Source: Pelagicoccus sp. SDUM812003
GTDB taxonomy: Bacteria; Verrucomicrobiota; Verrucomicrobiia; Opitutales; Opitutaceae
Assembly: GCF_031127815.1 (NCBI RefSeq)
Contig: NZ_JARXHY010000005.1
Location: 124,001 to 188,000 of the forward strand
Length of the DNA: 64,000 bases
Direction: 5' to 3'
Part shown: one piece after another, positions 1 through 64,000 of the stretch
Position numbering within the stretch: position 1 is the stretch's first letter
How the letters are laid out: each line of letters opens with the position of its first letter
Notes under the pieces: generated by a model
Databases searched by the model: none
What the model saw: only the letters and a program-made list of their open reading frames with translations
Told to the model about the DNA's origin: nothing
Translations under genes and position numbers: made by a program

Positions 1-251
1 CGAAAGCGCCCCTGCTATGAGAAATAGCAGAGCGGAAGGACGCGGGAGGAAGGTAGGCAAAAAAGGTCGCATGCGGAGTCGTATCCTTGCGCGAAGCACG
101 CCCGGTGCCGCGCCCCCGGTTTTCACAGTTCATTTACCAAATCTCGTTCCAAACGCCCTCCTGCCAAAAGCTTGCAAGTTTTGCTGGAACTCTGGGCGAT
201 TCCCCTCCATTTTCCCGCGGTTTTGGTCCAACCGCCAAAGCAACATCACAA

Positions 252-1811
252 ATGGCCCTCAACGAATACAAAAGCACATTCATCGCCGACTGCGGCATCA
301 GCATGGGAGACGAAGGCAAAGGCCGCCTCATCTCCGAGATCATCGAAGAGCTGCGGGAGAAGACCGGCAGCGCCAGCCCAGTGCAGGTCGTGCTAAAGGT
401 GAACGGCGGGGCCAACTCCGGGCACACCGCAGGCGGCTTGAAGCTCAACCTGCTTCCGGCCGGCGTGGTCGACCAAAGCGTGGAAACCCTCGCCATCGGG
501 GCTGGCGTGGTGGCCGATCCACGAAAGTTTCGCTGGGAGCTCCTCCCGGTCGACGCCAAAAGCTACCACGTCACCGAGCGCTTGCTCATCGACGAGCGCA
601 CCATGGTGTCCGACCTGAGCCACCGCTTGCTGGACCTCGCTTGGGAGTGGTACCGAGTGAACATCATCGGCGAGGAGCCGCGCGGCAGCACCGGCCGCGG
701 AATCACCCCGTCCTATCAGGACGAAGTCGGCCAGTTTCAGATCTTCTACTCCGACTTTCTCGCTCCCAAGGAAATCTTCGCCCGCAAGCTTAGCCAAAAG
801 GCCCAGCGGGCCTGCCGCGTCATCCAGCACGTTTGCCAAGTCACGCCCGAAGTCTGGGACAGCTTTTTCGACACCCTTACCCAAGCGGAACTGCGGGCCA
901 ACGAAGAAGCCCTCAAGGAAGGCATCTTTTCGCAGGACGAGTTCGATTTCAGCGTCTTCAAGGGAAGCGAGCCTTTCGCCCTCAACATCGAAAAGCTCAT
1001 CGAAGTCTATTGGGAAACCGGACAGCAGCTGGCCGGCCGCATCGGCGACGTGCGCGAGGTCATCCGCGAGGCCCAAGCCTCCGGTCGCTACACCATCGGC
1101 GAGTACGGCCAAGCCTACTGGCTGGACAAGCGCCAAGGCTTTTCTCCCAACGTTTCCGCCTCTCACACCTACGCCCCGGAATTCTTCAACTCCGCATGCC
1201 AGCCGGTGCAGCCGCTGCACGTGTTCGGCGTGGGCAAGGCCTACGACACCAAGGTCGGCACACACGTCTTCATCACCGAAGGCGAGCAGGATCATCCGCT
1301 CTTCCAACGCCTGCGCAAGCTGGAGTTCGGCGTCTCCACCGGACGCCAGCGCATGGTCGGCTGGTACGACGCGGTGGAAAAAGGCGACACCCTTCGCTAC
1401 GGCGGTTTCGACGATCTCATGATCAACAAGATCGACGCCCTCACCCAGGGCGACGACTGGGCGGGCAACCTCAAGATCTGCATCGCCTACGAAGATCAGG
1501 ACGGAAAGCGCTACTACCGCGTCCCGCGCAGCGAAACCCTCCGCAAGTCGCTCAAGCCAGTCTACCAGGAATACGCAGGCTGGAAGGAGGACATCTCAAA
1601 AGCTCGCAGCTTCGCAGACCTTCCGGAAAACGCCCAGGCGTACATCGCCGGCATGATGCGCTCCTTGCTCGATTCCGCCTACCACGGCGGCGAATGGCCC
1701 GAGCAACTGCCCAACCTGCGCTACGTGGGCGTGGGCCCGATGCCGTCCCAGATCATTCGCGACATCCCGCAGACCAGGGAGCTTCTCGCCCTCGACAAGC
1801 CGCTCGACTAA
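252..1811 (+). CDS. purA: Adenylosuccinate synthetase-like protein (long form)
   Basis: Adenylosuccinate synthetase joins aspartate to IMP with GTP in the cytoplasm, on the way to AMP. From the ATG at 252 the protein has 519 residues. The P-loop GDEGKG lies at 19-24, but Met replaces the usual preceding Trp and Arg the following Lys. [10 protein letters not shown] at 51-60 keeps the catalytic His, [16 protein letters not shown] lies at 145-160, and a late GWYDAV...MINKIDAL block matches the family's base-recognition region. Typical PurA has about 430 residues; the excess lies mainly in the middle and C-terminal half. An in-frame ATG at 87 would add 55 residues with no family likeness, so 252 is preferred. 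It stands alone, 118 bases before the next gene. The family call is firm; whether this is the housekeeping enzyme or a divergent paralogue cannot be told from the window. Confidence 0.85.
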
Positions 1812-1929
1812 GGCGAGCCGCTAGCCGTCGGCGAATCAGAGAGCGAAGACAGACACCTTCGCTCAACTGCTCGTTTGCATTCCAGAACAAGTCCGCCAGA
1901 GTCTCCTTCAGACGCGTCGCCACAAACTC

Positions 1930-3435
1930 ATGGACCTGCAACAATTTTTCGAACACTGGAATCTCAGCGAGCACCCTTTCCAAGCGGAAGAGGCCCGAAA
2001 CGATACCGTCTACACGCAGAAGCTGGACGCGGCCATCACCCATCCGGACTTCACGAAGATCTACGGAAACCCGGCCAATCCCAGCACCACCATCGTGTTC
2101 GGCGAAAAAGGCAGCGGAAAAACCGCCATGCGTCTGATGATCCAGCAAAGGCTGGCCGCCTTCAACGAGGGCCGCGAGTCCGACAAGGTTTGGGTGGTCG
2201 CCTACGACGAGCTCAATCCCATGCTCGACCGGTTGGCAAGCAACCTGAAGACGGGACCGGGCGAAAAGACGCTAGCCGAAATCCGCCTCTCCGACCATCA
2301 GGACGCCATCCTCTCGCTCTCCGTCACCCGCTTGATCGACAGCATTCTCGCATCAAAGGACAAGGCCGAGCTGAAGCGCCGCAAGAAGGCCATCAAGAAG
2401 ATGACGCCCCAGCGAAAGATCGATCTAGCGACCCTGGCGCTGCTCTACGATCAGCCTCAGCATGGCAGAGCGCTGGACCGCTGGAGCAGCCTGCTCCGCT
2501 TGCTGCGGGTGGGCTCGGGTCTGGACCGCGGAGGGCACAGCTTTGTCACCGTGCTCCTTCTGGGCGCCGGAGTGGTCGGAGCCCTCGGCTGGCGTTTCCT
2601 GGAATCCCCCCACTGGGGTTGGCTCCTAGCGGCCATCGGCGGCGGAGCCGGCGGCATCCTGCTCGGCTTTCTCTGGCTGAAACGAGCTTGGCGAAACCGC
2701 AAACGCGGCAAGCAGATCGAGAGGGAGATCCGTACCGTGGCTCGTGAACCCGACAGCGCCACGCGCCAGCTCTGGGACATGGGCGACAACGAGCTGGCCT
2801 CCCAGCCGATCCCGAAAAAGGACGACCAGGACAGCCGCTACGACCTGACCGGCCGGCTGCTGGGCATCTTGGCCGACTTCGGATACACCAGCTTCATCGC
2901 TCTGGTCGATCGCGTCGACGAGCCGGTGCTGGTCAGCGGAGACGCCAAGCGCATCAAGCAGCTGGTTTGGCCTATGCTAAACAACAAATTTCTTCAGCAG
3001 GAACGCATCGGCATCAAGATGCTGCTCCCCATCGAACTCAGTCAAATGCTCCTGGCCGAAGATTCGGAATTCAAACGACAGGCCCGGCTCGATAAGCAGA
3101 ATCTCGTCAACCCGCTGAAGTGGACCGGCACCTCCCTCTACGACCTCTGCAACTGGCGCTTCAAAAACTGCCAGCGCTGCAGCCCGAGCGAGGCCCGTCC
3201 GCTCGACGAACTCTTCGAGGACGACGTGGACAGCCACGACCTGATCGACGCGCTGGACCAGATGCACCAGCCCCGAGACGCCTTCAAGCTGCTCTATGCG
3301 GTGCTGCTCGAGCACTGCCGCAACACGCCGGGCGACTCTCAGCAGTTCAAGATTTCCAAAGCCACCTTGGACATCGCCCGCCGCGAGCAGAGCCAACGCG
3401 TAGTCGATCTGTACCGAGGCATGTCATCGACCTGA
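1930..3435 (+). CDS. P-loop ATPase with two internal membrane segments, function unknown
   Basis: 501 residues. A Walker A motif GEKGSGKT lies at 58-65 after a short N-terminal region. Two adjacent hydrophobic stretches at about 204-222 and 230-250 look like a transmembrane hairpin, followed by a very basic stretch (KRAWRNRKRGK). After the membrane part, FIALVDRVDEPVLV resembles a Walker B or sensor strand, so the ATPase core seems to be split by, or wrapped around, the hairpin. The arrangement recalls KAP- or STAND-like membrane-anchored P-loop NTPases, but I do not recognise the family. The C-terminal part is helical and charged, with a Cys pair (NCQRC). The start at 1930 follows a 118-base gap and fits the ORF opening MDLQQFFEHW. 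The next gene is convergent. Function is not assigned. Confidence 0.75.
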   Translation: MDLQQFFEHWNLSEHPFQAEEARNDTVYTQKLDAAITHPDFTKIYGNPANPSTTIVFGEKGSGKTAMRLMIQQRLAAFNEGRESDKVWVVAYDELNPMLDRLASNLKTGPGEKTLAEIRLSDHQDAILSLSVTRLIDSILASKDKAELKRRKKAIKKMTPQRKIDLATLALLYDQPQHGRALDRWSSLLRLLRVGSGLDRGGHSFVTVLLLGAGVVGALGWRFLESPHWGWLLAAIGGGAGGILLGFLWLKRAWRNRKRGKQIEREIRTVAREPDSATRQLWDMGDNELASQPIPKKDDQDSRYDLTGRLLGILADFGYTSFIALVDRVDEPVLVSGDAKRIKQLVWPMLNNKFLQQERIGIKMLLPIELSQMLLAEDSEFKRQARLDKQNLVNPLKWTGTSLYDLCNWRFKNCQRCSPSEARPLDELFEDDVDSHDLIDALDQMHQPRDAFKLLYAVLLEHCRNTPGDSQQFKISKATLDIARREQSQRVVDLYRGMSST

Positions 3436-3505
3436 CCGCTGCGCTAAACGTCTAGGCGACTCTGCCTGCCGGGGCCCCGCTCAGATCGTGGCCGCATCCG
3501 CCGCC

Positions 3506-4408
3506 TCACTTGCAAATGCAGGCCAGCAGGCCGTGCAGCAGCTCCAGCTTGGGCATCGAAACGCCCGCCTCCTGGCCGCGCCGCAAGGGCTCGCCCCAAA
3601 TGGCCTCCACCTCGACCGCTCGTCCTTCCACGAAGTCGATCATGCTGGAAGGCTTGTAGGCTTTCATGGGGATCGTCACGTCGATCTGCTTGTTGGCGAA
3701 GCTCGAATCGATCTCCAAACCAAGCGCTCCCGCAGCGGAAATGACCTCCAGCATCAACGCCCGAGCCTCCTCCAAAAGCTCCTTCGACTGCACGATCACA
3801 TCGGTCGTGACTCCGCCTGCGGCCACGGTGAGACCGTTGAAGGGCACGTTCCAAACCAGCTTCTTCCACTGCACCAAAGCGAGATTGGCCTCCACCCGCG
3901 TCTTCACGCCAGCGGCCTCGAACGCTTTCCCCAAAGCTTCCACCTCGCCGTCGCCGCGTTGCCGGTAGGCTCCGATGCTGACCGAGCCGGGCATGAAATT
4001 CTGAGCAGCGGCAGGGGCGATGCGATTGAGGCACACGAAGCAAAGGCCTCCGAAGACCGAATTGCGGGGAAACAGCTCGCCGAGCAGCCGGTCGTTTCCC
4101 AATCCGTTCTGCAAGGTCAGCAGCTGCGTCTTCTCGCCCACCAACGGCGGCAGCAGATCCGCCAGGGCGTAGTTCGAAGTCGCCTTCAGAGCGATCACCA
4201 CGAGATCGCAAATCCCGATGCTGCCAGTGTCCCGATGGGCGTTCACCTCCAGCTGAAACTCCTCGCTAGGCGTCACGATGCGCACCCCATCCCGCCGAGC
4301 GGCCTCGTAGTCGCTGCGGAAAAGGAAATGCAGCTCGTGACCGGCCCGCTGCAGCATCGCTCCGTAATATAGTCCTATGGCTCCCGAGCCCACGATCGCT
4401 ATCTTCAT
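3506..4408 (-). CDS. panE: 2-dehydropantoate 2-reductase (ketopantoate reductase family)
   Basis: NADPH-dependent reduction of ketopantoate to pantoate, for coenzyme A synthesis, is the family's main role. The 300-residue protein begins MKIAIVGSGAIG, a Rossmann GxGxxG at 7-12. TLQNGLGN and the KKLVWNVPFNGLTVAAGG block (conserved Lys and Asn of the catalytic helix) are typical of PanE/ApbA proteins, and the length is normal. It is convergent with the ATPase gene (70-base gap) and transcribed away from a long non-coding stretch. Paralogues in this family can act on other 2-oxo acids, so the exact substrate is inferred; no other pantothenate gene is nearby. Confidence 0.85.
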   Translation of the reverse strand: MKIAIVGSGAIGLYYGAMLQRAGHELHFLFRSDYEAARRDGVRIVTPSEEFQLEVNAHRDTGSIGICDLVVIALKATSNYALADLLPPLVGEKTQLLTLQNGLGNDRLLGELFPRNSVFGGLCFVCLNRIAPAAAQNFMPGSVSIGAYRQRGDGEVEALGKAFEAAGVKTRVEANLALVQWKKLVWNVPFNGLTVAAGGVTTDVIVQSKELLEEARALMLEVISAAGALGLEIDSSFANKQIDVTIPMKAYKPSSMIDFVEGRAVEVEAIWGEPLRRGQEAGVSMPKLELLHGLLACICK

Positions 4409-5077
4409 GCGATCGAGCCTCTCGCGCTGCTCTCAGATGGCAAGCGCGCTGTATAGTGACATTCCCTGAGAGCTCGAAACAGGGTTAACAACCAGCGTTC
4501 TTCACAAGTTATTTCCCCGCTTTCGGCACGAGCTGGAAACAGAAAGCGCTAGCGGTATCCCTGAGGTTATTTCCCTAACCGAAATTCGTTGGATTTCGTT
4601 GAATTGACACGTAAAAGGACTCAGTCCAAGGCCGCTTCAAGAGCGGCTTTTTTTACAAATCGACTCACCTAAGCGCTTTTCCCTTATACAGTAGGTAACT
4701 CTAGGAAATCGAGTTCACACGTATACCCATTTAAGCAGCTGTTTATCATTATCTTACAAAAACAAATAGGTGTTCGTACCGCTGCCTTTGCCCAGAACGC
4801 GAAATCGGAACCAAGCAAGCCCAGGAACGGAGAAAAATGTAAAAGGCGACCGACCTCGTTTTTCGCCTGATGGAGACTAAAGAAAGTTCCTTAGGAACGC
4901 CTTCAGCCTGAGCGATCGCCACGTGGCGTAACAGCTCCGTAACTGTGTCAGTCCCATGGGGCTCGCTCAGTTACTCTCAAGTTATTCACAATGGTTTTCG
5001 GGCGAGAACCAGCCCAAGGTCGAGCCGATGTGGACGGTCGCGGATTACGGGTATTTCCGCAGCCAACTCAACCAAAA
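4409..5077. other. Non-coding stretch between panE and the diacylglycerol kinase-like gene
   Basis: 669 bases with no convincing gene. They hold the panE upstream region, an intrinsic terminator at 4631-4654 pointing right that belongs to no visible gene, and two copies of GTTATTTCCC (4508-4517 and 4566-4575). There are short perfect palindromes GTTCC-TTA-GGAAC (4886-4898) and CGCCACGTGGCG (4917-4928). A weak hairpin AGGCGA...TCGCCT near 4845-4867 with a short T run on the minus strand could end the kinase transcript. No tRNA or known small RNA signature is recognisable. Confidence 0.5.
4631..4654 (+). terminator. Orphan intrinsic terminator
   Basis: GCCGCT (4631-4636), five-base loop, AGCGGC (4642-4647), then seven T. 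The shape is textbook on the plus strand, but both flanking genes are transcribed leftward, so it must end an unannotated rightward transcript from the 4.41-4.63 kb interval, if it is used at all. Confidence 0.7.
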
Positions 5078-5962
5078 TCAGCAGGAAACCGCCACGATGC
5101 TGAGCGACTTCGGGCAGGCTTTGATGGTCATCTCGCCGCGACACTCGAAAATTTCCCCATCGACGTGGAAGAATCCCGCCTCCGGCATCGTCAGCACGAA
5201 ATTGTCGGAGCAGATCGGGGTGACGCGTGGGCTCAGGTAGAGTTTCTTGCGAAACATGCGCCAGATCAGCACGAAGAAACTGATAAAGTTCGGGTCGGTG
5301 ATCGCCACCAGGTTCAGCTTTCCGTCGGTGAGCGAAGCGTCCGGAGCGATGAAGGCGTTGCTTCCGTATTGCGAGGAATTCGCGACCGCCACGATGTAGG
5401 CCCGCAGGCTTTGCAGCTGACCGCCTGAGGCGATGTCGCAGCGCGAGGAGCGGTAGTCGCGAAAGGCTCTCAGTCCTTCCTTCATATAGGAGACGAAACC
5501 GCGGGCTTGGGTTTCGTTGAAACGGCGTCCGACCTCCGCGTCGAAGCCGATGCCCATGACGTTGAAAAACGGGTGACCGTTGGCCTCGCCGGTATCCACG
5601 CGGATGGACGCGCCTAGGGCCGCGAGGTGAAGGGCCTTGTGAAAGTTGAGCGGCAGTCCGAGGTGGCGAGCCAAACCATTTCCCGAACCCATGGGAACCA
5701 ATCCAAATTCGCAGCCAGTGCCCACCACGACTCGCCCGACTTCGTTGATGGTGCCGTCGCCTCCTACCGCAACCACGCGCTTGGCGCCCTCTGCGATCGC
5801 CGCCTTGGTAAGCTCAGGTGCGTGCCCGGCGTATTGCGTTTCCCATACATCGGCTTCGAGTCCGTGGCTCGCCAAGAACGCTTCCACCCGCTCTCGACGC
5901 ACCACCCCTTTCTCTCGTTTCCCCGAGATGGGGTTGATGATGATAGCGAGTTCCTTGCCCAT
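5078..5962 (-). CDS. Diacylglycerol kinase / YegS-BmrU-type lipid kinase
   Basis: 294 residues of the diacylglycerol/sphingosine kinase catalytic family, which phosphorylates lipid alcohols at the inner membrane face. Seen: an opening strand IIINPISGKR, the nucleotide-binding GGDGTINEV at 67-75 and GSGNGLARHLG at 92-102, then FNVMGIGFDAEV, all in canonical order; the length is normal. A good ribosome-binding sequence (GGAGAAGG) precedes the ATG. It is the last of three minus-strand genes, 45 bases after a GT4 glycosyltransferase, which suggests a shared transcript and a possible role in lipid or glycolipid recycling. The precise lipid substrate cannot be read from sequence. Confidence 0.85.
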   Translation of the reverse strand: MGKELAIIINPISGKREKGVVRRERVEAFLASHGLEADVWETQYAGHAPELTKAAIAEGAKRVVAVGGDGTINEVGRVVVGTGCEFGLVPMGSGNGLARHLGLPLNFHKALHLAALGASIRVDTGEANGHPFFNVMGIGFDAEVGRRFNETQARGFVSYMKEGLRAFRDYRSSRCDIASGGQLQSLRAYIVAVANSSQYGSNAFIAPDASLTDGKLNLVAITDPNFISFFVLIWRMFRKKLYLSPRVTPICSDNFVLTMPEAGFFHVDGEIFECRGEMTIKACPKSLSIVAVSC

Positions 5963-6007
5963 GCCCTTCTCCTCAAACGGCTTACTTGCTAAATTGCAAC
6001 TCCCTAC

Positions 6008-7150
6008 TCAGCGAACGCTCGCAACGGCCCGCAAAGACCGCTGAAAACTCTCCACCACCCGCTTCCAGCTAATGCCCTTTCCCGTCTCGCTGGCGGCGGA
6101 TCTCACCGAGGCGAGCTCCTGCTCGGGCAGGCAGCGCAGGGCTAGGGTTTGGGCGACGAAATGCTCCGCGTCGCCAAATCGAGCGAGCATGCCATTGCGG
6201 CCCGATTCGATATACTCTCGGCCGGCTGCGTAGTCATAGGTGCAGACCGCCAGAGCGGAAGCCATGGCTTCGGTGACCACGTTTCCGAAGGTCTCCGTCA
6301 CGCTGGGAAACAGAAACAGGTCGCCCGAGGCGTAGTGCCTGGCCAAGTCCTCCCCTTTCCTCATTCCCGCGTAGCGAACTTCCGGATACTTGCGCTTCAG
6401 GCGAGGCAGCTCCGGGCCGCCGCCTACCACCACCATGCGATCGTGGGGAAAGTCCTCGCGCAAGCTCTCGAAAGCGGCGAAGGCCAGATCGATGTTCTTC
6501 TCCTTGGCCACTCGTCCCACGTAGAGCACCACCTTTCCATCCTCAGGCACGCCCCATTCGCGTCGCAAACTCTCATCGCGTCGATCAGGGCGAAACAGTT
6601 CCGTATCCACTCCACGTGACAGCACGCCGGTGTTGCGGTAGCCGAGCTTGGCGAGCTCATCAGCCATTTGGCGCGTCGGAGCCAAAGTGACGTCGCAGCG
6701 ATTGTGCACCCAGCGCAGATAGGACGAGGCGAGACGCTGGATGAAGCCGATGCGATAGTGATCGCTGTATTGATCGAAGTTGGTGTGAAACGTGGAGCTT
6801 ACCGGGATCTTCAGCAGTCGAGCCGCGATCAGGGCCGCCACGCCGAGCGGGCCTTCCGTGGCCACGTGTACCACATCGGGTCGAGACCGCTTCCAAATGC
6901 GATAGAGGCTGAAGCCAGCGGGCTCGCCCATTCGAAGGGCGTTGTATCCGGGGAGGGGGACCCCAGCTGCGATGAATTCCTCGTAAGGCTTCTCTTCGCT
7001 TGGCATATCCACCTCCTCGTGCTCCTGCACCGGGCGGACCACCATGATCTCCCACCCCTCAGCGGCCAAACCTTCGCAGAGACGTCCCAAGGTCATGGAT
7101 ACGCCGTTGACTTCGGGGGGAAACGTTTCGGTCACGAGAGCAAGCTTCAT
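6008..7150 (-). CDS. Glycosyltransferase family 4 (mannosyltransferase-like)
   Basis: 380 residues from the ATG at 7150, which has GGGGAG upstream and gives the expected opening MKLALVTETFPPEVNGV. A longer in-frame start at 7264 would add an Arg/Pro-rich stretch unlike the family and run into the upstream gene, so it is rejected. The two GT-B lobes are visible: an N-terminal acceptor lobe with FHTNFDQYSDHY, then VVLYVGRVAKEKNIDLAF and the donor-site TETFGNVVTEA (the EX7E pattern). It resembles GDP-mannose-dependent alpha-mannosyltransferases that act on lipid acceptors. Position between an FKBP isomerase (55 bases) and a lipid kinase (45 bases) is compatible with envelope glycolipid synthesis. 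Sugar and acceptor are inferred. Confidence 0.82.
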   Translation of the reverse strand: MKLALVTETFPPEVNGVSMTLGRLCEGLAAEGWEIMVVRPVQEHEEVDMPSEEKPYEEFIAAGVPLPGYNALRMGEPAGFSLYRIWKRSRPDVVHVATEGPLGVAALIAARLLKIPVSSTFHTNFDQYSDHYRIGFIQRLASSYLRWVHNRCDVTLAPTRQMADELAKLGYRNTGVLSRGVDTELFRPDRRDESLRREWGVPEDGKVVLYVGRVAKEKNIDLAFAAFESLREDFPHDRMVVVGGGPELPRLKRKYPEVRYAGMRKGEDLARHYASGDLFLFPSVTETFGNVVTEAMASALAVCTYDYAAGREYIESGRNGMLARFGDAEHFVAQTLALRCLPEQELASVRSAASETGKGISWKRVVESFQRSLRAVASVR

Positions 7151-7205
7151 CGACGCACTCCCCTTTGCCACATCTCGACCGTCTTCGCCTGCAGAGCCGG
7201 CCTGC

Positions 7206-8006
7206 CTACTCCTGCGGAGCGGTGGTGGCCTGCGGCTCGCTCGCCAGAGGAGCTCCCTGAGCATCCACGTCTCCCGCTTCTTCCGGGAGCCCTACCTTCA
7301 AAAGTTCGATCTCGAAGACCAGAGTCGAGCCGGGAGGCACCGACCCATGAAGCTCGTCGCCATAGGCCAGCTTCGCGGGCACGTAGAGCTTGATCTTGCC
7401 ACCTTCTCCGATGAGCTGCAGACCTTGGGTCCAACCATCGATGACCTGATTGAGCTGGAAGGCTGCCGGATCTCTTCCCGCAGTGGAATCGAAAATCTGA
7501 TTGTCCAGAAACCGCCCTTCGTAGTGCACGATCACCATGTCGGTGGGCTCGGGCTTCTTTTGAGGGTCGCCAGGGCGCAAGATCTGATAGGCCAGGCCGG
7601 ATACAAGCGACTGCACGTCGGACAATCCCACCAGCTGATCGAAGAACGCCTGTTCCTTGGCCCGGTTTTCGCGCAGCACGGATTCCATCAAGCGCTGCTC
7701 GCGCTTGGCGAAAAACTCCTGAATCGCCAGACCCGATTCGCCGATGTCCGTGGCAGGCTGGTCGCCTAGCACATGGTCGATCATTCCTTCCGCCACCGCA
7801 TCGATCTCAGTCGGCGAGAGTTCCAAAGCCTTGAGGTTGTAGCGCTCGGCCAGAAGCCATCCCCAAGTCTTCAGCAGCTCCTCGTCGCTGTAGGACATTT
7901 GGTCCTCCGCCCCCATTCCCTCAGGAAGTTCGATCATGTCAGCCAATTGGCCAAAGAGCGGCGCGCCAAGGAGGCACAGAGAGGTGAAGGCTAGGAGCTT
8001 TTTCAT
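7206..8006 (-). CDS. Exported FKBP-type peptidyl-prolyl isomerase
   Basis: 266 residues. An N-terminal signal peptide (MKKLLAFTSLCLLGAPLFG) is followed by a helical dimerisation-type region (about 35-150) and a C-terminal FKBP domain (about 160-250). VIVHYEGRFLDNQIFDST, the VIDGWTQGLQLIGEGGK strand and LAYGDELHGSVPPGSTLVFEIELL carry the usual pocket residues. The architecture matches FkpA/Mip periplasmic folding catalysts. The tail after 250 is Ala/Glu-rich and probably disordered. It is the first gene of the FKBP-GT4-lipid kinase run. Confidence 0.88.
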   Translation of the reverse strand: MKKLLAFTSLCLLGAPLFGQLADMIELPEGMGAEDQMSYSDEELLKTWGWLLAERYNLKALELSPTEIDAVAEGMIDHVLGDQPATDIGESGLAIQEFFAKREQRLMESVLRENRAKEQAFFDQLVGLSDVQSLVSGLAYQILRPGDPQKKPEPTDMVIVHYEGRFLDNQIFDSTAGRDPAAFQLNQVIDGWTQGLQLIGEGGKIKLYVPAKLAYGDELHGSVPPGSTLVFEIELLKVGLPEEAGDVDAQGAPLASEPQATTAPQE

Positions 8007-8149
8007 AAGAGACTTGTTATCAATCGATTAATAAAGGGGAAACGAACGCTGCCCCCGGGGCTGTGCTTGCAGTCCTAGAGAAATGGGTTCAATTGTAAAT
8101 CACCAAAATCCTTTTAGACCCACTCCCGAACCCACCCTAACCCACTTTC

Positions 8150-10066
8150 ATGAAGCAGGAAACTTTCTGGATCAGCGACGATGGAATCATCACTACCGCA
8201 AAATCCCGCCAAGGCTCGTCGGTGCTCGATCTGACGATCACTTTCAAACTACGAGACGCTCGCGAAATCGATTTCGTCTCGCCTCGACTGGCGAAGATCC
8301 AATTCACGGAACGCAGCTCCCTCGCTCGAATCGGCATCGAGATCTACGCCACTCAAGCTCCGCGTCGCAACAAGGACCGGCTCATCCTTAGCGCCGAGGC
8401 GTTCGTCTACGACACCGAGTTTCCCTGCTCCGCCTACGCCCACAACCTAGTGCAAACCGGCGTCCCCGCAGGCCGGCTTTTCTACGCTCCGGAAAGCCAG
8501 AAGCTCAGCTCGGACGAGATCTGGCAGGCCTTGCAGGACAATCGCATAAAGCTACCCAACTCCACTTCCATCGACCGCTTCGGCAGAGTATTCCTGACCC
8601 CGCACAAGGTACGCTACACCCTTCCGAAAACCGTCACCGAGCTCGACCACCTCCGCCTGGTGAAAGGCTACCTGCCACGAACCTTCCTAGACAAGGTGCA
8701 GGTGCGCGAGGACCTTTCGGTCGTTTCGCTCGAGCCGCAATCAGGCGTGCTCACCAGTTGCTCGATGTATCTAAAGGAGCACTACGTGGTACTCAATCGC
8801 GGCGAGGGAAACTTCGGCCTGCACTCCGGCGCCGTACTGCTCGACCCGGTCAAGACCTTCGGCTCCAACGTGGTGCTCGAGATCTACAACCGCAGCGATC
8901 AACCCGTGATCAATCCAGTCGTTTCCATCGAGGTGTATCGAGCGCCCCAATACGATCCGAATCGCACCGCCGAGCTCCGCGATCAGCGTCTGGTGTTCTT
9001 CTCGAACCTCGACAAAGTCTACCGCCAGCTGGACAACAAGCCCAAGGAGCACTTCGACCGCCTGCGACCGACCACCGAAATCTCCTTGCGCGGACAAAGC
9101 GCCCGCACGGAAAACCAGAGCATTCTCATTCGAGCGGACAACGCCATAAAGGACGAGATCTCCCGGGTGGCCCGAAATGGAAACTTCGGCTTCCGCACGG
9201 TCACTCAAGCCTTGCGCAAGGGCGACGCGGACGCCGACACTCTAGTGCTCGACTACTTCCCCAGCCTCACGGAACACATCGAGATCCTGGCCAACATACG
9301 GAAGCTCAAGCTCAAGAACCTGGTTTTCCGCAAGGCCACGCCTCTGCAGGAGTTCTTCCTCTCCAACGAGGCCCACAGCCATTTGGAGACCTACGACCAG
9401 CTCGGCCTAAAGGTCTACTGGCACAGCGCTCGGCTCAACGATCTCTACCTGCACACCTACAAAAACGACCATGGATTCTTCATCAGAGAGGAGGAGGTCG
9501 ACAAGTTCCGAGCCTGCACCATTCTGGCGTTCTACGGCTCGGCCCTGGAGATGAGCGATGCCCAGAAGCGCCACATCAGCGAACTGGTGGTGCGCATGAT
9601 CGACTTTTTCGGCACCAACGTGGGCATCCTCACCGGCGGAGGCGAAGGCGTGATGGGACTGGCCACCGACGTGGCCCTGCAAAAGGGATGCCTCACCGGA
9701 GCCGCCTTCCTGGAGCTGGAGGCCCAGCCTCCCAAGTTCGGCGTCAACTTCTTCAACACCTTCCAGGAAACCAATCGTCACAATCGCCAAAAGTGGTTTC
9801 AGGTGGCGGATTTCTGCATCTTCAACGTCGGCGGAGCTGGCACCGTGGAGGAGATCGGAATCGAGCTGTGCAATATGAAACTGGGCATCCGGCCGCGCGT
9901 GCCCTTCGTCTTCTTCCACGATGACTACTGGGCGAACCTGGAGAAGCAGTTCGACAAGCTGGTAGCCGACGGGCGCATGCCGACCTGGATGAAGGAACAG
10001 CTGCTCTTCTCCGGCGACCCGGACGAGATCATCGCCTTCTACCGCAAGAGCCTGCAGATCCTTTAG
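8150..10066 (+). CDS. LOG-family (lysine decarboxylase-like) domain protein with long N-terminal extension
   Basis: 638 residues. The C-terminal third (about 455-625) is a LOG/TIGR00730-type Rossmann domain: LAFYGSALEM opening, LTGGGEGVMG near 493-503, and VGGAGTVEEIGIE near 560. The family motif is PGGxGTxxE; here Val stands where Pro is usual. LOG enzymes release cytokinin-like bases from nucleoside monophosphates or act as nucleotide phosphoribohydrolases. The first 450 residues are not recognised; they look like mixed alpha/beta with a region (about 340-440) that might be a second Rossmann-like unit. Typical LOG proteins have about 200 residues. It sits alone before purD, so a link to purine nucleotides is possible but only suggested by position. 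Confidence 0.75.
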   Translation: MKQETFWISDDGIITTAKSRQGSSVLDLTITFKLRDAREIDFVSPRLAKIQFTERSSLARIGIEIYATQAPRRNKDRLILSAEAFVYDTEFPCSAYAHNLVQTGVPAGRLFYAPESQKLSSDEIWQALQDNRIKLPNSTSIDRFGRVFLTPHKVRYTLPKTVTELDHLRLVKGYLPRTFLDKVQVREDLSVVSLEPQSGVLTSCSMYLKEHYVVLNRGEGNFGLHSGAVLLDPVKTFGSNVVLEIYNRSDQPVINPVVSIEVYRAPQYDPNRTAELRDQRLVFFSNLDKVYRQLDNKPKEHFDRLRPTTEISLRGQSARTENQSILIRADNAIKDEISRVARNGNFGFRTVTQALRKGDADADTLVLDYFPSLTEHIEILANIRKLKLKNLVFRKATPLQEFFLSNEAHSHLETYDQLGLKVYWHSARLNDLYLHTYKNDHGFFIREEEVDKFRACTILAFYGSALEMSDAQKRHISELVVRMIDFFGTNVGILTGGGEGVMGLATDVALQKGCLTGAAFLELEAQPPKFGVNFFNTFQETNRHNRQKWFQVADFCIFNVGGAGTVEEIGIELCNMKLGIRPRVPFVFFHDDYWANLEKQFDKLVADGRMPTWMKEQLLFSGDPDEIIAFYRKSLQIL

Positions 10067-10160
10067 CCGCTCAGCAATCAGACGTCCACCGCCCGCGGTC
10101 GAACGGGCTAAACGCAACTCCATCGTTGACATCGAATCCCCCTTCCCAAACTCCCTTCTC

Positions 10161-11453
10161 ATGTCCGAAAACACTCCCCTAAACGTCCTCATCGTCGGTT
10201 CCGGTGGACGCGAGCACGCCCTCGCAAACGCATGCGTCAAGAGCCCCTTGGCCGCCCGAGTCATCGCCGCGCCTGGCAACCCAGGCATCTCGGCCGATTG
10301 CGATTGCTTCAAGGTGGCAGCGGACGACATCGATGGACTGGTCGCTCTCGCGGTCGAGCAAAAGATCGATTTCGTCATCGTCGGCCCCGAAGTGCCGCTG
10401 GCCCTCGGTCTGGTCGACGCCCTGCAGGAAAAGGGAATCCTCGCCTACGGGCCGAAGGCGGACGGCGGCCGACTGGAAGCCTCCAAGATTTTCACGAAAA
10501 AGCTGCTGCTCAAGCACAAGATCCCGACCGGGGCCGCTGCGGCGTTCGACAAGGTGGATGCCGCCATCGACTACCTGGAGACCGCTTCCTACCCCATCGT
10601 GGTCAAGGCGGACGGACTCGCAGCGGGAAAAGGCGTCATCATCGCCAAGGACCATGACGAAGCCGTCTCCACCGTGCGCGACATGATCGAAGGGGCAGCC
10701 TTCGGCGAATCGGGCAAGGAAGTCCTGATCGAGGAATGCCTCTACGGCGAAGAAACGTCCATCCATGTCATCGTATCCGGAAACGACTACGTGATCCTTC
10801 CCACCAGCCAGGACCACAAGCAGATCTTCGAAGGCGACAAAGGTCCGAACACTGGCGGCATGGGGGCCTACTCGCCTGCCGACTTGATCGACGACGACCT
10901 GATGGCTCGCATCGAAGAGGAGATCGTCAAGCCGAGCGTGGCAGGCATCGCGGCGGAGGGCATAGACTTTCGCGGCACCCTTTTCATCGGCATCATGATC
11001 ACCGAGGAAGGACCAAAAGTCCTGGAGTACAACACCCGCTTCGGAGACCCGGAAACGCAGGTCCTGCTCACGCGGCTGAAAACCGACCCCATGGAAATCA
11101 TGCTCGCCGCGGCCAAGGGCGAACTGGGCCGTCTGGACGTCACAGTCAAGGACCAGTACGCCATGGTGGTGGTGCTGGCCAGCGACGGCTACCCAGGCAC
11201 CTATCCCAAGGGCGAAACCATCACCTTCCCCAAAGCGGTCGGCGAAAACGAAGTCATTTTCCACGCCGGCACCCGTTTCAACGAAGCTGGGGATGTCGTG
11301 ACCAACGGGGGCCGCGTCCTCGGCGTCACCGCTCTAGGGGCCGACCTCAAAACGGCCGCTGACAAAGCCTACGCCCTCTGCGATCAGATCCGCTTCAAGT
11401 CGAAGTACCTGCGTCGCGATATCGGAGCCAAGGAGCTTAACCGCCAGCGCTAG
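10161..11453 (+). CDS. purD: Phosphoribosylamine-glycine ligase (GAR synthetase)
   Basis: 430 residues, the usual length. It catalyses the second step of de novo purine synthesis, ATP-dependent joining of glycine to phosphoribosylamine. Seen: NVLIVGSGGREHALA at the start, VGPEVPLALGLVDAL, the ATP-grasp segment with VVKADGLAAGKGV, GPNTGGMGAYSP and the metal-binding EYNTRFGDPETQ. The start at 10161 gives the canonical N-terminus; no clear Shine-Dalgarno precedes it. It is followed by a strong terminator 137 bases downstream and seems monocistronic. Confidence 0.97.
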   Translation: MSENTPLNVLIVGSGGREHALANACVKSPLAARVIAAPGNPGISADCDCFKVAADDIDGLVALAVEQKIDFVIVGPEVPLALGLVDALQEKGILAYGPKADGGRLEASKIFTKKLLLKHKIPTGAAAAFDKVDAAIDYLETASYPIVVKADGLAAGKGVIIAKDHDEAVSTVRDMIEGAAFGESGKEVLIEECLYGEETSIHVIVSGNDYVILPTSQDHKQIFEGDKGPNTGGMGAYSPADLIDDDLMARIEEEIVKPSVAGIAAEGIDFRGTLFIGIMITEEGPKVLEYNTRFGDPETQVLLTRLKTDPMEIMLAAAKGELGRLDVTVKDQYAMVVVLASDGYPGTYPKGETITFPKAVGENEVIFHAGTRFNEAGDVVTNGGRVLGVTALGADLKTAADKAYALCDQIRFKSKYLRRDIGAKELNRQR

Positions 11454-11589
11454 CTGCGTTTCGAAGAAACGAGCAAAGTCGGAGTGGCCCGCGTTGCGTG
11501 GGGGTGTCGGCTATGCCTCGGTACTGCGAAATGCGCCCTAGCCAGGGCCCTCCCAAGCAGGGCAGCGGACCCTATCATAAAACAAGCGA

Positions 11590-11615
11590 GGGAGGTCAAA
11601 TGGCCTCCCTTTTCT
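11590..11615. terminator. Convergent terminator between purD and mpgP
   Basis: An eight-pair stem, GGGAGGTC (11590-11597) and GGCCTCCC (11602-11609) with one G-T pair and loop AAAT, is followed by TTTTCTT on the plus strand. On the minus strand it is followed by a looser T-rich run, so it may serve both converging genes; best oriented for purD. Confidence 0.8.
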
Positions 11616-11650
11616 TATTTCTGAAATCCTAGTTGAGATTCGTAAACGCC

Positions 11651-12490
11651 CTAGAGCGTCGGCACGGTATCGTTGGGTCCGATGAGCTCTTTGGCGACCT
11701 TGACCCAGCCCTTCGGTCCCACTCCGTTCACCCGCTCGATGCGCTTTCCGGAGAGGCCCGCCCACGATCCGTTGGGTCGCTTCACGAGGTGCGGCCAATC
11801 CACGTTTTCCAAAAGCTCCTGATCGTTTTCGCTGTCGCCCAGTCCGAAGGAAATCAGGGTTTCGTCGGACTGCATCTTCCATAGCTCCGCGAAGCGGCGA
11901 ATCGCCGCGCCTTTGTCGGCGTTTAGGTCGATGACGGTGTGGAAACGTCCGCCCGGCAGGCACTTGAGTCCTTCGTCCTCGAAAAGCGAATCCAGGGATT
12001 GCCAGACGTTTTCGTCGAGATTGATGGAAAGCGTTTCACTGTACTCGCGATCCTGGGCCCGGCGGGCGGAAGATAGGTCGAGCCCTGTCAGCGACGCCAC
12101 ATCCTCGGTCATCAATGTGCTGAATCCGCGCAGCGACTCGCCAAACTTGGATTCGACGCGGGCCAGGCGACGGCGCACTTCAGAAGACGGGATGCCGAGC
12201 TCCACACGCTGCCAGCCACCGCTCTCGGTCACGCCGGGCAGGTCCGGTTTCCAAAATCCGTTTGGAGCGATGATGGCGCTCCCGTTCTCCACGATGCAGG
12301 GCATCTCGATGTCGAGATCGCGTTGCAGCACGCGCTGCTCTCCGAATGTCTTGGATGAGCAGAACACGATCAAATTTCCTCGGGCCACCAGCTCGCTGAC
12401 GTAGGGTCTCGTCAGCTCGCTCGAATAGTCGTCGAAATCGATCAACGTGCCGTCGAGGTCAGTGAATATGGCTATTTTTTGGGTATTCAT
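11651..12490 (-). CDS. mpgP: Mannosyl-3-phosphoglycerate phosphatase
   Basis: 279 residues of the HAD superfamily, Cof/MPGP branch. It removes phosphate from mannosyl-3-phosphoglycerate to give the compatible solute mannosylglycerate. Seen: catalytic DLDGTL at 11-16 (Asp 11 nucleophile, Asp 13 acid/base), VFCSSKTFGEQ as motif II with the branch's S-S-K-T, ENGSAI, and GLGDSENDQELL as the metal-binding motif. It starts 36 bases after the mannosyl-3-phosphoglycerate synthase, so the two steps are co-transcribed. That pairing raises confidence over the generic HAD call. Confidence 0.9.
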   Translation of the reverse strand: MNTQKIAIFTDLDGTLIDFDDYSSELTRPYVSELVARGNLIVFCSSKTFGEQRVLQRDLDIEMPCIVENGSAIIAPNGFWKPDLPGVTESGGWQRVELGIPSSEVRRRLARVESKFGESLRGFSTLMTEDVASLTGLDLSSARRAQDREYSETLSINLDENVWQSLDSLFEDEGLKCLPGGRFHTVIDLNADKGAAIRRFAELWKMQSDETLISFGLGDSENDQELLENVDWPHLVKRPNGSWAGLSGKRIERVNGVGPKGWVKVAKELIGPNDTVPTL

Positions 12491-12526
12491 CGCTTGGATT
12501 AAGCAGGGTAACGCAGGCAGAGCTCC

Positions 12527-13729
12527 CTAGACCAACGAGAGCGATTCGGTGCCGCTGTGGAACGCCGTGTCGCAGTGCTCTAGGAATACATTCAAATTCA
12601 GATTGCTTAGGTTGCTGTAGACTTTCACCGGCGGCACCGGCTCCGGCTTTTCCAGTTTCAAACGCACCGCGCGTTCCTCCGCGATCTCGCGTTTGAGCAG
12701 CTCGGGGCAGAGCGGCGAGTTGTAGATCACCGAAAGAGAGGCGTCGATCATGTCTTCCACGTGCTCCTCTCCCTTCGATTCATGCATGTGCGGATTGCGA
12801 CTCTCGATCTGGCAAATCGTCACCTTGCCCCTGAGCTCCTCCGCTCGCTCCACAGGCAGAATGCCGCCCCACATCTCCAGCAAGTTCATGAAGTGATGGG
12901 TTTCCACCGCGTAGCCGGAGGCGTATTCGATGTTGAGAGCCAGGTCCAGAGTCAAGGCATGCTCGCCCGCGTTGCCGGTTTTCACCACCTCGGTTTCGTA
13001 GCCGCTGAAGTGGGTGAGCAGACGGTTGAGCGTGCGGTTGGAGTGCACCGAACTGCGCCCCCACTTGGCGAAGAAGATGGAGTTTTCCATGACCTTCGGC
13101 TTGGAGTTCCAGGAAATGCGCACGAACGTGTTGTCGGAATCGAACATCTCGAAGCCGGCCGCGTATTCCTGCACGTACTCGTGCACCGCGCCGGGGAAAT
13201 AGTTGTCGCTGTCGACGAAGCCAATATACTTGTTGTCCAGCCATTTCGCAATCAGCGTGCCCATGATCATGCCTTCGGCCTTGCCCGAACGGACCAGCCC
13301 GTCGTCGCCCAGCAGTTCGGTGTAGCCGGCGAGCTCGATCGCCTTGGCTAGACCCGCGTCCTTCTGATGCACCACCGTGACCTTCTTGTTGGTGAACTTG
13401 CAGAAATTAGTGATCGCTTCCTTTTCGATTTGGAAGCGATCTACCGGGCCGCGCGGGCTGTTGGAAACTACGATGATCTGGCAGGGGTGCGGGATGCCTA
13501 CGAGAACGCCTTCGATGAGCTTGAGCCGCTCGTTCTTGACCGGCACCACGATGGCCATCTTTCGTTGCCGTTCGTAGAGAGCCTCCGATGGGATTCGTCG
13601 AATCACGCCATCCTTGGAGACGGAATTGGAACCGAATTCACTGCCACCATCGAGCTCGTAGACCTTCTGTAGGCCGTAGATCTGGACTGCTCCAACGCGT
13701 TCGCATTCTCTCGGTATTTCAAGTCTCAT
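12527..13729 (-). CDS. mpgS: Mannosyl-3-phosphoglycerate synthase
   Basis: 400 residues, GT55-type. It transfers mannose from GDP-mannose to 3-phosphoglycerate. Seen: MRLEIPRECERVGAVQIYG and the MAIVVPVKNERLKLIEGVL strand of a GT-A fold. Also present are SNSPRGP, HQKDAGLAKAI, an RSGKAEGMIMG segment and the metal-binding GFVDSDNYFPGA around residue 173. These blocks and the length match the archaeal/thermophile MpgS family. It is the first gene of a two-gene operon with the phosphatase and has a 318-base upstream region available for control. The product, mannosylglycerate, is an osmolyte in marine and thermophilic microbes, so osmotic or heat induction is plausible but not visible. Confidence 0.92.
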   Translation of the reverse strand: MRLEIPRECERVGAVQIYGLQKVYELDGGSEFGSNSVSKDGVIRRIPSEALYERQRKMAIVVPVKNERLKLIEGVLVGIPHPCQIIVVSNSPRGPVDRFQIEKEAITNFCKFTNKKVTVVHQKDAGLAKAIELAGYTELLGDDGLVRSGKAEGMIMGTLIAKWLDNKYIGFVDSDNYFPGAVHEYVQEYAAGFEMFDSDNTFVRISWNSKPKVMENSIFFAKWGRSSVHSNRTLNRLLTHFSGYETEVVKTGNAGEHALTLDLALNIEYASGYAVETHHFMNLLEMWGGILPVERAEELRGKVTICQIESRNPHMHESKGEEHVEDMIDASLSVIYNSPLCPELLKREIAEERAVRLKLEKPEPVPPVKVYSNLSNLNLNVFLEHCDTAFHSGTESLSLV

Positions 13730-14047
13730 GTAGCTATTCCTCGAATCGGGGGTTTTGTATCAAATTGAGCAAACGCTCTCGACGACCACGAAAGAGCAGG
13801 CGCGATGCCAAGTGGGCATTTTCTTGCTTTCCCCGCTTATCTATTAATTTTTTTCACTCGTTCCGGAGGCAATTCGGCAAAGAATCTTCGTCCTACCCTG
13901 CGAGAACGGATAAGCGCCCCTAGGGCTTGTACCCGAAAAGTGAGGACACTGCTTTATTTTTCATGAAACGTCTCAAAATGAGGCGCCTCGAAACGGTTTC
14001 CCAATACCCCGGAAAAGAGTGAACACCAAGAGCTTGGAGAGCTTCGG
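13730..14047. other. Upstream region of mpgS
   Basis: 318 bases without a gene, between the end of a GNAT gene and the start of mpgS, both leftward. It contains an A/T-rich block near 13850 (ATTAATTTTTTT) that could hold the mpgS promoter on the minus strand, and a perfect palindrome GAGGCGCCTC at 13980-13989. No consensus -35/-10 pair with good spacing is evident. Confidence 0.4.
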
Positions 14048-14476
14048 TCAGGAAAAGGGCAGCTCCATTTCGATGTGGTCGATGCCGGCCTCCAAGTAGA
14101 TGTCGCCTTTCTCAAGAAAGCCTAATCGCTCGTAGAAGCCCTTGGCGGAGACCTGGGCGGAGATGACCACGCAGCGCAGGTCCGCTTCCCGGGCCATTTC
14201 GATGAGGCGCTGCATCACCTTGCAGCCGACTCCCTTTTGACGCCAGGTCTTGCTGACCGCCACTCGCCCGATGTGCCCGTCCGGCAGAAGTCGTCCTGTG
14301 GCGACCGGCTGATCGGCGTTGAAAGCCAGCACATGTCGGCTCTCCGGATCCATCTCATCGATCTCCAAATCCGCTGGTACGCCTTGCTCGTCGACGAAGA
14401 CGGAAAAGCGAATCGCCATGATGGAGTCTCGCTCCTGCGCGTATTCAACTTCCCTGACCTCCACTGCCTCGTCCAT
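14048..14476 (-). CDS. GNAT-family N-acetyltransferase
   Basis: 142 residues from the ATG at 14476. An alternative start at 14515 adds 13 residues that read as a Cys/Trp-rich non-conserved lead, so the inner start is chosen. The fold is recognisable: IRFSVFVDEQGVP at the N-terminus, HIGRVAVSKTWRQKGVGCKVM as the acetyl-CoA pyrophosphate loop (motif A), and AKGFYERLGF as motif B. The N-terminal VFVDEQGVP matches the YjcF/ElaA-like GNAT subgroup, whose substrates are mostly unknown. It follows the TonB-type gene by 99 bases on the same strand. Confidence 0.85.
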   Translation of the reverse strand: MDEAVEVREVEYAQERDSIMAIRFSVFVDEQGVPADLEIDEMDPESRHVLAFNADQPVATGRLLPDGHIGRVAVSKTWRQKGVGCKVMQRLIEMAREADLRCVVISAQVSAKGFYERLGFLEKGDIYLEAGIDHIEMELPFS

Positions 14477-14575
14477 CGACCCGCAGCATAAAAGCCATCC
14501 GCCGTGCAAGCTCAAGCCGTTTGATCTGGCTTTCCACCCTTGCAGGCAAAACGGCCAGGGCCCCAGCGAAACACG

Positions 14576-15745
14576 TCACTGGTAGAAAAACTGAAACGTC
14601 AAATCCTCGTCGTCGCCGAAAAGCTCGATCAGCTCGGCCGGCCAGTCGCCGTAAGGGGCGCCTCGCTCGATCGCCTCCCGGCACATGTAGATCCCGATGG
14701 CCTTGGAGGTGGTGCCTTCCAGTATTTCCATATCGGATACGTATCCATATCGATCGATCACGAAACGAACACGCACCATCGAATTGCGCTCCTTGTGGGA
14801 GCTGCGGTTCGCGAGATTGTCCCAGTTGATCTTCACCGCTTCGATCACCCGCTCCATATACTCTCCGAACTTGCTGGCCTTGGCGTCAGCCGCGAGCTGA
14901 CCCGTCGCAGCTACGCCAGCCGTGGAATTCCGCACCGGTCCCGACGGCACGCGAGGCAGTTTGGGACGAGCCCGTGGGCTTGGCACGCCATCGGCCGAGG
15001 TCACCAGAGCTGGCGACGGTGCGGACATGGGAGAATCCTCTGCCAGCTCCTCAGGCGTGTCGTTCTTGCCTTCCTCGCCTTCCATCGCTTCGCCTTCCAA
15101 AAAATCCGTCACGTTGGTCGGAGTCTCCTCGCGCTCCAAAAAGTCGAGGATCCCCTCATCGCCCAACTCCTCCTCGCGCGTGCCTTGGATCGGGATCTCC
15201 TTCTTCAGCGCCCCTTCGGACCGCTTCGTGAGCTGGAGCAGAGGGGCGGGTTGACTGCTCTCGGTTTGCTCCTGGTTGTCCTCCTGCCGCTCGCCAGTCG
15301 GCGGCGGGGCCGCCAGTTCAGGCTCCAGCTCCCCGCTGAGAAATTGCTGCGTCTCGATGTTTCGCTCGCTCTCCGAGGCGGGAAGAGCGTCCGGATCGAG
15401 CTCCTCCACCTCCTCCGGATTCGCTGCCTGCTGGTTGCGAGCCGAGATCCGATTGGTTTCGTCTGGCTCGTTATCCGGCACGTCCGGATTGGTTTGCGTG
15501 TAGACGAACTCCTCCTCCTCGACCGGATCCTCCAGCACGATGCTGAAGTCGCGAAAGCGGTTCTTCACTTCGCTGGGCTCGCTGCGAAACATGTCCTGCG
15601 GAATCCACCACCAGCCTAGCAAATGCAGCAACAAAGCTCCAAGAACGCCGACCAAGATCGAAACGCCGCCCTCGCGACGCTTGCCAAGGAGCATGCGGCG
15701 CATGGGGTCCTTTTCAAGGAGCGTGCTGTTTTCAGAAAATGACAT
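14576..15745 (-). CDS. TonB-type energy transducer with long acidic linker
   Basis: 389 residues. A basic cytoplasmic start (RRMLLGKRREGG) precedes one hydrophobic segment at about 28-48 (VSILVGVLGALLLHLLGWWW). A periplasmic linker of over 200 residues follows, strongly enriched in Glu, Asp and Pro. The C-terminal domain (about 285-389) contains MVRVRFVIDRYGYVSDMEIL, the strand pattern of TonB-like C-terminal domains. Classical TonB linkers are Pro/Lys-rich, so the acidic charge is notable. No ExbB/ExbD genes are adjacent; a TonB-dependent receptor lies 17 kb away. It may serve as TonB or as a TolA-like tether; TonB is favoured by the C-terminal pattern. Confidence 0.7.
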   Translation of the reverse strand: MSFSENSTLLEKDPMRRMLLGKRREGGVSILVGVLGALLLHLLGWWWIPQDMFRSEPSEVKNRFRDFSIVLEDPVEEEEFVYTQTNPDVPDNEPDETNRISARNQQAANPEEVEELDPDALPASESERNIETQQFLSGELEPELAAPPPTGERQEDNQEQTESSQPAPLLQLTKRSEGALKKEIPIQGTREEELGDEGILDFLEREETPTNVTDFLEGEAMEGEEGKNDTPEELAEDSPMSAPSPALVTSADGVPSPRARPKLPRVPSGPVRNSTAGVAATGQLAADAKASKFGEYMERVIEAVKINWDNLANRSSHKERNSMVRVRFVIDRYGYVSDMEILEGTTSKAIGIYMCREAIERGAPYGDWPAELIELFGDDEDLTFQFFYQ

Positions 15746-15792
15746 GTGCGAGGGAGCCGAGGAAGAAGCGCCGAGCCGAGCCCGAAGCGGGG

Positions 15793-16368
15793 CTAAAGCA
15801 AGCTATGACGCTCTAGCAAGGCCTTTGTTTCATCCAATGGCAACCCCATGATATTGGAGTGAGACCCTCGGAACGAATCGATGATCAGGCCGGTACCTTC
15901 CTGGATCCCATACGCTCCGGCCTTGTCCAGCGGATTCACCAGCTCGAAATAGCGATCGATGATCGCGTCGTCCAAAGGCTTGAACGTCACCTCGCTGCGG
16001 GCCCCATCCACCACTTCGACGCCTCGAGAACGGCAAACCAACGCGAATCCGGTATACACAATATGGGTACGCCCACCAAGCTGCTTCAGCATCCTGCGCG
16101 CGTCGGGCAAATCCTCCGGCTTCACCAGCACCCGCCCGTCGATATGCACCGTGGTGTCTGAACCGAGCACGAAGCGGTCCGCGTTTCGATCCGCGATCCA
16201 AGCGGCCTTGAGAAGAGCGTTGTGACGCACCATGCCTTCCGGATCGCCATGCCCCTCCTCGAACTCCTCCACATCCGCCGGCATGATGTCGAAACTCGCT
16301 CCGATCCTCTCCAGCAACTGCTTCCTGCGCGGCGACTGCGACGCCAATATGAACTTAGCCGTACCCAT
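15793..16368 (-). CDS. maf: Maf-like nucleotide pyrophosphatase
   Basis: 191 residues from the ATG at 16368; a start at 16407 would add 13 non-conserved residues. Maf proteins hydrolyse non-canonical or pyrimidine nucleoside triphosphates and are linked to septum inhibition. Seen: ILASQSPRRKQLLERIG with the conserved S-P-R-R at 12-15, VLGSDTTVHIDGRVLVKP, then DKAGAYGIQEGTGLIIDSFRGSHSNIMGLP. These include the conserved Asp, Lys and Gln positions. Expected activity is dTTP/UTP pyrophosphatase. It begins 60 bases downstream of one palindromic site that also occurs upstream of paaX, so the PaaX-like protein may regulate it. Confidence 0.9.
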   Translation of the reverse strand: MGTAKFILASQSPRRKQLLERIGASFDIMPADVEEFEEGHGDPEGMVRHNALLKAAWIADRNADRFVLGSDTTVHIDGRVLVKPEDLPDARRMLKQLGGRTHIVYTGFALVCRSRGVEVVDGARSEVTFKPLDDAIIDRYFELVNPLDKAGAYGIQEGTGLIIDSFRGSHSNIMGLPLDETKALLERHSLL

Positions 16369-16427
16369 ATCCTCCACCTTCTCCCATCCCCGACCAACTC
16401 CCCGCAACCCAGAAATGCCCCGCAGTC

Positions 16428-16465
16428 CGCAACTCCTTTTCGCAACCTGGCAAAAAGGAGTTGCG
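16428..16465. promoter_or_regulatory. Palindromic site A between paaX and maf
   Basis: Perfect 13-base arms CGCAACTCCTTTT (16428-16440) and AAAAGGAGTTGCG (16453-16465) around a 12-base centre that is itself partly symmetric (CGCAACCTGGCA). Over 44 aligned bases, 35 are identical to site B upstream of paaX. No T run follows on either strand, so an operator is more likely than a terminator. It lies upstream of maf on the minus strand. Confidence 0.6.
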
Positions 16466-16511
16466 CAAACCGTCTAGGCCTATCGTGCCTCTGCGTCGCG
16501 AGGACTCGGGT

Positions 16512-17300
16512 TCACGCCTGGCTCATCTCTTCGGCGATCCGCCTAAACGCCGCCTTGCGCCGCTGCCAGGCCTCCTTGCCGAGGTAGCCGTTCGGGTAGA
16601 GACTGATCGGCAGAAAGGGATCCGACTCGAAGGCGAGCTTCCACAAGCGCGACTCCTGCTCGAACCACCAGGAAATCGCCTGCTCAGAACCGACCGCTGC
16701 CGATGGCCGCGTATCCAGAAAATCCATATAGTCGCGGTAGCATTGCCCGATGCGGTCAAAGTTCCACCCCTTTCTCACATAGTCATCGTCCCGCAGCATC
16801 CCGACAGCTCGGCTTTCCTGAAAAACGAGGCGCCTCGGATCGACGTGTCGCTCCGACAGCTCGACTCCCCAATCCCCGTAAGCTCGCGGCGATATCCACA
16901 GGCTGCCCTGCAAATGTCCGAAGCGCCGTTTCCGTAGCCAAAGCTCCAACTGGCGCCGCTCCACGCGGGCCTCCGACGGCAGATCGAACGATACCGTGCT
17001 CCAAAGCCCATTCCACTCGCGTCCCCACTCCACCTCGGGATCGATCCCGTCCATCAGGTCCTCAAGACCTTTTCCGCTCAGCTCGAACACCCAGGAAGCC
17101 TTCTCGCTGGCGTCAGCCGGACTCTCCTTGGCCCAGCCCTCCTGGCGCAAAACCCGAACCGCTCGGTCCATCCCTCGAGGCGAAGCGAAGCCCGCGCCCT
17201 CCGCCAGCATGCGATACGGATTCGCCAGCCCCTCCAGCGTTTCGCTTCCCAACAGGTAAGCAATCTCCATCAAACGACGCATCTTCGGACCAACTCGCAT
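16512..17300 (-). CDS. PaaX-like transcriptional regulator
   Basis: 262 residues. The N-terminal part (about 5-80) fits a winged-helix domain with LGSETLEGLANPYRMLAEGAG and GMDRAVRVLRQEGWAKE. The central part WNGLWSTVSFDLPSEARVERRQLELWLRKRRFG followed by LQGSLWISPRA is the PaaX signature. The C-terminal third is the usual helical PaaX dimer region. PaaX itself represses phenylacetate degradation using phenylacetyl-CoA, but no such genes occur here, so the effector is unknown. The gene is divergent from nadE, with a near-perfect 36-base palindrome 32 bases upstream of its start. A related palindrome follows its stop codon. Autoregulation is the simplest reading. Confidence 0.8.
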   Translation of the reverse strand: MRVGPKMRRLMEIAYLLGSETLEGLANPYRMLAEGAGFASPRGMDRAVRVLRQEGWAKESPADASEKASWVFELSGKGLEDLMDGIDPEVEWGREWNGLWSTVSFDLPSEARVERRQLELWLRKRRFGHLQGSLWISPRAYGDWGVELSERHVDPRRLVFQESRAVGMLRDDDYVRKGWNFDRIGQCYRDYMDFLDTRPSAAVGSEQAISWWFEQESRLWKLAFESDPFLPISLYPNGYLGKEAWQRRKAAFRRIAEEMSQA

Positions 17301-17331
17301 GCGGGGTTAAAACCGCACGCGGCGGGATGGG

Positions 17332-17367
17332 GCAACTGTTTTTTGCAACGTTGCAAAAATCAGTTGC
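17332..17367. promoter_or_regulatory. Palindromic site B in the paaX-nadE divergent region
   Basis: 36-base palindrome centred at 17349.5, symmetric at 17 of 18 pairs: GCAACTG (17332-17338) with CAGTTGC (17361-17367), and TTTTTGCAA with TTGCAAAAA around CG. It contains four GCAAC/GTTGC half-sites. It lies 32 bases from the paaX start and 94 from the nadE start, so it could control either. Confidence 0.7.
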
Positions 17368-17460
17368 GCGAATCGGGATGGCGGAGGGGAGGGAGCATCT
17401 TCGCTGCACCGCGCGCTTGCGCTTTGGCGGCAGCTTGTTGCAGTGTCTCGCCTTGCTCAG

Positions 17461-19104
17461 ATGAAGATAGGACTCGCGCAAATCAATACCACTGTCGGCG
17501 ACTTGCCAGGCAACCGGAAGCTCATCCTCGACGCCTACCAATCGCTGGTCGCCGAGGGGGCCGATCTGGTGGTTTTTCCCGAACTCGCGGTCTGCGGCTA
17601 CCCTCCGCGCGATCTGCTTTTCAAGCGTCGCTTCGTGCCCGACCAGCTGGAGAGCCTGCAGGATATCGCCGCCCAAACCGCATCCGTCCCCGCCGTTCTA
17701 GGCTTCGTGCAGCCCAATCCTTCCAGCAAGGGCCGCGACTTCTACAACGCCGCGGCTTTCTGTTTCGATGGGGAGGTCCGGCAAATCGCCCGCAAGTCGC
17801 TGCTGCCGACCTACGACGTTTTCGACGAGGATCGCTATTTCGAACCAGCGGACCTGCCGCTGGTCTTCGAATGGAACGGCAAGCGCGTCGGCATCACCAT
17901 CTGCGAGGACATTTGGGGAAACGTCGACGTGAGCCGCGAGCGCTACCCGCACGCCCCGGTCGAATACCTCAAGGAGCAACGCCTCGATCTTCACCTCAAT
18001 CTTTCCGCCAGCCCCTGGCATTGCGGCGGCAAAGGGGAGCAGCGCGAAGGCTTGGTAAGCAACGCCTCCTTGGCATGCGTTTGCCCGACCGTCTACGTCA
18101 ACGCGGTGGGCGGAAACGACGAGCTGATCTTCGACGGCCGCAGCATGGTGGCTAACGCCCATGGCGAAATCATCGCTGGACTCGCCTCGTTCGCCGCCGA
18201 CCAGGCGATCGTCGACTTGGAAAACGAGGCGGCTCCACGGTTGCACGCAACCTTCCGCCAGGATCTGATGCGGAACATCGAGAGCGCCTTGGTGCTCGGC
18301 CTGCGCGACTATGTGCACAAGAGCGGCTTTCGCAAAGCCCTCGTCGGATTGAGCGGCGGTATCGATTCCGCGGTGACAGCGGCCATCGCCGTAGAAGCCC
18401 TCGGCAAGGAAAACGTGATCGGCATCAGTCTGCCTTCCGCCATTTCCAGCGAACACAGCAAGGACGACGCCAGAGACCTCGCCGCGTTTCTGGGCATCGA
18501 GTTCCACACCGTGCCCATCGCCGACATCGTTTCCGCTTCGGAAGCCACCCTGCAACCGCTCACCGCTGGCTACGGTCGCGACGTCACCGAAGAAAACATA
18601 CAAGCTCGAGCCCGCGGGCTCCTGCTGATGGCCCTCTCCAACAAGCTCGGCGCCTTGCTGCTCACCACCGGAAACAAAAGCGAACTGGCAGTCGGCTACT
18701 GCACGCTCTACGGCGACATGTGCGGCGGCTTGGCAGTTATCAGCGATCTACCGAAGACCCGCGTCTTCGATCTGGCTCGCCACATGAACCGCGAACGCCT
18801 CACCATACCGGTCAACACCATCGAAAAGCCTCCCAGCGCCGAGCTTCGTCCGGATCAGAAGGACGAAGATTCGCTCCCGCCCTACGACATTCTCGACGGC
18901 ATTCTGGAAGGCTACGTGGAGCAAGGGCTCTCATCGCAAGATCTCATCGAAAAAGGCTACGACCCGATCGTAGTCAAAGAAATGATACGCAAGGTCGACC
19001 TAAACGAATATAAACGCAAGCAGGCCGCCCCTGGTCTGAAGCTCACCCCGCTGGCTTTCGGCGTGGGCCGTCGCATCCCCATCGTGCAACGCTACGTATC
19101 GTAG
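17461..19104 (+). CDS. nadE: Glutamine-dependent NAD(+) synthetase
   Basis: 547 residues, two domains. The N-terminal nitrilase-type glutaminase has Glu 41 in [13 protein letters not shown], Lys in [14 protein letters not shown] and Cys in [10 protein letters not shown]. The C-terminal synthetase has LSGGIDSA near 296-303 and [23 protein letters not shown]. It makes NAD from deamido-NAD with ammonia channelled from glutamine. The ATG at 17461 gives the canonical N-terminus [18 protein letters not shown]; a GTG at 17443 is not needed. The upstream 160 bases contain the palindrome shared with the paaX promoter, which might link NAD synthesis to that regulator. Confidence 0.96.
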
Positions 19105-19167
19105 AGCTACATACACATCGTCGCACTCTCGCTCGCAATCCCTTCCCTACTCTGGCAACGCTATAAC

Positions 19168-20445
19168 ATGTCCACTTCCAACGAACTTTTCGAACGCGCA
19201 AAAAAACTTATCCCCGGCGGCGTCAACTCGCCTGTGAGAGCCTTCCGCTCCGTCGGCGGCACGCCGTTTTTCACCAAGAAAGCAAACGGCGCCACGCTCA
19301 CCACCGCCGACGATCGAGAGCTGATCGACTTCGTCTGTACCTGGGGTCCAGCCATCCATGGCCACAACAACGACACCATTCGCCACGCCATCGCCAAGGC
19401 GCTCGAGGCGGGCACCAGCTTCGGAACGCCCAATCCCTACGAGGTGGAAATGGCGGAGCTCATCGTGAAGATGGTCCCCTCCGTCGAAAAGGTGCGTATG
19501 GTCAATTCGGGTACGGAGGCCACCATGACCGCCATTCGCCTGGCCCGTGGATACACCGGACGCGACAAGATCATCAAGTTCGCCGGCTGCTACCATGGCC
19601 ATGTGGACAGCCTTCTCATCTCCGCTGGCTCTGGAGCCCTCACGCTTGGCAAGCCGGACAGCGGCGGCGTTCCCGAAAGCCTAGCCAAGGAAACCATCGT
19701 GCTGCCGTTCAACGATCTCGCCAAGGTCGAAGCCGCTTTCGAAAGCTACGGCGACGACATAGCCGGCATCATTCTCGAGCCCTATCCCGCGAACGTCGGC
19801 CTGATCTTCCCCAAAGACGGCTACTTGCGAGGCCTGCGAGATCTTTGCTCCAAACATGGAGCAGTGCTCATCTTCGACGAAGTCATGACCGGATTCCGCG
19901 TATCCGCGGGGGGGGTACAGGAACGCGAAGGCATCACGCCGGACCTGACCACGCTTGGGAAAATCATCGGCGGCGGACTGCCCGTAGGCGCCCTTGGCGG
20001 GAAAGCGGAGATCATGGATCACCTCGCTCCGCTCGGTCCCGTGTATCAAGCTGGCACGCTCAGCGGAAACCCGCTGGCCATGGCCGCAGGCATCGCCTCC
20101 CTGAAGCTCTTGCTCGAAGGCGGCGCCTACGCGGCATTGGAGACCATGGGGCAGCAAATCGCCAAAGCCGTCGCCGAAACCGCCCGAGAGATCGGCCTCC
20201 CGCTGCAAGTCCCCCAGGTCGCGTCCATGTTCTGCGTCTACTTCAGCGACGCTCCGGTGGAAACGCTCGACGACGCGACGGCCACCGACACGCAGCGCTT
20301 CAACACGTACTTTCACCGCTGCTTGGAAAAAGGGGTCTACCTGCCGCCTTCCAAGTATGAGGCGAACTTCATATCGACCGCTCACCAGCAAGGAGCGATC
20401 GACCAAGCTTGCGAGATTCTGACTGAAACGCTTCGAGAGCTCTAG
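19168..20445 (+). CDS. hemL: Glutamate-1-semialdehyde 2,1-aminomutase
   Basis: 425 residues, the normal length. It makes 5-aminolevulinate from glutamate-1-semialdehyde in the C5 haem pathway using PLP. Seen: [40 protein letters not shown], the cofactor Asp in [11 protein letters not shown], and the Schiff-base Lys in [15 protein letters not shown], which is residue 265, the same number as in the E. coli enzyme. The upstream gap of 63 bases after nadE on the same strand allows co-transcription. It converges on tatC with only 21 bases between. Confidence 0.97.
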
Positions 20446-20466
20446 ACGCCTCGCCTAGGCCTCCGA

Positions 20467-21297
20467 CTAGACGTCCTCGTTCTCCCAGGCCTCCTCAGCT
20501 CGGATGCGGCGCTTCACCACGAAGCGCGATACGAAGATAGCGACTTCGTACAGCACCATCATCGGGATCGCCATCATGATCTGGGTGACCGGATCGGGAG
20601 GCGTCAGCACTGCTGCGGCGATGAAGAAGGAGATGATCGCCACTCGGCGGAAAGAGCGAAGCTTCTCAACGGTCAGGATATCCAAATACACCAGAACGAT
20701 CGCGATGAGCGGAAACTGGAACGCCACCCCCATGCCGATCACGATCCACGTGATGAACCCGAAGTAGCTTTCCGGCGACCAGATGATCTGGAAGCCCAGC
20801 ATCTCGTTGAACTGCATGGTGATTTGGATGGCCTTCGGAAGCAGCAGGAAAAAGCTGAAGCAGCAGCCCAGCAAAAAGAGGAACAGCACGCTGACCGAAC
20901 CGGGGATCAGCAATCGTTTTTCCCGCTTCGTCAAAGCGGGAGCCAAAAACTTGGCCATGTTGTATAGGAAAAATGGAGACGAAACGCCGATCCCCACGAT
21001 CAGACCGATGTGCAGCATGGCAGTGTAGACCCCCGTGATGTTGCGCGTGGCCAGCCCCGCGAACGCCCTGATCTCGTCCACCGAGTAGTTTTGATTCAGT
21101 GGATACATCAGGATTTCCTTCACGTCCTGGATGAAGATCATCGACGCGATGAAGGAGAGAAAGAAAACCGCTAGCGGCTTGATGAGGGTCCACCGCAACT
21201 CCTCCAAGTGGTCCAGAAATCCCATCTGCTTGGGATCGCCAGCCCAATCGGCTTGCTCTTCATCGTTGTCAACATCCTTGGGGACAATATCGCTCAT
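20467..21297 (-). CDS. tatC: Sec-independent protein translocase TatC
   Basis: 276 residues with six predicted membrane segments. It is the receptor for twin-arginine signal peptides in the inner membrane. Seen: the N-terminal MGFLDHLEELRWTLIKPL, the family's most conserved stretch with its Glu that contacts the signal peptide. Later segments include SPESYFGFITWIVIGMGVAFQFPLI and the FFIAAAVLTPPDPVTQIMMAIPM block. No tatA/tatB lies beside it. A protein with a twin-arginine signal (PhoX-like) is encoded 4.7 kb downstream, so at least one substrate is visible in the window. Confidence 0.97.
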   Translation of the reverse strand: MSDIVPKDVDNDEEQADWAGDPKQMGFLDHLEELRWTLIKPLAVFFLSFIASMIFIQDVKEILMYPLNQNYSVDEIRAFAGLATRNITGVYTAMLHIGLIVGIGVSSPFFLYNMAKFLAPALTKREKRLLIPGSVSVLFLFLLGCCFSFFLLLPKAIQITMQFNEMLGFQIIWSPESYFGFITWIVIGMGVAFQFPLIAIVLVYLDILTVEKLRSFRRVAIISFFIAAAVLTPPDPVTQIMMAIPMMVLYEVAIFVSRFVVKRRIRAEEAWENEDV

Positions 21298-21437
21298 AGA
21301 CTTCGCTAACAGGCTCGCTTATTGAACGACTGTTCCTCCGCTCGCAACCGCAAATCGCGAGACCTGCCCAACGATGCTCGGCGATGCCGAAACGAACGGT
21401 CCGCAAACAGCGCAAGTGACAGCACGTAGCATTCACG

Positions 21438-21465
21438 TTGACACAGACTCTCCCATCACTATGAG
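21438..21465 (+). promoter_or_regulatory. Probable sigma70-type promoter of ppdK
   Basis: TTGACA (21438-21443), 16-base spacer, TATGAG (21460-21465), about 78 bases before the ppdK start. The -35 is consensus; the -10 matches three or four of six positions. Confidence 0.45.
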
Positions 21466-21542
21466 GAACCCCTTTTCTTATTCGGGAAGAAGCACCCAAG
21501 CGGCTTCCTAACCACAACATCGCAAACCCAAGCTATAGCAGT

Positions 21543-24377
21543 ATGGCACCAAAAAAGACAGCGAAACGCGCAAAACCAGCCAAAAAGGCCACTCGTAAAA
21601 CAGCGAAGCGTGCTCCTAAGAAGGCAGCAGCTAAGAACGTCAAGTACGTTTACTCGTTCGGCAAGCAGACCGACGGTGACGCAACAATGAGAGAGCTTCT
21701 CGGCGGCAAGGGCGCGAACCTCGCTGAGATGGCCAAGATCGGCTTGCCCGTTCCTCCTGGCTTCACCATCACCACCGACGTTTGCACCTACTACTACGCA
21801 AACGGTCGCACCTACCCCACCACCTTGCAGAAGGAGATGGAAGAAGCGGTGGCCAAGATGGAAAAGCAGATGGGCACCAAGTTTGGCGCCACTGACGGCA
21901 TGCCCTTGCTGGTCGCGGTTCGCTCAGGCGCTCGCGACTCCATGCCGGGCATGATGGATACCATCCTCAACCTCGGCCTCAACGACGCTTCCGTCGAAGC
22001 ACTGACCAAGGCCACCGACAATCCTCGTTTCGCTTGGGACTGCTACCGCCGCTTCATCCAGATGTACGGAGACGTCGTTCTCGGCGTGCAGAAGGCGGAA
22101 GGCGAAGACGTCGAGCCGTTCGAAGGCGTCATCGAACACTACAAGCACGAAGTTTACGGCGAGGACATCATCGACTCCTCCCTCACCGCCGAAGACCAGC
22201 AGGAGCTCGTCAAGCGCTTCAAGGCCCTGGTTAAGGAACGCACTGGTCAAGGCTTCCCCGAAGATCCTTGGGATCAGCTGCGCGGCGCCGCCGGCGCTGT
22301 ATTCGGTTCCTGGATGAACGACCGCGCCATCGTCTACCGCCAAAAGTACGGCATCCCCTCCGAATGGGGCACGGCGGTCAACGTCCAGGCCATGGTATTC
22401 GGAAACACCGGCGAGACCTCCGGTTCCGGCGTGGCCTTCACTCGCAACCCGGCCAACGGCGCCAACGAGTTCTACGGCGAGTTCCTCGTCAACGCTCAGG
22501 GCGAAGACGTGGTAGCTGGCGTGCGCACTCCAGAGCCAGTAGCCAAGCTGAAGGACGTCATGCCGAAGTCCTACGCCGAGCTGCTCAAGGTTCGCAAGAA
22601 GCTGGAAAAGCACTTCCGCGATGTGCAGGACGTCGAGTTCACCATCCAGGAAGGCAAGCTGTACATGCTGCAGACTCGCAACGGCAAGCGCACCGCCGCC
22701 GCCGCTCTGAAGTTCGCCGTGGACATGGTTAAGGAAAAGCTCATCACCTGGGAAACCGCTGTCCTGCGCAACCCGGCTGACCAGCTCGACCAGCTGCTCG
22801 CTCCGATCTTCGACACCGCCGAAGTCAAGAAGGCCAAGGTGCTTTCCACCGGCCTCCCCGCAGGCCCTGGCGCCGCCGCCGGCAAGATCTACTTCAACGC
22901 CGAGCGCGCTGTCGACGCCGCCAAGAAGAACGAAAAGGTTCTCCTGGTACGCGTCGAAACCTCCCCGGAAGACCTTCGCGGCATGATCGCGGCTGACGGC
23001 ATCCTCACCGCTCGCGGTGGCGTCTCCTCCCACGCCGCTCTGGTCGCTCGCCAGATGGGCAAGGTCTGCGTCTGCGGCGCCTCCGCTCTGCAGATCAACT
23101 ACGACGACAAGACCCTCACCGTTGGCAAGAACGTCTTCCACGAAGGCGACTTCCTCTCCATCGACGGCACCACGGGCGACGTTTTCGCGGGCAAGATCGA
23201 AACGGCTCCTTCGGAAATCATCGACGGCCTCATCAACGGAAAGAAGACCGCCCAGAAGACCGAGAAGTACGAATCCTACATGCAGCTCATGGAGTGGTGC
23301 TCCAAGGCGACTCGCATGGACGTTCGCACCAACGCGGACACTCCGGAGCAGACCAAGAACGCGATCGCCTTCGGCGCTTCCGGCATCGGTCTGACGCGTA
23401 CCGAGCACATGTTCTTCGAAGGCGACCGCATCGACGCCATGCGCGAGATGATCCTCGCCGACACGCTCGAAGATCGCCAGAAGGCCCTCAAGAAGCTTCT
23501 TCCCTACCAGCGCAAGGACTTCGCGGGCATCTTCCGCGCCCTCAAGGGCCTGCCCGCCACCATCCGTTTGCTCGACCCGCCGCTGCACGAGTTCCTTCCT
23601 CACACCAAGGAACAGCAGATGGACCTCGCTCGCACCCTCGACATCAAGGTCGAGAAGATCATGCAGCGCGTGGCTGAACTGCACGAGTTCAATCCGATGC
23701 TTGGCTTCCGCGGCTGCCGTCTCGCGATCTGCTATCCGGAAATCGCGGAAATGCAGGCTCGCGCCATCTTCGAGGCGGCCGCTCAGGTCACCAAGAAGGG
23801 CATCCCAGCCAAGCCGGAAGTCATGGTTCCTCTAGTCGGCTTCAAGAAGGAGCTCGACGAGCAGGTCGCCATCATCAAGCGCGTAGCAGCTGAGGTTGAA
23901 GAAAAGAAGGGCGTGAAGCTCGACTACACCGTAGGCACCATGATCGAAGTACCTCGCGGCGCCTTGACCGCGGACCAGATCGCGGAAACCGCGGAGTTCT
24001 TCTCCTTCGGCACCAACGACCTCACCCAGACCACCCTGGGCATGTCGCGCGACGACACCGGTTCTTTCCTCGGCGCTTACCAGGAAAAGGAGATCCTCAC
24101 CGCCAACCCGTTCGCTTCCATCGATCAGACTGGCGTAGGCCAGCTGGTGAAGATCGCGATCGAAAAGGGCCGCGCCACTCGTCCGAACATCAAGCTCGGC
24201 ATCTGTGGCGAGCACGGCGGCGATCCCGCTTCCGTGAAGTTCTGCCACAACGCAGGTCTGTCCTACGTCTCTTGCTCGCCGTTCCGCGTGCCAGTCGCTC
24301 GCCTCGCCGCCGCTCAGGCCGCGATCCTCGAGAAGCGGGCAGCGAAGGCAGCTAAGAAGGCGGCCAAGAAGAAGTAA
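21543..24377 (+). CDS. ppdK: Pyruvate phosphate dikinase with Lys/Ala-rich tails
   Basis: 944 residues. It interconverts pyruvate, ATP and phosphate with PEP, AMP and pyrophosphate. Domains in order: nucleotide-binding ([23 protein letters not shown]... and [20 protein letters not shown]); swivelling phosphohistidine domain with [19 protein letters not shown] (catalytic His near 497); and C-terminal PEP/pyruvate TIM barrel ([29 protein letters not shown]). Unusual are about 32 Lys/Arg/Ala-rich residues at the start and a similar run at the end ([15 protein letters not shown]), like histone H1 tails. These are absent from typical PPDK, which starts at the YVYSFGK strand. Codon use is shifted to a few preferred codons, suggesting high expression. 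Flanked by a likely promoter and a strong terminator, so monocistronic. Confidence 0.96.
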
Positions 24378-24410
24378 TGCTTCCTCGCGTATCAGATAAC
24401 TAATTACACT

Positions 24411-24444
24411 GCCCTGCCTCCGAAAAACCGGAGGCGGGGCTTTT
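24411..24444 (+). terminator. Terminator of ppdK
   Basis: A twelve-pair stem, GCCCTGCCTCCG with CGGAGGCGGGGC (one T-G pair) around AAAAAC, followed by TTTT, 34 bases after the stop codon. Confidence 0.9.
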
Positions 24445-24452
24445 CATTGCTA

Positions 24453-24514
24453 CCCACGAATCTCACAAATCGTCACGAATCCCAAATGGAAGAAGGATTG
24501 GTGAGATTGGTGGG
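24453..24514 (+). promoter_or_regulatory. Long hairpin in the hflX leader
   Basis: Arms of 14 bases, CCCACGAATCTCAC (24453-24466) and GTGAGATTGGTGGG (24501-24514), pair at 13 positions. An inner AATCC (24478-24482) / GGATT (24495-24499) extends the structure. It ends 22 bases before the hflX ATG and has no T run. Whether it acts as RNA (leader structure) or DNA (operator) is unknown. Confidence 0.5.
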
Positions 24515-24535
24515 CGAAAGAATCACCACAACCAA

Positions 24536-25813
24536 ATGTTCGATCTCGAGGAAAATAGAAAAAAGGTCCAACGCGCCGTTTTGATCGGCGTGCAAGACTC
24601 GCGCATGAGCAGCGAGGACGCGGAGCGATTGCTCGACGAGCTGGAAGAGCTCGTATCCAACCTGGACATACCCGTAATCGAACGAATGGTGGTGAAGCTG
24701 AGAAAGACCCATCCCGCGTTCCTTCTCGGCACCGGCAAGGTAAACGAGATCCTTGCCCTAGTGAAGGAGTTGGAAGCGGACGTCATCATCTTCGACGACG
24801 AATTGACGCCCGCCCAGCAGCGCAACTGGGAGGCGGAATCCAATATCGCAGTCATCGATCGTCAGGAAATCATCATCGATATCTTCTCCGAGCGGGCCCA
24901 CACCAAGGAAGCCGCCCTGCAAGTACAGCTCGCTCGCATGGAATACTCGCTCCCTCGCTTGCGCCGAGCGTGGACACACCTCAGTCGACAGCGGGGCGGC
25001 GGAACCGGAGCGCGTGGTCAAGGGGAGACGCAGCTCGAAGCGGACTCCCGCATGGTGCGCGATCGAATCGCGGTAGTGAAAAAGGAGCTCAAGGAAGTCA
25101 TCCAACATCGCCACGTGCAGCGGGCCAAGCGCTTGCGCAAACCGGTTCCGACTGTGGCCATCGTAGGCTACACCAACGCTGGCAAGTCCTCCCTGCTCAA
25201 CACCCTCACCGACGCCGAAGTTCTAGCGGAAGATAAGCTTTTCGCCACTCTCGACCCCACAACCCGTCGCTTGCAGCTCGACAACAGCCAGTACGTCTTG
25301 GTCACCGACACGGTCGGATTCGTGCGCCGCCTTCCGCACCGTCTGGTCGAGGCCTTCAAGGCTACGCTCGAAGAAGCGGTTGTCGCCGATTTGCTGATAC
25401 ACGTGGTGGACGTCACCAATCCCGATGCGGAGAAGCACTTCGAGACCACCATGGAGGTCCTCAAGGAAATCGAGGCCGACAAGAATCCGATGCTGGTGGT
25501 CTTCAACAAGATCGACGCGCTGGAGGACCCGAGCGATCGCGAGCGCTTTCTCTTCACCCACAAGGACGCGCTCTACCTAAGCGCCAAGACCGGCGAAGGG
25601 GTGGCAGAGCTGAAAGAAGCGATCGCCCACCATCTGAATTCGAAGTATCGCTCCACAGAGCTGCTGATCCCGCACGATCGCTACGATGTCATTGCCAAGC
25701 TGCACGGCAGTGGCGGCATCAGAAATCAGGAAACGCAGGACGAAGGCGTCTACATCGAAGGCATATTCCCTCCTGCTCTCTCAGGGATCATCGAACCATT
25801 CATCAAGAAATAG
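24536..25813 (+). CDS. hflX: GTPase HflX
   Basis: 425 residues. HflX is a ribosome-associated GTPase that splits stalled 70S ribosomes, notably under heat stress. Seen: the N-terminal HflX domain with FLLGTGKVNEI and VIIFDDELTPAQQRNWE, and the glycine-rich linker SRQRGGGTGARGQGETQLE. The Ras-like G domain has GYTNAGKSSL (G1, about 210-219), DTVGFVRRLPHRLVEAF (G3) and NKID (G4). Length and order are canonical. A long hairpin precedes the start codon and no Shine-Dalgarno is obvious, so translation may depend on leader structure. Confidence 0.97.
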   Translation: MFDLEENRKKVQRAVLIGVQDSRMSSEDAERLLDELEELVSNLDIPVIERMVVKLRKTHPAFLLGTGKVNEILALVKELEADVIIFDDELTPAQQRNWEAESNIAVIDRQEIIIDIFSERAHTKEAALQVQLARMEYSLPRLRRAWTHLSRQRGGGTGARGQGETQLEADSRMVRDRIAVVKKELKEVIQHRHVQRAKRLRKPVPTVAIVGYTNAGKSSLLNTLTDAEVLAEDKLFATLDPTTRRLQLDNSQYVLVTDTVGFVRRLPHRLVEAFKATLEEAVVADLLIHVVDVTNPDAEKHFETTMEVLKEIEADKNPMLVVFNKIDALEDPSDRERFLFTHKDALYLSAKTGEGVAELKEAIAHHLNSKYRSTELLIPHDRYDVIAKLHGSGGIRNQETQDEGVYIEGIFPPALSGIIEPFIKK

Positions 25814-25958
25814 GCTCCGGCTCTGGCCCAAAAGACAGGGCGGGATCGCCGAGTCCGCCGCAGCTAAGCTTTCGCCTCACGGAGCGAGGGCAGAGCGTCG
25901 CGGAATCGTAACCATCGATCAGTGGACTCGTTCGTTAGCCCCATTACAACCACCGTCC

Positions 25959-27392
25959 ATGAACAACGATCTTCCCTCCCGCTCCCGAAGAAACTTTCTC
26001 AAAACCGCTGGAGCCGCCCTCGCCTTCACTGGATTGCAGCGCTATTCGCGAGCTGCCGACAAATTGATCGGCGCCCGCGGAGCAGCTACCACTTCCTCGG
26101 CTGCCGTCGAGGGCTTCGGACCGCTTCTTGACGATCCCGCAGGCCTGATCCGCCTTCCGAAGGGTTTCACCTACCAAAGCTTTTCCAAGACGGGCGAGCT
26201 CATGGATGACGGCTTTCATGTTCCCGGAGCCCATGACGGCATGGCAGCCTTCGAAGGTCCCGACGGGTCGACGCTTCTAGTACGCAACCACGAGATGAGC
26301 CCGGGGAACGATGATGCTAGCCCGTTCCAATCAAGCGACGAGCTCTTCGAAAGGGCCCGTCCCCACATGTATGATACGGCCCACGGCAGGCATGCCTGTA
26401 CCGGTGGTACCACTACACTCGTTTACGATACGCGAAACAAGAAACTGCTGCAGCACTCCTTCTCGCTCGCGGGAACCATGCGAAACTGCTCAGGCGGACC
26501 GACCCCGTGGGGAACTTGGATCACCTGCGAGGAAACAGTGGTCCGCTCTGGCGACATCCTAGAGAAGGACCATGGCTACTGTTTCGAGGTGCCCGCGACT
26601 GCGGAAATGAGGCTCGCCCCTTCGACGCCGATCAAAGGCATGGGTCGCTTCAATCATGAAGCCGTCGCGGTGGACCCGGCCACCAGCATCGTCTATCTCA
26701 CCGAGGATCGGCCCGATGGGCTGCTCTACCGCTACGTGCCGAAAACTCCGGGCAAGATGCTCGACGGAGGAAAGCTTCAAGCTCTCGCGATCAAGGATGC
26801 GCCTTCCCGCGACACGCGAAACTGGAGGGAAATCGGCCAGCCCGACTTTCCGATCGACACGCCCATCGCAGCGGAGTGGATCGACCTCCAGAACATTGAA
26901 GCCCCAGAAGACGATCTGCGCTATCGCGGCTTTCAGCGAGGAGCCGCTCGTTTCGCCCGTGGAGAAGGCATGGTCTACAGCGATGGCCATATCTATTTCG
27001 CCTGCACCAACGGTGGGGCGAGGAAATTCGGTCAAATTTTCAAGTATTCGCCTAGCAACTACGAAGCAACCAATCAGGAAAGCTCCCAGCCAGGCACGCT
27101 ATCGCTTCATATCGAATCGCACGACAGCAAGCTGATGCAGGCTTGCGACAATCTCACGGTGGCGCCGTGGGGCGACGTTATCATTTGCGAGGACGATAGC
27201 GAGAAGAGCGCCATCGTAGGCGTGACGCCCGAGGGCAAGCTCTACCATATCGCCCACATCGCTATGCAAAGCGAGCTCGCAGGCGCCTGTTTCTCCCCCG
27301 ACGGGACGACCTTGTTCGTGAACGTGCAGAAGAACCCCGGTCAAACCCTCGCCATCACGGGACCTTGGGAATCACGTAGGATTTCATCTTGA
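25959..27392 (+). CDS. Tat-exported PhoX-like (DUF839) protein
   Basis: 477 residues from the ATG at 25959; the longer frame from 25686 overlaps hflX and is not used. The twin-arginine signal SRRNFLK at 9-15 is followed by a hydrophobic stretch and AAD, typical of Tat export of a folded protein. The body matches the DUF839/PhoX family: FKYSPSNYE-like propeller strands, PWGTWITCEET, MGRFNHEAVAVDP, VYLTEDRPDGLLYRYVP, and LTVAPWGDVIICEDD. PhoX members are calcium/iron alkaline phosphatases, but many DUF839 proteins have no known activity. Phosphatase function is therefore only possible. It is convergent with a GNAT gene. Confidence 0.82.
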   Translation: MNNDLPSRSRRNFLKTAGAALAFTGLQRYSRAADKLIGARGAATTSSAAVEGFGPLLDDPAGLIRLPKGFTYQSFSKTGELMDDGFHVPGAHDGMAAFEGPDGSTLLVRNHEMSPGNDDASPFQSSDELFERARPHMYDTAHGRHACTGGTTTLVYDTRNKKLLQHSFSLAGTMRNCSGGPTPWGTWITCEETVVRSGDILEKDHGYCFEVPATAEMRLAPSTPIKGMGRFNHEAVAVDPATSIVYLTEDRPDGLLYRYVPKTPGKMLDGGKLQALAIKDAPSRDTRNWREIGQPDFPIDTPIAAEWIDLQNIEAPEDDLRYRGFQRGAARFARGEGMVYSDGHIYFACTNGGARKFGQIFKYSPSNYEATNQESSQPGTLSLHIESHDSKLMQACDNLTVAPWGDVIICEDDSEKSAIVGVTPEGKLYHIAHIAMQSELAGACFSPDGTTLFVNVQKNPGQTLAITGPWESRRISS

Positions 27393-27452
27393 TAGAACGC
27401 CGCAGATCAATGACGAAACGCGACGCACAAACCGCCTCGCCACGTGCGGTTC

Positions 27453-28028
27453 CTAGCTGGCCAGTCCTCGATCCTGTGCCAAGAACGAACGCCACTGGCT
27501 CTGCGTGATCGAAAGCTGATCTTCAGCAACCCACTCGCCTCTTTTCATGAAACCTTCTTCAAGGTGACGCTTGAAGCGAAAGCCGTTCTTTTCCAGAACG
27601 CGGCGACTCGCGAAATTCCAATCCGCATGGCAGGCTTCAATCACTTTCAAGCCTAGCTCGGTGAAACAGAAATCCAGCAGACGCTGCAGCGCCTCGCTCA
27701 TGTACCCGTAATTTTGATACTTTGGGTGCGTCCAGAAGCCAACCGAATCGCCACAGGGTCGCTCCTCGATAGCGATGCGCCCCACCGGAGTCCCATTCTC
27801 CTTGAGCTCCATCGTGAAGACGTAGGCCGTGCCCGCGTTCCAGTTTTCTATGGTTTTATGAAAGGTCTCTACGCACGCTTCCTTGGCTTCCGGCGGATCC
27901 CAGAGCATGCCATCATTGAAACTGGGATACCGAGTCGCATCAAAGATGAAATCGATATCCTCGAGCAACGGACAACGCAAAATCAAGCGATCCGTCTCCA
28001 ATCGCGTATCGAGCGAAAGCGGCTTCAT
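27453..28028 (-). CDS. RimJ/RimL-type GNAT acetyltransferase
   Basis: 191 residues. It opens [20 protein letters not shown], the typical start of the RimJ/RimL subgroup, then GRIAIEERPCGDSVGFWTHPKYQNYGYMSEALQRLLDF (acetyl-CoA-binding motif A) and NFASRRVLEKNGF (motif B). This subgroup acetylates protein N-termini, antibiotics or small amines; the substrate cannot be inferred. Single gene between convergent phoX-like and same-strand aldo/keto reductase genes, with no operon partner visible. Confidence 0.85.
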   Translation of the reverse strand: MKPLSLDTRLETDRLILRCPLLEDIDFIFDATRYPSFNDGMLWDPPEAKEACVETFHKTIENWNAGTAYVFTMELKENGTPVGRIAIEERPCGDSVGFWTHPKYQNYGYMSEALQRLLDFCFTELGLKVIEACHADWNFASRRVLEKNGFRFKRHLEEGFMKRGEWVAEDQLSITQSQWRSFLAQDRGLAS

Positions 28029-28149
28029 AACGAGGGAAAGAAATAAGGCTCAACCTTCCCTCGTCAAATCGGATTTTCGGGCGGAGACCGCCTAACCGAG
28101 CGGGCATTCTAAAAACGCAGATTAGCCACGAGGACGGCGGCCGCTCCCA

Positions 28150-29139
28150 TCAGTACGGACCGCGAATCTGATCGCGAACCTTCTCTTGATAAAACGCGCT
28201 CAGCTTGTCGTGCAGTTCCGCGCCGAGTTCAGGCAGGTCCGCAATCGCCGCGTTGCCCTTGGCCTGCTCGACCTTTGTCGCCCCAGGGATAACGACCGAC
28301 ACCGCGTCGTGATCGAGAATCCAACGCAAAGCCATCTGGGCCATGGTCATGCCCTCAGGCGCCATCGCTTTCAGTTCCGTAGCGAGCTCGACTCCCTTTT
28401 CGTACGGCAGCCCGGCAAAGGTTTCGCCCACGTTGAAGGCATCGCCATTCTTGTTGTAGTTGCGATGGTCCGACTCCGAAAAGGTCGTATCCGATTTGAA
28501 CTTACCCGTAAGCAAGCCGCTGGCCAGCGGCACTCGAGCGATTATGCCTACCTTGCTCGCCTTGGCCTTTTCGAAAAGCGTTGCGATAGGCTTTTGACGG
28601 AAAATGTTGAAAATGATCTGCAGCGACGTCAGCTCCGGGGCCTTATCAATGCAAAGCAACGCTTCCTCCATCGACTCCACGCTTGCACCGAAACGCTTGA
28701 TCTTCCCTTCGTCGACCAAGGCGTTGAGGATCTGCCAGATCTCGTCGCCACGCATGACTTCGGTAGGGATGCAATGAAGCTGGACCAGATCGAGGGCCTC
28801 GGTCTTCAAGCGCAGCAGCGATTCCTCGACCCGCTCGCGCACGGATTCCGCCGTATAGTTATCTGGATACAAGTTGCCGAAGCGTCCGAGCTTGGTCGCG
28901 ACGAAAATCTGGTCTTGCAACCCGACCTCTTGAAGGAAGTTTCCGATGATCTGCTCGCTGCGTCCGCTGCCGTAGACGTCCGCCGTATCGAAAAAGGTGA
29001 CACCCGCGTCCACCGATGCCTTGAGAATCGCGTTCGCGTCCAGCACATCGACTTCACCCCAATCGCTGCCCAGCTGCCAACAGCCGAGTCCCACTCGGGA
29101 AACCTTCACGCGGTCCTTTCCAAATTCGTTGTATTGCAT
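28150..29139 (-). CDS. Aldo/keto reductase
   Basis: 329 residues of the AKR superfamily, an NADPH-dependent carbonyl reductase with a TIM-barrel fold. The catalytic tetrad is visible: Asp in FFDTADVYGSG, Tyr in the same motif, Lys in VATKLGRFG and His in LVQLHCIP. IPGATKVEQAKGNAAI near the C-terminus is the cofactor phosphate-binding region. Start at 29139 gives MQYNEFGKDRVKVSRVGLGCW, normal for the YajO/GSP69-like branch. Physiological substrate unknown. It is divergent from the leuA leader region. Confidence 0.9.
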   Translation of the reverse strand: MQYNEFGKDRVKVSRVGLGCWQLGSDWGEVDVLDANAILKASVDAGVTFFDTADVYGSGRSEQIIGNFLQEVGLQDQIFVATKLGRFGNLYPDNYTAESVRERVEESLLRLKTEALDLVQLHCIPTEVMRGDEIWQILNALVDEGKIKRFGASVESMEEALLCIDKAPELTSLQIIFNIFRQKPIATLFEKAKASKVGIIARVPLASGLLTGKFKSDTTFSESDHRNYNKNGDAFNVGETFAGLPYEKGVELATELKAMAPEGMTMAQMALRWILDHDAVSVVIPGATKVEQAKGNAAIADLPELGAELHDKLSAFYQEKVRDQIRGPY

Positions 29140-29346
29140 ACCCGAAACCTAGCGCCTCGTAGGCATCTGTAAACCCATCACCTACTCTAACAGTAGACAC
29201 TCTTTCGGTAGCGGCCAGCGCTTCGGCGGTCACATGCAGCCAGTCTCCCCGCAAAGCCGACTCTGCTCGCCGGGAGGGACCGCGCTCCCTACTCGATGCC
29301 AAACCTTGACTCTTTGGGGCGAATGCTTCTTTGTCTCGCTCAATCG

Positions 29347-29409
29347 ATGAGCAGCCTCGTCCAGATCACGCTACGACTTAGCAAGCTAGACAGTCTCCTA
29401 CTCGCGTAA
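29347..29409 (+). CDS. leuL: leuA leader peptide (Leu-rich, 20 residues)
   Basis: A 21-codon ORF, ATG at 29347 and TAA at 29407. Seven of 20 residues are Leu, three in a row just before the stop (SLLLA), encoded by CTC, CTA and CTT; CTA is used three times. It lies 140 bases upstream of leuA, between it and the divergent reductase, and is followed by a terminator-type hairpin. This is the layout of translation-coupled attenuators: ribosomes stall on Leu codons when charged tRNA-Leu is scarce, which favours readthrough into the biosynthetic gene. No Shine-Dalgarno is obvious. The ORF is short, so confidence rests on composition, position and the matching arrangement at ilvB. Confidence 0.7.
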   Translation: MSSLVQITLRLSKLDSLLLA

Positions 29410-29437
29410 GCGGCAGGGGCTCGTCGGGACGTGTATT

Positions 29438-29475
29438 CGATTTCATCGCGCTTTTGGTGCGCGCGATTCGATTTT
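29438..29475 (+). terminator. Putative attenuator hairpin before leuA
   Basis: ATCGCGC (29445-29451) pairs with GCGCGAT (29461-29467), extended by CGA/TCG with a bulge, and is followed by ATTTTC. An alternative pairing partner exists further out: GGCAGGGGC (29412-29420) with GCCCCCGCC (29505-29513). Competing structures are expected for an attenuator, but I could not fold the RNA. Confidence 0.5.
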
Positions 29476-29549
29476 CAGCCTGTTTCGGCCCTTCTTTTGG
29501 GATTGCCCCCGCCTGTCCGCGACCATTCGTTTTCAAACCTGAAACAGAC

Positions 29550-31226
29550 ATGCAAAAACCACCGATAACAAAGTACCGACCCTTCCCGGTTGTCGATCTG
29601 CCTGATCGCCAATGGCCAAGTCGTTCCATCGACACGGCCCCCATCTGGTGCAGCGTAGACCTACGAGACGGCAATCAGGCCCTCGCCATACCCATGAACG
29701 TCGAGGAAAAGGTCGAGCTCTTCAAAACGCTGGTGGGTATTGGCTTCAAGGAAATCGAAGTCGGCTTCCCCTCCGCGTCCGATACGGAATTCGCATTTCT
29801 TCGTCGACTCGTGGATGACAACCTGATCCCCGACGACGTCAGCATTCAGGTCCTCGTGCAATGCCGCGAGCACTTGATCCGCCGTACCTTCGAATCGCTG
29901 CAAGGCGTCAAGCGGGCCATCGTGCACATTTACAACTCCACCAACCCGCTGCAGCGCCGCGTAGTGTTCGGAGCGGAAAAAGAGGACATTCGAAACATCG
30001 CCATCGCCGGAGCGAAACTGGTCAAGGAACTGGTTCCCACCTTGCCGGATACTGACATCGTGCTGCAGTACTCTCCGGAAAGCTTCTCCGATACGGAGCT
30101 CGAGTTCTCCCTCGAATGCTGCGAAGCGGTGTGCGACGTCTGGCAACCCACGCCGGATCGCAAGATGATCCTGAATCTGCCCAACACCGTCGAATACATG
30201 ATGCCCAACGTGCACGCGGACCAGATCGAGTGGTTTTGCCGCAAGATCTCACGTCGTGACAGCGTCATCGTCAGCCTGCACACCCACAACGACCGCGGCA
30301 CCGGCGTGGCCGCGACCGAACTGGGCTTGATGGCGGGGGCGGATCGAGTGGAAGGCACGCTTTTCGGAAATGGCGAGCGTACTGGAAATCTGGATATCGT
30401 CACCGTGGCCTTGAACATGTACACGCAGGGCCTCGATCCGCATCTCGACTTCTCCAACCTCAACGAAATCCGCGAGGTCTACGAGCGCGTGACCAAGATG
30501 GACGTGCCACCGCGTTCGCCCTACGGCGGCGATTTGGTGTTCACCGCATTCTCGGGCTCCCACCAGGACGCCATCAAGAAGGGCTTCGCCCAAATGCCGG
30601 ACGATGAAGCAGCGCTGTGGCAGGTGCCCTACCTGACCATCGATCCGAAGGATATCGGAAGAAACTATCGCGCCATCATCCGCATCAACTCCCAATCCGG
30701 CAAAGGCGGCGTGGCCTACGTCATGGAAAAGGAATACGGCTTCAATCTTCCCAAGGAAATGCACAAGGAGCTGGGCAAGGCGGTCAACAAGGTGGCGGAC
30801 GAAACCGGCGACGAAATCACTCCAGAAGGCGTCTACGAATGCTTCCTCAACGAGTACATTCGCGTGCGCGAGCCGCTCGACATTCTGGAGTATCGCTCCG
30901 AACGCATCGACAACGACACCGTGGAAGGCTGGGCCGTGGTGAAGCACAACGGAGTGGAGAAAAACCTTCGCGGCACCGGAAACGGCCCCATCGCCGCCTT
31001 CGTGGACGCCCTGGAAGGCATCGGCTACAAGGATTACGAACTGCTCTCCTACAGCGAGCATTCGCTTAGCAAGGGCGCCAAGTCCAAGGCGGTTTCCTAC
31101 ATCGAGCTGAAGGCCCCCAATGGTGCGACCTCCTTCGGAGCCGGCATCGATACCAACATCTCCCACGCATCGATTCGCGGCGTTGTCAGCGCTCTCAACA
31201 GACTGTTAAACAGTCAATCTGGATAG
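29550..31226 (+). CDS. leuA: 2-isopropylmalate synthase
   Basis: 558 residues from the ATG at 29550; the upstream in-frame start at 29454 falls inside the leader hairpin region and is rejected. It condenses acetyl-CoA with 2-oxoisovalerate, the first committed step to leucine. Seen: WCSVDLRDGNQAL with the metal-binding Asp, GFKEIEVGFPSASDTEF, SLHTHNDRGTGVA with the HxH metal ligands, and a C-terminal regulatory domain (about 430-558) of the LeuA dimer type. N-terminal MQKPPITKYRPFPVVDLPDRQWP marks the longer actinobacterial/yeast-like branch. The peptide leader plus hairpin points to control by leucine, besides feedback inhibition. Confidence 0.96.
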   Translation: MQKPPITKYRPFPVVDLPDRQWPSRSIDTAPIWCSVDLRDGNQALAIPMNVEEKVELFKTLVGIGFKEIEVGFPSASDTEFAFLRRLVDDNLIPDDVSIQVLVQCREHLIRRTFESLQGVKRAIVHIYNSTNPLQRRVVFGAEKEDIRNIAIAGAKLVKELVPTLPDTDIVLQYSPESFSDTELEFSLECCEAVCDVWQPTPDRKMILNLPNTVEYMMPNVHADQIEWFCRKISRRDSVIVSLHTHNDRGTGVAATELGLMAGADRVEGTLFGNGERTGNLDIVTVALNMYTQGLDPHLDFSNLNEIREVYERVTKMDVPPRSPYGGDLVFTAFSGSHQDAIKKGFAQMPDDEAALWQVPYLTIDPKDIGRNYRAIIRINSQSGKGGVAYVMEKEYGFNLPKEMHKELGKAVNKVADETGDEITPEGVYECFLNEYIRVREPLDILEYRSERIDNDTVEGWAVVKHNGVEKNLRGTGNGPIAAFVDALEGIGYKDYELLSYSEHSLSKGAKSKAVSYIELKAPNGATSFGAGIDTNISHASIRGVVSALNRLLNSQSG

Positions 31227-31254
31227 GGATATCGTAGTTTCTCTTATAAATCAG

Positions 31255-31284
31255 CGCCTCCTTTTTGCAAGGAGGCGTTTTTTT
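31255..31284 (+). terminator. Terminator of leuA
   Basis: CGCCTCC (31255-31261) and GGAGGCG (31271-31277) with loop TTTTTGCAA, then seven T; 28 bases after the leuA stop. Confidence 0.92.
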
Positions 31285-31657
31285 GCATACGGTGCTGAAA
31301 ATCGCTCCGATCCGCCGAACTGGCCGACAATACCCAAAGACACCTACCAGGACAATACCCTAAGTCACCTAACCCCATTTGGATACATCTAAGCAATCAT
31401 CACCTCAATTCCGAGAAATGACGGATATACATGGAAATAGTGCTACACCTTCCCGGCGAGGAAGCCGTCAAGTACATGAAAGGGACGACCTTACATTTCT
31501 ACGCCCGAGGCGGTGCGACCAGCGCCTTCGCCAATCCCACGCAACGACCATGCTTCCTATCCATCGCAAAACGAAATTCGGTTTCACCGAGCGATCCGAT
31601 TCGTTGGTCGATGAATAAAGTCCTCGCCCTAGCCAAACAGCGATCACTTTCCTGCAA
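31285..31657. other. Intergenic stretch before the HDOD gene
   Basis: 373 bases with no supported gene. It carries the 25-base tandem repeat listed separately. A 76-codon open frame (31431-31661) overlaps the HDOD start codon by four bases, but its composition (Ser/Lys/Arg-rich, no recognisable motif) does not support it strongly. Confidence 0.4.
31326..31375. repeat. Two adjacent 25-base direct repeats
   Basis: Both units start GACAATACCC (31326 and 31351) and continue with AAG then CACCTA; about 20 of 25 positions agree. Repeated short sites next to each other are common at transposon ends, so this may be a fragment of an element terminus, but no transposase remains. Confidence 0.5.
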
Positions 31658-32524
31658 ATGACCAAACAAGAGGTTCTCGACTTTCTCACTCACGAATTCG
31701 CTCTCTCCAACCTTCCGGAGTCCTTCCAGAAGCTGAGGGAGATATCGAACGATCCCCATTCCGACATCCAGGACGTGGTCGCGGTGGTCCGAAAGGATGT
31801 CGAACTTGCCGCCCGTTTGCTCAAGCTGGCGAATTCCTCCCTCTTCAGCCGAGGCGAGCACACCGAAACCATCGAGCAGGCCGCCCAAAAGCTGGGCATG
31901 CGACGCGTGGTGGAGAGCTCTCTGGCCATCGGACTGATCAAGGAAATCTCCATCGATCCGGAGGTTTTCGATACTATCAACTTTTGGAAGCGCAGCCTCA
32001 CCATCGCCAAGATCACCGAGGACGTCTTCGAGCTCATTCCCCACTTCCTGAAGGCCCGCATCGAGAAGAATCTGCTCTACACGGCGGGCTTGCTGCACGA
32101 CGTCGGCATCCTCGCCATGATCCAGGGATTCAGCGACGAAATGGTTTCCGTTGTCGACTACGCCGTCGCGGAGGATCTGCCGATCTACGTAGCCGAGCGA
32201 AACCGCTGGGGTTTCTCCCATCAAGACATCGGTCGCATTCTCTTCAAGAAGTGGAACCTGCCGGAGTCTCTGCAGGCGGCCGCCGGCTACCACCACAACC
32301 CGGTCGATCTCAAGCGACGCATTTACGCCCCGCTGGTAGATATCATCTACGTGGCCGACTACACCTATAGCGTGCGTGAGGAAATGCCTTTCCGGGATCC
32401 CTGCAAACCTGTCATGTACCCGGAAGTCTGGAAGCGCATCGGCATCGACCCCACCGAGCTTGTGGAGCTCGAGGACAGCCTCGTCGAAGCCAAGTCCCAC
32501 GCGGAAATGCTGCTCGCCAGCTAA
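31658..32524 (+). CDS. HDOD domain protein
   Basis: 288 residues, almost all one HDOD domain (an HD-hydrolase-like fold usually lacking catalysis). Seen: LPESFQKLREISNDPHSDIQDVVAVVRKDVELAARLLKLANS, the typical HDOD opening. Also present are GMRRVVESSLAIGLI, LLYTAGLLHDVGILAM and WGFSHQDIGRILFKKWNLP, with AAAGYHHNP near the end. HDOD proteins take part in signalling, often with c-di-GMP or chemotaxis-type systems; here there is no attached effector domain. The LLHDVG and YHH residues resemble remnants of HD metal ligands, so weak hydrolase activity is not excluded. The next gene, a TonB-dependent receptor, follows after 81 bases. Confidence 0.88.
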   Translation: MTKQEVLDFLTHEFALSNLPESFQKLREISNDPHSDIQDVVAVVRKDVELAARLLKLANSSLFSRGEHTETIEQAAQKLGMRRVVESSLAIGLIKEISIDPEVFDTINFWKRSLTIAKITEDVFELIPHFLKARIEKNLLYTAGLLHDVGILAMIQGFSDEMVSVVDYAVAEDLPIYVAERNRWGFSHQDIGRILFKKWNLPESLQAAAGYHHNPVDLKRRIYAPLVDIIYVADYTYSVREEMPFRDPCKPVMYPEVWKRIGIDPTELVELEDSLVEAKSHAEMLLAS

Positions 32525-32605
32525 GATCCGTCGAGGGCGCCCGCTCCCCTCCACTCGTTTGCGACAGCATGCAAAAGCCTTGTTCTCCCGTTCCAACTGG
32601 ATGGG

Positions 32606-34717
32606 ATGACTTGCATGTCGAATACGCTACAACGACTTAAACGACCAACCCTGTGCGTCGCCGGCGCTTGCCTGTGCGGCACGGCATCGCTCTTCGCCCA
32701 GGAAGTGGTGGAACTGCCCGCGCTCTCGGTGAACGCCAACCGCCTGCTGCCCCTGCAACGTGACCTGTCGAGCCCGTCGTTGGAACTCAGCGCCCTAGAC
32801 CTTGATTCAGGAGCGTACGGCGATATCACCGAAGCCTTGGAAAGCTATCCCGGCTACGGGGCCTACCGACGCACCAGCAGCCTCGTCGCCCACCCCTCGA
32901 CGCAGGGGATCCGACTGAGAAACATCGGAGCCAACGCCACCTCGCGAAGCCTCGTTCTGCTCGATGGCGTTCCCCAGAACGATCCGTTCGGGGCATGGAT
33001 CTACTGGCATGAAATCGACTCCCAGCCTCTGGAAAGCGTGCGTCTGGCCCCGGGCGCGAACGGCGGCCTCTGGGGAAACTTCGGCAGCAGCGGCCTCATT
33101 TCCTTCGCGACCAAGGAGCCAATTGCCGGGGCGCAGCGGCTTCAGCTTGGCCTAAGCGACCTCGGGCGATTCGAACTGGAAGGCGACACCGCGATCGCCC
33201 TTTCGGAATCGCTCACCTTGGACATTGGGGGACGCTACTTCGAAACCGACGGCTTCCACACCCTCAGCGAACCCCAACGAGGCCCCGTGGACCGCAAGGC
33301 CGATTCGCAAAGCGAAGGCCTCAGCGCCCGTCTGCGCTGGGAGGCCGGACCGGACTGGCGCATGCACCTCAAAACCAGCGCCTTCAGCGAAAACCGGGGC
33401 AACGGCACCGCCGTCGCTCGGAATTCGACAGACGCCCTCAACCTGTCGCTGCTCGCGGAGCGGGCCCTCGATAGCAAGGGGTCCCGACTAAACCTCTCGG
33501 CCTACCTGCAGGATCGCAGCTTCGAAAACGTCTACGCATCCGTGGCCGACGACCGAGCAAGCGAGCGGCCGGCCCTCGACCAGTTCGACGTGCCAGCTTC
33601 GTCAGCAGGCGCGTCGGTCGTCTACCGTCGCCAATTCGACGAGCAAACCGACTTCAGCATCGGCGTGGACGCTCGGCAGGTCTCGGGCGATGTCAATGAA
33701 CGCTTTCGCAACCTGGGCGATGGATTCACCCGCCTTCGCAGGGCGGGCGGAGAGCAGCGTTTTCTGGGACTGTTCCTCACCCATGGCCTTTCCCTCTCCG
33801 AAAACGACCGCGTCGCGGCTTCGCTCCGATTCGACCGCGTATCCCAAAAAGATGGATACCGCATCGAAATCGACACCGAAAACGAAGTCACGTTGATCGA
33901 TCGCCACTACGACGATCGCGAAGACGACTTCATCTCCGGCGACCTGGCTTGGCGTCATCAGATTTCCGATACGCACGATATCGGACTCAGCCTATCCAGC
34001 GGTTTTCGAGCTCCCACGCTCAACGAACTCTACAAGCCGTTTCGCGTGAAGAACGACATCACCGAGGCCGACCCGCTTCTGGCCAACGAGCGCTTCAACA
34101 GCATCGAAGCGGATTGGAATGCAGCGCTGCGAAACGACCAACAGCTTAGCGTATCCGTTTTTCACTACGAAATCTCCGAAGTCATCGCCAACGCCCTGAT
34201 CACTACCGAATCCGGCTTCGATCCCCGTTTCGGCTTCATCCCGCAGGGCGGATCCGGCAGCGTGCGAGCCAACCTGGACAAAAGCGAGGTCACAGGCATG
34301 GAGCTCAGCTATCTGGCGCCACTCGGCCAGAGCCTGCGCGCCGAAGCTCGCCTGATGTTCTCCGACAGCGAGATCCTCTCTGACGAGCTCAGCCAGTTCG
34401 AAGGGCTCGCCTTTCCCCAAGCAGCGCCGTGGCGGGGTAATCTCGCTCTGTTTTGGGATCCAAACGAAAAGCTTTCCCTCTGGGGCCGCTACCAGTGGAG
34501 CGACAAGGCCTACGAAAAGCTCAGTCCGGACTCGCGGCTCGGCGAAACGGGTTCCCTCAACCTGGGAGCGAGCTACCAGTTCACCGAGAGCCAGCGCCTC
34601 AGCGTGAGCATCGAAAACGCCTTGGACGAACGCAACGTGGCCGGAATCAGCAGCGACGGACTGATCTCCCTCGACGCCCCTCGCGAGCTGCGCCTCTACT
34701 GGAGCTGGCGACGCTAG
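32606..34717 (+). CDS. TonB-dependent outer-membrane receptor
   Basis: 703 residues. A signal peptide (hydrophobic core about 15-28, cleavage near LFAQ) precedes a plug domain: ITEALESYPGYGAYRRTSS, IRLRNIGANATSRSLVLLDGVPQNDPFGAWIYW, and VRLAPGANGGLWGNFGSSGLISFATK. A 22-strand barrel follows, with many alternating strands and ending in LRLYWSWRR, close to the usual terminal aromatic strand. The TonB box may be VELPALSVNA just after the signal peptide. The size and plug resemble vitamin B12 or small-siderophore receptors, but no riboswitch or transport genes are adjacent, so the ligand is unknown. A second ATG at 32615 is also possible as the start. Confidence 0.9.
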   Translation: MTCMSNTLQRLKRPTLCVAGACLCGTASLFAQEVVELPALSVNANRLLPLQRDLSSPSLELSALDLDSGAYGDITEALESYPGYGAYRRTSSLVAHPSTQGIRLRNIGANATSRSLVLLDGVPQNDPFGAWIYWHEIDSQPLESVRLAPGANGGLWGNFGSSGLISFATKEPIAGAQRLQLGLSDLGRFELEGDTAIALSESLTLDIGGRYFETDGFHTLSEPQRGPVDRKADSQSEGLSARLRWEAGPDWRMHLKTSAFSENRGNGTAVARNSTDALNLSLLAERALDSKGSRLNLSAYLQDRSFENVYASVADDRASERPALDQFDVPASSAGASVVYRRQFDEQTDFSIGVDARQVSGDVNERFRNLGDGFTRLRRAGGEQRFLGLFLTHGLSLSENDRVAASLRFDRVSQKDGYRIEIDTENEVTLIDRHYDDREDDFISGDLAWRHQISDTHDIGLSLSSGFRAPTLNELYKPFRVKNDITEADPLLANERFNSIEADWNAALRNDQQLSVSVFHYEISEVIANALITTESGFDPRFGFIPQGGSGSVRANLDKSEVTGMELSYLAPLGQSLRAEARLMFSDSEILSDELSQFEGLAFPQAAPWRGNLALFWDPNEKLSLWGRYQWSDKAYEKLSPDSRLGETGSLNLGASYQFTESQRLSVSIENALDERNVAGISSDGLISLDAPRELRLYWSWRR

Positions 34718-34782
34718 CCGATCCGGCGAAAACCGCTTGCCACGCAAGCGTCCTGCTTTCACTAACGTTGCCTTTTTCCACC

Positions 34783-35601
34783 ATGGCGGAAACGAAAGCG
34801 AACTACGAATTCAGATTTGGCGGCATCGGGCGGCTCTACGGGGTCAAGGCCTTGGAAACGTTTCGCCGGGCTCGCGTCTGCGTGGTGGGCATCGGAGGCG
34901 TAGGCTCCTGGATCGTCGAAGCGCTGGCTCGCTCAGGCGTAGGCCACCTTACTCTCGTCGATCTGGACGATATCTGCGAAAGCAACATCAACCGCCAGAT
35001 CCACGCCCTGGACGGCGCCATCGGGGCCTCCAAAGTAGAAACCATGGCCGAGCGCTGCCGAGCGATCAACCCGGATATCCAGGTCGGCGTGGTGCATAGC
35101 TTTCTCACCGAGCGCAACGCCGAGGAAATCCTGTCCGCGGGCTTCGACTACGTGATCGACGCCATCGACAGCTCGAAACACAAGGTGGCGATGATCGTGG
35201 CCTGCCGCCAAGCCAAGGTTCCCGTGCTCACCATTGGCGGAGCGGGCGGCCGGGTGGATCCCACTCAAATCCAAATAGCCGATCTAAGTCGCTCCTTCCA
35301 CGATCCGCTGCTGCAACGCGTGCGCAAGCTGCTGCGCCAGCAGCATGGATTCCCTCGCGAACGGCGGCGAAAGTTTCACATCGACTGCGTATTCTCACCA
35401 GAGGAACCTCGCTTTCCCGAGGCTTGCGACATGGAAGACGGCGGCGGCTCCAGTCTGCGTCTCGACTGCTCCAGCGGCTACGGGGCCGCGACGCACATCA
35501 CGGGAGGATTCGGATTCTTCGCCGTCTCCGCGGTGCTCAAAGCCCTCGCCGCGAAAGCTCCGTCCGCCGTGATCGACCCTCGGGCCACTCCCGCGACCTA
35601 G
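34783..35601 (+). CDS. tcdA: tRNA threonylcarbamoyladenosine dehydratase
   Basis: 272 residues of the E1/ThiF-like family. TcdA/CsdL uses ATP to cyclise t6A37 in tRNAs to ct6A. Seen: YEFRFGGIGRLYGVKALETF, the nucleotide-binding VVGIGGVGSW at about 34-43, LVDLDDICESNINRQIHAL with the family's Asp and Arg, DAIDSSKHK, and [35 protein letters not shown] at the C-terminus is a membrane-associated-looking helix common in TcdA. The ATG at 34783 gives the conventional N-terminus; the longer open frame overlaps the receptor gene. Its 65-base upstream gap holds a small stem CGCTTGC-CAC-GCAAGCG without a T run. Confidence 0.93.
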   Translation: MAETKANYEFRFGGIGRLYGVKALETFRRARVCVVGIGGVGSWIVEALARSGVGHLTLVDLDDICESNINRQIHALDGAIGASKVETMAERCRAINPDIQVGVVHSFLTERNAEEILSAGFDYVIDAIDSSKHKVAMIVACRQAKVPVLTIGGAGGRVDPTQIQIADLSRSFHDPLLQRVRKLLRQQHGFPRERRRKFHIDCVFSPEEPRFPEACDMEDGGGSSLRLDCSSGYGAATHITGGFGFFAVSAVLKALAAKAPSAVIDPRATPAT

Positions 35602-35737
35602 CTGCGATCCGGCCGAAGGGGCCGGCCCAGCCCGATCGACGTTCCCGTTCGATAGGGATTCCGCAACCTTCTCGCTAAGCGAAAACCTTGACCTCGCCTC
35701 CCCTTTGCCGCTCGATCCTCCGCTTTCACAATTGCGT

Positions 35738-37105
35738 ATGCGAATCACGGATTTGAATAGAGAAGGCGGCATCGGCTCCAACTCGCTCCTAGTGGAGGCT
35801 GGCCCCTTCACCTTCGTCGTGGACGCCGGTCTGCATCCGAAACTGGCAGGAAACCAGGCCATGCCGGACTTCGCCCACATCGAGGATCGTCACATCGACT
35901 TCGTGATGGTGACCCACTGCCACCTCGACCACATCGGCTCGCTTCCCATTCTCCTCCAACAGCATCCCGAAGCTCGAGTCCTCATGAGCCTGCCCAGCCA
36001 AATGCTGGTCGAGCGCATGCTGCACAATTCCTGCAACGTCATGAAACGGCAGAAGGCGGAGCTGCGCATCGCGGAATACCCACTTTTCACCCATGAGGAC
36101 GTGGAGCGAATCGCCAATCGTTTCGAGCCTTTGAAATACGAGCAGACCCTCAGCTTCGAGAGAGCTGGGCAAACGCTTACCCTCACCCTCCACCAAGCTG
36201 GACACGTAGCCGGCGCCGGCGGCTTCGAGGTCCATCACGACGGCCATAGCGTCTTCTTCACCGGCGATGTGCTCTTCGACGATCAGCGCACCATTGGCGG
36301 AGCACGCTTTCCGCAGCCCAAGCGCTTCGATGCCATGGTGATCGAAACCACCCGCGGCGGCACCGAGCGGGCCGAAGGCATCACCCGAGCCAGCGAGGTT
36401 CACCGTCTGCTGGGAACCATTCGGGCCACGCTGGAGCGAGGCGGCTCGATCCTCATTCCCGTTTTCGCCCTAGGCCGCATGCAGGAGCTGCTGACCCTGA
36501 TCAACGAAGCCCGCAAGGACGGACGCCTGCCGCGTTGTCCCGTCTTCGGCGCGGGGCTAGGCCTCGATATCGCCGACTACTTCGATCAGATCTCCAAGCG
36601 CACCCAGCTGATTCGATACAGCCGCAAAACCGCCAAGGAGCTGCGTCTTAAGCGGCCGCCGCGTCAGCTCAAGCCAGGCAAGGAACCGCCCGAGCAAGGC
36701 ATCTACATCTTGAGCAGCGGCATGCTGGTCGAGCGAACGCCTAGCTACCAGCTCGCCGCTACCCTGCTGGCCCACGGGCGAAACAGCATCTGCTTCGTCG
36801 GCTATTGCGATCCGGATACGCCGGGCGGCAAGCTGCTGGAAACCAAGCCAGGACAAACCTTCGTTTTCGAAGCCTTCGACTATCAGTGCCAGGTCCGCGC
36901 TCAAGTCGAGCGCTTCGAGATGAGCGGCCACGCGGATCGCGAGGAAATCCTGGCCTTCGCCCTGGCCGCGGAGCCCAAGACCATCATGCTCACCCATGGC
37001 GACCCGGATGCGCGCGACTGGTTCTCCGCTCAACTCAACGACGCCGAACACTCCGTGCGGGTCATCGATCCGCCGCCCCTTCAAGCGGTCGAGCTCTTCG
37101 AATAA
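35738..37105 (+). CDS. Metallo-beta-lactamase / beta-CASP-type hydrolase
   Basis: 455 residues from the ATG at 35738; a TTG at 35705 is the only upstream alternative. The metallo-beta-lactamase core shows THCHLDHIG at 59-67 (metal ligands H60, H62, D64, H65), HQAGHVAGAGGFEV and FFTGDVLFDD. The beta-CASP cap (about 190-390) has ILIPVFALGRMQELL and a late FEMSGHADREEIL with the final His ligand. Such proteins are RNA endonucleases or processing factors (YSH1/CPSF73-like); bacterial members have varied roles. Activity on RNA is the family expectation, not shown here. It follows tcdA by 136 bases and may be expressed with it. Confidence 0.88.
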   Translation: MRITDLNREGGIGSNSLLVEAGPFTFVVDAGLHPKLAGNQAMPDFAHIEDRHIDFVMVTHCHLDHIGSLPILLQQHPEARVLMSLPSQMLVERMLHNSCNVMKRQKAELRIAEYPLFTHEDVERIANRFEPLKYEQTLSFERAGQTLTLTLHQAGHVAGAGGFEVHHDGHSVFFTGDVLFDDQRTIGGARFPQPKRFDAMVIETTRGGTERAEGITRASEVHRLLGTIRATLERGGSILIPVFALGRMQELLTLINEARKDGRLPRCPVFGAGLGLDIADYFDQISKRTQLIRYSRKTAKELRLKRPPRQLKPGKEPPEQGIYILSSGMLVERTPSYQLAATLLAHGRNSICFVGYCDPDTPGGKLLETKPGQTFVFEAFDYQCQVRAQVERFEMSGHADREEILAFALAAEPKTIMLTHGDPDARDWFSAQLNDAEHSVRVIDPPPLQAVELFE

Positions 37106-37177
37106 GGCGTACAGCGCCTCGCATCACGCGTTCGCTGAGAAACGCGAACCTAAGCGGCTCACCCAACGAATGCCGCT

Positions 37178-37591
37178 CTAGTCGAGATAGAGCTCCATCA
37201 AGCCATTGGGCTGATAGCCGGGGATGAGCCATTTCAAGGCCGCTTCCTGCGAGCTAAACTGCCGCATCAGCGACTTTTCGGTGTCGAAAAACTCGGAGAA
37301 GTAGTCGATGTACGCGGCTGGAACTGGCTTGATGCTATAGAACGCCGTAGTCAGCGAGTCGTAGTCGGTCAGCGCCTCTTCGCGCCACCGCCGAAACGTT
37401 TCCATCTTTTCATGCGTCAGGGGAAATGCCAGCTCTTCAACCTCCGCTGAGGTGATGATCTTCAGGTCGCGTGCGTAGTTCTTGTTGGCAATCAGCAGGT
37501 CGAAGTGGCGTCTGATCGAATCGGTATCGATCACAGGTCCCCAAGAGACTCTTAGCAGGCCTAGATTGGAAAAGTATGTGTGTAGCTCCAT
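37178..37591 (-). CDS. Small hypothetical protein, possibly STAS-like
   Basis: 137 residues, not recognised with certainty. It opens MELHTYFSNLGLLRVSWGPVIDTDSIRRHFDLL and ends with FSSQEAALKWLIPGYQPNG. This echoes SpoIIAA/STAS-like small proteins where a beta strand is followed by an AALKWL helix. No catalytic residues, signal or membrane segment are visible. The start ATG at 37591 is followed by an ordinary codon pattern, so it is probably a real gene. It lies convergent to the beta-CASP gene and 188 bases downstream of the OleB-type gene on the same strand; no operon link is evident. Confidence 0.6.
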   Translation of the reverse strand: MELHTYFSNLGLLRVSWGPVIDTDSIRRHFDLLIANKNYARDLKIITSAEVEELAFPLTHEKMETFRRWREEALTDYDSLTTAFYSIKPVPAAYIDYFSEFFDTEKSLMRQFSSQEAALKWLIPGYQPNGLMELYLD

Positions 37592-37779
37592 GGTTCACTC
37601 GGCGCGGCCGCCTTTTGCAAGCTAGCCAGAAATGAGTCATTTTCAACTGCTTGCAACGACCGGAAACAGCCCGAGCCTAAAGCGATTGCACGTAAAGCTA
37701 GCGCGAAAATTGGACCGACTGAACTTAGCAGGGCTGCTAAGACGATCCAACACATGAGCTTATGTCCGAAGCCTCGAGA

Positions 37780-38676
37780 TCAATCCTCGTCGTAATCAGC
37801 CATCTGATAGATCGCCTCGCAGCAGGATTCCCGCTCGTCTTCCAGTATGTAGTGTCCAGCTTCCGGGTAGTGAAACGCGGTGGCGTCCGGGAGAAATCGC
37901 TTCCAGCGTTCCATGAAATGATCGCTGAAGCAAAAGTCCTTTCCGCCCCACAAGATCGTCACGTCCCGCTTGCGCAGCTTCAATAGCTGGTTCTCCACTT
38001 CGATCAGCGTATTGAAGCTCGGATGGGAAACGTGCATAGGAATGTCCTTCACGAATTCGTAAACCGCCCGACGATTCGACCAACTGCCGTAAGGATAGAG
38101 GAAGCCCCGCTTCACCTCGTCGCTCAAACGACGCTTGCTCACCGCCATCTTCACCGCCGGACCAGCGAATCCATTGAGCCCCTGCACGATCAGCTTGCCG
38201 AAGACGGGGGCGCGGCACAGGGCGATGCGAGCGGGTATGCGGGAATCGACGAACGCCGCTGTATTCAAAATTGTGACACGACGCAACTTTTCGAATCGCT
38301 GCAGGGCAGCGCCAAGACCGATCACTCCGCCCCAGTCATGCACCACTAGGTCGAAGCGCTCCAGATCCAGAGCATCGATAAGCTCGCCCAGATCCTCTAT
38401 GCGCTGATCCAGACGATAGCTGTAGGCATCGCCTGGCTTATCGCTAAGTCCGCAGCCGATATGATCCGGCACGATGCAGCGAAAAACCCCGGAAAGCTTT
38501 TTCACCACGTTGCGATAGAAATACGACCAAGTCGGGTTCCCATGAACCATCACCACCGGAAAGCCGCTGCCTTCGTCGAGATAGCTCAACTCGTGGCCGC
38601 ACGAGAGCTTGAGTCGCTTGGGCGAAAATGGGTATTCAGTTTTCAACCACTCCGGGATCTGAGACGTCGTCACCAC
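37780..38676 (-). CDS. oleB: OleB-type alpha/beta hydrolase
   Basis: 298 residues of the haloalkane-dehalogenase-like alpha/beta hydrolases. In head-to-head hydrocarbon synthesis OleB decarboxylates a beta-lactone to a cis-olefin. Seen: DEGSGFPVVMVHGNPTWSYFYRN (oxyanion region), IVPDHIGCGLSDKP, the nucleophile Asp 114 in VVHDWGGVIG, and His 275 in EAGHYILEDE. Asp 114 is also the nucleophile position I recall for characterised OleB. Its start overlaps the end of the OleA gene by seven bases, so the two are translationally linked. In known systems OleB works with OleC and OleD, which are not in this window, so it may act with distant partners or on another substrate. Haloalkane dehalogenase is an alternative but less fitting reading. 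Confidence 0.78.
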   Translation of the reverse strand: MVTTSQIPEWLKTEYPFSPKRLKLSCGHELSYLDEGSGFPVVMVHGNPTWSYFYRNVVKKLSGVFRCIVPDHIGCGLSDKPGDAYSYRLDQRIEDLGELIDALDLERFDLVVHDWGGVIGLGAALQRFEKLRRVTILNTAAFVDSRIPARIALCRAPVFGKLIVQGLNGFAGPAVKMAVSKRRLSDEVKRGFLYPYGSWSNRRAVYEFVKDIPMHVSHPSFNTLIEVENQLLKLRKRDVTILWGGKDFCFSDHFMERWKRFLPDATAFHYPEAGHYILEDERESCCEAIYQMADYDED

Positions 38677-39704
38677 TCCACCCCCATCATGAGACAGTTC
38701 AAACCGCTTCCGATTCCGAGCAGAGCAAGCTTGTCGCCCGCTTTCACCGCTCCATCTTCAGCAGCTTTAGCCAAAGTGATCGGCAACGCGGCGGAGCCCG
38801 TGTTTCCAAATGTCTGATACGAAGAATAGTCCTTTTCCATCTGCAGTCCCAAACTCTCGAAAAGAAGGCGTTGATGGGCCGCGCCGACTTGATGCGTGAT
38901 CACTCTGTCCGGAGTCGCTTCGCTCCAGTCGAGTTCCTTCTTGAACGCTGCCCAAGTTCGTTTCGCGAGGGATACTCCGGCATGCAGCATTTCCTCGGAG
39001 TCGGTCTGCATCTCCAATCCATCTCCGCCCAAGCTCGCGTCGCCTTTGCAAAGGTCGTTGCTAGATGTATCCGCCAGCACACTACCTCCTAGAACCCGAT
39101 GACCGCCGGGAGAGAGGGATTCGTGGCAGACGATCGCAGCCACCGCTCCAGCCCCAATGGTAAGGTTGGCGAAAAACGGTTTGATCGACTTGCGAGTGTG
39201 TTCGCCGCCGAGCAACTGCTGTATAGTGCGTTCCAGCAAGGGCTTTCCGTTTTCGCCTGACACCACGATGCCAGCCTTGATCTGTCCGGCGTCGATCATG
39301 GCGGAAAGCAGGCTGATGGAGTTTAGGAAGCCCAAGCACGCGTTAGAGACATCGAAGACCTGCACTCCCTCTGGCAAGCCCATCAGACGGTGGGCGAACG
39401 ATGCGGTAGCCGGTTCGAGCATGTCCCGACATACCGAAGAGTGGATACAGACTTCGATTTGCTCAGCGGAGATTGTCGATTGGGCGAGGGCCTTGCGTCC
39501 CGCTTGGGCGGCGATTTCCGAGGGACGCACCGGATTATCCCAGAAGCGACGTTCCTTGATGCCCGTCATCAGCTCTAGGCGGCCCTCCGGCAGGCGAAGA
39601 CGCTGATACAGTGGAGCTAGCTTCGATTCGATATCGGCGCTGCTCCATGCAGTGGGCGGCGAAACGTAAGCGAGAGAATCGATGACGGACGACCGAATCT
39701 TCAC
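38670..39704 (-). CDS. oleA: OleA-type thiolase (head-to-head acyl condensation)
   Basis: 344 residues of the ketoacyl-synthase III/thiolase fold. OleA condenses two long acyl-CoAs into a 2-alkyl-3-keto acid. Seen in OleA order: [19 protein letters not shown] at the start, [13 protein letters not shown] with Glu 97 (equivalent to the OleA gate Glu), catalytic Cys 123 in [10 protein letters not shown], His 271 in [10 protein letters not shown], Asn 301 in [10 protein letters not shown], and the OleA-like end [17 protein letters not shown]. The R-D-x-L-E-P and terminal GIGSGLNC separate it from FabH. It overlaps fabI upstream by four bases (ATGA) and oleB downstream by seven. Donors could be acyl-CoA or, given the neighbouring FabZ/FabI, acyl-ACP. 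Confidence 0.85.
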
Positions 39705-40522
39705 GCGTCTTTGTTCCCCTCTTCCGGGCGCATGGCCAGGCGCACGACTTCCTCGTCGAAATAGTTCAGTCCCATGCCCGCGTCCAAGACCATGCTGGCG
39801 CCGTTCATGCCGCTGGAGCGATCGCTGATGAGAAACGCCACCGCGTTGGCAACTTCCTGCGTATTCAAAGCGCGCTTACGATAGGTCAGTTTTTCGCTGT
39901 AGAGATAGCTCTCCAAATACCCCGGAATGCCTGCCGAGGCGCTCGTCTTCAGCGTTCCGGGATTGACGGTGTTGAACCTGACCTCGGTGTCCTTGCTGAA
40001 GGACTTTGCCAAGTAGCGGATCGAAGAATCGAGAGCGGCTTTGACCGGCGACATGTATCCATAATTCGCTGCCGTTATGGTCAGAGACGATATGCTGATA
40101 GCCACCACCGATGCCTTGTTGTCGAGGATAGGCTTGAAGGCGTTGGCGACTTCCACGATCGAGAAGGAGGAGATCGCGGTGGCCTGCAAGTAGTCCTCCC
40201 GCTTGGTTTCGTGGAAGGGCTTGAAGCCTTCGCTGTAGTTGGCGAAGGCGATGGAGTGCACGATGCCGTGAACTGCGCCGAAATCTCGACCGATCTCCGT
40301 CGCCAGACGCTTCACTTGGTCGGGATTCTCCACATCGCAAACGTAGACCGGACGATCCTTGAGCAGTTTGGCGGCGCTTTCCTTGCGAGCTTCCGAGCGC
40401 ACGCTGTAGATGACCTTCGCCCCTTCCTCCTCAAGGGTTTTCGCCACGAACCAGGCCACGCTCTTGCGATTGGCCACGCCCATTACGAGCACGTTTTTTC
40501 CTTCTAGATTCAGAAAGCCCAT
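39701..40522 (-). CDS. fabI: Enoyl-ACP reductase-like SDR (divergent FabI)
   Basis: 273 residues. FabI reduces enoyl-ACP with NAD(P)H at the end of each elongation cycle. Seen: [24 protein letters not shown], the FabI-type cofactor loop, [17 protein letters not shown]154-x6-K161 in [12 protein letters not shown], and [17 protein letters not shown]. The second active-site Tyr of FabI (E. coli Tyr 146, ten residues before the catalytic Tyr) is Ile 144 here, so the protein may prefer unusual substrates or differ mechanistically. It starts five bases after the fabZ-like gene and overlaps oleA. As a pathway-specific paralogue rather than the housekeeping FabI it fits the operon. Confidence 0.85.
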
Positions 40523-40527
40523 TTCGA

Positions 40528-40983
40528 CTACGCTTCGTCCTTGGGAGCCTTTGCCAAAGCCACGCTGAAGGAAACCGTCATCACTCTGCGGCCATCCTCC
40601 GTCTTCACCGAACCATCCATGAAGATGAAGCGTCCGAGCTTTTCCTTGTAGCGAGCGGTGATGTACAAGGTCTCGTTGGGCTTCACGATGCTCTTGAAAC
40701 GAGCATCCGATATCTTGGTCAGCACCGGCACCAGTTCGGGATCTTCGAGAATCTCGTCCGCGAGCAGACGAGTCAGGTAGATCGCTCCCGTCTGAAACAC
40801 CGCTTCCGAGATGATCACGCCCGGCATGATGGGATTGCCCGGATAATGGCCTTCGAAAAAGGACTCCGTTTCGGAAACGAAGCGCCGCGTGGTCAGGTAG
40901 TCGTCCGTCTGCTCGACGATTTCGTCTACAAACAGAAACGGAGGTCGGTGAGGAATCGCTTGGAGGATTTCTTCGCTAGCCAT
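40528..40983 (-). CDS. fabZ: FabZ-type 3-hydroxyacyl-ACP dehydratase
   Basis: 151 residues with a hot-dog fold. It removes water from 3-hydroxyacyl-ACP. Seen: [15 protein letters not shown] at 10-24, the catalytic His 46 in [12 protein letters not shown] and the catalytic Glu 60 in [11 protein letters not shown]. The His-to-Glu spacing of 14 matches P. aeruginosa FabZ. Length is normal. It lies 42 bases after the FAD oxidoreductase gene and five before the reductase, in a five-gene operon with OleA and OleB homologues. This suggests a dedicated copy acting on pathway intermediates rather than in bulk lipid synthesis; a housekeeping FabZ would be expected elsewhere. Confidence 0.88.
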
Positions 40984-41025
40984 AAATCGTTCGATAGGTA
41001 GGGGTTCGGAAAATCGTATTCAAAC

Positions 41026-42510
41026 TTAGGCGACGCTCTCTTTGGAGGCTCCAGCGCGATCCGCGGCAAGTTGCTTGTCTACCTTGTTAGCGGTGATCAC
41101 GCCGTAGTTCATGGTGCCGAGCCAGCCGGACATGATGATGCCGACCGATCCAGCGTGGTACAGTCCGCGAATCTGCTGGGGCAGTTCCATGGAACATTTC
41201 AGACCTTCGAATTTCGTACCGAACGATGTGCCATTCGGATGGCGGGTGTAGTGGCTTATGGTACGTGGCGTAGCCGCTTCCAGGTGGTCGATCTTGTCGC
41301 GCACGCCCGGAATGTATTTTTCCAGGGATACAAGCGACTCTTCGATGAGGCGCTGCTTGTGAGTCTCGTACTCCTCGTCACTGAGGTTCCGCCAGTCTAC
41401 GTATTGAGCGTTCAACGACGCCACCACCGTGTAGCGGTCCGAGCCAGGACGCGTTTCCGGATAGTACACCGAGAAGGTCCGGCTGGTGGTGTGCAGATCG
41501 GTCAACTCCTCGCTGCTGAAAGTCGGAGCCTCGGAGGTGAATACCAGATCCCCGATGTTCGGAATGCTTTCCCCTTCCTTGATCCCCATGTAGACCTGGC
41601 AGGAGCTGCTGTTGATGCGCACCGCGTCGAGCTCCTTGAGGTACTGATCGGAAAACTGCTCCGAGCCCACCAGGTTCTTCACCGTGCTGACCACGTTGGC
41701 GTTGGACACCACCGCGTTGCACCTCACCGTCTTGATATTGTCCGCTTCGCTGTCTCGAGTGCGCCCTTCGATGACCACGCCGGAGATCTTCTTCTGCCCA
41801 TCGACCTCGTCGACAAGGACCTGCTTGACCAGCACGTTCTTGCAAAGCTTGGCCCCGTTGCGCTCCAGCTCCTCCACCATCTTGCCCACCAGCGCATCGG
41901 TGCCGCCTTGGAAGGTGAAGACGCCTTTGCTCATGAAGTTCGAAAAGACGATGCCATAGGTGATCGCCGGATCGCTCATGGTGGAGCCGTTGGCGTACGC
42001 GATCGGTTCCATCAGCAGACGGTGCACATCGTGGCGGCCCGGGAAAAACTCCTCGAACAGCTCGCCGGTAGTGCGCTGGTCGTCGTCGTAGAAATTCATC
42101 TGGCGCAGATGGGTGTAGAAGCCTTCCACCTTCTCGCGCTCCAGCTTGAAATCCTCTACCAGGATACGGGTGAAGTCCTGCCGATCGAAGGTCGTCCAAA
42201 CGTCAAACTCCGGATTGATGAAGCGCACGTCCTTGAGCTGCACGATGGAGTCGGCGATCTCCTTGGTCCAATACTTGCGACAGGATTTGACCATGCCGTA
42301 GGGAAATCCGTGCAGGGAGATGTCGAAAATGTGCTTTCCCGGGCGCTTGAACCAAGTGGCCAAGCCTCCGAACTGGTAGTGGTGCTCCAGCAGCAAAACT
42401 CGATGGCCGCACTTGGCGAGCACGTTGGCGCTAGTCAATCCGCCCAAACCGCTACCGATCACGACAACGTCGTATTCGTCCTCTACGCCTTCTAGCCAGT
42501 TTTTGCCCAT
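41026..42510 (-). CDS. FAD-dependent oxidoreductase, CrtI/CrtISO/retinol saturase-like
   Basis: 494 residues. The N-terminal dinucleotide motif [31 protein letters not shown] (GSGLGG at 19-24) and the C-terminal FAD segment [27 protein letters not shown] are typical of phytoene desaturase/carotenoid isomerase relatives. These enzymes desaturate, isomerise or saturate polyenes. [24 protein letters not shown] is another family block. There are no phytoene synthase or other carotenoid genes nearby. It is first in the operon with FabZ, FabI, OleA and OleB, so a role in installing or adjusting double bonds in a long acyl chain is a reasonable inference. The upstream 270 bases are shared with a divergent unknown gene. 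Confidence 0.82.
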
Positions 42511-42780
42511 AAGGGGCCAACGAATAGGGTCGCTGGCGCGAAATACAACTGAGAAATCGCTCCGATTTTGGCAATTTTCACTAAAAATGCGCCTCCGCGG
42601 TTCCTGCCCCGAAATCCCCCGATCCCGAGGGGAAAACTCCTTCTGGCCGGCGTCGTTGAAGCAGTTCGGAGATCGGCGAGCCGCGGCGAAGTCGCCCGGT
42701 GGCGCATGCGTTGCTACGCTACGCGTCCCTATTCACGCGCCGCTTCCCACAGGCAATAACTACCGACCCAACAAGATGCT

Positions 42781-43461
42781 ATGATTCAATCCATCGCCAG
42801 CGGCAACGAAACCCAACCGTCCTTCCCAGTCAGCGCTCGATCCGATGCCCCAGCGGGCCCTTCCAGCCGAAATTTCCAGGAAATCATGTCCGACTACTGG
42901 ACGAACGAGGACCGCGGATCCGCCCTCGCGTATCTGAAATCGCTGAGCGGCAGCGAGCTTAGGGCGGTGGGACGCGAGCACGGCTTCGCCGACCCGACGC
43001 CGAAGCTCTACGGCCTGAGCATCGAAGGGGCGAACAACCTGCTCCGGGCCAGGGGGGAAACCGTCGACGAGAATCGCGACGGCATCGATCAGATCGGGGA
43101 GGCCCGAACCTGGCGCTTCCCCAACAGCAACACCCCGGAGAGCGTGAAGGCGGCCTGGGACGAAGCGACCGAGGGCATGGACGACGGCGAGAGCATGCTG
43201 CTCGCTGGAGTCCTTTTCATGCCACTGCCGCAATTTGAGACCGACGCCAGCGGGCGGGTCACCCATGTCACGCTCCCTGGCGATCCGGGATACCGCAGCC
43301 GCATGGAACGAGACGATTTCTCCTACGCCCGAGAGGTGGAAAACAAACTGCGATCCCTCGACGACCCAAGCAATCCACCAACGAACTTCGATTTCTATCG
43401 CAAGTCGAAGGCCTTCTACCAGAACCTCCTGGAGAGCTTCGAGCGCCACGGCGTAGCCTAG
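42781..43461 (+). CDS. Hypothetical protein divergent from the ole/fab operon
   Basis: 226 residues, not recognised. The first 35 residues are polar and Ser/Pro-rich, with no signal peptide or membrane segment. The rest is acidic, with SALAYLKSLSGSELRAVGREHGFAD and VDENRDGIDQIGEARTWRFPNSNTPESVKAAWDEATEGMDDGE. This reads like a small folded soluble domain; DENRDGIDQIGE has an EF-hand-like acidic spacing but lacks enough context to call calcium binding. Its start at 42781 is 270 bases from the start of the minus-strand operon, so they may share a control region. Nothing links it functionally. Confidence 0.65.
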   Translation: MIQSIASGNETQPSFPVSARSDAPAGPSSRNFQEIMSDYWTNEDRGSALAYLKSLSGSELRAVGREHGFADPTPKLYGLSIEGANNLLRARGETVDENRDGIDQIGEARTWRFPNSNTPESVKAAWDEATEGMDDGESMLLAGVLFMPLPQFETDASGRVTHVTLPGDPGYRSRMERDDFSYAREVENKLRSLDDPSNPPTNFDFYRKSKAFYQNLLESFERHGVA

Positions 43462-43586
43462 TCACATAGCGCCCTTCGATCGGCGCATCGCGAGTGCCGC
43501 CGGCGGTCGCGAGCAGCGTCGTATGGCTCCTGAGGGATCGCCTTTTCTGCTTGCGGATCTGAAAACGCGCGCAATCCATAGCTCCA

Positions 43587-44063
43587 ATGGCCAAGACCAA
43601 AATCAAACTTGAAACCAACGCTGGCGATATCGTGCTGAAGCTCTTTCCCGATATCGCGCCAAAAGCCTGCGAGAACTTCGCCACGCACGTGGAAAACGGC
43701 TACTACGACGGCATCATCTTCCATCGTGTGATCAAGGAATTCATGCTTCAGTGCGGCGACCCGACCGGCACAGGACGCGGCGGCAAGTCCATCTGGGGCA
43801 AGCCTTTCGAAGACGAGTGCACGCCTGACGCCAAGTTCGACAAGACCGGCATCCTGGCCATGGCCAACGCCGGTCCCAGCACCAACGGCAGCCAATTCTT
43901 TATCACCACCGCCAAGACGCCGTGGCTCAACATGCGCCACACCATTTTCGGCGAAGTCGTAGAAGGCTACGAGGTAGTGCAGGCGATCGAGACCGTTCCC
44001 ACCGACGGGATGGACAAGCCGATCGAAGAGCAAAAGATCATCAAGGCGACCGTCATCGAATAA
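43587..44063 (+). CDS. ppiB: Cyclophilin-type peptidyl-prolyl isomerase
   Basis: 158 residues, cytoplasmic (no signal). Cyclophilins catalyse cis-trans isomerisation at proline. Seen: IKLETNAGDIVLKLFPDIAPKACENF, YDGIIFHRVIKEFMLQCGDPTGTGRGG with the catalytic Arg and Phe, ILAMANAGPSTNGSQFFITT and TPWLNMRHTIFGEVVEG with the Trp-containing loop. It is followed 29 bases later by a strong bidirectional terminator and is a single-gene unit. It is the second isomerase family in the window, the other being the exported FKBP. Confidence 0.97.
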   Translation: MAKTKIKLETNAGDIVLKLFPDIAPKACENFATHVENGYYDGIIFHRVIKEFMLQCGDPTGTGRGGKSIWGKPFEDECTPDAKFDKTGILAMANAGPSTNGSQFFITTAKTPWLNMRHTIFGEVVEGYEVVQAIETVPTDGMDKPIEEQKIIKATVIE

Positions 44064-44092
44064 GGCCCAGCCTGAAATCGACTTTCACGAAA

Positions 44093-44125
44093 AGCCAGTC
44101 TCCCCAAGCGAGACTGGCTTTTTTT
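44093..44125. terminator. Bidirectional terminator after ppiB
   Basis: Ten-pair stem AGCCAGTCTC (44093-44102) / GAGACTGGCT (44110-44119), loop of seven, then TTTTTT on the plus strand; on the minus strand TTTT follows, so it can also end the converging methyltransferase transcript. Confidence 0.93.
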
Positions 44126-44155
44126 CGATTCCCCCGCCACTCGGACGCAGCCGGT

Positions 44156-44857
44156 CTACTTTCCGCAAAGATAGGACACGATCACTCCCTCGGAACGCTC
44201 CCTTTCCTTGATTTCGAATCCGGCCCTCTGGAGCAATCCCTCCAGGACCCAGTCGTATGTGGAAAACTCCTCGCGAAAATGCTGCAGCGCATCTTCGCGT
44301 AAAAACGAGCCCCCACGACGCTCCTGATTGCGAACGAACGCATTCACGTCTTCCTCTGCGCCTTCGCTGCTCAACGCCACGTCCTTCAAGAAAAAAGCGC
44401 CACCGGGCGCTAGGCTCGAATGGATGCGCGACAGCGCCACGCCCTTCCAAAAGTCTGGCAAGTGGTGCAGTGAAAAACTGGATACAGCCGCTCGGGCCGT
44501 CTCGTCTCCCAGATCGAAATCCAGATATCCAGCGCGTTGGAAGACCACCTGTGCGTCCACGCCCGAACGGATGGCACGTTCGCGAGCTCGGCTGAGCATG
44601 GCTTCGGAAACATCGATCCCCCACCCGCGAATTCCTCGTTTCGCAGCGAAAACAGGCAAGGCTCCCGTTCCGGTTCCAAGGTCGACCAACAGGTCTCCAG
44701 GCTGCAGCGCCAGCTTGGCGCAAAGCTCCTCGTTCTCGCTGTCCACATCGCGAAAGTCGGCATGCGTCTCGTCGTAAACCGCCGCTTCCTCCGGATTTCC
44801 ATAGTCCTTACCAACCTGCCGATACTCGTCGTATCGCCATTCTGCATACGCATTCAT
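44156..44857 (-). CDS. Class I SAM-dependent methyltransferase
   Basis: 233 residues. The SAM-binding signature LLVDLGTGTGALPVFAAKRG lies at 57-76 (GTGTG at 61-65). It is followed by an acidic strand end GWGIDVSEAMLSRAR, SSFSLHHLPDFWKG and SLAPGGAFFLKDVALS, the standard order of motifs I-III. The substrate is unknown; the UbiE-like LHH and helix suggest a small molecule. A strong Shine-Dalgarno GGAGG precedes the ATG, unlike many genes here. It follows ilvB on the same strand by 68 bases, in the place where ilvN is often found, but is unrelated to it. Confidence 0.86.
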   Translation of the reverse strand: MNAYAEWRYDEYRQVGKDYGNPEEAAVYDETHADFRDVDSENEELCAKLALQPGDLLVDLGTGTGALPVFAAKRGIRGWGIDVSEAMLSRARERAIRSGVDAQVVFQRAGYLDFDLGDETARAAVSSFSLHHLPDFWKGVALSRIHSSLAPGGAFFLKDVALSSEGAEEDVNAFVRNQERRGGSFLREDALQHFREEFSTYDWVLEGLLQRAGFEIKERERSEGVIVSYLCGK

Positions 44858-44925
44858 TTCAATTCCTCCTTAGGCAAAATCGAGCACGCCTTCACCGAAG
44901 ACGTGCCCCATAGCGAGCTCTCCGT

Positions 44926-46614
44926 CTAAACGCCGACCGCTTCCTCGATGTGCTCGTGGATCATTTCCGAGTTCGCTCCGCCAGGCGGAACCATGGGAAA
45001 AACGCGATGAGCTACGTCGATGGGTACGTTGATCACGGCCGGTCCGCGCTCGGAAAGCGCTTTGCGCAAGAGTCCGTTGGGATCGTCGCACTGTCCGAGG
45101 TCGTATGCGGCGACACCGAATCCGCGGGCGATCATGGCGAAGTCCTGCGCTTTGCTGAAGTTGGACGCGAAGATGTTTTTTCCATAAAACAGCGTCTGCT
45201 GCTGGTGTACCAAGCCGAGGGAGTTGTTGTTGCACAAAACGATTTTGACGTTAACCCCTTCTTCCGCCGCAGTAGCCAGTTCCTGGATATTCATCATCAA
45301 GCTTCCGTCTCCGGAAAAGCAAACCACCGAGCTCTCCGGCTTCTCCAAGGCCGCTCCGATGGCGGCCGGAAGTCCGAACCCCATCGTCCCCAGGCCTCCG
45401 GAAGTCAACCAGCGACGCGGCGTCTCGAAGCGAAACGCCTGAGCGGCTCTCATCTGATGCTGTCCCACGTCGGTTGTAACGATCGTATCCGAGGAGCAGA
45501 TACTCTGCGTCGACCGAATGATACCGTAGGCCGAAGTGGCGCTATCCGCATCCGGCATCTGCAGCGGAAAATCGCGCTTCAGCTCGGCCACGCGTTCCAT
45601 CCAGGCTTGGCGTCGCCGCGCTTCCGTGATGGGAATCAACTGCTTCAAAGCCGACGCCAGATCCGCGACAATGCCCACGTGGGCCGTTTTGATCTTATGC
45701 AGTTCCGCCGCGTCGATGTCGATGTGCACGATCTTGGCGTTCGGACAGAATTGGGCCACTTTCCCTGTGGCCCGATCGTCAAAACGCGCTCCCAGGGCGA
45801 TCAGCAAATCGGACTCCTCCAGAGCCATATTGGTATACCGCGCCGCATGCATGCCGAGCATGCCGATCGATTGCTCATGACTCGCAGGGAACGCGCCCAG
45901 CCCCATCAGCGTAGTCGTAACCGGAGCATGGATACGCTCCGCGAGCTCTTTCAACTCCCGATGGGCTTCGCCGTGGATGGCGCCTCCTCCTGCGTAGACG
46001 ATGGGTCGCTCCGCTTGATTGATCATCTCCGCGGCGCGCTGCAGGTCCGAGAAGCGGAATTGGGGACCGGGCTCCTTCTCTCCGGTCGCTGGCCACTCGT
46101 CCACTGCGATGCGCTCCATCTGCACGTCCTTGGGCACATCGATGAGAATCGGACCGGGCCGACCGGATTGCGCGATGCGAAAAGCGGACGGAATGACGTG
46201 CAGCAGCTCCGCGGCCGACTTGACGAAATAGCTGTGCTTGGTGACCGGAACGCTCAATCCGTAGGCGTCGATCTCCTGGAAGGCATCGGTGCCGATCAGG
46301 GCCTGAGGCACCTGGCCGGAGATGCAAATGACCGGGATGGAGTCCAGCTTCGCGTCCGCCAAGGCGGTGATGGTATTGGTCACGCCAGGGCCGGAGGTGG
46401 CGAGGAAGACCGCTGGCCTACCGGTGGCGCGAGCCTGTCCTTGGGCGATGAAGCCGGCGCCTTGTTCATGGCGGGCCAGCACGTGGCGAATCTGCTCGCT
46501 GCGTGAGAGAGCGTCGTACATGGGGAGATTCGCGCCTCCCGGTATACCCGCCATGGTTTTAATCCCCTGTCTCTCGAGGAGTTTTATAATGATCTCTGCG
46601 CCTGTGTAGTTCAT
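44926..46614 (-). CDS. ilvB: Acetolactate synthase, large subunit
   Basis: 562 residues, TPP-dependent. It condenses two pyruvates, or pyruvate with 2-oxobutyrate, for valine, leucine and isoleucine synthesis. Seen: catalytic Glu 50 in LARHEQGAGF, LATSGPGVTN, QVPQALIGTDAFQEIDAYG, a central FAD/nucleotide domain, and the TPP motif GDGSLMMNIQELATAAEEGVNVKIVLCNNNS. It ends PPGGANSEMIHEH, typical of biosynthetic AHAS. No regulatory subunit gene (ilvN) is adjacent; a methyltransferase follows instead. The upstream 235 bases carry a Val-rich leader peptide and a strong hairpin, so expression is likely attenuated by valine/leucine supply. Start at 46614 has no clear Shine-Dalgarno. Confidence 0.95.
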   Translation of the reverse strand: MNYTGAEIIIKLLERQGIKTMAGIPGGANLPMYDALSRSEQIRHVLARHEQGAGFIAQGQARATGRPAVFLATSGPGVTNTITALADAKLDSIPVICISGQVPQALIGTDAFQEIDAYGLSVPVTKHSYFVKSAAELLHVIPSAFRIAQSGRPGPILIDVPKDVQMERIAVDEWPATGEKEPGPQFRFSDLQRAAEMINQAERPIVYAGGGAIHGEAHRELKELAERIHAPVTTTLMGLGAFPASHEQSIGMLGMHAARYTNMALEESDLLIALGARFDDRATGKVAQFCPNAKIVHIDIDAAELHKIKTAHVGIVADLASALKQLIPITEARRRQAWMERVAELKRDFPLQMPDADSATSAYGIIRSTQSICSSDTIVTTDVGQHQMRAAQAFRFETPRRWLTSGGLGTMGFGLPAAIGAALEKPESSVVCFSGDGSLMMNIQELATAAEEGVNVKIVLCNNNSLGLVHQQQTLFYGKNIFASNFSKAQDFAMIARGFGVAAYDLGQCDDPNGLLRKALSERGPAVINVPIDVAHRVFPMVPPGGANSEMIHEHIEEAVGV

Positions 46615-46690
46615 TTTCGGATTCGGTTTATTTGATAAAGTGTTTCTGGTTATTCCCTTGCCAGCGCCACCAGCGACTCATCCGAAAACG

Positions 46691-46725
46691 AACAACCCCG
46701 CCGGTCATGCGCCGGCGGGGTTGTT
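46691..46725 (-). terminator. Attenuator hairpin before ilvB
   Basis: A perfect 14-pair stem, AACAACCCCGCCGG (46691-46704) with CCGGCGGGGTTGTT (46712-46725), and a seven-base loop. On the minus strand it is followed by CGTTTTC. It lies 23 bases after the leader-peptide stop and 77 bases before ilvB, the position of a transcription attenuator. It could also end the AGE-family gene transcript, but that gene stops 225 bases earlier. Confidence 0.8.
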
Positions 46726-46747
46726 TCGATTAGCTTAAACTGCTTGC

Positions 46748-46849
46748 TCAACCTCTCGCTGACGCGATCCATTCGACCACGACCACCACTACCACGTTGA
46801 GCACCACGAGGGACTTTGCGGAAACGGGACTGTGAGCGATTGGCGTCAT
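46748..46849 (-). CDS. ivbL: ilvB leader peptide (Val-rich, 33 residues)
   Basis: 34 codons, ATG at 46849-46847, TGA at 46750-46748. The middle reads SLVVLNVVVVVVVEWIASA: seven consecutive Val codons (GTG, GTA, GTC mixed) plus two more just before, with Leu and Ile. The N-terminal half (MTPIAHSPVSAK) is ordinary. This is the composition of the E. coli ilvBN leader IvbL, which also carries long Val runs and controls acetolactate synthase by attenuation. A 14-pair hairpin follows within 23 bases. The layout strongly suggests ribosome stalling at scarce Val-tRNA as the sensor. No obvious Shine-Dalgarno; a 16-base palindrome GTCGGA-CGTA-TCCGAC (46874-46889) lies just upstream and may be part of the promoter or operator. 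Confidence 0.85.
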   Translation of the reverse strand: MTPIAHSPVSAKSLVVLNVVVVVVVEWIASARG

Positions 46850-46949
46850 TTCAAGAAGTTATTCGATTAGTAAGTCGGACGTATCCGACGAAGCTTGAAC
46901 GGGAAAAAGGCAGAGTTTGCCCGTCGAAGTCAAGCCCGTTTCCGAAACG

Positions 46950-48314
46950 TCACCGATGGCGCGTCAGCGGGAAGGTCCCCCGCAGCATCTGGATACAGTT
47001 CAAATACGCCCGGGCGTCATGATAGTTGGCTTTCCAGATCTGGCTTTTCGGCCAGCTCCTAACCTCTGGATTGGAATCCGATCCTCGCTGGTACCAGCCT
47101 CCGTTTTCATGATCGATCAGGTAGCGGTCGATGTAGCGCCACTGCTTTTCGAAGGCTTGCCGGTACTGCTCCTCCTGCGGAAACAGCTGCGACATCATTA
47201 GAAAGGCGTTCAGGCCCTCGGCCGCGATCCACCACACCTTGTCCTCCATCACGACTTCGCAATCTCCACCTTCTTCGAAATAGTAGCCGCCCTCCCACAG
47301 GCCGCCCAGCGTCTCATCCCATCCAGTGGCCAATCCATGGTCGACAAGGGCCTTAGCCCGACCGAGCGTGACTGGATCAAGCTCACCGTAAAGAGCGTGA
47401 GCCGCCTCCAGCAAAAGAAACGCGCTCTCCACATCATGGCCCCACGAGACGTGATCCCAATACAGGTGGTTCAAAACGTATTCCCTTCCCATCTCCCGAA
47501 ACGAAACTGGCGTCCAGTCCCGAAAGTAGTAGAGTCGCAAGTATCCAGGATCCTGAAAGAAGCGATCCCTTACGATGCGAAGCATAGCCGCCGTGCGGCC
47601 CTTCAAATGCGGATCTGGCCAAACTCGATACAGTGCGGTGAATGCCTCCAAAATATGGATACTCGAGTTGTAGTCCTTCAAGCCAATGCGCCCTCTCAGG
47701 GATTCCAGGTCCTTCGCATTGACGTTTTCCGCCCAAGAGCCGTCCCGTTGAAGCTTGTCCACATAGCCGCCGTATTCGGAATCCCATGCCGCCCGATCCA
47801 GCCAAAGAAAGGCCTCCTTCGCTAGGTCCAGAGCGGACGCGTCGCCGCTCGCCTCGTAGTAGGTGGCAAGGGCGTAGATCGCGAAGGCGTTTCCGTAGGC
47901 GGTTTTGCCGGGGCTCTCCCTCAGCTCTCCCGAACGCGACAGGCGCTCGTGGAAGCCACCCTGTTTCGAATCCCATGCGACGAGCCTGAGAAACTCCAGC
48001 CCGTGCCGGGCGATCTCCAAATAGCGGGCGTCGCCGGTGTGCGAGGCAGCTCGCGAGCTGGTCCAGAGGTGGCGGGCCTGGCTCACCAGAAACTTGTCCT
48101 GCGGTCCCTTTCTCTCCCAGTCATGGGCGAAATCGCTGAAGTAGCCCCCCTTCTCCTCGTCCACCGCCCGCGGATACCATGCTTCGAGGATGTGACGCTG
48201 GAAGGATGCCTCCAACTCGTGCAAAATCCGCTCCTGCTCCGACCCGAAAGCTTTCGAAGAAAGAGCGAGGAAAAAGAGCGTCACAGCAACGAGGCCACTT
48301 CGGGAGATGCGCAT
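46950..48314 (-). CDS. Exported AGE-family epimerase / mannan-type hydrolase homologue
   Basis: 454 residues from the ATG at 48314, which gives a clean signal peptide (MRISRSGLVAVTLFFLALSSKAFG); a TTG at 48335 is possible. The rest is an (alpha/alpha)6 barrel of the N-acylglucosamine 2-epimerase family: GGYFSDFAHDW, RHLWTSSRAA, KTAYGNAFAIYALATYYEA, SIHILEAFTALYRVWPD, WGHDVESAFLLLEAA and DKVWWIAAEGLNAF, with the conserved His and Glu/Arg residues. Relatives include cellobiose 2-epimerase and aldose-ketose isomerases, normally cytoplasmic, so export is unusual and points to extracellular or periplasmic sugar processing. Substrate unknown. It starts three bases beyond an upstream terminator hairpin. 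Confidence 0.82.
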   Translation of the reverse strand: MRISRSGLVAVTLFFLALSSKAFGSEQERILHELEASFQRHILEAWYPRAVDEEKGGYFSDFAHDWERKGPQDKFLVSQARHLWTSSRAASHTGDARYLEIARHGLEFLRLVAWDSKQGGFHERLSRSGELRESPGKTAYGNAFAIYALATYYEASGDASALDLAKEAFLWLDRAAWDSEYGGYVDKLQRDGSWAENVNAKDLESLRGRIGLKDYNSSIHILEAFTALYRVWPDPHLKGRTAAMLRIVRDRFFQDPGYLRLYYFRDWTPVSFREMGREYVLNHLYWDHVSWGHDVESAFLLLEAAHALYGELDPVTLGRAKALVDHGLATGWDETLGGLWEGGYYFEEGGDCEVVMEDKVWWIAAEGLNAFLMMSQLFPQEEQYRQAFEKQWRYIDRYLIDHENGGWYQRGSDSNPEVRSWPKSQIWKANYHDARAYLNCIQMLRGTFPLTRHR

Positions 48315-48318
48315 AACG

Positions 48319-48347
48319 AAAAGGGCGAGCCTCAAAGGTGCTCGCCC
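48319..48347 (-). terminator. Terminator of the M29 aminopeptidase gene
   Basis: Eight-pair stem GGGCGAGC (48323-48330) / GCTCGCCC (48340-48347), nine-base loop, then TTTT on the minus strand. It ends four bases from the start codon of the AGE-family gene, so readthrough would be needed for joint expression. Confidence 0.75.
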
Positions 48348-48387
48348 TGATCAAAAGGGTCAAATCAACTGGAGAGATTCCGTCCGC

Positions 48388-49590
48388 TCAAAGGGTGAAC
48401 TGGCCGTCCCTGTAAATGACCTGCTGGCCGCCATCCCTAAGGTAGGCGGTGACCACGCGATTGCTGGTGGCGACGATGTCGGTATGCACCACGGAATTGT
48501 TGAAGCCCATCTCCATCCACTTGCTCTCGCTGACGCTGGAGGGGTCGCCCGTGTAGGAATCGCGATAAGCCGCTCCGACCGCGATGTGGGTGTTGCCATT
48601 TTGCCCGCCCACATTCTCATCGTAAAGCGTTTCGCCCATGAACTTGGTGATGCGCGAGAAGCGGCGGTCCGTGAGGGAGAACTCGCCGACCTTGTCCGCG
48701 TTTTCCACCGCGATCATTTCCCTTAGCAAATCTTCGCCTTTGCTGGCGGTGGCCTTAACGACGCAGCCGTCCTTGAACTCCAAATACGCATCCTTGATCA
48801 AGGCCCCATAGCGATAGAGTGGTTCCGTAAAGCGGATGCGGCCTTCCGTGCCTCTCCAATCAGGAGAAACGAATAGCTCGAAGCTAGGGATGTTTCGTCC
48901 CGATCCCCCCAGCCACTTGCGATTTTCCCCTAGCTTGATCCAAAGATCCGTATCCGCCGCTTCGATATGCAGCTTCTCGATCGGCATGGCGTCCAGCTTG
49001 TCCTTTATCTCGTAGAGGCGACCATAGAGCTCCTTCCACTTTTCCGCCGGCTTGTCTTCCTTGAGGTAGCAGGCCTCGATGATCTGCTCCCAGTACTCCT
49101 CCAAGGACATTCCCACTTCGTCAGCCATGGCCTGAGTTCCGTACATGGCCAAGGTCCAGGTGTATTTGCCTGCGTTCTCCTTTTCCCGGCGCCAGTCCAT
49201 GTAGGGCTTCAGGGCCTTCTGGCCAGCCATGATCTTCTTGCTGTCGATCCCATCGAGCTCCTTCTTGTCGGTCTCGGAGAGAATCGCCACCGTGTGGTCG
49301 ATCTGATCCACCAGCCCTTTCAGGTACTTTTCCGGGAAAAACGAGAGCTGGTCCTGGTTGGCCAATTCGTAGTGCTCCCGCATCATATTGTCCGGGGTGA
49401 AGAAGATGAGCGGATGGGCTCCCGCCTTGAGCACGGCGCGACGCAAGGAAATCAAAAACGGCTTCGCCACTTCCGACACCCGAAGCTGCACGACTTCGCC
49501 CGGCTTCACGCCTTCCCCTCCGTTGAGGGCGAAGTTGATCATAACATCCGCGTACTTCTCTAGGATTTCGTCCGATGGCTGATAACTCAT
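48388..49590 (-). CDS. M29-family aminopeptidase (AmpS/PepS-like)
   Basis: 400 residues from the ATG at 49590; an ATG nine bases earlier is equally possible. M29 enzymes are dimeric metallo-aminopeptidases releasing N-terminal residues in the cytoplasm. Seen: QPSDEILEKYADVMINFALN at the start, then conserved metal-site blocks: GSGRNIPSFELFVSPDWRGTEG, AVENADKVGEFSL, and the His-containing NTHIAVGAAYRDSYTGD followed by NNSVVHTDI near the end. Length is canonical (about 400-410). It is followed by a terminator. The upstream RidA-like gene is on the same strand 85 bases away. Confidence 0.9.
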   Translation of the reverse strand: MSYQPSDEILEKYADVMINFALNGGEGVKPGEVVQLRVSEVAKPFLISLRRAVLKAGAHPLIFFTPDNMMREHYELANQDQLSFFPEKYLKGLVDQIDHTVAILSETDKKELDGIDSKKIMAGQKALKPYMDWRREKENAGKYTWTLAMYGTQAMADEVGMSLEEYWEQIIEACYLKEDKPAEKWKELYGRLYEIKDKLDAMPIEKLHIEAADTDLWIKLGENRKWLGGSGRNIPSFELFVSPDWRGTEGRIRFTEPLYRYGALIKDAYLEFKDGCVVKATASKGEDLLREMIAVENADKVGEFSLTDRRFSRITKFMGETLYDENVGGQNGNTHIAVGAAYRDSYTGDPSSVSESKWMEMGFNNSVVHTDIVATSNRVVTAYLRDGGQQVIYRDGQFTL

Positions 49591-49674
49591 AGGCCGCATA
49601 TCAACTGCAAAGTCCGCCGTTTGGCAAGCGAAGCCTCCACCCAGAGCGCAAGCTTTTCTCCGCGTCAGGGCGAC

Positions 49675-50136
49675 CTACTCCTCTTCCTCCGGATTCGCCA
49701 CCGCCATCAGCTCGATGGACAGCAAGGCGCCCTCTTGCGGAAAGCCGGAAACCTGCACGCAGCTGAAAGCCGGCACCGCGTTTCCTCGGTAGTAGAGGCG
49801 CCTCAACTCCACGAGCTGCTCGTAGTCGGACATCGAGCCCAGGTAGACCCGCTCCTGCGCCACGTCGCGCATGCTCAGCCCATATTGGGCAAGGCAGGAC
49901 TGCAGCCGGATGTAGATGGTCTTCGCCTGCCTCTCGAAACTCTCGCCGGGGCTGGTCATTGCCGAAACGAATACCACGCCGCCCACCCGGACCGATTGCG
50001 GCAGGCCCGCGTCCTGCTCCACCTCCGACATGAAGTTGCTCTCGCGAAACGCCGCCGGCTCCTCGACCGTTTCCGCCTCCACCAAGCAACCCCCTGCGCA
50101 AATCGCGCAGACCGCAAAAAACGCTACTAACCTCAT
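49675..50136 (-). CDS. RidA/YjgF-family protein with lipoprotein signal
   Basis: 153 residues. RidA proteins deaminate reactive enamine/imine intermediates in the cytoplasm. Here the N-terminus MRLVAFFAVCAICAGGC is a lipoprotein-type signal with Cys 17 in an A-G-G-C lipobox, implying an envelope location. The body shows a RidA pattern: SVRVGGVVFVSAMTSPGESFERQAKTIYIRLQSCLAQYGLSMRDVAQERVYL and AFSCVQVSGFPQEGALLSIELMAV. The usual catalytic Arg (in the R-x-x-V-x-V-x-x-L block near the C-terminus) is not evident at FSCVQVSGF, so it may not be an active deaminase. It is divergent from the SAM adenosyltransferase gene with 92 bases between. Confidence 0.7.
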   Translation of the reverse strand: MRLVAFFAVCAICAGGCLVEAETVEEPAAFRESNFMSEVEQDAGLPQSVRVGGVVFVSAMTSPGESFERQAKTIYIRLQSCLAQYGLSMRDVAQERVYLGSMSDYEQLVELRRLYYRGNAVPAFSCVQVSGFPQEGALLSIELMAVANPEEEE

Positions 50137-50228
50137 CCTTTGACAAGAAACGCGCTCTCGCCCAAAAGCGAGTAATAGTCCAAACTATCCCGCCAAACTC
50201 TAGCAATTCCACCCTTCTCGCTCCTCCC

Positions 50229-51008
50229 ATGGCCACGCCTATTCCCTTGATCGCCATACTCACAGACTTCGGACAAAGCGACTGGTACGTCGCCTCGATG
50301 AAAGGCGTGATCTCGCGAATCGCCCCCAACGCCCGATTCGTCGACATCACCCACGACATCGAAGACGGAAACGTGCGCTCCGGGGCCTTTATCCTTTCCC
50401 AATGCTACGAAGACTTCCCGGAAGGCTCGATCTTTCTCTGCGTGGTGGACCCCGGTGTCGGCTCAAGTCGAAAGCCGATCATTCTCTACACGGGCGACTA
50501 CTATTTCGTGGCCCCCGACAATGGCTTGCTCGCCATGCTCAAACCGACGCTGAGCCGGGCCTTCGAGATCGATCCGCGCCGCTTCCCAGTCAAAGCCAAG
50601 AGCAGCTCCACCTTCCACGGTCGAGACATTTTCGCTCCCGCCGCGGCGTATCTGGCCTCCGGAAACCTCACGCCAAGCGACATCGCCCAGCCGCTGCCGG
50701 GCCTCAACTACGGAGGGTACGAGCGAGAGCCCGTAGCCACGCTTCCGACAAAAGGCGAGATCGTCTACTTCGACAAGTTCGGCAATGCAATCAGCGATCT
50801 CTACCTCAACGAGCTTTCGCCGCTTCCCGACGAGATCGTATTGAAAAACGGGATCAGCGTCCCGTTCCGGAAAACCTTCTCCGACGTGCCCCCAGGCGAA
50901 GCGGTGGCCTACCTTGGTTCCGGCTCGCGCCTGGAGATCGCCATCAACCAAGGCTGCGCCCGGATCACCCTCAACCTGGAGCGCGACTCAGACTTTATCG
51001 CTCGGTGA
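50229..51008 (+). CDS. SAM hydroxide adenosyltransferase (DUF62 family)
   Basis: 259 residues. The family hydrolyses S-adenosylmethionine to adenosine and methionine. Seen: IAILTDFGQSDWYVASMKGVISRIAP (Asp in TDFG), FVDITHDIEDGNVRSGAF, EDFPEGSIFLCVVDPGVGSSRKPI, FVAPDNGLLAM and STFHGRDIFAPAAAYLASG, all family signatures in order. The C-terminal domain ends LGSGSRLEIAINQGCARITLNLERD. Length is normal. Distant relatives include fluorinase and chlorinase, but the standard DUF62 motifs favour hydrolase. It converges on nrdG with 21 bases between stops. Confidence 0.93.
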   Translation: MATPIPLIAILTDFGQSDWYVASMKGVISRIAPNARFVDITHDIEDGNVRSGAFILSQCYEDFPEGSIFLCVVDPGVGSSRKPIILYTGDYYFVAPDNGLLAMLKPTLSRAFEIDPRRFPVKAKSSSTFHGRDIFAPAAAYLASGNLTPSDIAQPLPGLNYGGYEREPVATLPTKGEIVYFDKFGNAISDLYLNELSPLPDEIVLKNGISVPFRKTFSDVPPGEAVAYLGSGSRLEIAINQGCARITLNLERDSDFIAR

Positions 51009-51029
51009 GAAAAGCGCAGCCGCTCACGC

Positions 51030-51773
51030 TCAGACCGGCTGCAAGGCCTCGAACGCCCTGACTTCGTGTGCCGTGAAGTTGCGAAAACGCAGCTCGAAAC
51101 CAACCTCGCGGTTTAAATCCGATAGACGAAAACGTCGTTTCGCTGCGCCGTGGCTCCCGATGGTCTTCGGGGCGTTCTGGAAGTGCTGCAGATACAGGGT
51201 TCCCGTATAGCCCTGCGTATTCAAATAATCGAACATCCGGTCCACACATGCTTCGTCCACGATCTCCGGATGAACCGTCGTTCGCAGCTCGAACGACACA
51301 CCGCTGGACCGCAAGGCAGCGAAGCTTCGCTCCCAGAGTTCGGAGCAATCCCAACCCGTGACCCGCTCATAGTCATCAAGCGGGGCCTTGAAATCCAGGG
51401 CTACGTAGTCGATCCATCCTCGCTCCAAGAGCAGCTGCAAGCGCTCCGGCGAACCTCCGTTGGTATCGACCTTCACCTGGAAGCCGAGCTGCTTGATTTC
51501 CTCGATCATCGGCTCCACCGCGGAACTCAGGAGGCATTCGCCGCCAGAGAGCGTGACACCCTCGAGAAAGCGCCGCCTGTTTCTTAGAAAACGCAGCGTA
51601 TTCTCCCAATCCATACGTTCGCATTTGCCGAGAACGAAGTCCGGATTGTGACAATAGGGGCAGCGCATCTGGCATCCAGCGAACCAGAGGATGCAGGCCG
51701 ATCTGCCCGGAAAGTCCTGCAGGGTGAAAGGCGTCACCGACACCAGGGGAAGACGTTGTATCCAATTCTTCAT
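51030..51773 (-). CDS. nrdG: Anaerobic ribonucleoside-triphosphate reductase activating protein
   Basis: 247 residues from the ATG at 51773; the ATG-less extension to 51797 is not needed. It is a radical SAM enzyme that installs the glycyl radical on NrdD. Seen: DFPGRSACILWFAGCQMRCPYCHNPDF with the 4Fe-4S cysteines C34, C38, C41 (CxxxCxxC), GVTLSGGECLLS for SAM binding, and YVALDFKAPLDDYERVTG. This is the longer NrdG2-like form (TIGR02495 type) rather than the 150-residue NrdG. It follows nrdD after 66 bases on the same strand. Confidence 0.93.
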   Translation of the reverse strand: MKNWIQRLPLVSVTPFTLQDFPGRSACILWFAGCQMRCPYCHNPDFVLGKCERMDWENTLRFLRNRRRFLEGVTLSGGECLLSSAVEPMIEEIKQLGFQVKVDTNGGSPERLQLLLERGWIDYVALDFKAPLDDYERVTGWDCSELWERSFAALRSSGVSFELRTTVHPEIVDEACVDRMFDYLNTQGYTGTLYLQHFQNAPKTIGSHGAAKRRFRLSDLNREVGFELRFRNFTAHEVRAFEALQPV

Positions 51774-51839
51774 AGCGAAACGACCCCGGCCGCGCATTGC
51801 TGAGACACGCGACCGGGCTACTTTTTTTCTCGAAAACGA

Positions 51840-54044
51840 CTACTCGAACAGCGGCAGGTGCGGGTTCGCGGCCAAGGAAAAGTGCTTGCGCTCCTTGTGC
51901 TCGCCCTTTTTGCCACGGTTGAAGCTGGAAACCGGACGATGGTAGCCCATGACCCGCGTCCAGACATGCGTATCCTTGCCGCATTGAGGACAGCACTCCT
52001 GCTCTCCCTTCAAGTATCCATGATCATCGCACACCGAGAAGACCGGGGTGATGGTCAGGTACGGAAGGCGGAAGTTGGTCAGGGCGCTTTTCACGAAGCG
52101 CTTGCAGGACTGACCACTTTCCAACTTCTCGTCCATGTAGAGATGCAGCACAGTGCCGCCCGTGTATTTCGTCTGCAAGGCATCCTGTTTTTCCAGTGCG
52201 TAGAACGGGTCGTCGGTGAAGCCCGCTGGCAGTTGACTGCTATTGGTGTAGTAGATGTTTTCGCCATCTCCTGATTGGATGATGCCCGGGAAGCGCTTTC
52301 GATCCTCCTTGGCGAAACGATAGGTGGTGCCCTCCGCTGGCGTGGCTTCCAGGTTGTAGAGGTTTCCCGTCTCTTCCTGAAACGCCTTCATGGTCTCGCG
52401 AATCATATCCAGCAGCTCGATGGCGAGCCGCTCCCCTTCTGTAGTCGCAATGTCGATACGACCATCGGAGAAATTCTGCAACATCTCGTTCATCCCGTTG
52501 ATGCCGATGGTGCTGAAGTGATTTCGAAAATGGGAAAGGTAGCGCTTGCTATAAGGGAAAAGGCCTCGATCGAAAAGCGTCTGCACGAAAGCGCGCTTCT
52601 TTTCCAGGGTTCCCTTCGCCAGTTTCATCAGGCGCAAGGTTTCCTCCTTCAGGCCATCCCAGTCATCTCGAAAGCGGTAGCCGAGACGGGCCAGGTTGAT
52701 GGTCACCACTCCGATGGAACCCGTCATCTCCGCCGAGCCGAACAGCCCGTTTCCGCGCTTCAGCAATTCACGAAGATCCAGCTGCAAGCGGCAGCACATG
52801 CTGCGCACCGCGTTGGGCTGGTAGGCGTCGGGATTGGGTACCTTGTTTCCCTCTTCGTCATACATCCACAAGCTGCCGAGGAAATTCTGGAAGTAGGAGT
52901 TCCCCACCTTGGCGGTGTTCTCGAACAAAGCGTCCGCCGCCGGCGAATCCCAATCGAAGTCCTCCGTTATGTTGACGGTGGGAATCGGAAAGGTGAAGGG
53001 CTGCTCGCAGCTATCTCCTTCCGTCATGACCTCGTAGTAGGCGATGTCGATCATCTCCATTTCCTTCTGGAAATGCTTGTAGCGCAGGTCGGTCAGCTTC
53101 TCCACGCCACGTTTTTGCGCCATGGCCTCCAGCTTCTCGTCGCTCACATTTTCAAAGAGATGACGGTAGTTACGGCTTGGATACTGATTCGCCAAATCCT
53201 GTGGCGGAGTGAAATCCAGCGTGATGTTGGTGAATGGGCTCTGTCCCCATCGAGCGGGTACGTTGAGATTGTAAACGAAACGGCGAATGGCCTTCTTCGT
53301 TTCCTTGTAGTCCAGCTGATCCTTGAAGAGCAAGGGGGCCAGATAGGTGTCGAAGGAGCTGAAGGCCTGGGCGCCGGCCCACTCGGATTGCAGAATTCCC
53401 AGGAAGTTCGCCATCTGCCCTAGGGCCTCATTGAAGTGATTCGCGGGTCGGCTTGAGACTCGACCGGCCACGCCGTTGAATCCTTCGTCGAGCAGGACCC
53501 GCAAGCTCCAGCCCGCGCAATAGCCCGAAAGACTGTCCAAGTCGTGAATATGGATGTCGGCAGAGCGATGGGCCTCGCCCTCCTCCTCCGTATAGACCTG
53601 ATCAAGCCAGTAGTTGGCGATGAGCTTGCCAGCGGATTGGTTGATCAGTCCGGCATGGCTGTAGCCTACGTTGGCGTTGGCGTTGATGCGCCAGTCCACC
53701 TTGTCGATGTATTCGGAAATGCTGTGCTTCACGCTCACCAGCGAGTCACGCGATTCGCCGCTGGCCTCGCTCCCGCCTTCGTCCTTGGTCTGACTCCAAA
53801 ACGCCTTCAGCGCCGAGAGCATGCCCATGGCGGCCAGCTCTTCCTCGGCCACCTGGTATTCGTTGAGGATTTCGCCATCCCGCTCCTGACGCTGCAGACG
53901 CTGAGCGATATTGGCATAGAGCGTGGCGGAAAACGGGGTGCAACTCTCCTTCAGAGCCAGCTGCAAACGATCACGCAGGCGATCGGAAAGGTGAAAACGC
54001 AGGAGGGAGGAATCCGATGTGGGGGCGGTGGAGGTATTTTTCAT
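51840..54044 (-). CDS. nrdD: Anaerobic ribonucleoside-triphosphate reductase
   Basis: 734 residues from the ATG at 54044. An upstream in-frame ATG at 54200 would add non-conserved residues and include the NrdR-like boxes in coding sequence, so it is rejected. It reduces NTPs to dNTPs anaerobically. Seen: WRINANANVGYSHAGLINQSAGKLIANYWLD, ADIHIHDLDSLSGYCAGWSL, NLNVPARWGQSPFTNITLD, and the C-terminal zinc site (CDDHG...ECCPQCG). The glycyl radical lies in RVMGYHRPVSSFNRGKKGE, at Gly 711. The first 90 residues do not show a classical ATP-cone, so the usual activity-regulating domain may be missing or degenerate. It forms an operon with nrdG, preceded by NrdR-like boxes. Confidence 0.95.
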   Translation of the reverse strand: MKNTSTAPTSDSSLLRFHLSDRLRDRLQLALKESCTPFSATLYANIAQRLQRQERDGEILNEYQVAEEELAAMGMLSALKAFWSQTKDEGGSEASGESRDSLVSVKHSISEYIDKVDWRINANANVGYSHAGLINQSAGKLIANYWLDQVYTEEEGEAHRSADIHIHDLDSLSGYCAGWSLRVLLDEGFNGVAGRVSSRPANHFNEALGQMANFLGILQSEWAGAQAFSSFDTYLAPLLFKDQLDYKETKKAIRRFVYNLNVPARWGQSPFTNITLDFTPPQDLANQYPSRNYRHLFENVSDEKLEAMAQKRGVEKLTDLRYKHFQKEMEMIDIAYYEVMTEGDSCEQPFTFPIPTVNITEDFDWDSPAADALFENTAKVGNSYFQNFLGSLWMYDEEGNKVPNPDAYQPNAVRSMCCRLQLDLRELLKRGNGLFGSAEMTGSIGVVTINLARLGYRFRDDWDGLKEETLRLMKLAKGTLEKKRAFVQTLFDRGLFPYSKRYLSHFRNHFSTIGINGMNEMLQNFSDGRIDIATTEGERLAIELLDMIRETMKAFQEETGNLYNLEATPAEGTTYRFAKEDRKRFPGIIQSGDGENIYYTNSSQLPAGFTDDPFYALEKQDALQTKYTGGTVLHLYMDEKLESGQSCKRFVKSALTNFRLPYLTITPVFSVCDDHGYLKGEQECCPQCGKDTHVWTRVMGYHRPVSSFNRGKKGEHKERKHFSLAANPHLPLFE

Positions 54045-54055
54045 ATCAAGACACA

Positions 54056-54101
54056 ACCCCATATGTTGTGGTCTTTTTTCAAACAACCACAATATAGTGG
54101 A
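54056..54101 (-). promoter_or_regulatory. NrdR-like box pair upstream of nrdD
   Basis: One good dyad, CCACAATATAGTGG (54087-54100), resembles the NrdR consensus ACACwATATwTwGTGT. A second, weaker one is at 54056-54071 (ACCCCATATGTTGTGG). Centres are 30 bases apart, close to the three-turn spacing of known NrdR box pairs. The second ends 12 bases from the nrdD start codon. NrdR would repress at high dATP. Confidence 0.55.
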
Positions 54102-54266
54102 TATCCGTCGAATCGGGCAGGTAGATTCGACGCTAATAAAACGCAGCGCTCCCCCTAATCTCAGAGCGCTGGATATCCCGCAAAGCGGGTCTCCGTGCAT
54201 GCCCGCAACGCGAGCTCAGGGGCCATCGCGGAAGGCGAAACCCGACGGGCGAGGCGGCTTCGCGGG

Positions 54267-54788
54267 CTACGCGAGCTTGCGAGCAAGCGAAAGGAAATCG
54301 TTCCCGAACTGCTGCAAACGTCCGGCGATCTCAGATTTCAACTCCGGCCCATCCCAATCCGCTCCGGTGGTGTACACGAATCGCGGCAGAATGATCACGC
54401 GAAAATCGAGCATCAGCGCGTTGGCTATCGCCATGGGCGACATGTAGCTCATAGCTCCGCCCGCCGAGCAAAGGATGCCAGCGACCTTGCCTTCCATCTT
54501 GCGTCCGGAGAGCTCCATCCAGTTCTTCAAGGCCGCATTCATCCCGTAGTTGTAGATCGGCGTGGCGATCACGTAAGCGTCCGCGCTCTCCATGCGCTCG
54601 TTGAGAGCCACCGTGTTGGGATCTCCATAGGCCGCTCCCCCATCGCAGATGGGCAGCGGCAGCTCCTGCAGGTCGATGAAGTCCACCGAAACGCCCTCGG
54701 CGCTAGCGAGCTGATTTTCGAGGGCTCGAGCCACGTCGCGGCTTTTGCTTTGCGGATTCAAACTGGAGCTGATGATGGCGATGTTCAT
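54267..54788 (-). CDS. NAD(P)H-dependent FMN reductase family flavoprotein
   Basis: 173 residues from the ATG at 54788; two Met codons lie two apart. Flavodoxin-like fold: MNIAIISSSLNPQSKSRDVARAL is the FMN phosphate-binding loop, ICDGGAAYGDPN, and ESADAYVIATPIYNYGMNAALKNWMELSG is the family's second flavin loop. Members reduce FMN, quinones or azo compounds with NAD(P)H. Start and length are typical for the SsuE/WrbA-like NADPH-dependent reductases. The gene lies upstream of nrdD on the same strand with a 222-base gap that contains the nrdD control region, so it is a separate unit. Confidence 0.87.
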   Translation of the reverse strand: MNIAIISSSLNPQSKSRDVARALENQLASAEGVSVDFIDLQELPLPICDGGAAYGDPNTVALNERMESADAYVIATPIYNYGMNAALKNWMELSGRKMEGKVAGILCSAGGAMSYMSPMAIANALMLDFRVIILPRFVYTTGADWDGPELKSEIAGRLQQFGNDFLSLARKLA

Positions 54789-54897
54789 TAGCAAGTTCTT
54801 TCTTTTCTAATCGGAGAAAGTCAACGGATTCCTGTTCCCCGCGACTGCGTACGATTTCACTCGCTTCCGGAGCCGACTTCCAACTGAGATTCCCTCG

Positions 54898-55545
54898 ATG
54901 CCTCTCGAACGAATTGAAATGAAACTCGAGCCCGCTCGGCCTAGCGACCGGATCCATCGATTTCTCGAGGAGGCGGATCGCTGGATCGACCGATTCTTCG
55001 AGCAAAAGCGAAACCGGCGTCTCCCGCGCTACATCCCCAGCGATCCTCTGCTGGTGTATTCCGCTCTCAACTACATAGAAGCTCATCAGCTCGCCTTGGG
55101 GAAAACTTTCTGCGAATGGGGTAGCGGCTTTGGCGTATCCACCGGTCTGGCTTCCCTGCTCGGCTATCAAGCCTACGGAATAGAGATTCAGGAGGAGCTG
55201 CATGAGCGGGCGGTGGAACTTGCGAAATCCGAACGCATCGACGCCCAGTTTCTCAACAACTCCTATCTCCCCGAAGGTTTCGAGTTCTACGAGGGTCACG
55301 GCACAAACCGACTCATCGCTCCATCGGATTTGAAACGACGGCAGCGGTCTCTCGCCTACAGCTTGCAGTACGAAGAGATGGACATCGAGATAGAGGAGAT
55401 CGACATCTTCTACGTCTACCCCTGGCCAGAAGAGCAGGAGCTGATGCTCGAACTGTTCGATGCGGTCGCGGCTGAGGACGCCCTGCTGCTCGCCTACTTC
55501 GGGCCCGGCGACATCAGTCTCTTTCGCAAGTACCTCGACGACTGA
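54898..55545 (+). CDS. SAM methyltransferase-like protein
   Basis: 215 residues. The nucleotide-binding signature is visible at LALGKTFCEWGSGFGVSTGLASLLGYQAYGIEIQEELHERAVELA, where EWGSGFG stands for motif I and GIEIQ for the acidic end of strand 2, as in class I SAM methyltransferases. The second half has no methyltransferase-specific motif I know; DIEIEEIDIFYVYPWPEEQELMLELFD could cover motifs II and III. An N-terminal helix with RFLEEADRWIDRFFEQKR precedes it. Substrate unknown. It is divergent from the FMN reductase gene (109 bases) and convergent with the M16 protease gene. Confidence 0.75.
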   Translation: MPLERIEMKLEPARPSDRIHRFLEEADRWIDRFFEQKRNRRLPRYIPSDPLLVYSALNYIEAHQLALGKTFCEWGSGFGVSTGLASLLGYQAYGIEIQEELHERAVELAKSERIDAQFLNNSYLPEGFEFYEGHGTNRLIAPSDLKRRQRSLAYSLQYEEMDIEIEEIDIFYVYPWPEEQELMLELFDAVAAEDALLLAYFGPGDISLFRKYLDD

Positions 55546-55581
55546 GCTGGCAAAAAAGACGCGCCCCTGCGACTCGACTCC

Positions 55582-58458
55582 CTACTTGTCCTCCGATGCC
55601 CCGGAGCGAAACTCCCGACTCCAGACCGGCCGCTCCGCCAAGTTGGCCGTCATCGCCGGCACGATCGCTACCGCCAAGGCTTGGTCGCGTTTCAGAAAGC
55701 GCTTCGCTACTGCCTGCACTTCCTCGGCAGTCATGCTCGAAAGCAAACCATCGCGATAGCGTATCGCGTTTTCCAATACTTCAGGATACTCCTGCAACCC
55801 GTACAGGACATGCTCCAGAAGATAGCCATTGTCCTTCCATGCCTGTCTCAGCCCCTCTTCCATCGGCGCCACCGCCTTGCGCACTTCATCATCCGAAATC
55901 GCCGTAGACGCCAGTTCATCCGAGATCTCAAGAACCGCATCCAGGATCTTTCCCGCGTCCTGCTTTAGACAATCGATATCCGCTCTCACGTGGCGAAGGG
56001 TTTCGTAGGCCGAAAACGTGACGTAGCTCACCGTGGGAGCGTAGGTCGCCCCCATCTCTTCGCGAACCTTCTCGCGTATTCTCGTCTCCAATACGGAACT
56101 CAGCACATACAACGCGGCGCTTTCGCGCTGCGTAAGCTCCTCCTGAATCGTCCAGACGATGACCGACGCCGCATTGTCGCCCTTTCCATTCTGGTATTCG
56201 ATGAGCCGTTTTCCCGTTTGCGGCGTCACTCTCAGCCTTCGAGCGGAATCGAAGGCGCTTTTGTGATCCTCCCTCATCGGCAATGCTCCCAAGGTTTGAG
56301 CGACGAGCTCGACCACTTCGTCTTCGTTCACATCCCCGACCAGAGCGACTTCCAAATATCCACGCTTGAACGAGTCGCCAAGCCACGCGCTGATTTCCGA
56401 AGGATCGACCTGCTCGATATCTCGCAAAGACGGAGCATGAAAGCGGGGCTGATCGGGATAGATGAGCCGATAGAGATCGCGATATCCTTCGTTCATGCCG
56501 TCCGGCTCCAACTCCCTTGATTGGGTCAGCTTGGATTGAGCGAGCTCGAAGGCGTCCCGATCCACCCGCGGATCGAGAAGGTATTCGGCGACGATCTTCA
56601 GGAACTCGTCCAAACCATCGGTTGGGGCCAGAGCGCGGTAGGTGAACGCGTCATGATCCTCCACTCCGAAGACGAAGGAAGAAACATTGTCTCGAAGTTC
56701 CTGATACACGTCCTCGATATCATGGTTTCCAAAACCGCTGCGAAACAGAGCGGGCATCGCCAAGGCATGCGTGCCAGGGTTGCTATCGGTAAACGCGAGC
56801 ATGCCTCCGCCCACCCGCACCAAGGCCCGCACCGTATCCTTCTCGTTTTCGGTACGCATCAGCGTTAGGCGGGCGTTGTTGGAAAAACGAAAAGTCTTCG
56901 CTCCGATTTCCGTGAGTTCCGTTTCCTCGACCACCGTTCCGGGCGTTCCGAAATTTGAATACTGAAACGACTCGGCGAAATTCGGCACGTAGGGCATCAC
57001 TACAAACTTCCGATCCCCCTTGATTCGCGCTTTCAGAAGGTCCGTATCAAAAGGCTGCTTGAAGTCTCCTGCCGCGAAATACGCGAGTCGTTTGGATTCC
57101 CACACCTCGCGAAAGGCGGCGTTCACCTCCTCCAGTTTCAGCTCCTCGATGAAGGTTTGCATCTGCTCGAAAAAGTCGCGCTTTCCCGCATAGACCCGAT
57201 CCGAAGCGATGGAATCCACCAGATCGTCAATCAGAAATCGGGGTTCGGCAGTCTCGTAGCGAGCGGCCGCCATGCGATTGCTCTTCAGCCAGTTTTCGCG
57301 CAGGCGTTCCAATTCCTGTGGGGTGAACCCGTGCTGCGTGGCCTGCCTCAAGAGCTGATCCATCCAGATGAACGCCTCCCACCAGTACTCGCCGCCGGAA
57401 CTGATGGTCAGCTGGCAATAGGCCAGATCGTAGATGCGGCTATAGGTCGCGAAATTGTCGCTCATCCCGTCGATAAGCGAACGGCAGCGCTCGTTGAAGA
57501 TGGAGGTCGCGAACGAGCGAAGCGCATCGCTTCGACGACGCTCCCAATTGTCGCGCCGCTGGCGATCGTCCCAGGGCCGAGAGAGCTCTAGCGTGAATCG
57601 CTCCACGCCAGCGACATCCACCGAGCCCATGCGAAACGGCTTCGATCGAGTCAGCTTCCCCAACTTGCGCTTGGCAGGTTTTCCGCGAGGCTTCTCCATG
57701 GATGAAAACGCGGTCTCGATCTCCGCCTGCATCGATTCCACATCGAAGTCGCCCACCACCACCAAAGTCATGAGGTCCGGCCGGTACCACTTTTGGTAAA
57801 ACTCGATCAACTGCTCGCGCGATACGTTCTTCACCACCGACTGCAACCCGATCGGATGCCGGTCGGCCAGCCGTGTGCCATCGAAATAGAAGCGAAACGA
57901 TTCCTGCGAAACCAAGGCGCTAGGCGACTCTCTGGCCTGACGCTCCCGTGAAATCACCTCGCGCTCCGTATCCACTCGTTCCTCACTGAAGAGGATGCCA
58001 TCGGAGTAGTCGCGAAAAAGCCGCAAGCCCTGCCGAATCAGGGACAGATCCTTTTGCGGCAGCTCGAGATGATAGACCGTCTTGTCATGGTAAGTGAAGG
58101 CATTGACATCGGTCCCATAACTCATGCCGAGCCGCTGAAAGAAGGCGATCAGCTCGCCAGGAGCGAAGTTTCGCGTGCCCTCGAAGGCCATATGCTCGAT
58201 GAAATGGGCCACCCCACGCTCGTCCTCCTTTTCGTCCAACGAGCCGACCTCCACCAGCAGACGCATGCTGATGATGCCCTGCTTCGCCCGATGGGGCTTC
58301 AGAGCGTAGCCAAACCCGTTTTCCAGCTCGCCCCAAACGATGGACGGGTCCGGCGAAATGTCGCTGCGCTCATGCGGCCAATCGGCCCGCTTGGCAGCGA
58401 ACACCGACAAGGGAATCGCTACCAGCAGTACGACGATCGCTAGACTCCGCGTTCTCAT
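55582..58458 (-). CDS. M16-family metallopeptidase, exported
   Basis: 958 residues. Signal peptide (MRTRSLAIVVLLVAIPLSVFA) then two to four M16 repeats. The zinc motif HFIEH at 85-89 (H85, E88, H89) sits in GVAHFIEHMAFEGTRNF, and the downstream second-ligand Glu region is in VDTEREVISRERQARESPSALV. The C-terminal half continues as the inactive partner domain (TSPTDGLDEFLKIVAEYL... and LEVALVGDVNEDEVVELV), so one polypeptide forms the clamshell, as in pitrilysin. It likely degrades peptides in the periplasm. It follows the beta-propeller gene by 23 bases on the same strand, suggesting co-expression. Confidence 0.9.
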   Translation of the reverse strand: MRTRSLAIVVLLVAIPLSVFAAKRADWPHERSDISPDPSIVWGELENGFGYALKPHRAKQGIISMRLLVEVGSLDEKEDERGVAHFIEHMAFEGTRNFAPGELIAFFQRLGMSYGTDVNAFTYHDKTVYHLELPQKDLSLIRQGLRLFRDYSDGILFSEERVDTEREVISRERQARESPSALVSQESFRFYFDGTRLADRHPIGLQSVVKNVSREQLIEFYQKWYRPDLMTLVVVGDFDVESMQAEIETAFSSMEKPRGKPAKRKLGKLTRSKPFRMGSVDVAGVERFTLELSRPWDDRQRRDNWERRRSDALRSFATSIFNERCRSLIDGMSDNFATYSRIYDLAYCQLTISSGGEYWWEAFIWMDQLLRQATQHGFTPQELERLRENWLKSNRMAAARYETAEPRFLIDDLVDSIASDRVYAGKRDFFEQMQTFIEELKLEEVNAAFREVWESKRLAYFAAGDFKQPFDTDLLKARIKGDRKFVVMPYVPNFAESFQYSNFGTPGTVVEETELTEIGAKTFRFSNNARLTLMRTENEKDTVRALVRVGGGMLAFTDSNPGTHALAMPALFRSGFGNHDIEDVYQELRDNVSSFVFGVEDHDAFTYRALAPTDGLDEFLKIVAEYLLDPRVDRDAFELAQSKLTQSRELEPDGMNEGYRDLYRLIYPDQPRFHAPSLRDIEQVDPSEISAWLGDSFKRGYLEVALVGDVNEDEVVELVAQTLGALPMREDHKSAFDSARRLRVTPQTGKRLIEYQNGKGDNAASVIVWTIQEELTQRESAALYVLSSVLETRIREKVREEMGATYAPTVSYVTFSAYETLRHVRADIDCLKQDAGKILDAVLEISDELASTAISDDEVRKAVAPMEEGLRQAWKDNGYLLEHVLYGLQEYPEVLENAIRYRDGLLSSMTAEEVQAVAKRFLKRDQALAVAIVPAMTANLAERPVWSREFRSGASEDK

Positions 58459-58481
58459 CCCTTCCCCTCCCGTTCAGCTGC

Positions 58482-59597
58482 TCAGTATCCAGATGGCAAG
58501 GTCACGATGCTCACCCTCTGCCCTTTGCCCAGTCCCGCGTCGCTGCTCTGTTCCGGAACTGCTAGCAAGATCGATCCATCCTTCATCGGCGCCAGAGCGA
58601 ACTTGCCCGGAGTCGAGAAATCCCGCTGCGGTCGAAACCGAATCGAACGCGTATCCTTCTTGCCTTTCGGAAACATCAGCTCGCCCGAATTGCCCACGAG
58701 CAGGACGCGGTTTGTAGGCGTGATCTGGATACCCGACAGGGCAGTGATGCCTCGCACGATCGTCTGCATGGATTCTATGCCTTCGTATTTGCCTGCTTCG
58801 ATGCGAAAGACGGATCCGCTCGGACGCCCTTGCGTGTGATTGGTTATGAAATACAGCATATCTTCGCTTTCGCGATAGATCATATCCGAAGGCAAGCTGG
58901 TGGTGCGGATGAATTCGACCTTCTTGGGCACCCCATCCGAAAGCAGTTCCTGCACCGATTCCGAATCGATGCGCCAGATGCCCGGACGCCCCGGCTGCCG
59001 CCTGTCGAACATGTGACCGCCGACCCCGGATTCCCCGATGTAAAGATTGCCCTTGGTATCGAAACACAAACTCGAGGGGGCCAGCAGGCTTTGCTTGCCG
59101 TCGAGGGTCACCTTGCTGTTCGGGCTAAGATCGATCTTCTTGATCACCCGTCCTCGGTTCGGATCGATCACAAGCAATCCGATCATGATGCGCGACAAAT
59201 CCTTCAGCGCTCGACCCGCGCTGTCCTGCACCAGCGGGGAGCCCACCACCATGAAGAGAGCGCCTTGGGGCACGTTTCCGTAGCGTACCGGAGAAAAGTC
59301 CATATCGATGGGGGCGGTCAGGGAGGTGACGAATCTCATGCTGTCCACGCTCACCTGCCCCGAAGCGTCCACCGAAAGCTTGCTGAGGAAGCTCTCGCTT
59401 CGCAACGTGCCCGCTTCCCCCTGGGAGTGGTTGATAACGAACAAGTAGCGCTGATCCGGGCTGAACACCGCGGCGGTGGGCCGAAGGAAGCCATCCAGCT
59501 GCTGCGTCACTTGCGGTCGATTCTGAGCTTGAAGGCCAGCGCAAAAAACGGCTAGGGCCATCCCTATCAGGGCGAAAAAACGAGGTTTTTGAGTCAT
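58482..59597 (-). CDS. Exported beta-propeller-like protein, function unknown
   Basis: 371 residues from the ATG at 59597, preceded by a signal peptide (MTQKPRFFALIGMALAVFCAGLQAQ). An in-frame ATG at 59687 would add 30 residues encoded by a hairpin region, so it is rejected. The body has repeated strands ending in aromatic/Asp patterns: PTAAVFSPDQRYLFVINHSQ, SLCFDTKGNLYIGESGVGG, DMIYRESEDMLYFITNHTQG, ALSGIQITPTNRVLLVGNSGEL. This suits NHL/SMP-30-like propellers that bind or act on sugars or lactones. No catalytic set is recognised. A terminator-type hairpin lies 42 bases upstream. It is directly followed by the M16 protease gene, so both may act in the periplasm. Confidence 0.7.
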   Translation of the reverse strand: MTQKPRFFALIGMALAVFCAGLQAQNRPQVTQQLDGFLRPTAAVFSPDQRYLFVINHSQGEAGTLRSESFLSKLSVDASGQVSVDSMRFVTSLTAPIDMDFSPVRYGNVPQGALFMVVGSPLVQDSAGRALKDLSRIMIGLLVIDPNRGRVIKKIDLSPNSKVTLDGKQSLLAPSSLCFDTKGNLYIGESGVGGHMFDRRQPGRPGIWRIDSESVQELLSDGVPKKVEFIRTTSLPSDMIYRESEDMLYFITNHTQGRPSGSVFRIEAGKYEGIESMQTIVRGITALSGIQITPTNRVLLVGNSGELMFPKGKKDTRSIRFRPQRDFSTPGKFALAPMKDGSILLAVPEQSSDAGLGKGQRVSIVTLPSGY

Positions 59598-59855
59598 AGT
59601 TCGGTCGTCTAGGTGAATCCCAGCCTTCGGTATCGGGTAAAACGGCTGGAAATGCTTCCAGCCTCGAAAATGCGTGAATCTCTCCATATGCCAAGCCTCG
59701 TTTTGCGACTCGAACGCAGCCTCGGCGTAGAAGTATCCACTCCATAGCGGAGAGAGAAGAGAAGCGAAGAAATGGCGGCCGGGCTGCCAAAAGGCTCGGC
59801 GACGAACCGAAAGTGGACATGTCCCGTTTCGAGCGAGCGCATGAAATCGGCCAGC
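59598..59855 (-). other. Leader region of the propeller gene
   Basis: About 258 bases without a gene, between the glgP terminator and the propeller gene. It ends in a hairpin with a T run (59640-59663) in front of the start codon, and otherwise shows a purine-rich stretch on the plus strand (59750-59770). No riboswitch class is recognised. Confidence 0.4.
59640..59663 (-). terminator. Terminator-like hairpin upstream of the propeller gene
   Basis: Perfect eight-base arms GGCTGGAA (59644-59651) and TTCCAGCC (59656-59663) with loop ATGC. On the minus strand the stem is followed by GTTTTACC. It lies between the glgP terminator and the propeller start, so it either ends a small RNA or attenuates the downstream gene. 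Confidence 0.6.
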
Positions 59856-59886
59856 TAAAAGCCGTCTCCCGCAGACAGGAGACGGC
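59856..59886 (-). terminator. Terminator of glgP
   Basis: Ten-pair stem AGCCGTCTCC (59859-59868) / GGAGACGGCT (59877-59886), loop of eight, followed by TTT on the minus strand; 61 bases past the glgP stop. Confidence 0.85.
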
Positions 59887-59946
59887 TGAAATCATGTCAG
59901 CTTTCGCAGGCTATGCGGCCGCCAGCGAAAGCAGTTGGCGCGCTGC

Positions 59947-62451
59947 CTATTCGACCTCGACCGGATCCACGTTCCAGATCTCCTCGGCGTACTCCGAGAT
60001 AGTGCGGTCGGAGGAGAACTTGCCGACGCGAGCGGTATTCAGGATGGCCATACGGGCCCACCTGCGCTTGTCCTTGAAGGCTGCATCCACTTTTTCCTGA
60101 CAATCGATATAGGAGCGATAGTCCGCGAGGACCTTGAACGGGTCGCCACCGCCTAGCAAGCTATGCTTGAGCGGCTCCAGCACATGCGGCTCGTCCTGCG
60201 TGAAGTAGCTGGAACCGACCCAATCCACCACAGCCTTCAGCTCTTCGTCCGCATGATAGTAGCTCATGGGATCGTATCCATTGGCGTCGAGGGATTGCAC
60301 TTCATCCACCGTCAATCCGAAGATGAAGATGTTGTCGTCGCCGACTTCCTCCCCGATCTCGATGTTCGCTCCGTCCAAGGTGCCGATCGTGAGAGCTCCA
60401 TTGAGAGCGAGCTTCATGTTTCCGGTGCCAGAAGCTTCCTTACCAGCGGTGGAGATCTGCTCGGAAAGATCGGCCGCCGGGATGATTTTGGCCGCGAGCG
60501 ATACGCGGTAGTTCGGCAGGAAGACCACCTTGAGCTTACCCTTGATGCGCTCGTCGTTGTTGATCATCTCGCCCACCGAGTTGATGGCTTTGATGATGGT
60601 CTTGGCGAGGAAGTAACCGGGAGCCGCCTTGGCCCCGAAGATGAAAACACGGGGCGCGATATCCATGTCGGGATCATGCAGCAAGCGGCGGTAGAGAGTG
60701 AGAATGTGCAGCAGATTCAGGTGCTGACGCTTGTACTCGTGCAATCTCTTGATCTGCACGTCGAACAAGGCGTTGGGGTCGACGTCGACGTCGCACTCCT
60801 CCTTGATGACACGCGCGAGCTCAACCTTGTTCTCGTATTTGACTTTCATATACGCGTCCTGGAATTTCTTGTCGTCAGCGTACTTTTCCAGTCCTTTGAG
60901 CGTATCCAGTTTCTTAGGCCAGTCGTTTGGAATCTTTACCGAATCAATCAGGCTGGAGAGTGCCGGATTGCACGCGAGCAGCCAGCGACGCGGCGTGATG
61001 CCGTTGGTCTTGTTGGTAAACTTTCCTGGATACAGGGCGTTGAAGCTGGGGAACAGCACGGTCTTTAGCAGTTCGGAGTGAATGGCCGCAACGCCATTGA
61101 CCATATGGCTGCCGACTACCGCCATGTGAGCCATGCGCACCATCTTGGGGTGGCCCTCCTCGATGAGCGAAAGATCGCGCTTCATCCAGTTGTCACCCGG
61201 CCAGCGCTGCTCGACCAGATCCATCAGGCGGCGATTGATCTCATAGATGATCTGCAAGTGCCGCGGGAGCACCTTCTCGAAGAGGGGTACGCTCCACTTC
61301 TCGAGAGCTTCGGGAAGCAGGGTGTGGTTGGTGTACGCGAAGGTTTTGGTGACGATCTCCCAGGCCTTGTTCCAGCCGAGCCTTTCCTCGTCCACCAGAA
61401 TGCGCATCAGTTCCGGCACCGCGATAGCCGGGTGCGTATCGTTGAGCTGGATGGCGACCTTGTCCGCGAAGCTGTCCCAACCGTCGTTGTTCTTGAAATG
61501 GCGACGAATGATATCGTGCAAGGAACAGGAGACGAAGAAGTACTGCTGCACCAAGCGAAGCTCCTTGCCGTTCTCCGTCTTGTCATTTGGATACAGAACC
61601 TTGGAGATCGTTTCGCCAATCGCCTTCTCGCGAACGGCTTCAACGTAGTCTCCACGATTGAACTCCTCCAGATCGAATTCCTCGGAGGAGCGCGAGGACC
61701 ACAGGCGCAGGAAGTTGACCGTCTTGGTGCCGTATCCAGCGATCGGTATATCGTAGGGCACGCCTTGGATGCTGCGCGTGCTCACCCATTTTGGATACGG
61801 GTCGCCATGATCGTCGAAAGCGGTCTCCACGTGACCGTAGAGCTTGATGCTCAACGTGTACTCAGGACGCACGATATCCCACGGCGTGCCGTACTTCTTC
61901 CAGCTGTCAGGCTGCTCGATCTGGTGACCATTGGAAAACGCCTGCTTGAAGAGGCCAAATTCGTAGTAGATGCCGTAGCCGATGGCCGGCAGATCAAGCG
62001 TGGCCAGGGAGTCGAGGAAACAAGCCGCCAATCGCCCGAGACCTCCGTTGCCCAGTCCCATGTCGAGCTCCTCGTTGTAGACCGCTTCCCATTCCAGACC
62101 CAGCTCCTCCACCGCCTCGCGCACTTCGTCGTAGATGCCGGCGCTGTACATGTTGTTCACCAGCATTCGTCCCATGAGGTATTCCATGGACAGGTAGTAG
62201 ATGCGCCGCGAGTTCTTCTCGAAATGCGTCTTTTGCGTGGCGATCATGTTGTCCACGATGCGGTCGCGCACGGCGAGCGAGACGCAAGTCCACCAGTCGC
62301 GACTGGTGGCGAGTTTCGGGTTGTGGGCCAAGGTATACTTCAGGTGATCGAGTATCGCCTGCTTCATGCAATCGGTCGAAATCTTAGTGGATTTCGAGGC
62401 CGACTTCTTAGCGTTGGACTTCTTTTTAGCAGCAGTTGTCATGGAATTCAA
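59947..62451 (-). CDS. glgP: Glycogen / alpha-glucan phosphorylase
   Basis: 834 residues. It releases glucose 1-phosphate from glycogen ends using PLP in the cytoplasm. Seen: [49 protein letters not shown], and the cofactor-binding [27 protein letters not shown]. The N-terminus is unusual: about 25 residues rich in Lys, Ser and Ala ([19 protein letters not shown]) precede the normal start near [13 protein letters not shown], which is similar to the basic tail on the ppdK product. A second Met two residues in is also possible as the start. It faces a sugar symporter gene across a 303-base divergent region, so they may be co-regulated. Confidence 0.96.
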
Positions 62452-62754
62452 AAACGGTTGGTTATGAGACTGTTGATATACGATCGGTCTCGATAAACTG
62501 ACAAAGGGAAAATACCCGAAACCGTGTTTTGCGCCATAAAATCTAAGACTTTTCGCATCGTGCGACCGCTAGCACAGTCCGCGCCGACGATGCCACTCTT
62601 CCCGCTTTCCCTCAGGACGTTGCAAAGCCCAAGTTAAACGTCTAATTGTTTAAGCTTCCGATTTGAGGCCCCCTCTTCATTGTCACCGAGTCCGTTGATG
62701 AGCGAACGCACTCCCTCGCCCCAACCTCCCCAAACAAAGGATCTATCCTGATTT
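62452..62754. other. Divergent control region between glgP and the sugar symporter
   Basis: 303 bases. Besides the dyad listed separately, I see no clear sigma70 boxes. There is an A-rich run on the glgP side (62500-62515, ACAAAGGGAAAATAC) and a T/C-rich lead before the symporter. No tRNA or riboswitch is seen. Confidence 0.4.
62634..62653. promoter_or_regulatory. Inverted repeat, possible operator
   Basis: TTAAAC (62634-62639), eight bases, GTTTAA (62648-62653). It lies 102 bases from the symporter start and 183 from the glgP start. Symmetry and position fit a LacI-type repressor site, but the arms are only six bases. Confidence 0.35.
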
Positions 62755-64000
62755 ATGAGCACCTCTCACTTCACTCAAAAACTCTCTTTCCGAGAAAAGG
62801 TCGGATACAGCCTTGGCGACGCCTCCGCCAACTTTGTCTTCCAGACCATGATCTTCTATCAGTTCACGTTCTACGTGGACGTATTCGGCATGTCGGCCGC
62901 GGCCGCGGGCACCATGTTCCTCATCGGACGCCTCTTCGACGCCATCACCGACCCGGCCATGGGCATCATCGCCGACCGCACGGAAACCCGCTGGGGAAAA
63001 TTCCGTCCATGGCTGGTCTGGTCCGCCGGTCCCTTCGCGTTCGCCTTCTGGCTCGCCTTCACCACGCCGGACTGGTCTGATAACTGGAAGACCGCCTACG
63101 CCTTCATCATGTACTTCATGCTCTGGGGGGCCTACACCGTCAACAACGTCCCCTACAGCGCCCTCAACGGCGTGCTCACCGGCGACGTCAACGAGCGCAC
63201 CACACTTTCCACCTACCGCTTCGTTTCCGCCATGGCGGCCACCTTCATGGTTCAAGGCCTCACCTGGCCGCTGGTGGCCAAGTTCGGCGACGGAGACGAC
63301 GCGAAGGGCTGGTCCGCCACCATCGCCATTTTCGCCGCCATCTCAGTGGTCTTTTTCATCATCTCCTTCTTCAGCGTGAAGGAGCGCGTGAAGCCCGACC
63401 CGGAACAGAAGAGCTCCGTCAAGACCGACCTCAGCGACTGCTTCAAGAACAAGGCATGGGTGGTACTCTTCATCGCCACGCTCTTCATCTTCATCAATCT
63501 CGCCACCCGCGGCGGCGCATTGACGCTCTTCACCCAGTACTACGTCGACCAGGATGAACTCTTCGCCTTCATCACCCACTTCGGCGTGGTGGTTCCGGAA
63601 GGCCAGGACATGACCCTCTGGCAGAAGTGGCTCGATATCTTTGGATACATCATCAACGAGGGACGCACCAACGTTCACAACGTGGGCTTCGGTCTCTTCG
63701 GCATGATCGGAAACGCGGTCACGATCATCGGCGTGGTGCTCTCCAAGCCGCTCTCGACCGTTTTCGGCAAGAAAGCCGTCTTCTGCGGCTCCATGTTCGC
63801 CACCGCCGTCACCACCGGCTGGCTCTTCTTCCTGCCCGCGGAAAACATCACCATGCAGTTCCTGCAGGGCATCGCCTGGTCCGCTAGCTACGGCCCTTCC
63901 ATCCCGCTGCTCTGGTCCATGATCGCTGACGCAGCCGACTGGTCGGAATGGAAAACTGGACGACGCGCCACCGGCATCGCCTACGCGGGCGTCGTTTTCG
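62755..64000 (+). CDS. GPH-family sugar:cation symporter, truncated by the window end
   Basis: 415 residues are visible with no stop codon; typical members have about 450-500. Glycoside-pentoside-hexuronide symporters (MelB-like, major facilitator fold) import sugars with H+ or Na+. Seen: KVGYSLGDASANFVFQTMIFYQFTFYVDVFG, DAITDPAMGIIADRTETRWGKFRPWLVWSAGPFAFAF, which carries the GPH signature with the D-P-G/R-G-K-F-R-P segment. Many hydrophobic segments follow, and the frame ends in SMIADAADWSEWKTGRRATGIAYAG, another GPH motif. Start ATG at 62755. Pairing with divergent glgP suggests it imports or exchanges a glucose-containing sugar, though the substrate cannot be read. Confidence 0.9.
   Translation, partial: MSTSHFTQKLSFREKVGYSLGDASANFVFQTMIFYQFTFYVDVFGMSAAAAGTMFLIGRLFDAITDPAMGIIADRTETRWGKFRPWLVWSAGPFAFAFWLAFTTPDWSDNWKTAYAFIMYFMLWGAYTVNNVPYSALNGVLTGDVNERTTLSTYRFVSAMAATFMVQGLTWPLVAKFGDGDDAKGWSATIAIFAAISVVFFIISFFSVKERVKPDPEQKSSVKTDLSDCFKNKAWVVLFIATLFIFINLATRGGALTLFTQYYVDQDELFAFITHFGVVVPEGQDMTLWQKWLDIFGYIINEGRTNVHNVGFGLFGMIGNAVTIIGVVLSKPLSTVFGKKAVFCGSMFATAVTTGWLFFLPAENITMQFLQGIAWSASYGPSIPLLWSMIADAADWSEWKTGRRATGIAYAGVVF

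Follow-up and report, generated by a model that had tools for sequence, protein, structure and literature searches.

A CrtI-like flavoprotein, FabZ- and FabI-like enzymes, OleA and OleB share an operon in Pelagicoccus: a candidate third of a polyene pathway

The window, i.e., the whole stretch of 64,000 nucleotides of Pelagicoccus sp. SDUM812003 DNA that was analyzed, contains a five-gene operon that probably belongs to a pathway split over three loci, in which a dissociated (type II) polyene synthase passes polyunsaturated acyl chains to OleABCD. The operon would contribute CrtI2, FabZ, FabI, OleA and OleB, contig C7 a KAS II, an ACP and CrtI1, and contig C3 OleC and OleD. The genes of the operon are, in the order of transcription:

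41026-42510, minus strand: CrtI2, CrtI-like FAD oxidoreductase, 494 aa, gene 1 of the operon (open reading frame, CrtI/CrtD-like profile matches, CrtI tree)
40528-40983, minus strand: FabZ-type 3-hydroxyacyl-ACP dehydratase, 151 aa (PF07977, His46/Glu60)
39701-40522, minus strand: divergent FabI-like enoyl reductase, with a subfamily of its own, 273 aa (Tyr154 and Lys161 kept, Ile144)
38670-39704, minus strand: OleA, head-to-head acyl condensing enzyme with thiolase fold, 344 aa, GTG start (PRK09258, PDB, tree, catalytic residues)
37780-38676, minus strand: OleB, alpha/beta hydrolase with haloalkane dehalogenase fold, 298 aa, GTG start (profiles, residues)

The tight spacing given in the original prediction, gaps of 42 and 5 bases followed by overlaps of 4 and 7 bases, is borne out by the coordinates of the open reading frames. 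The gene order, too, is conserved. Relatives were defined as the 80 best of 158 confirmed CrtI2 matches, and 27 of these 80 loci show all five genes, identically ordered and on a single strand, so the operon is not a product of chance. A scan for sigma-70-like promoters found no site, compared to 2.1 in shuffled sequences, a result of low weight for this phylum.

The identification of OleA is firm. The protein reached 440 bits with the NCBIfam model PRK09258 (curated cut-off 285), and it matched PDB entry 3row (E 1.3e-66), which we take to be the Xanthomonas OleA. The catalytic residues Glu97, Cys123, His271 and Asn301 lie at the predicted positions and are each invariant in 31 of 31 homologues from the 80 relative loci. 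A phylogeny against FabH points in the same direction: 37 OleA rows (35 of the 51 OleA sequences of at least 300 aa, the window protein, and Xanthomonas OleA) are split with a support of 100/100 from 13 KAS III rows, which stem from 13 of 14 loci (L004 had no match) and six of which fill less than half of the columns. The window protein groups with the Xanthomonas OleA, separate from FabH. OleB is nearest to haloalkane dehalogenases in profile searches, yet stays under their curated cut-offs. Asp114 and His275 were found where they had been predicted; all 28 homologues at the relative loci have both of them, as well as Asn47 and Trp115. The gene follows oleA in 27 of the 80 loci, and by analogy its product would be a beta-lactone decarboxylase.

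The three remaining enzymes are more divergent. The FabZ-type protein belongs to the PF07977 family and scores under the FabZ equivalog cut-offs; all 49 homologues at the relative loci share His46 and Glu60. The FabI-like SDR misses the curated cut-offs of all displayed FabI models. Its Tyr-x6-Lys motif is present (Tyr154 and Lys161, both kept by all 45 homologues at the relative loci), while the second active-site Tyr, the first in sequence order, is replaced by Ile144 here and by Ile in every one of the 45, as seen from the alignment with the TLTYLGG motif of Bacillus subtilis FabI. Judged by these residues, the enzyme represents a divergent FabI subfamily with a Tyr to Ile exchange at the first active-site Tyr. 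Six further matches to it exist within its own genome, with 23-30% identity. For CrtI2, the nearest NCBIfam models are CrtD and carotene isomerase, and the nearest solved structures in profile searches are carotene and phytoene desaturases. This would fit a carotenoid desaturase in an operon for a carotenoid- or aryl-polyene-type pigment. However, the models are matched only far under their cut-offs (the best carotenoid desaturase score is 112.4 bits versus a cut-off of 549.7), and CrtI2 recurs in the company of KS, ACP, FabG, FabZ, FabI, PPTase and the Ole proteins, which makes a pigment very improbable. In an unrooted tree CrtI2 forms a clade of 24 rows (100/97), apart from CrtI1 and from the CrtI-like proteins of anammox bacteria; its two own-genome rows, L105 and L119, are one and the same gene. 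A separate alignment, A2, took in 41 of the 80 CrtI2 sequences.

The original prediction noted that OleC and OleD are missing and assumed that the dehydratase, the enoyl reductase and the CrtI-like enzyme stand in for them, or else that C and D are encoded elsewhere. They are indeed absent from the window, but both are encoded on contig C3 of the same genome; therefore, FabZ, FabI and CrtI are no substitutes, and the second assumption was correct. OleC scored 629.5 bits with NF006754 (cut-off 478), and the best model for the OleD-type reductase was 2-alkyl-3-oxoalkanoate reductase, with 378.7 bits under the cut-off of 580. Both were classed by NCBIfam because phmmer searches of the PDB returned general ligase and SDR-type matches. 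The two genes are 21 kb apart, and oleA-oleB are on contig C5, so there is no single oleABCD cluster. The genome resembles Xanthomonas, Shewanella and Micrococcus in encoding OleA, OleB, OleC and OleD-type proteins with the catalytic residues of OleA and OleB intact; it differs in the distribution of the genes over two contigs and in the operon that OleA-OleB share with FabZ, FabI and a CrtI-like protein. The presence of ole genes in Verrucomicrobia and of OleA homologues in Opitutae has been reported before, according to the accessible text of two studies (PMC7158056, PMC7064751).

Contig C7 encodes, as judged by profiles and Pfam, a KAS II, an ACP and the second CrtI-like flavoprotein, CrtI1. 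The KS groups with the cluster KS from other phyla in a clade of 18 rows (100/100), and all 17 relatives share Cys162, His300 and His336 of the KS as well as Ser40 of the ACP. Neither a cluster FabG nor a cluster PPTase was found at the three loci of this genome. A search of the genome with PF00109 (assembly completeness 97.5%) yielded only three matches, in frames of 444, 421 and 432 aa, and therefore no PfaA-type multidomain KS is present. This separates the proposed pathway from the Pfa plus OleABCD route to 31:9 hentriacontanonaene in Shewanella, which has also been proposed for Geobacter bemidjiensis. In both cases a second dedicated synthase is thought to supply OleA via a carrier protein, but here KS, ACP, FabZ, FabI, CrtI1 and CrtI2 are separate proteins. 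For the Pfa route, the accessible text of one report describes a 16:4 chain from the Pfa synthase as the presumed OleA substrate, and an E. coli strain with pfaA-E and oleA that formed a 31:8 ketone (PMC6463001).

Pieces that lie apart in Pelagicoccus adjoin each other in other genomes. A contiguous cluster KS-ACP-CrtI1-CrtI2-(FabG)-FabZ-(FabI)-(PPTase), with the genes in parentheses being optional, occurs in Phycisphaerae, Chloroflexota, Nitrospinota, Desulfocapsaceae and one member of the Opitutae, in some cases together with ole genes, and it is compact in Phycisphaerae and Dehalococcoidia. Locus L073 has a single row KS-ACP-CrtI1-CrtI2-FabZ-FabI-OleA-OleB, and L082 has OleB-OleC-OleD-KS-ACP-CrtI1-CrtI2-FabZ-FabI-PPTase. 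Among the 80 CrtI2 relatives, FabZ and FabI are on the locus in 45, at least one ole gene in 40, CrtI1 adjoins CrtI2 in 22 (some of these CrtI1 being mere fragments at contig ends), and a KS with an ACP is on the locus in 16. The five-gene operon occurs in the named isolates Pelagicoccus mobilis (L025) and strain DG1235 (L022).

CrtI2 and OleA also co-occur at the level of genomes. Both were found in 75 of 103 genomes of the order of the host, CrtI2 only in seven, OleA only in six, and neither in 15 (Fisher p 1.4e-8, with descent ignored); in 33 of the 75 genomes the two genes are at most 5 kb apart. It could be argued that the operon is shared merely by history, with OleABCD acting on housekeeping fatty acids and CrtI2-FabZ-FabI serving phospholipid PUFA or a pigment. 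In agreement with this, and counter to the proposed pathway, CrtI2 is alone on the locus, with no partner genes and thus no ole genes found, in 22 of the 80 relatives, all of them Verrucomicrobia, OleC-OleD of L058 lie 3.5 kb off behind unrelated genes, and some genomes have only one of the two genes: OleA over the cut-off is missing in seven of the 82 CrtI2-bearing genomes of the order and present in six of the 21 without CrtI2. On the other hand, the cluster borders on ole genes in various layouts in Verrucomicrobia, Planctomycetota and Chloroflexota, and both genes are missing together in all sampled members of the families f7, f16 and f28 and of the genus g15 as well as in one f5 genome. 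Furthermore, OleA over the cut-off was found in 21 of 22 distant CrtI2 genomes, i.e., the genomes behind all 21 of the 80 records that fall outside the Verrucomicrobia, plus that of L073, a count that covers CrtI2 carriers only. A merely historical association is thus rather improbable. In G107 CrtI2 was present and OleA over the cut-off was not found, and none of 14 named control genomes had OleA over the cut-off. As a side observation on the seven genomes of the order, OleA of G044 is split across two contigs, and the G015 assembly is 64% complete.

From the genes, their order and conservation, the intact catalytic residues and the co-occurrence, we infer the substrates, the division of labor between CrtI1 and CrtI2, the independence from oxygen and the product of the polyene pathway as follows. 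KAS II, ACP and a borrowed FabG would build a medium-long acyl chain; FabZ would form 2-enoyl-ACP, which the FabI-like enzyme would saturate in some rounds. CrtI1 and CrtI2 would act on the ACP-bound chains and isomerize or introduce double bonds, which would thereby be kept, without oxygen. OleA would take two polyunsaturated chains off the ACP and condense them, and reduction by OleD, beta-lactone closure by OleC and release of CO2 by OleB would lead to a polyene similar to C31:8/C31:9. The core of the original prediction, that polyunsaturated chains are built and then joined head to head, is supported by the gene order across phyla and by the co-occurrence, while a ketone or a beta-lactone, which it had also considered as products, is less likely because OleA, OleB, OleC and OleD are all present.

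Such a product is known from Desulfotalea psychrophila. The accessible text of Rattray et al. (2009; PMC2649909) reports C31:8 and C31:9 hydrocarbons in this strict anaerobe without polyketide PUFA genes, raises the question how they are made without a Pfa synthase, and describes three phytoene desaturase-like genes in FASII clusters, two of them consecutive (DP2405, DP2406). The family of D. psychrophila, Desulfocapsaceae, is also that of L088, L091 and L094, which have the row KS-ACP-CrtI1-CrtI2-FabG-FabZ. From the family and the consecutive locus tags, CrtI1/CrtI2 presumably correspond to DP2405/DP2406. The likeness thus comprises KS, FabZ, FabG and two adjoining CrtI-like genes in other Desulfocapsaceae, and a C31:8/C31:9 producer. 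There are also differences: in the genome of the window CrtI1, KS and ACP are on another contig than CrtI2, the radical SAM genes stressed in the accessible 2009 text are absent from the recurrent set, and that text draws no link to ole genes, Verrucomicrobia, Chloroflexota or Nitrospinota. The polyenes of D. psychrophila also bear on another explanation, namely, that OleABCD joins a modified, not polyunsaturated chain (a conjugated, trans, or isomerized monoene), with the CrtI-like enzymes being isomerases or saturases. Carotene isomerases are among the CrtI-like enzymes, CrtI2 reaches 93 bits with that model, and the FabI-like partner suggests the removal of some double bonds. However, two CrtI clades and an own KS, ACP, dehydratase and reductase would be a large outlay for a single double bond, and together with C31:8/C31:9 in D. 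psychrophila this renders a monoene unlikely.

It is conceivable, though we put it forward tentatively and at somewhat less than even chances, that the polyene pathway represents a third oxygen-independent route to polyunsaturation, in which a CrtI pair replaces the FabA-like isomerizing domains of Pfa synthases, in at least five phyla, and is wired to OleABCD for membrane polyenes. One CrtI would place the double bonds and the other would set their geometry, both on ACP-bound chains. According to the accessible text of one study, the anammox CrtI-like enzymes gave no lycopene, and the attempt at ladderane production in E. coli was unsuccessful (PMC4790861). Thus, to our knowledge, no enzyme of the wider CrtI-like kind has a proven reaction on acyl-ACP. 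The FASII/phytoene desaturase cluster was already proposed for PUFA in 2009; compared with the open-licence PMC literature, the ole coupling, the FabI subfamily with the Tyr to Ile exchange and the phyletic spread are new. The clusters narrow the candidates down to roughly eight to twelve defined genes that are open to testing. If the proposed pathway is correct, the Ole hydrocarbons would have a second dedicated source of acyl chains, and there would be a new oxygen-free polyunsaturation chemistry, with bearing on marine biogenic alkenes.

The accessible text of Rattray et al. (2009; PMC2649909) also describes synteny between FASII clusters of Kuenenia and Desulfotalea, and the gene set might therefore be a relative of the anammox ladderane set that makes ladderane-like or otherwise cyclized lipids. 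The candidate anammox cluster (kuste3604-3607 region) likewise has adjoining FabZ, KS and CrtI-like genes, a FabZ-KS-KS-CrtI row is present in five of five neighborhoods of presumed anammox genomes, and in the unrooted tree the anammox rows are closer to CrtI2 than to CrtI1. Nevertheless, they form a separate, long-branched clade beside CrtI2, the anammox KS, two per cluster, are outside the cluster KS clade, and no adjoining CrtI1-CrtI2 pair was found in the five neighborhoods. In addition, no radical SAM enzyme is among the annotated recurrent cluster genes, and no ladderane was detected in D. psychrophila according to the same text. Membership in the ladderane cluster was rejected since CrtI and KS are not in the anammox clades, and a ladderane-type product is hardly to be expected. 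PF18582 turned out to be unspecific as a marker of hydrazine synthase, with matches in 76 of 392 Planctomycetota genomes; the presumed anammox set comprises the 22 of these 76 with a frame of 809-831 aa, one of which (G212) was confirmed via PDB 5c2v. A CrtI-like match at 1e-30 was present in 15 of the 22, and five neighborhoods were examined.

The operon comprises five minus-strand genes, listed here in the order of transcription:

41026-42510 (-), CrtI2, a CrtI-like FAD oxidoreductase
40528-40983 (-), FabZ
39701-40522 (-), FabI-like protein
38670-39704 (-), OleA
37780-38676 (-), OleB

The tight spacing was reproduced from the ORF calls: 42 and 5 bases separate the first three genes, and the next two junctions overlap by 4 and 7. 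The catalytic residues named in the original prediction, for which we presume the roles assigned to them in OleA and OleB, are present at the predicted positions and are invariant among relatives. OleA matches the NCBIfam model PRK09258, which we take to be the OleA model, with 440 bits (cut-off 285), while two general FabH models reach 110 and 99 bits and miss their cut-offs of 249 and 292. Its top PDB matches form the group of 3row, presumably the OleA of Xanthomonas. In a tree of 50 rows, in which 6 of the 13 KAS III (FabH class) rows are partial and the Xanthomonas row sits on a long branch, the 37 OleA rows, including those of the window and of Xanthomonas, are separated from the KAS III rows with a support of 100/100, as expected for an OleA rather than a FabH.

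The FabI-like protein has kept Tyr154 and Lys161, and it carries Ile144 at the position of a Tyr in B. subtilis FabI. This combination is found in 45 of 45 relatives and suggests a changed substrate pocket of this subfamily. The six other matches in the same genome have identities of 23-30%. Residue 152, just before the active-site Asn-Tyr, is Ala in the window and Glu in 43 of the 45 relatives.

CrtI2 was used to query a collection of 84,980 species with one genome each, which yielded 158 confirmed relatives, and the best 80 of these were kept. The gene order is conserved in relatives: 27 of the 80 carry all five genes on a single strand, arranged as in the window. FabZ and FabI occur together at 45 loci, at least one ole gene at 40 (OleA 31, OleB 28, OleC 9, OleD 9), CrtI1, the second CrtI-like clade, at 22, and a ketoacyl synthase (KS) with ACP at 16. 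These counts are lower bounds, because many contigs stop near CrtI2. At 22 of the 80 loci, all assigned to Verrucomicrobia by their record titles, no other cluster gene was found next to CrtI2. CrtI1 precedes CrtI2 in Phycisphaerae, Dehalococcoidia/Chloroflexota, Nitrospinota, Desulfocapsaceae, and one member of the Opitutae (L073), as well as in single MAGs labelled Muiribacteriota, Planctomycetota, Deltaproteobacteria, and Proteobacteria/Pseudomonadota. The usual row is then KS-ACP-CrtI1-CrtI2-(FabG)-FabZ-(FabI)-(PPTase). Ole genes lie ahead of the cluster as OleA (L076, L081, L086), OleC-OleD (L080, L101), or OleB-OleC-OleD (L082), and behind it as OleA-OleB (L073).

At locus L058 (6495-15548) CrtI2 comes after a chorismate-binding enzyme, and OleC-OleD follow 3.5 kb beyond CrtI2, with a MarR regulator and other, unrelated genes in between; these families are shared wholly or partly by L059, L060, and L062-L064. 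At L091 (10915-15411), genes of the MotA/TolQ/ExbB, ExbD/TolR, TonB, TolB-like, and TPR families, as assigned by Pfam to the copies at this locus, come after the synthase cluster. The same families are found at L088, L094, and L095, and an envelope link is possible. A 137 aa protein encoded 188 bases downstream of oleB (37178-37591, -) has no match in Pfam or NCBIfam; it is matched at 4 of the 80 loci (L022-L025, Pelagicoccus and DG1235).

The host genome (5.75 Mb, 88 contigs, 97.5% complete; the window is on contig C5) contains further pathway genes. OleC and OleD are indeed outside of the window, but they are not lacking in the genome: contig C3 encodes an OleC of 542 aa (NF006754, 629.5 bits, cut-off 478) and, 21 kb away, an OleD-type reductase of 343 aa (378.7 bits, below the cut-off of 580). 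Contig C7 encodes consecutively, on one strand, a KAS II (411 aa), an ACP (84 aa), and another protein of the CrtI-like type (468 aa). The gene row of L073 is therefore a single-row version of what the host genome splits over two contigs. The search for pfa genes suggested by the original prediction gave a negative result: no PfaA-type PUFA synthase was found in the 97.5% complete assembly, because the ketoacyl-synthase search gave three matches in total, with frame lengths between 421 and 444 aa. A further KS on contig C23 (L120, 8542-10839) falls outside of the cluster KS clade; it adjoins a protein with a FabA-type domain, whose ACP-like front half and glycosyltransferase neighbour were both judged by eye. 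Contig C11 encodes a KAS III-like protein of 350 aa (L004, 706-1758), which by eye resembles a type III polyketide synthase.

Co-occurrence was analyzed in 103 genomes from the taxonomic order of the host, with CrtI2 called at E <= 1e-100 and OleA above its cut-off. Both genes are present in 75 genomes, only CrtI2 in 7, only OleA in 6, and neither in 15 (Fisher p = 1.4e-8, which ignores shared descent; G101, absent from the CrtI2 listing, was tallied as lacking CrtI2). The 15 genomes that lack both genes comprise every sampled member of families f7 (3), f16 (6), and f28 (2), both members of genus g15 in f8, one genome of f5, and one of f18 (61% complete). Among the seven CrtI2-only genomes, one has OleA split across two contigs (G044) and another is 64% complete (G015). 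Of the 75 genomes with both, 39 have them on one contig and 33 at most 5 kb apart. A distant set of 22 CrtI2 genomes covered every non-Verrucomicrobia record in the best 80 (21 in total) together with L073. OleA is above the cut-off in 21 of these 22, a count that covers CrtI2 carriers only, and in four it was found within the CrtI2 locus examined (L073, L076, L081, L086); the remaining carrier, G107 (locus L079), has no OleA above the cut-off. The same holds true for all named control genomes (0 of 14).

The OleABCD pathway is already known, Verrucomicrobia included, in the passages cited (PMC7158056, PMC7064751), and so is the link between Pfa and Ole. Excerpts on Shewanella describe that the Pfa synthase is required for the C31:9 polyene, that OleA is thought to draw 16:4 precursors off Pfa carrier domains, and that E. 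coli with pfaA-E and oleA forms a 31:8 ketone (PMC6463001). Likewise, the cited sections report pfa-type and ole genes together in 44 of 80 genomes examined (PMC3098273), and tandem pfa and ole genes with a C31:9 product in G. bemidjiensis (PMC4882568). For D. psychrophila, a member of the Desulfocapsaceae, the relevant passages of a 2009 study give C31:8 and C31:9 hydrocarbons, a lack of polyketide PUFA genes according to the authors, FASII clusters with three phytoene-desaturase-like genes, two of them consecutively tagged, and a proposed anaerobic PUFA pathway; these passages draw no tie from the FASII/CrtI cluster to ole genes (PMC2649909). The Desulfocapsaceae loci found here have the order KS-ACP-CrtI1-CrtI2-FabG-FabZ, with OleA at another place in the genome. 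By analogy, the most probable reading is that KS, ACP, FabZ, FabI, CrtI1, and CrtI2 form a dissociated polyene synthase, and that OleA takes its ACP-bound product. CrtI1 and CrtI2 may catalyze the two isomerisations needed for methylene-interrupted double bonds, or a desaturation. In the open-licence literature searched, no paper was found that joins OleABCD, the Pfa-Ole link, and the FASII/CrtI cluster. The sections cited from a 2023 metagenome study name Nitrospina, Deltaproteobacteria, Planctomycetes, and Verrucomicrobia as groups with olefin genes (PMC10176705), and these groups are also carriers of the cluster described here.

A comparison can be drawn with the ladderane genes of anammox bacteria. 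In the planctomycete genome G212, the hydrazine synthase of which matches PDB 5c2v along the entire chain, a CrtI-like gene is preceded by FabZ and two KS genes, and the order FabZ-KS-KS-CrtI recurs in four other genomes (picked by frame length). In an unrooted tree, anammox CrtI, CrtI1, and CrtI2 form three separate deep clades, with the anammox rows closer to CrtI2. The cluster KS clade (18 rows, 100/100) includes the host KS of contig C7, whereas the anammox KS are outside. Because both CrtI and KS fall into different clades, the ladderane set and the host's gene set are distantly related at best.
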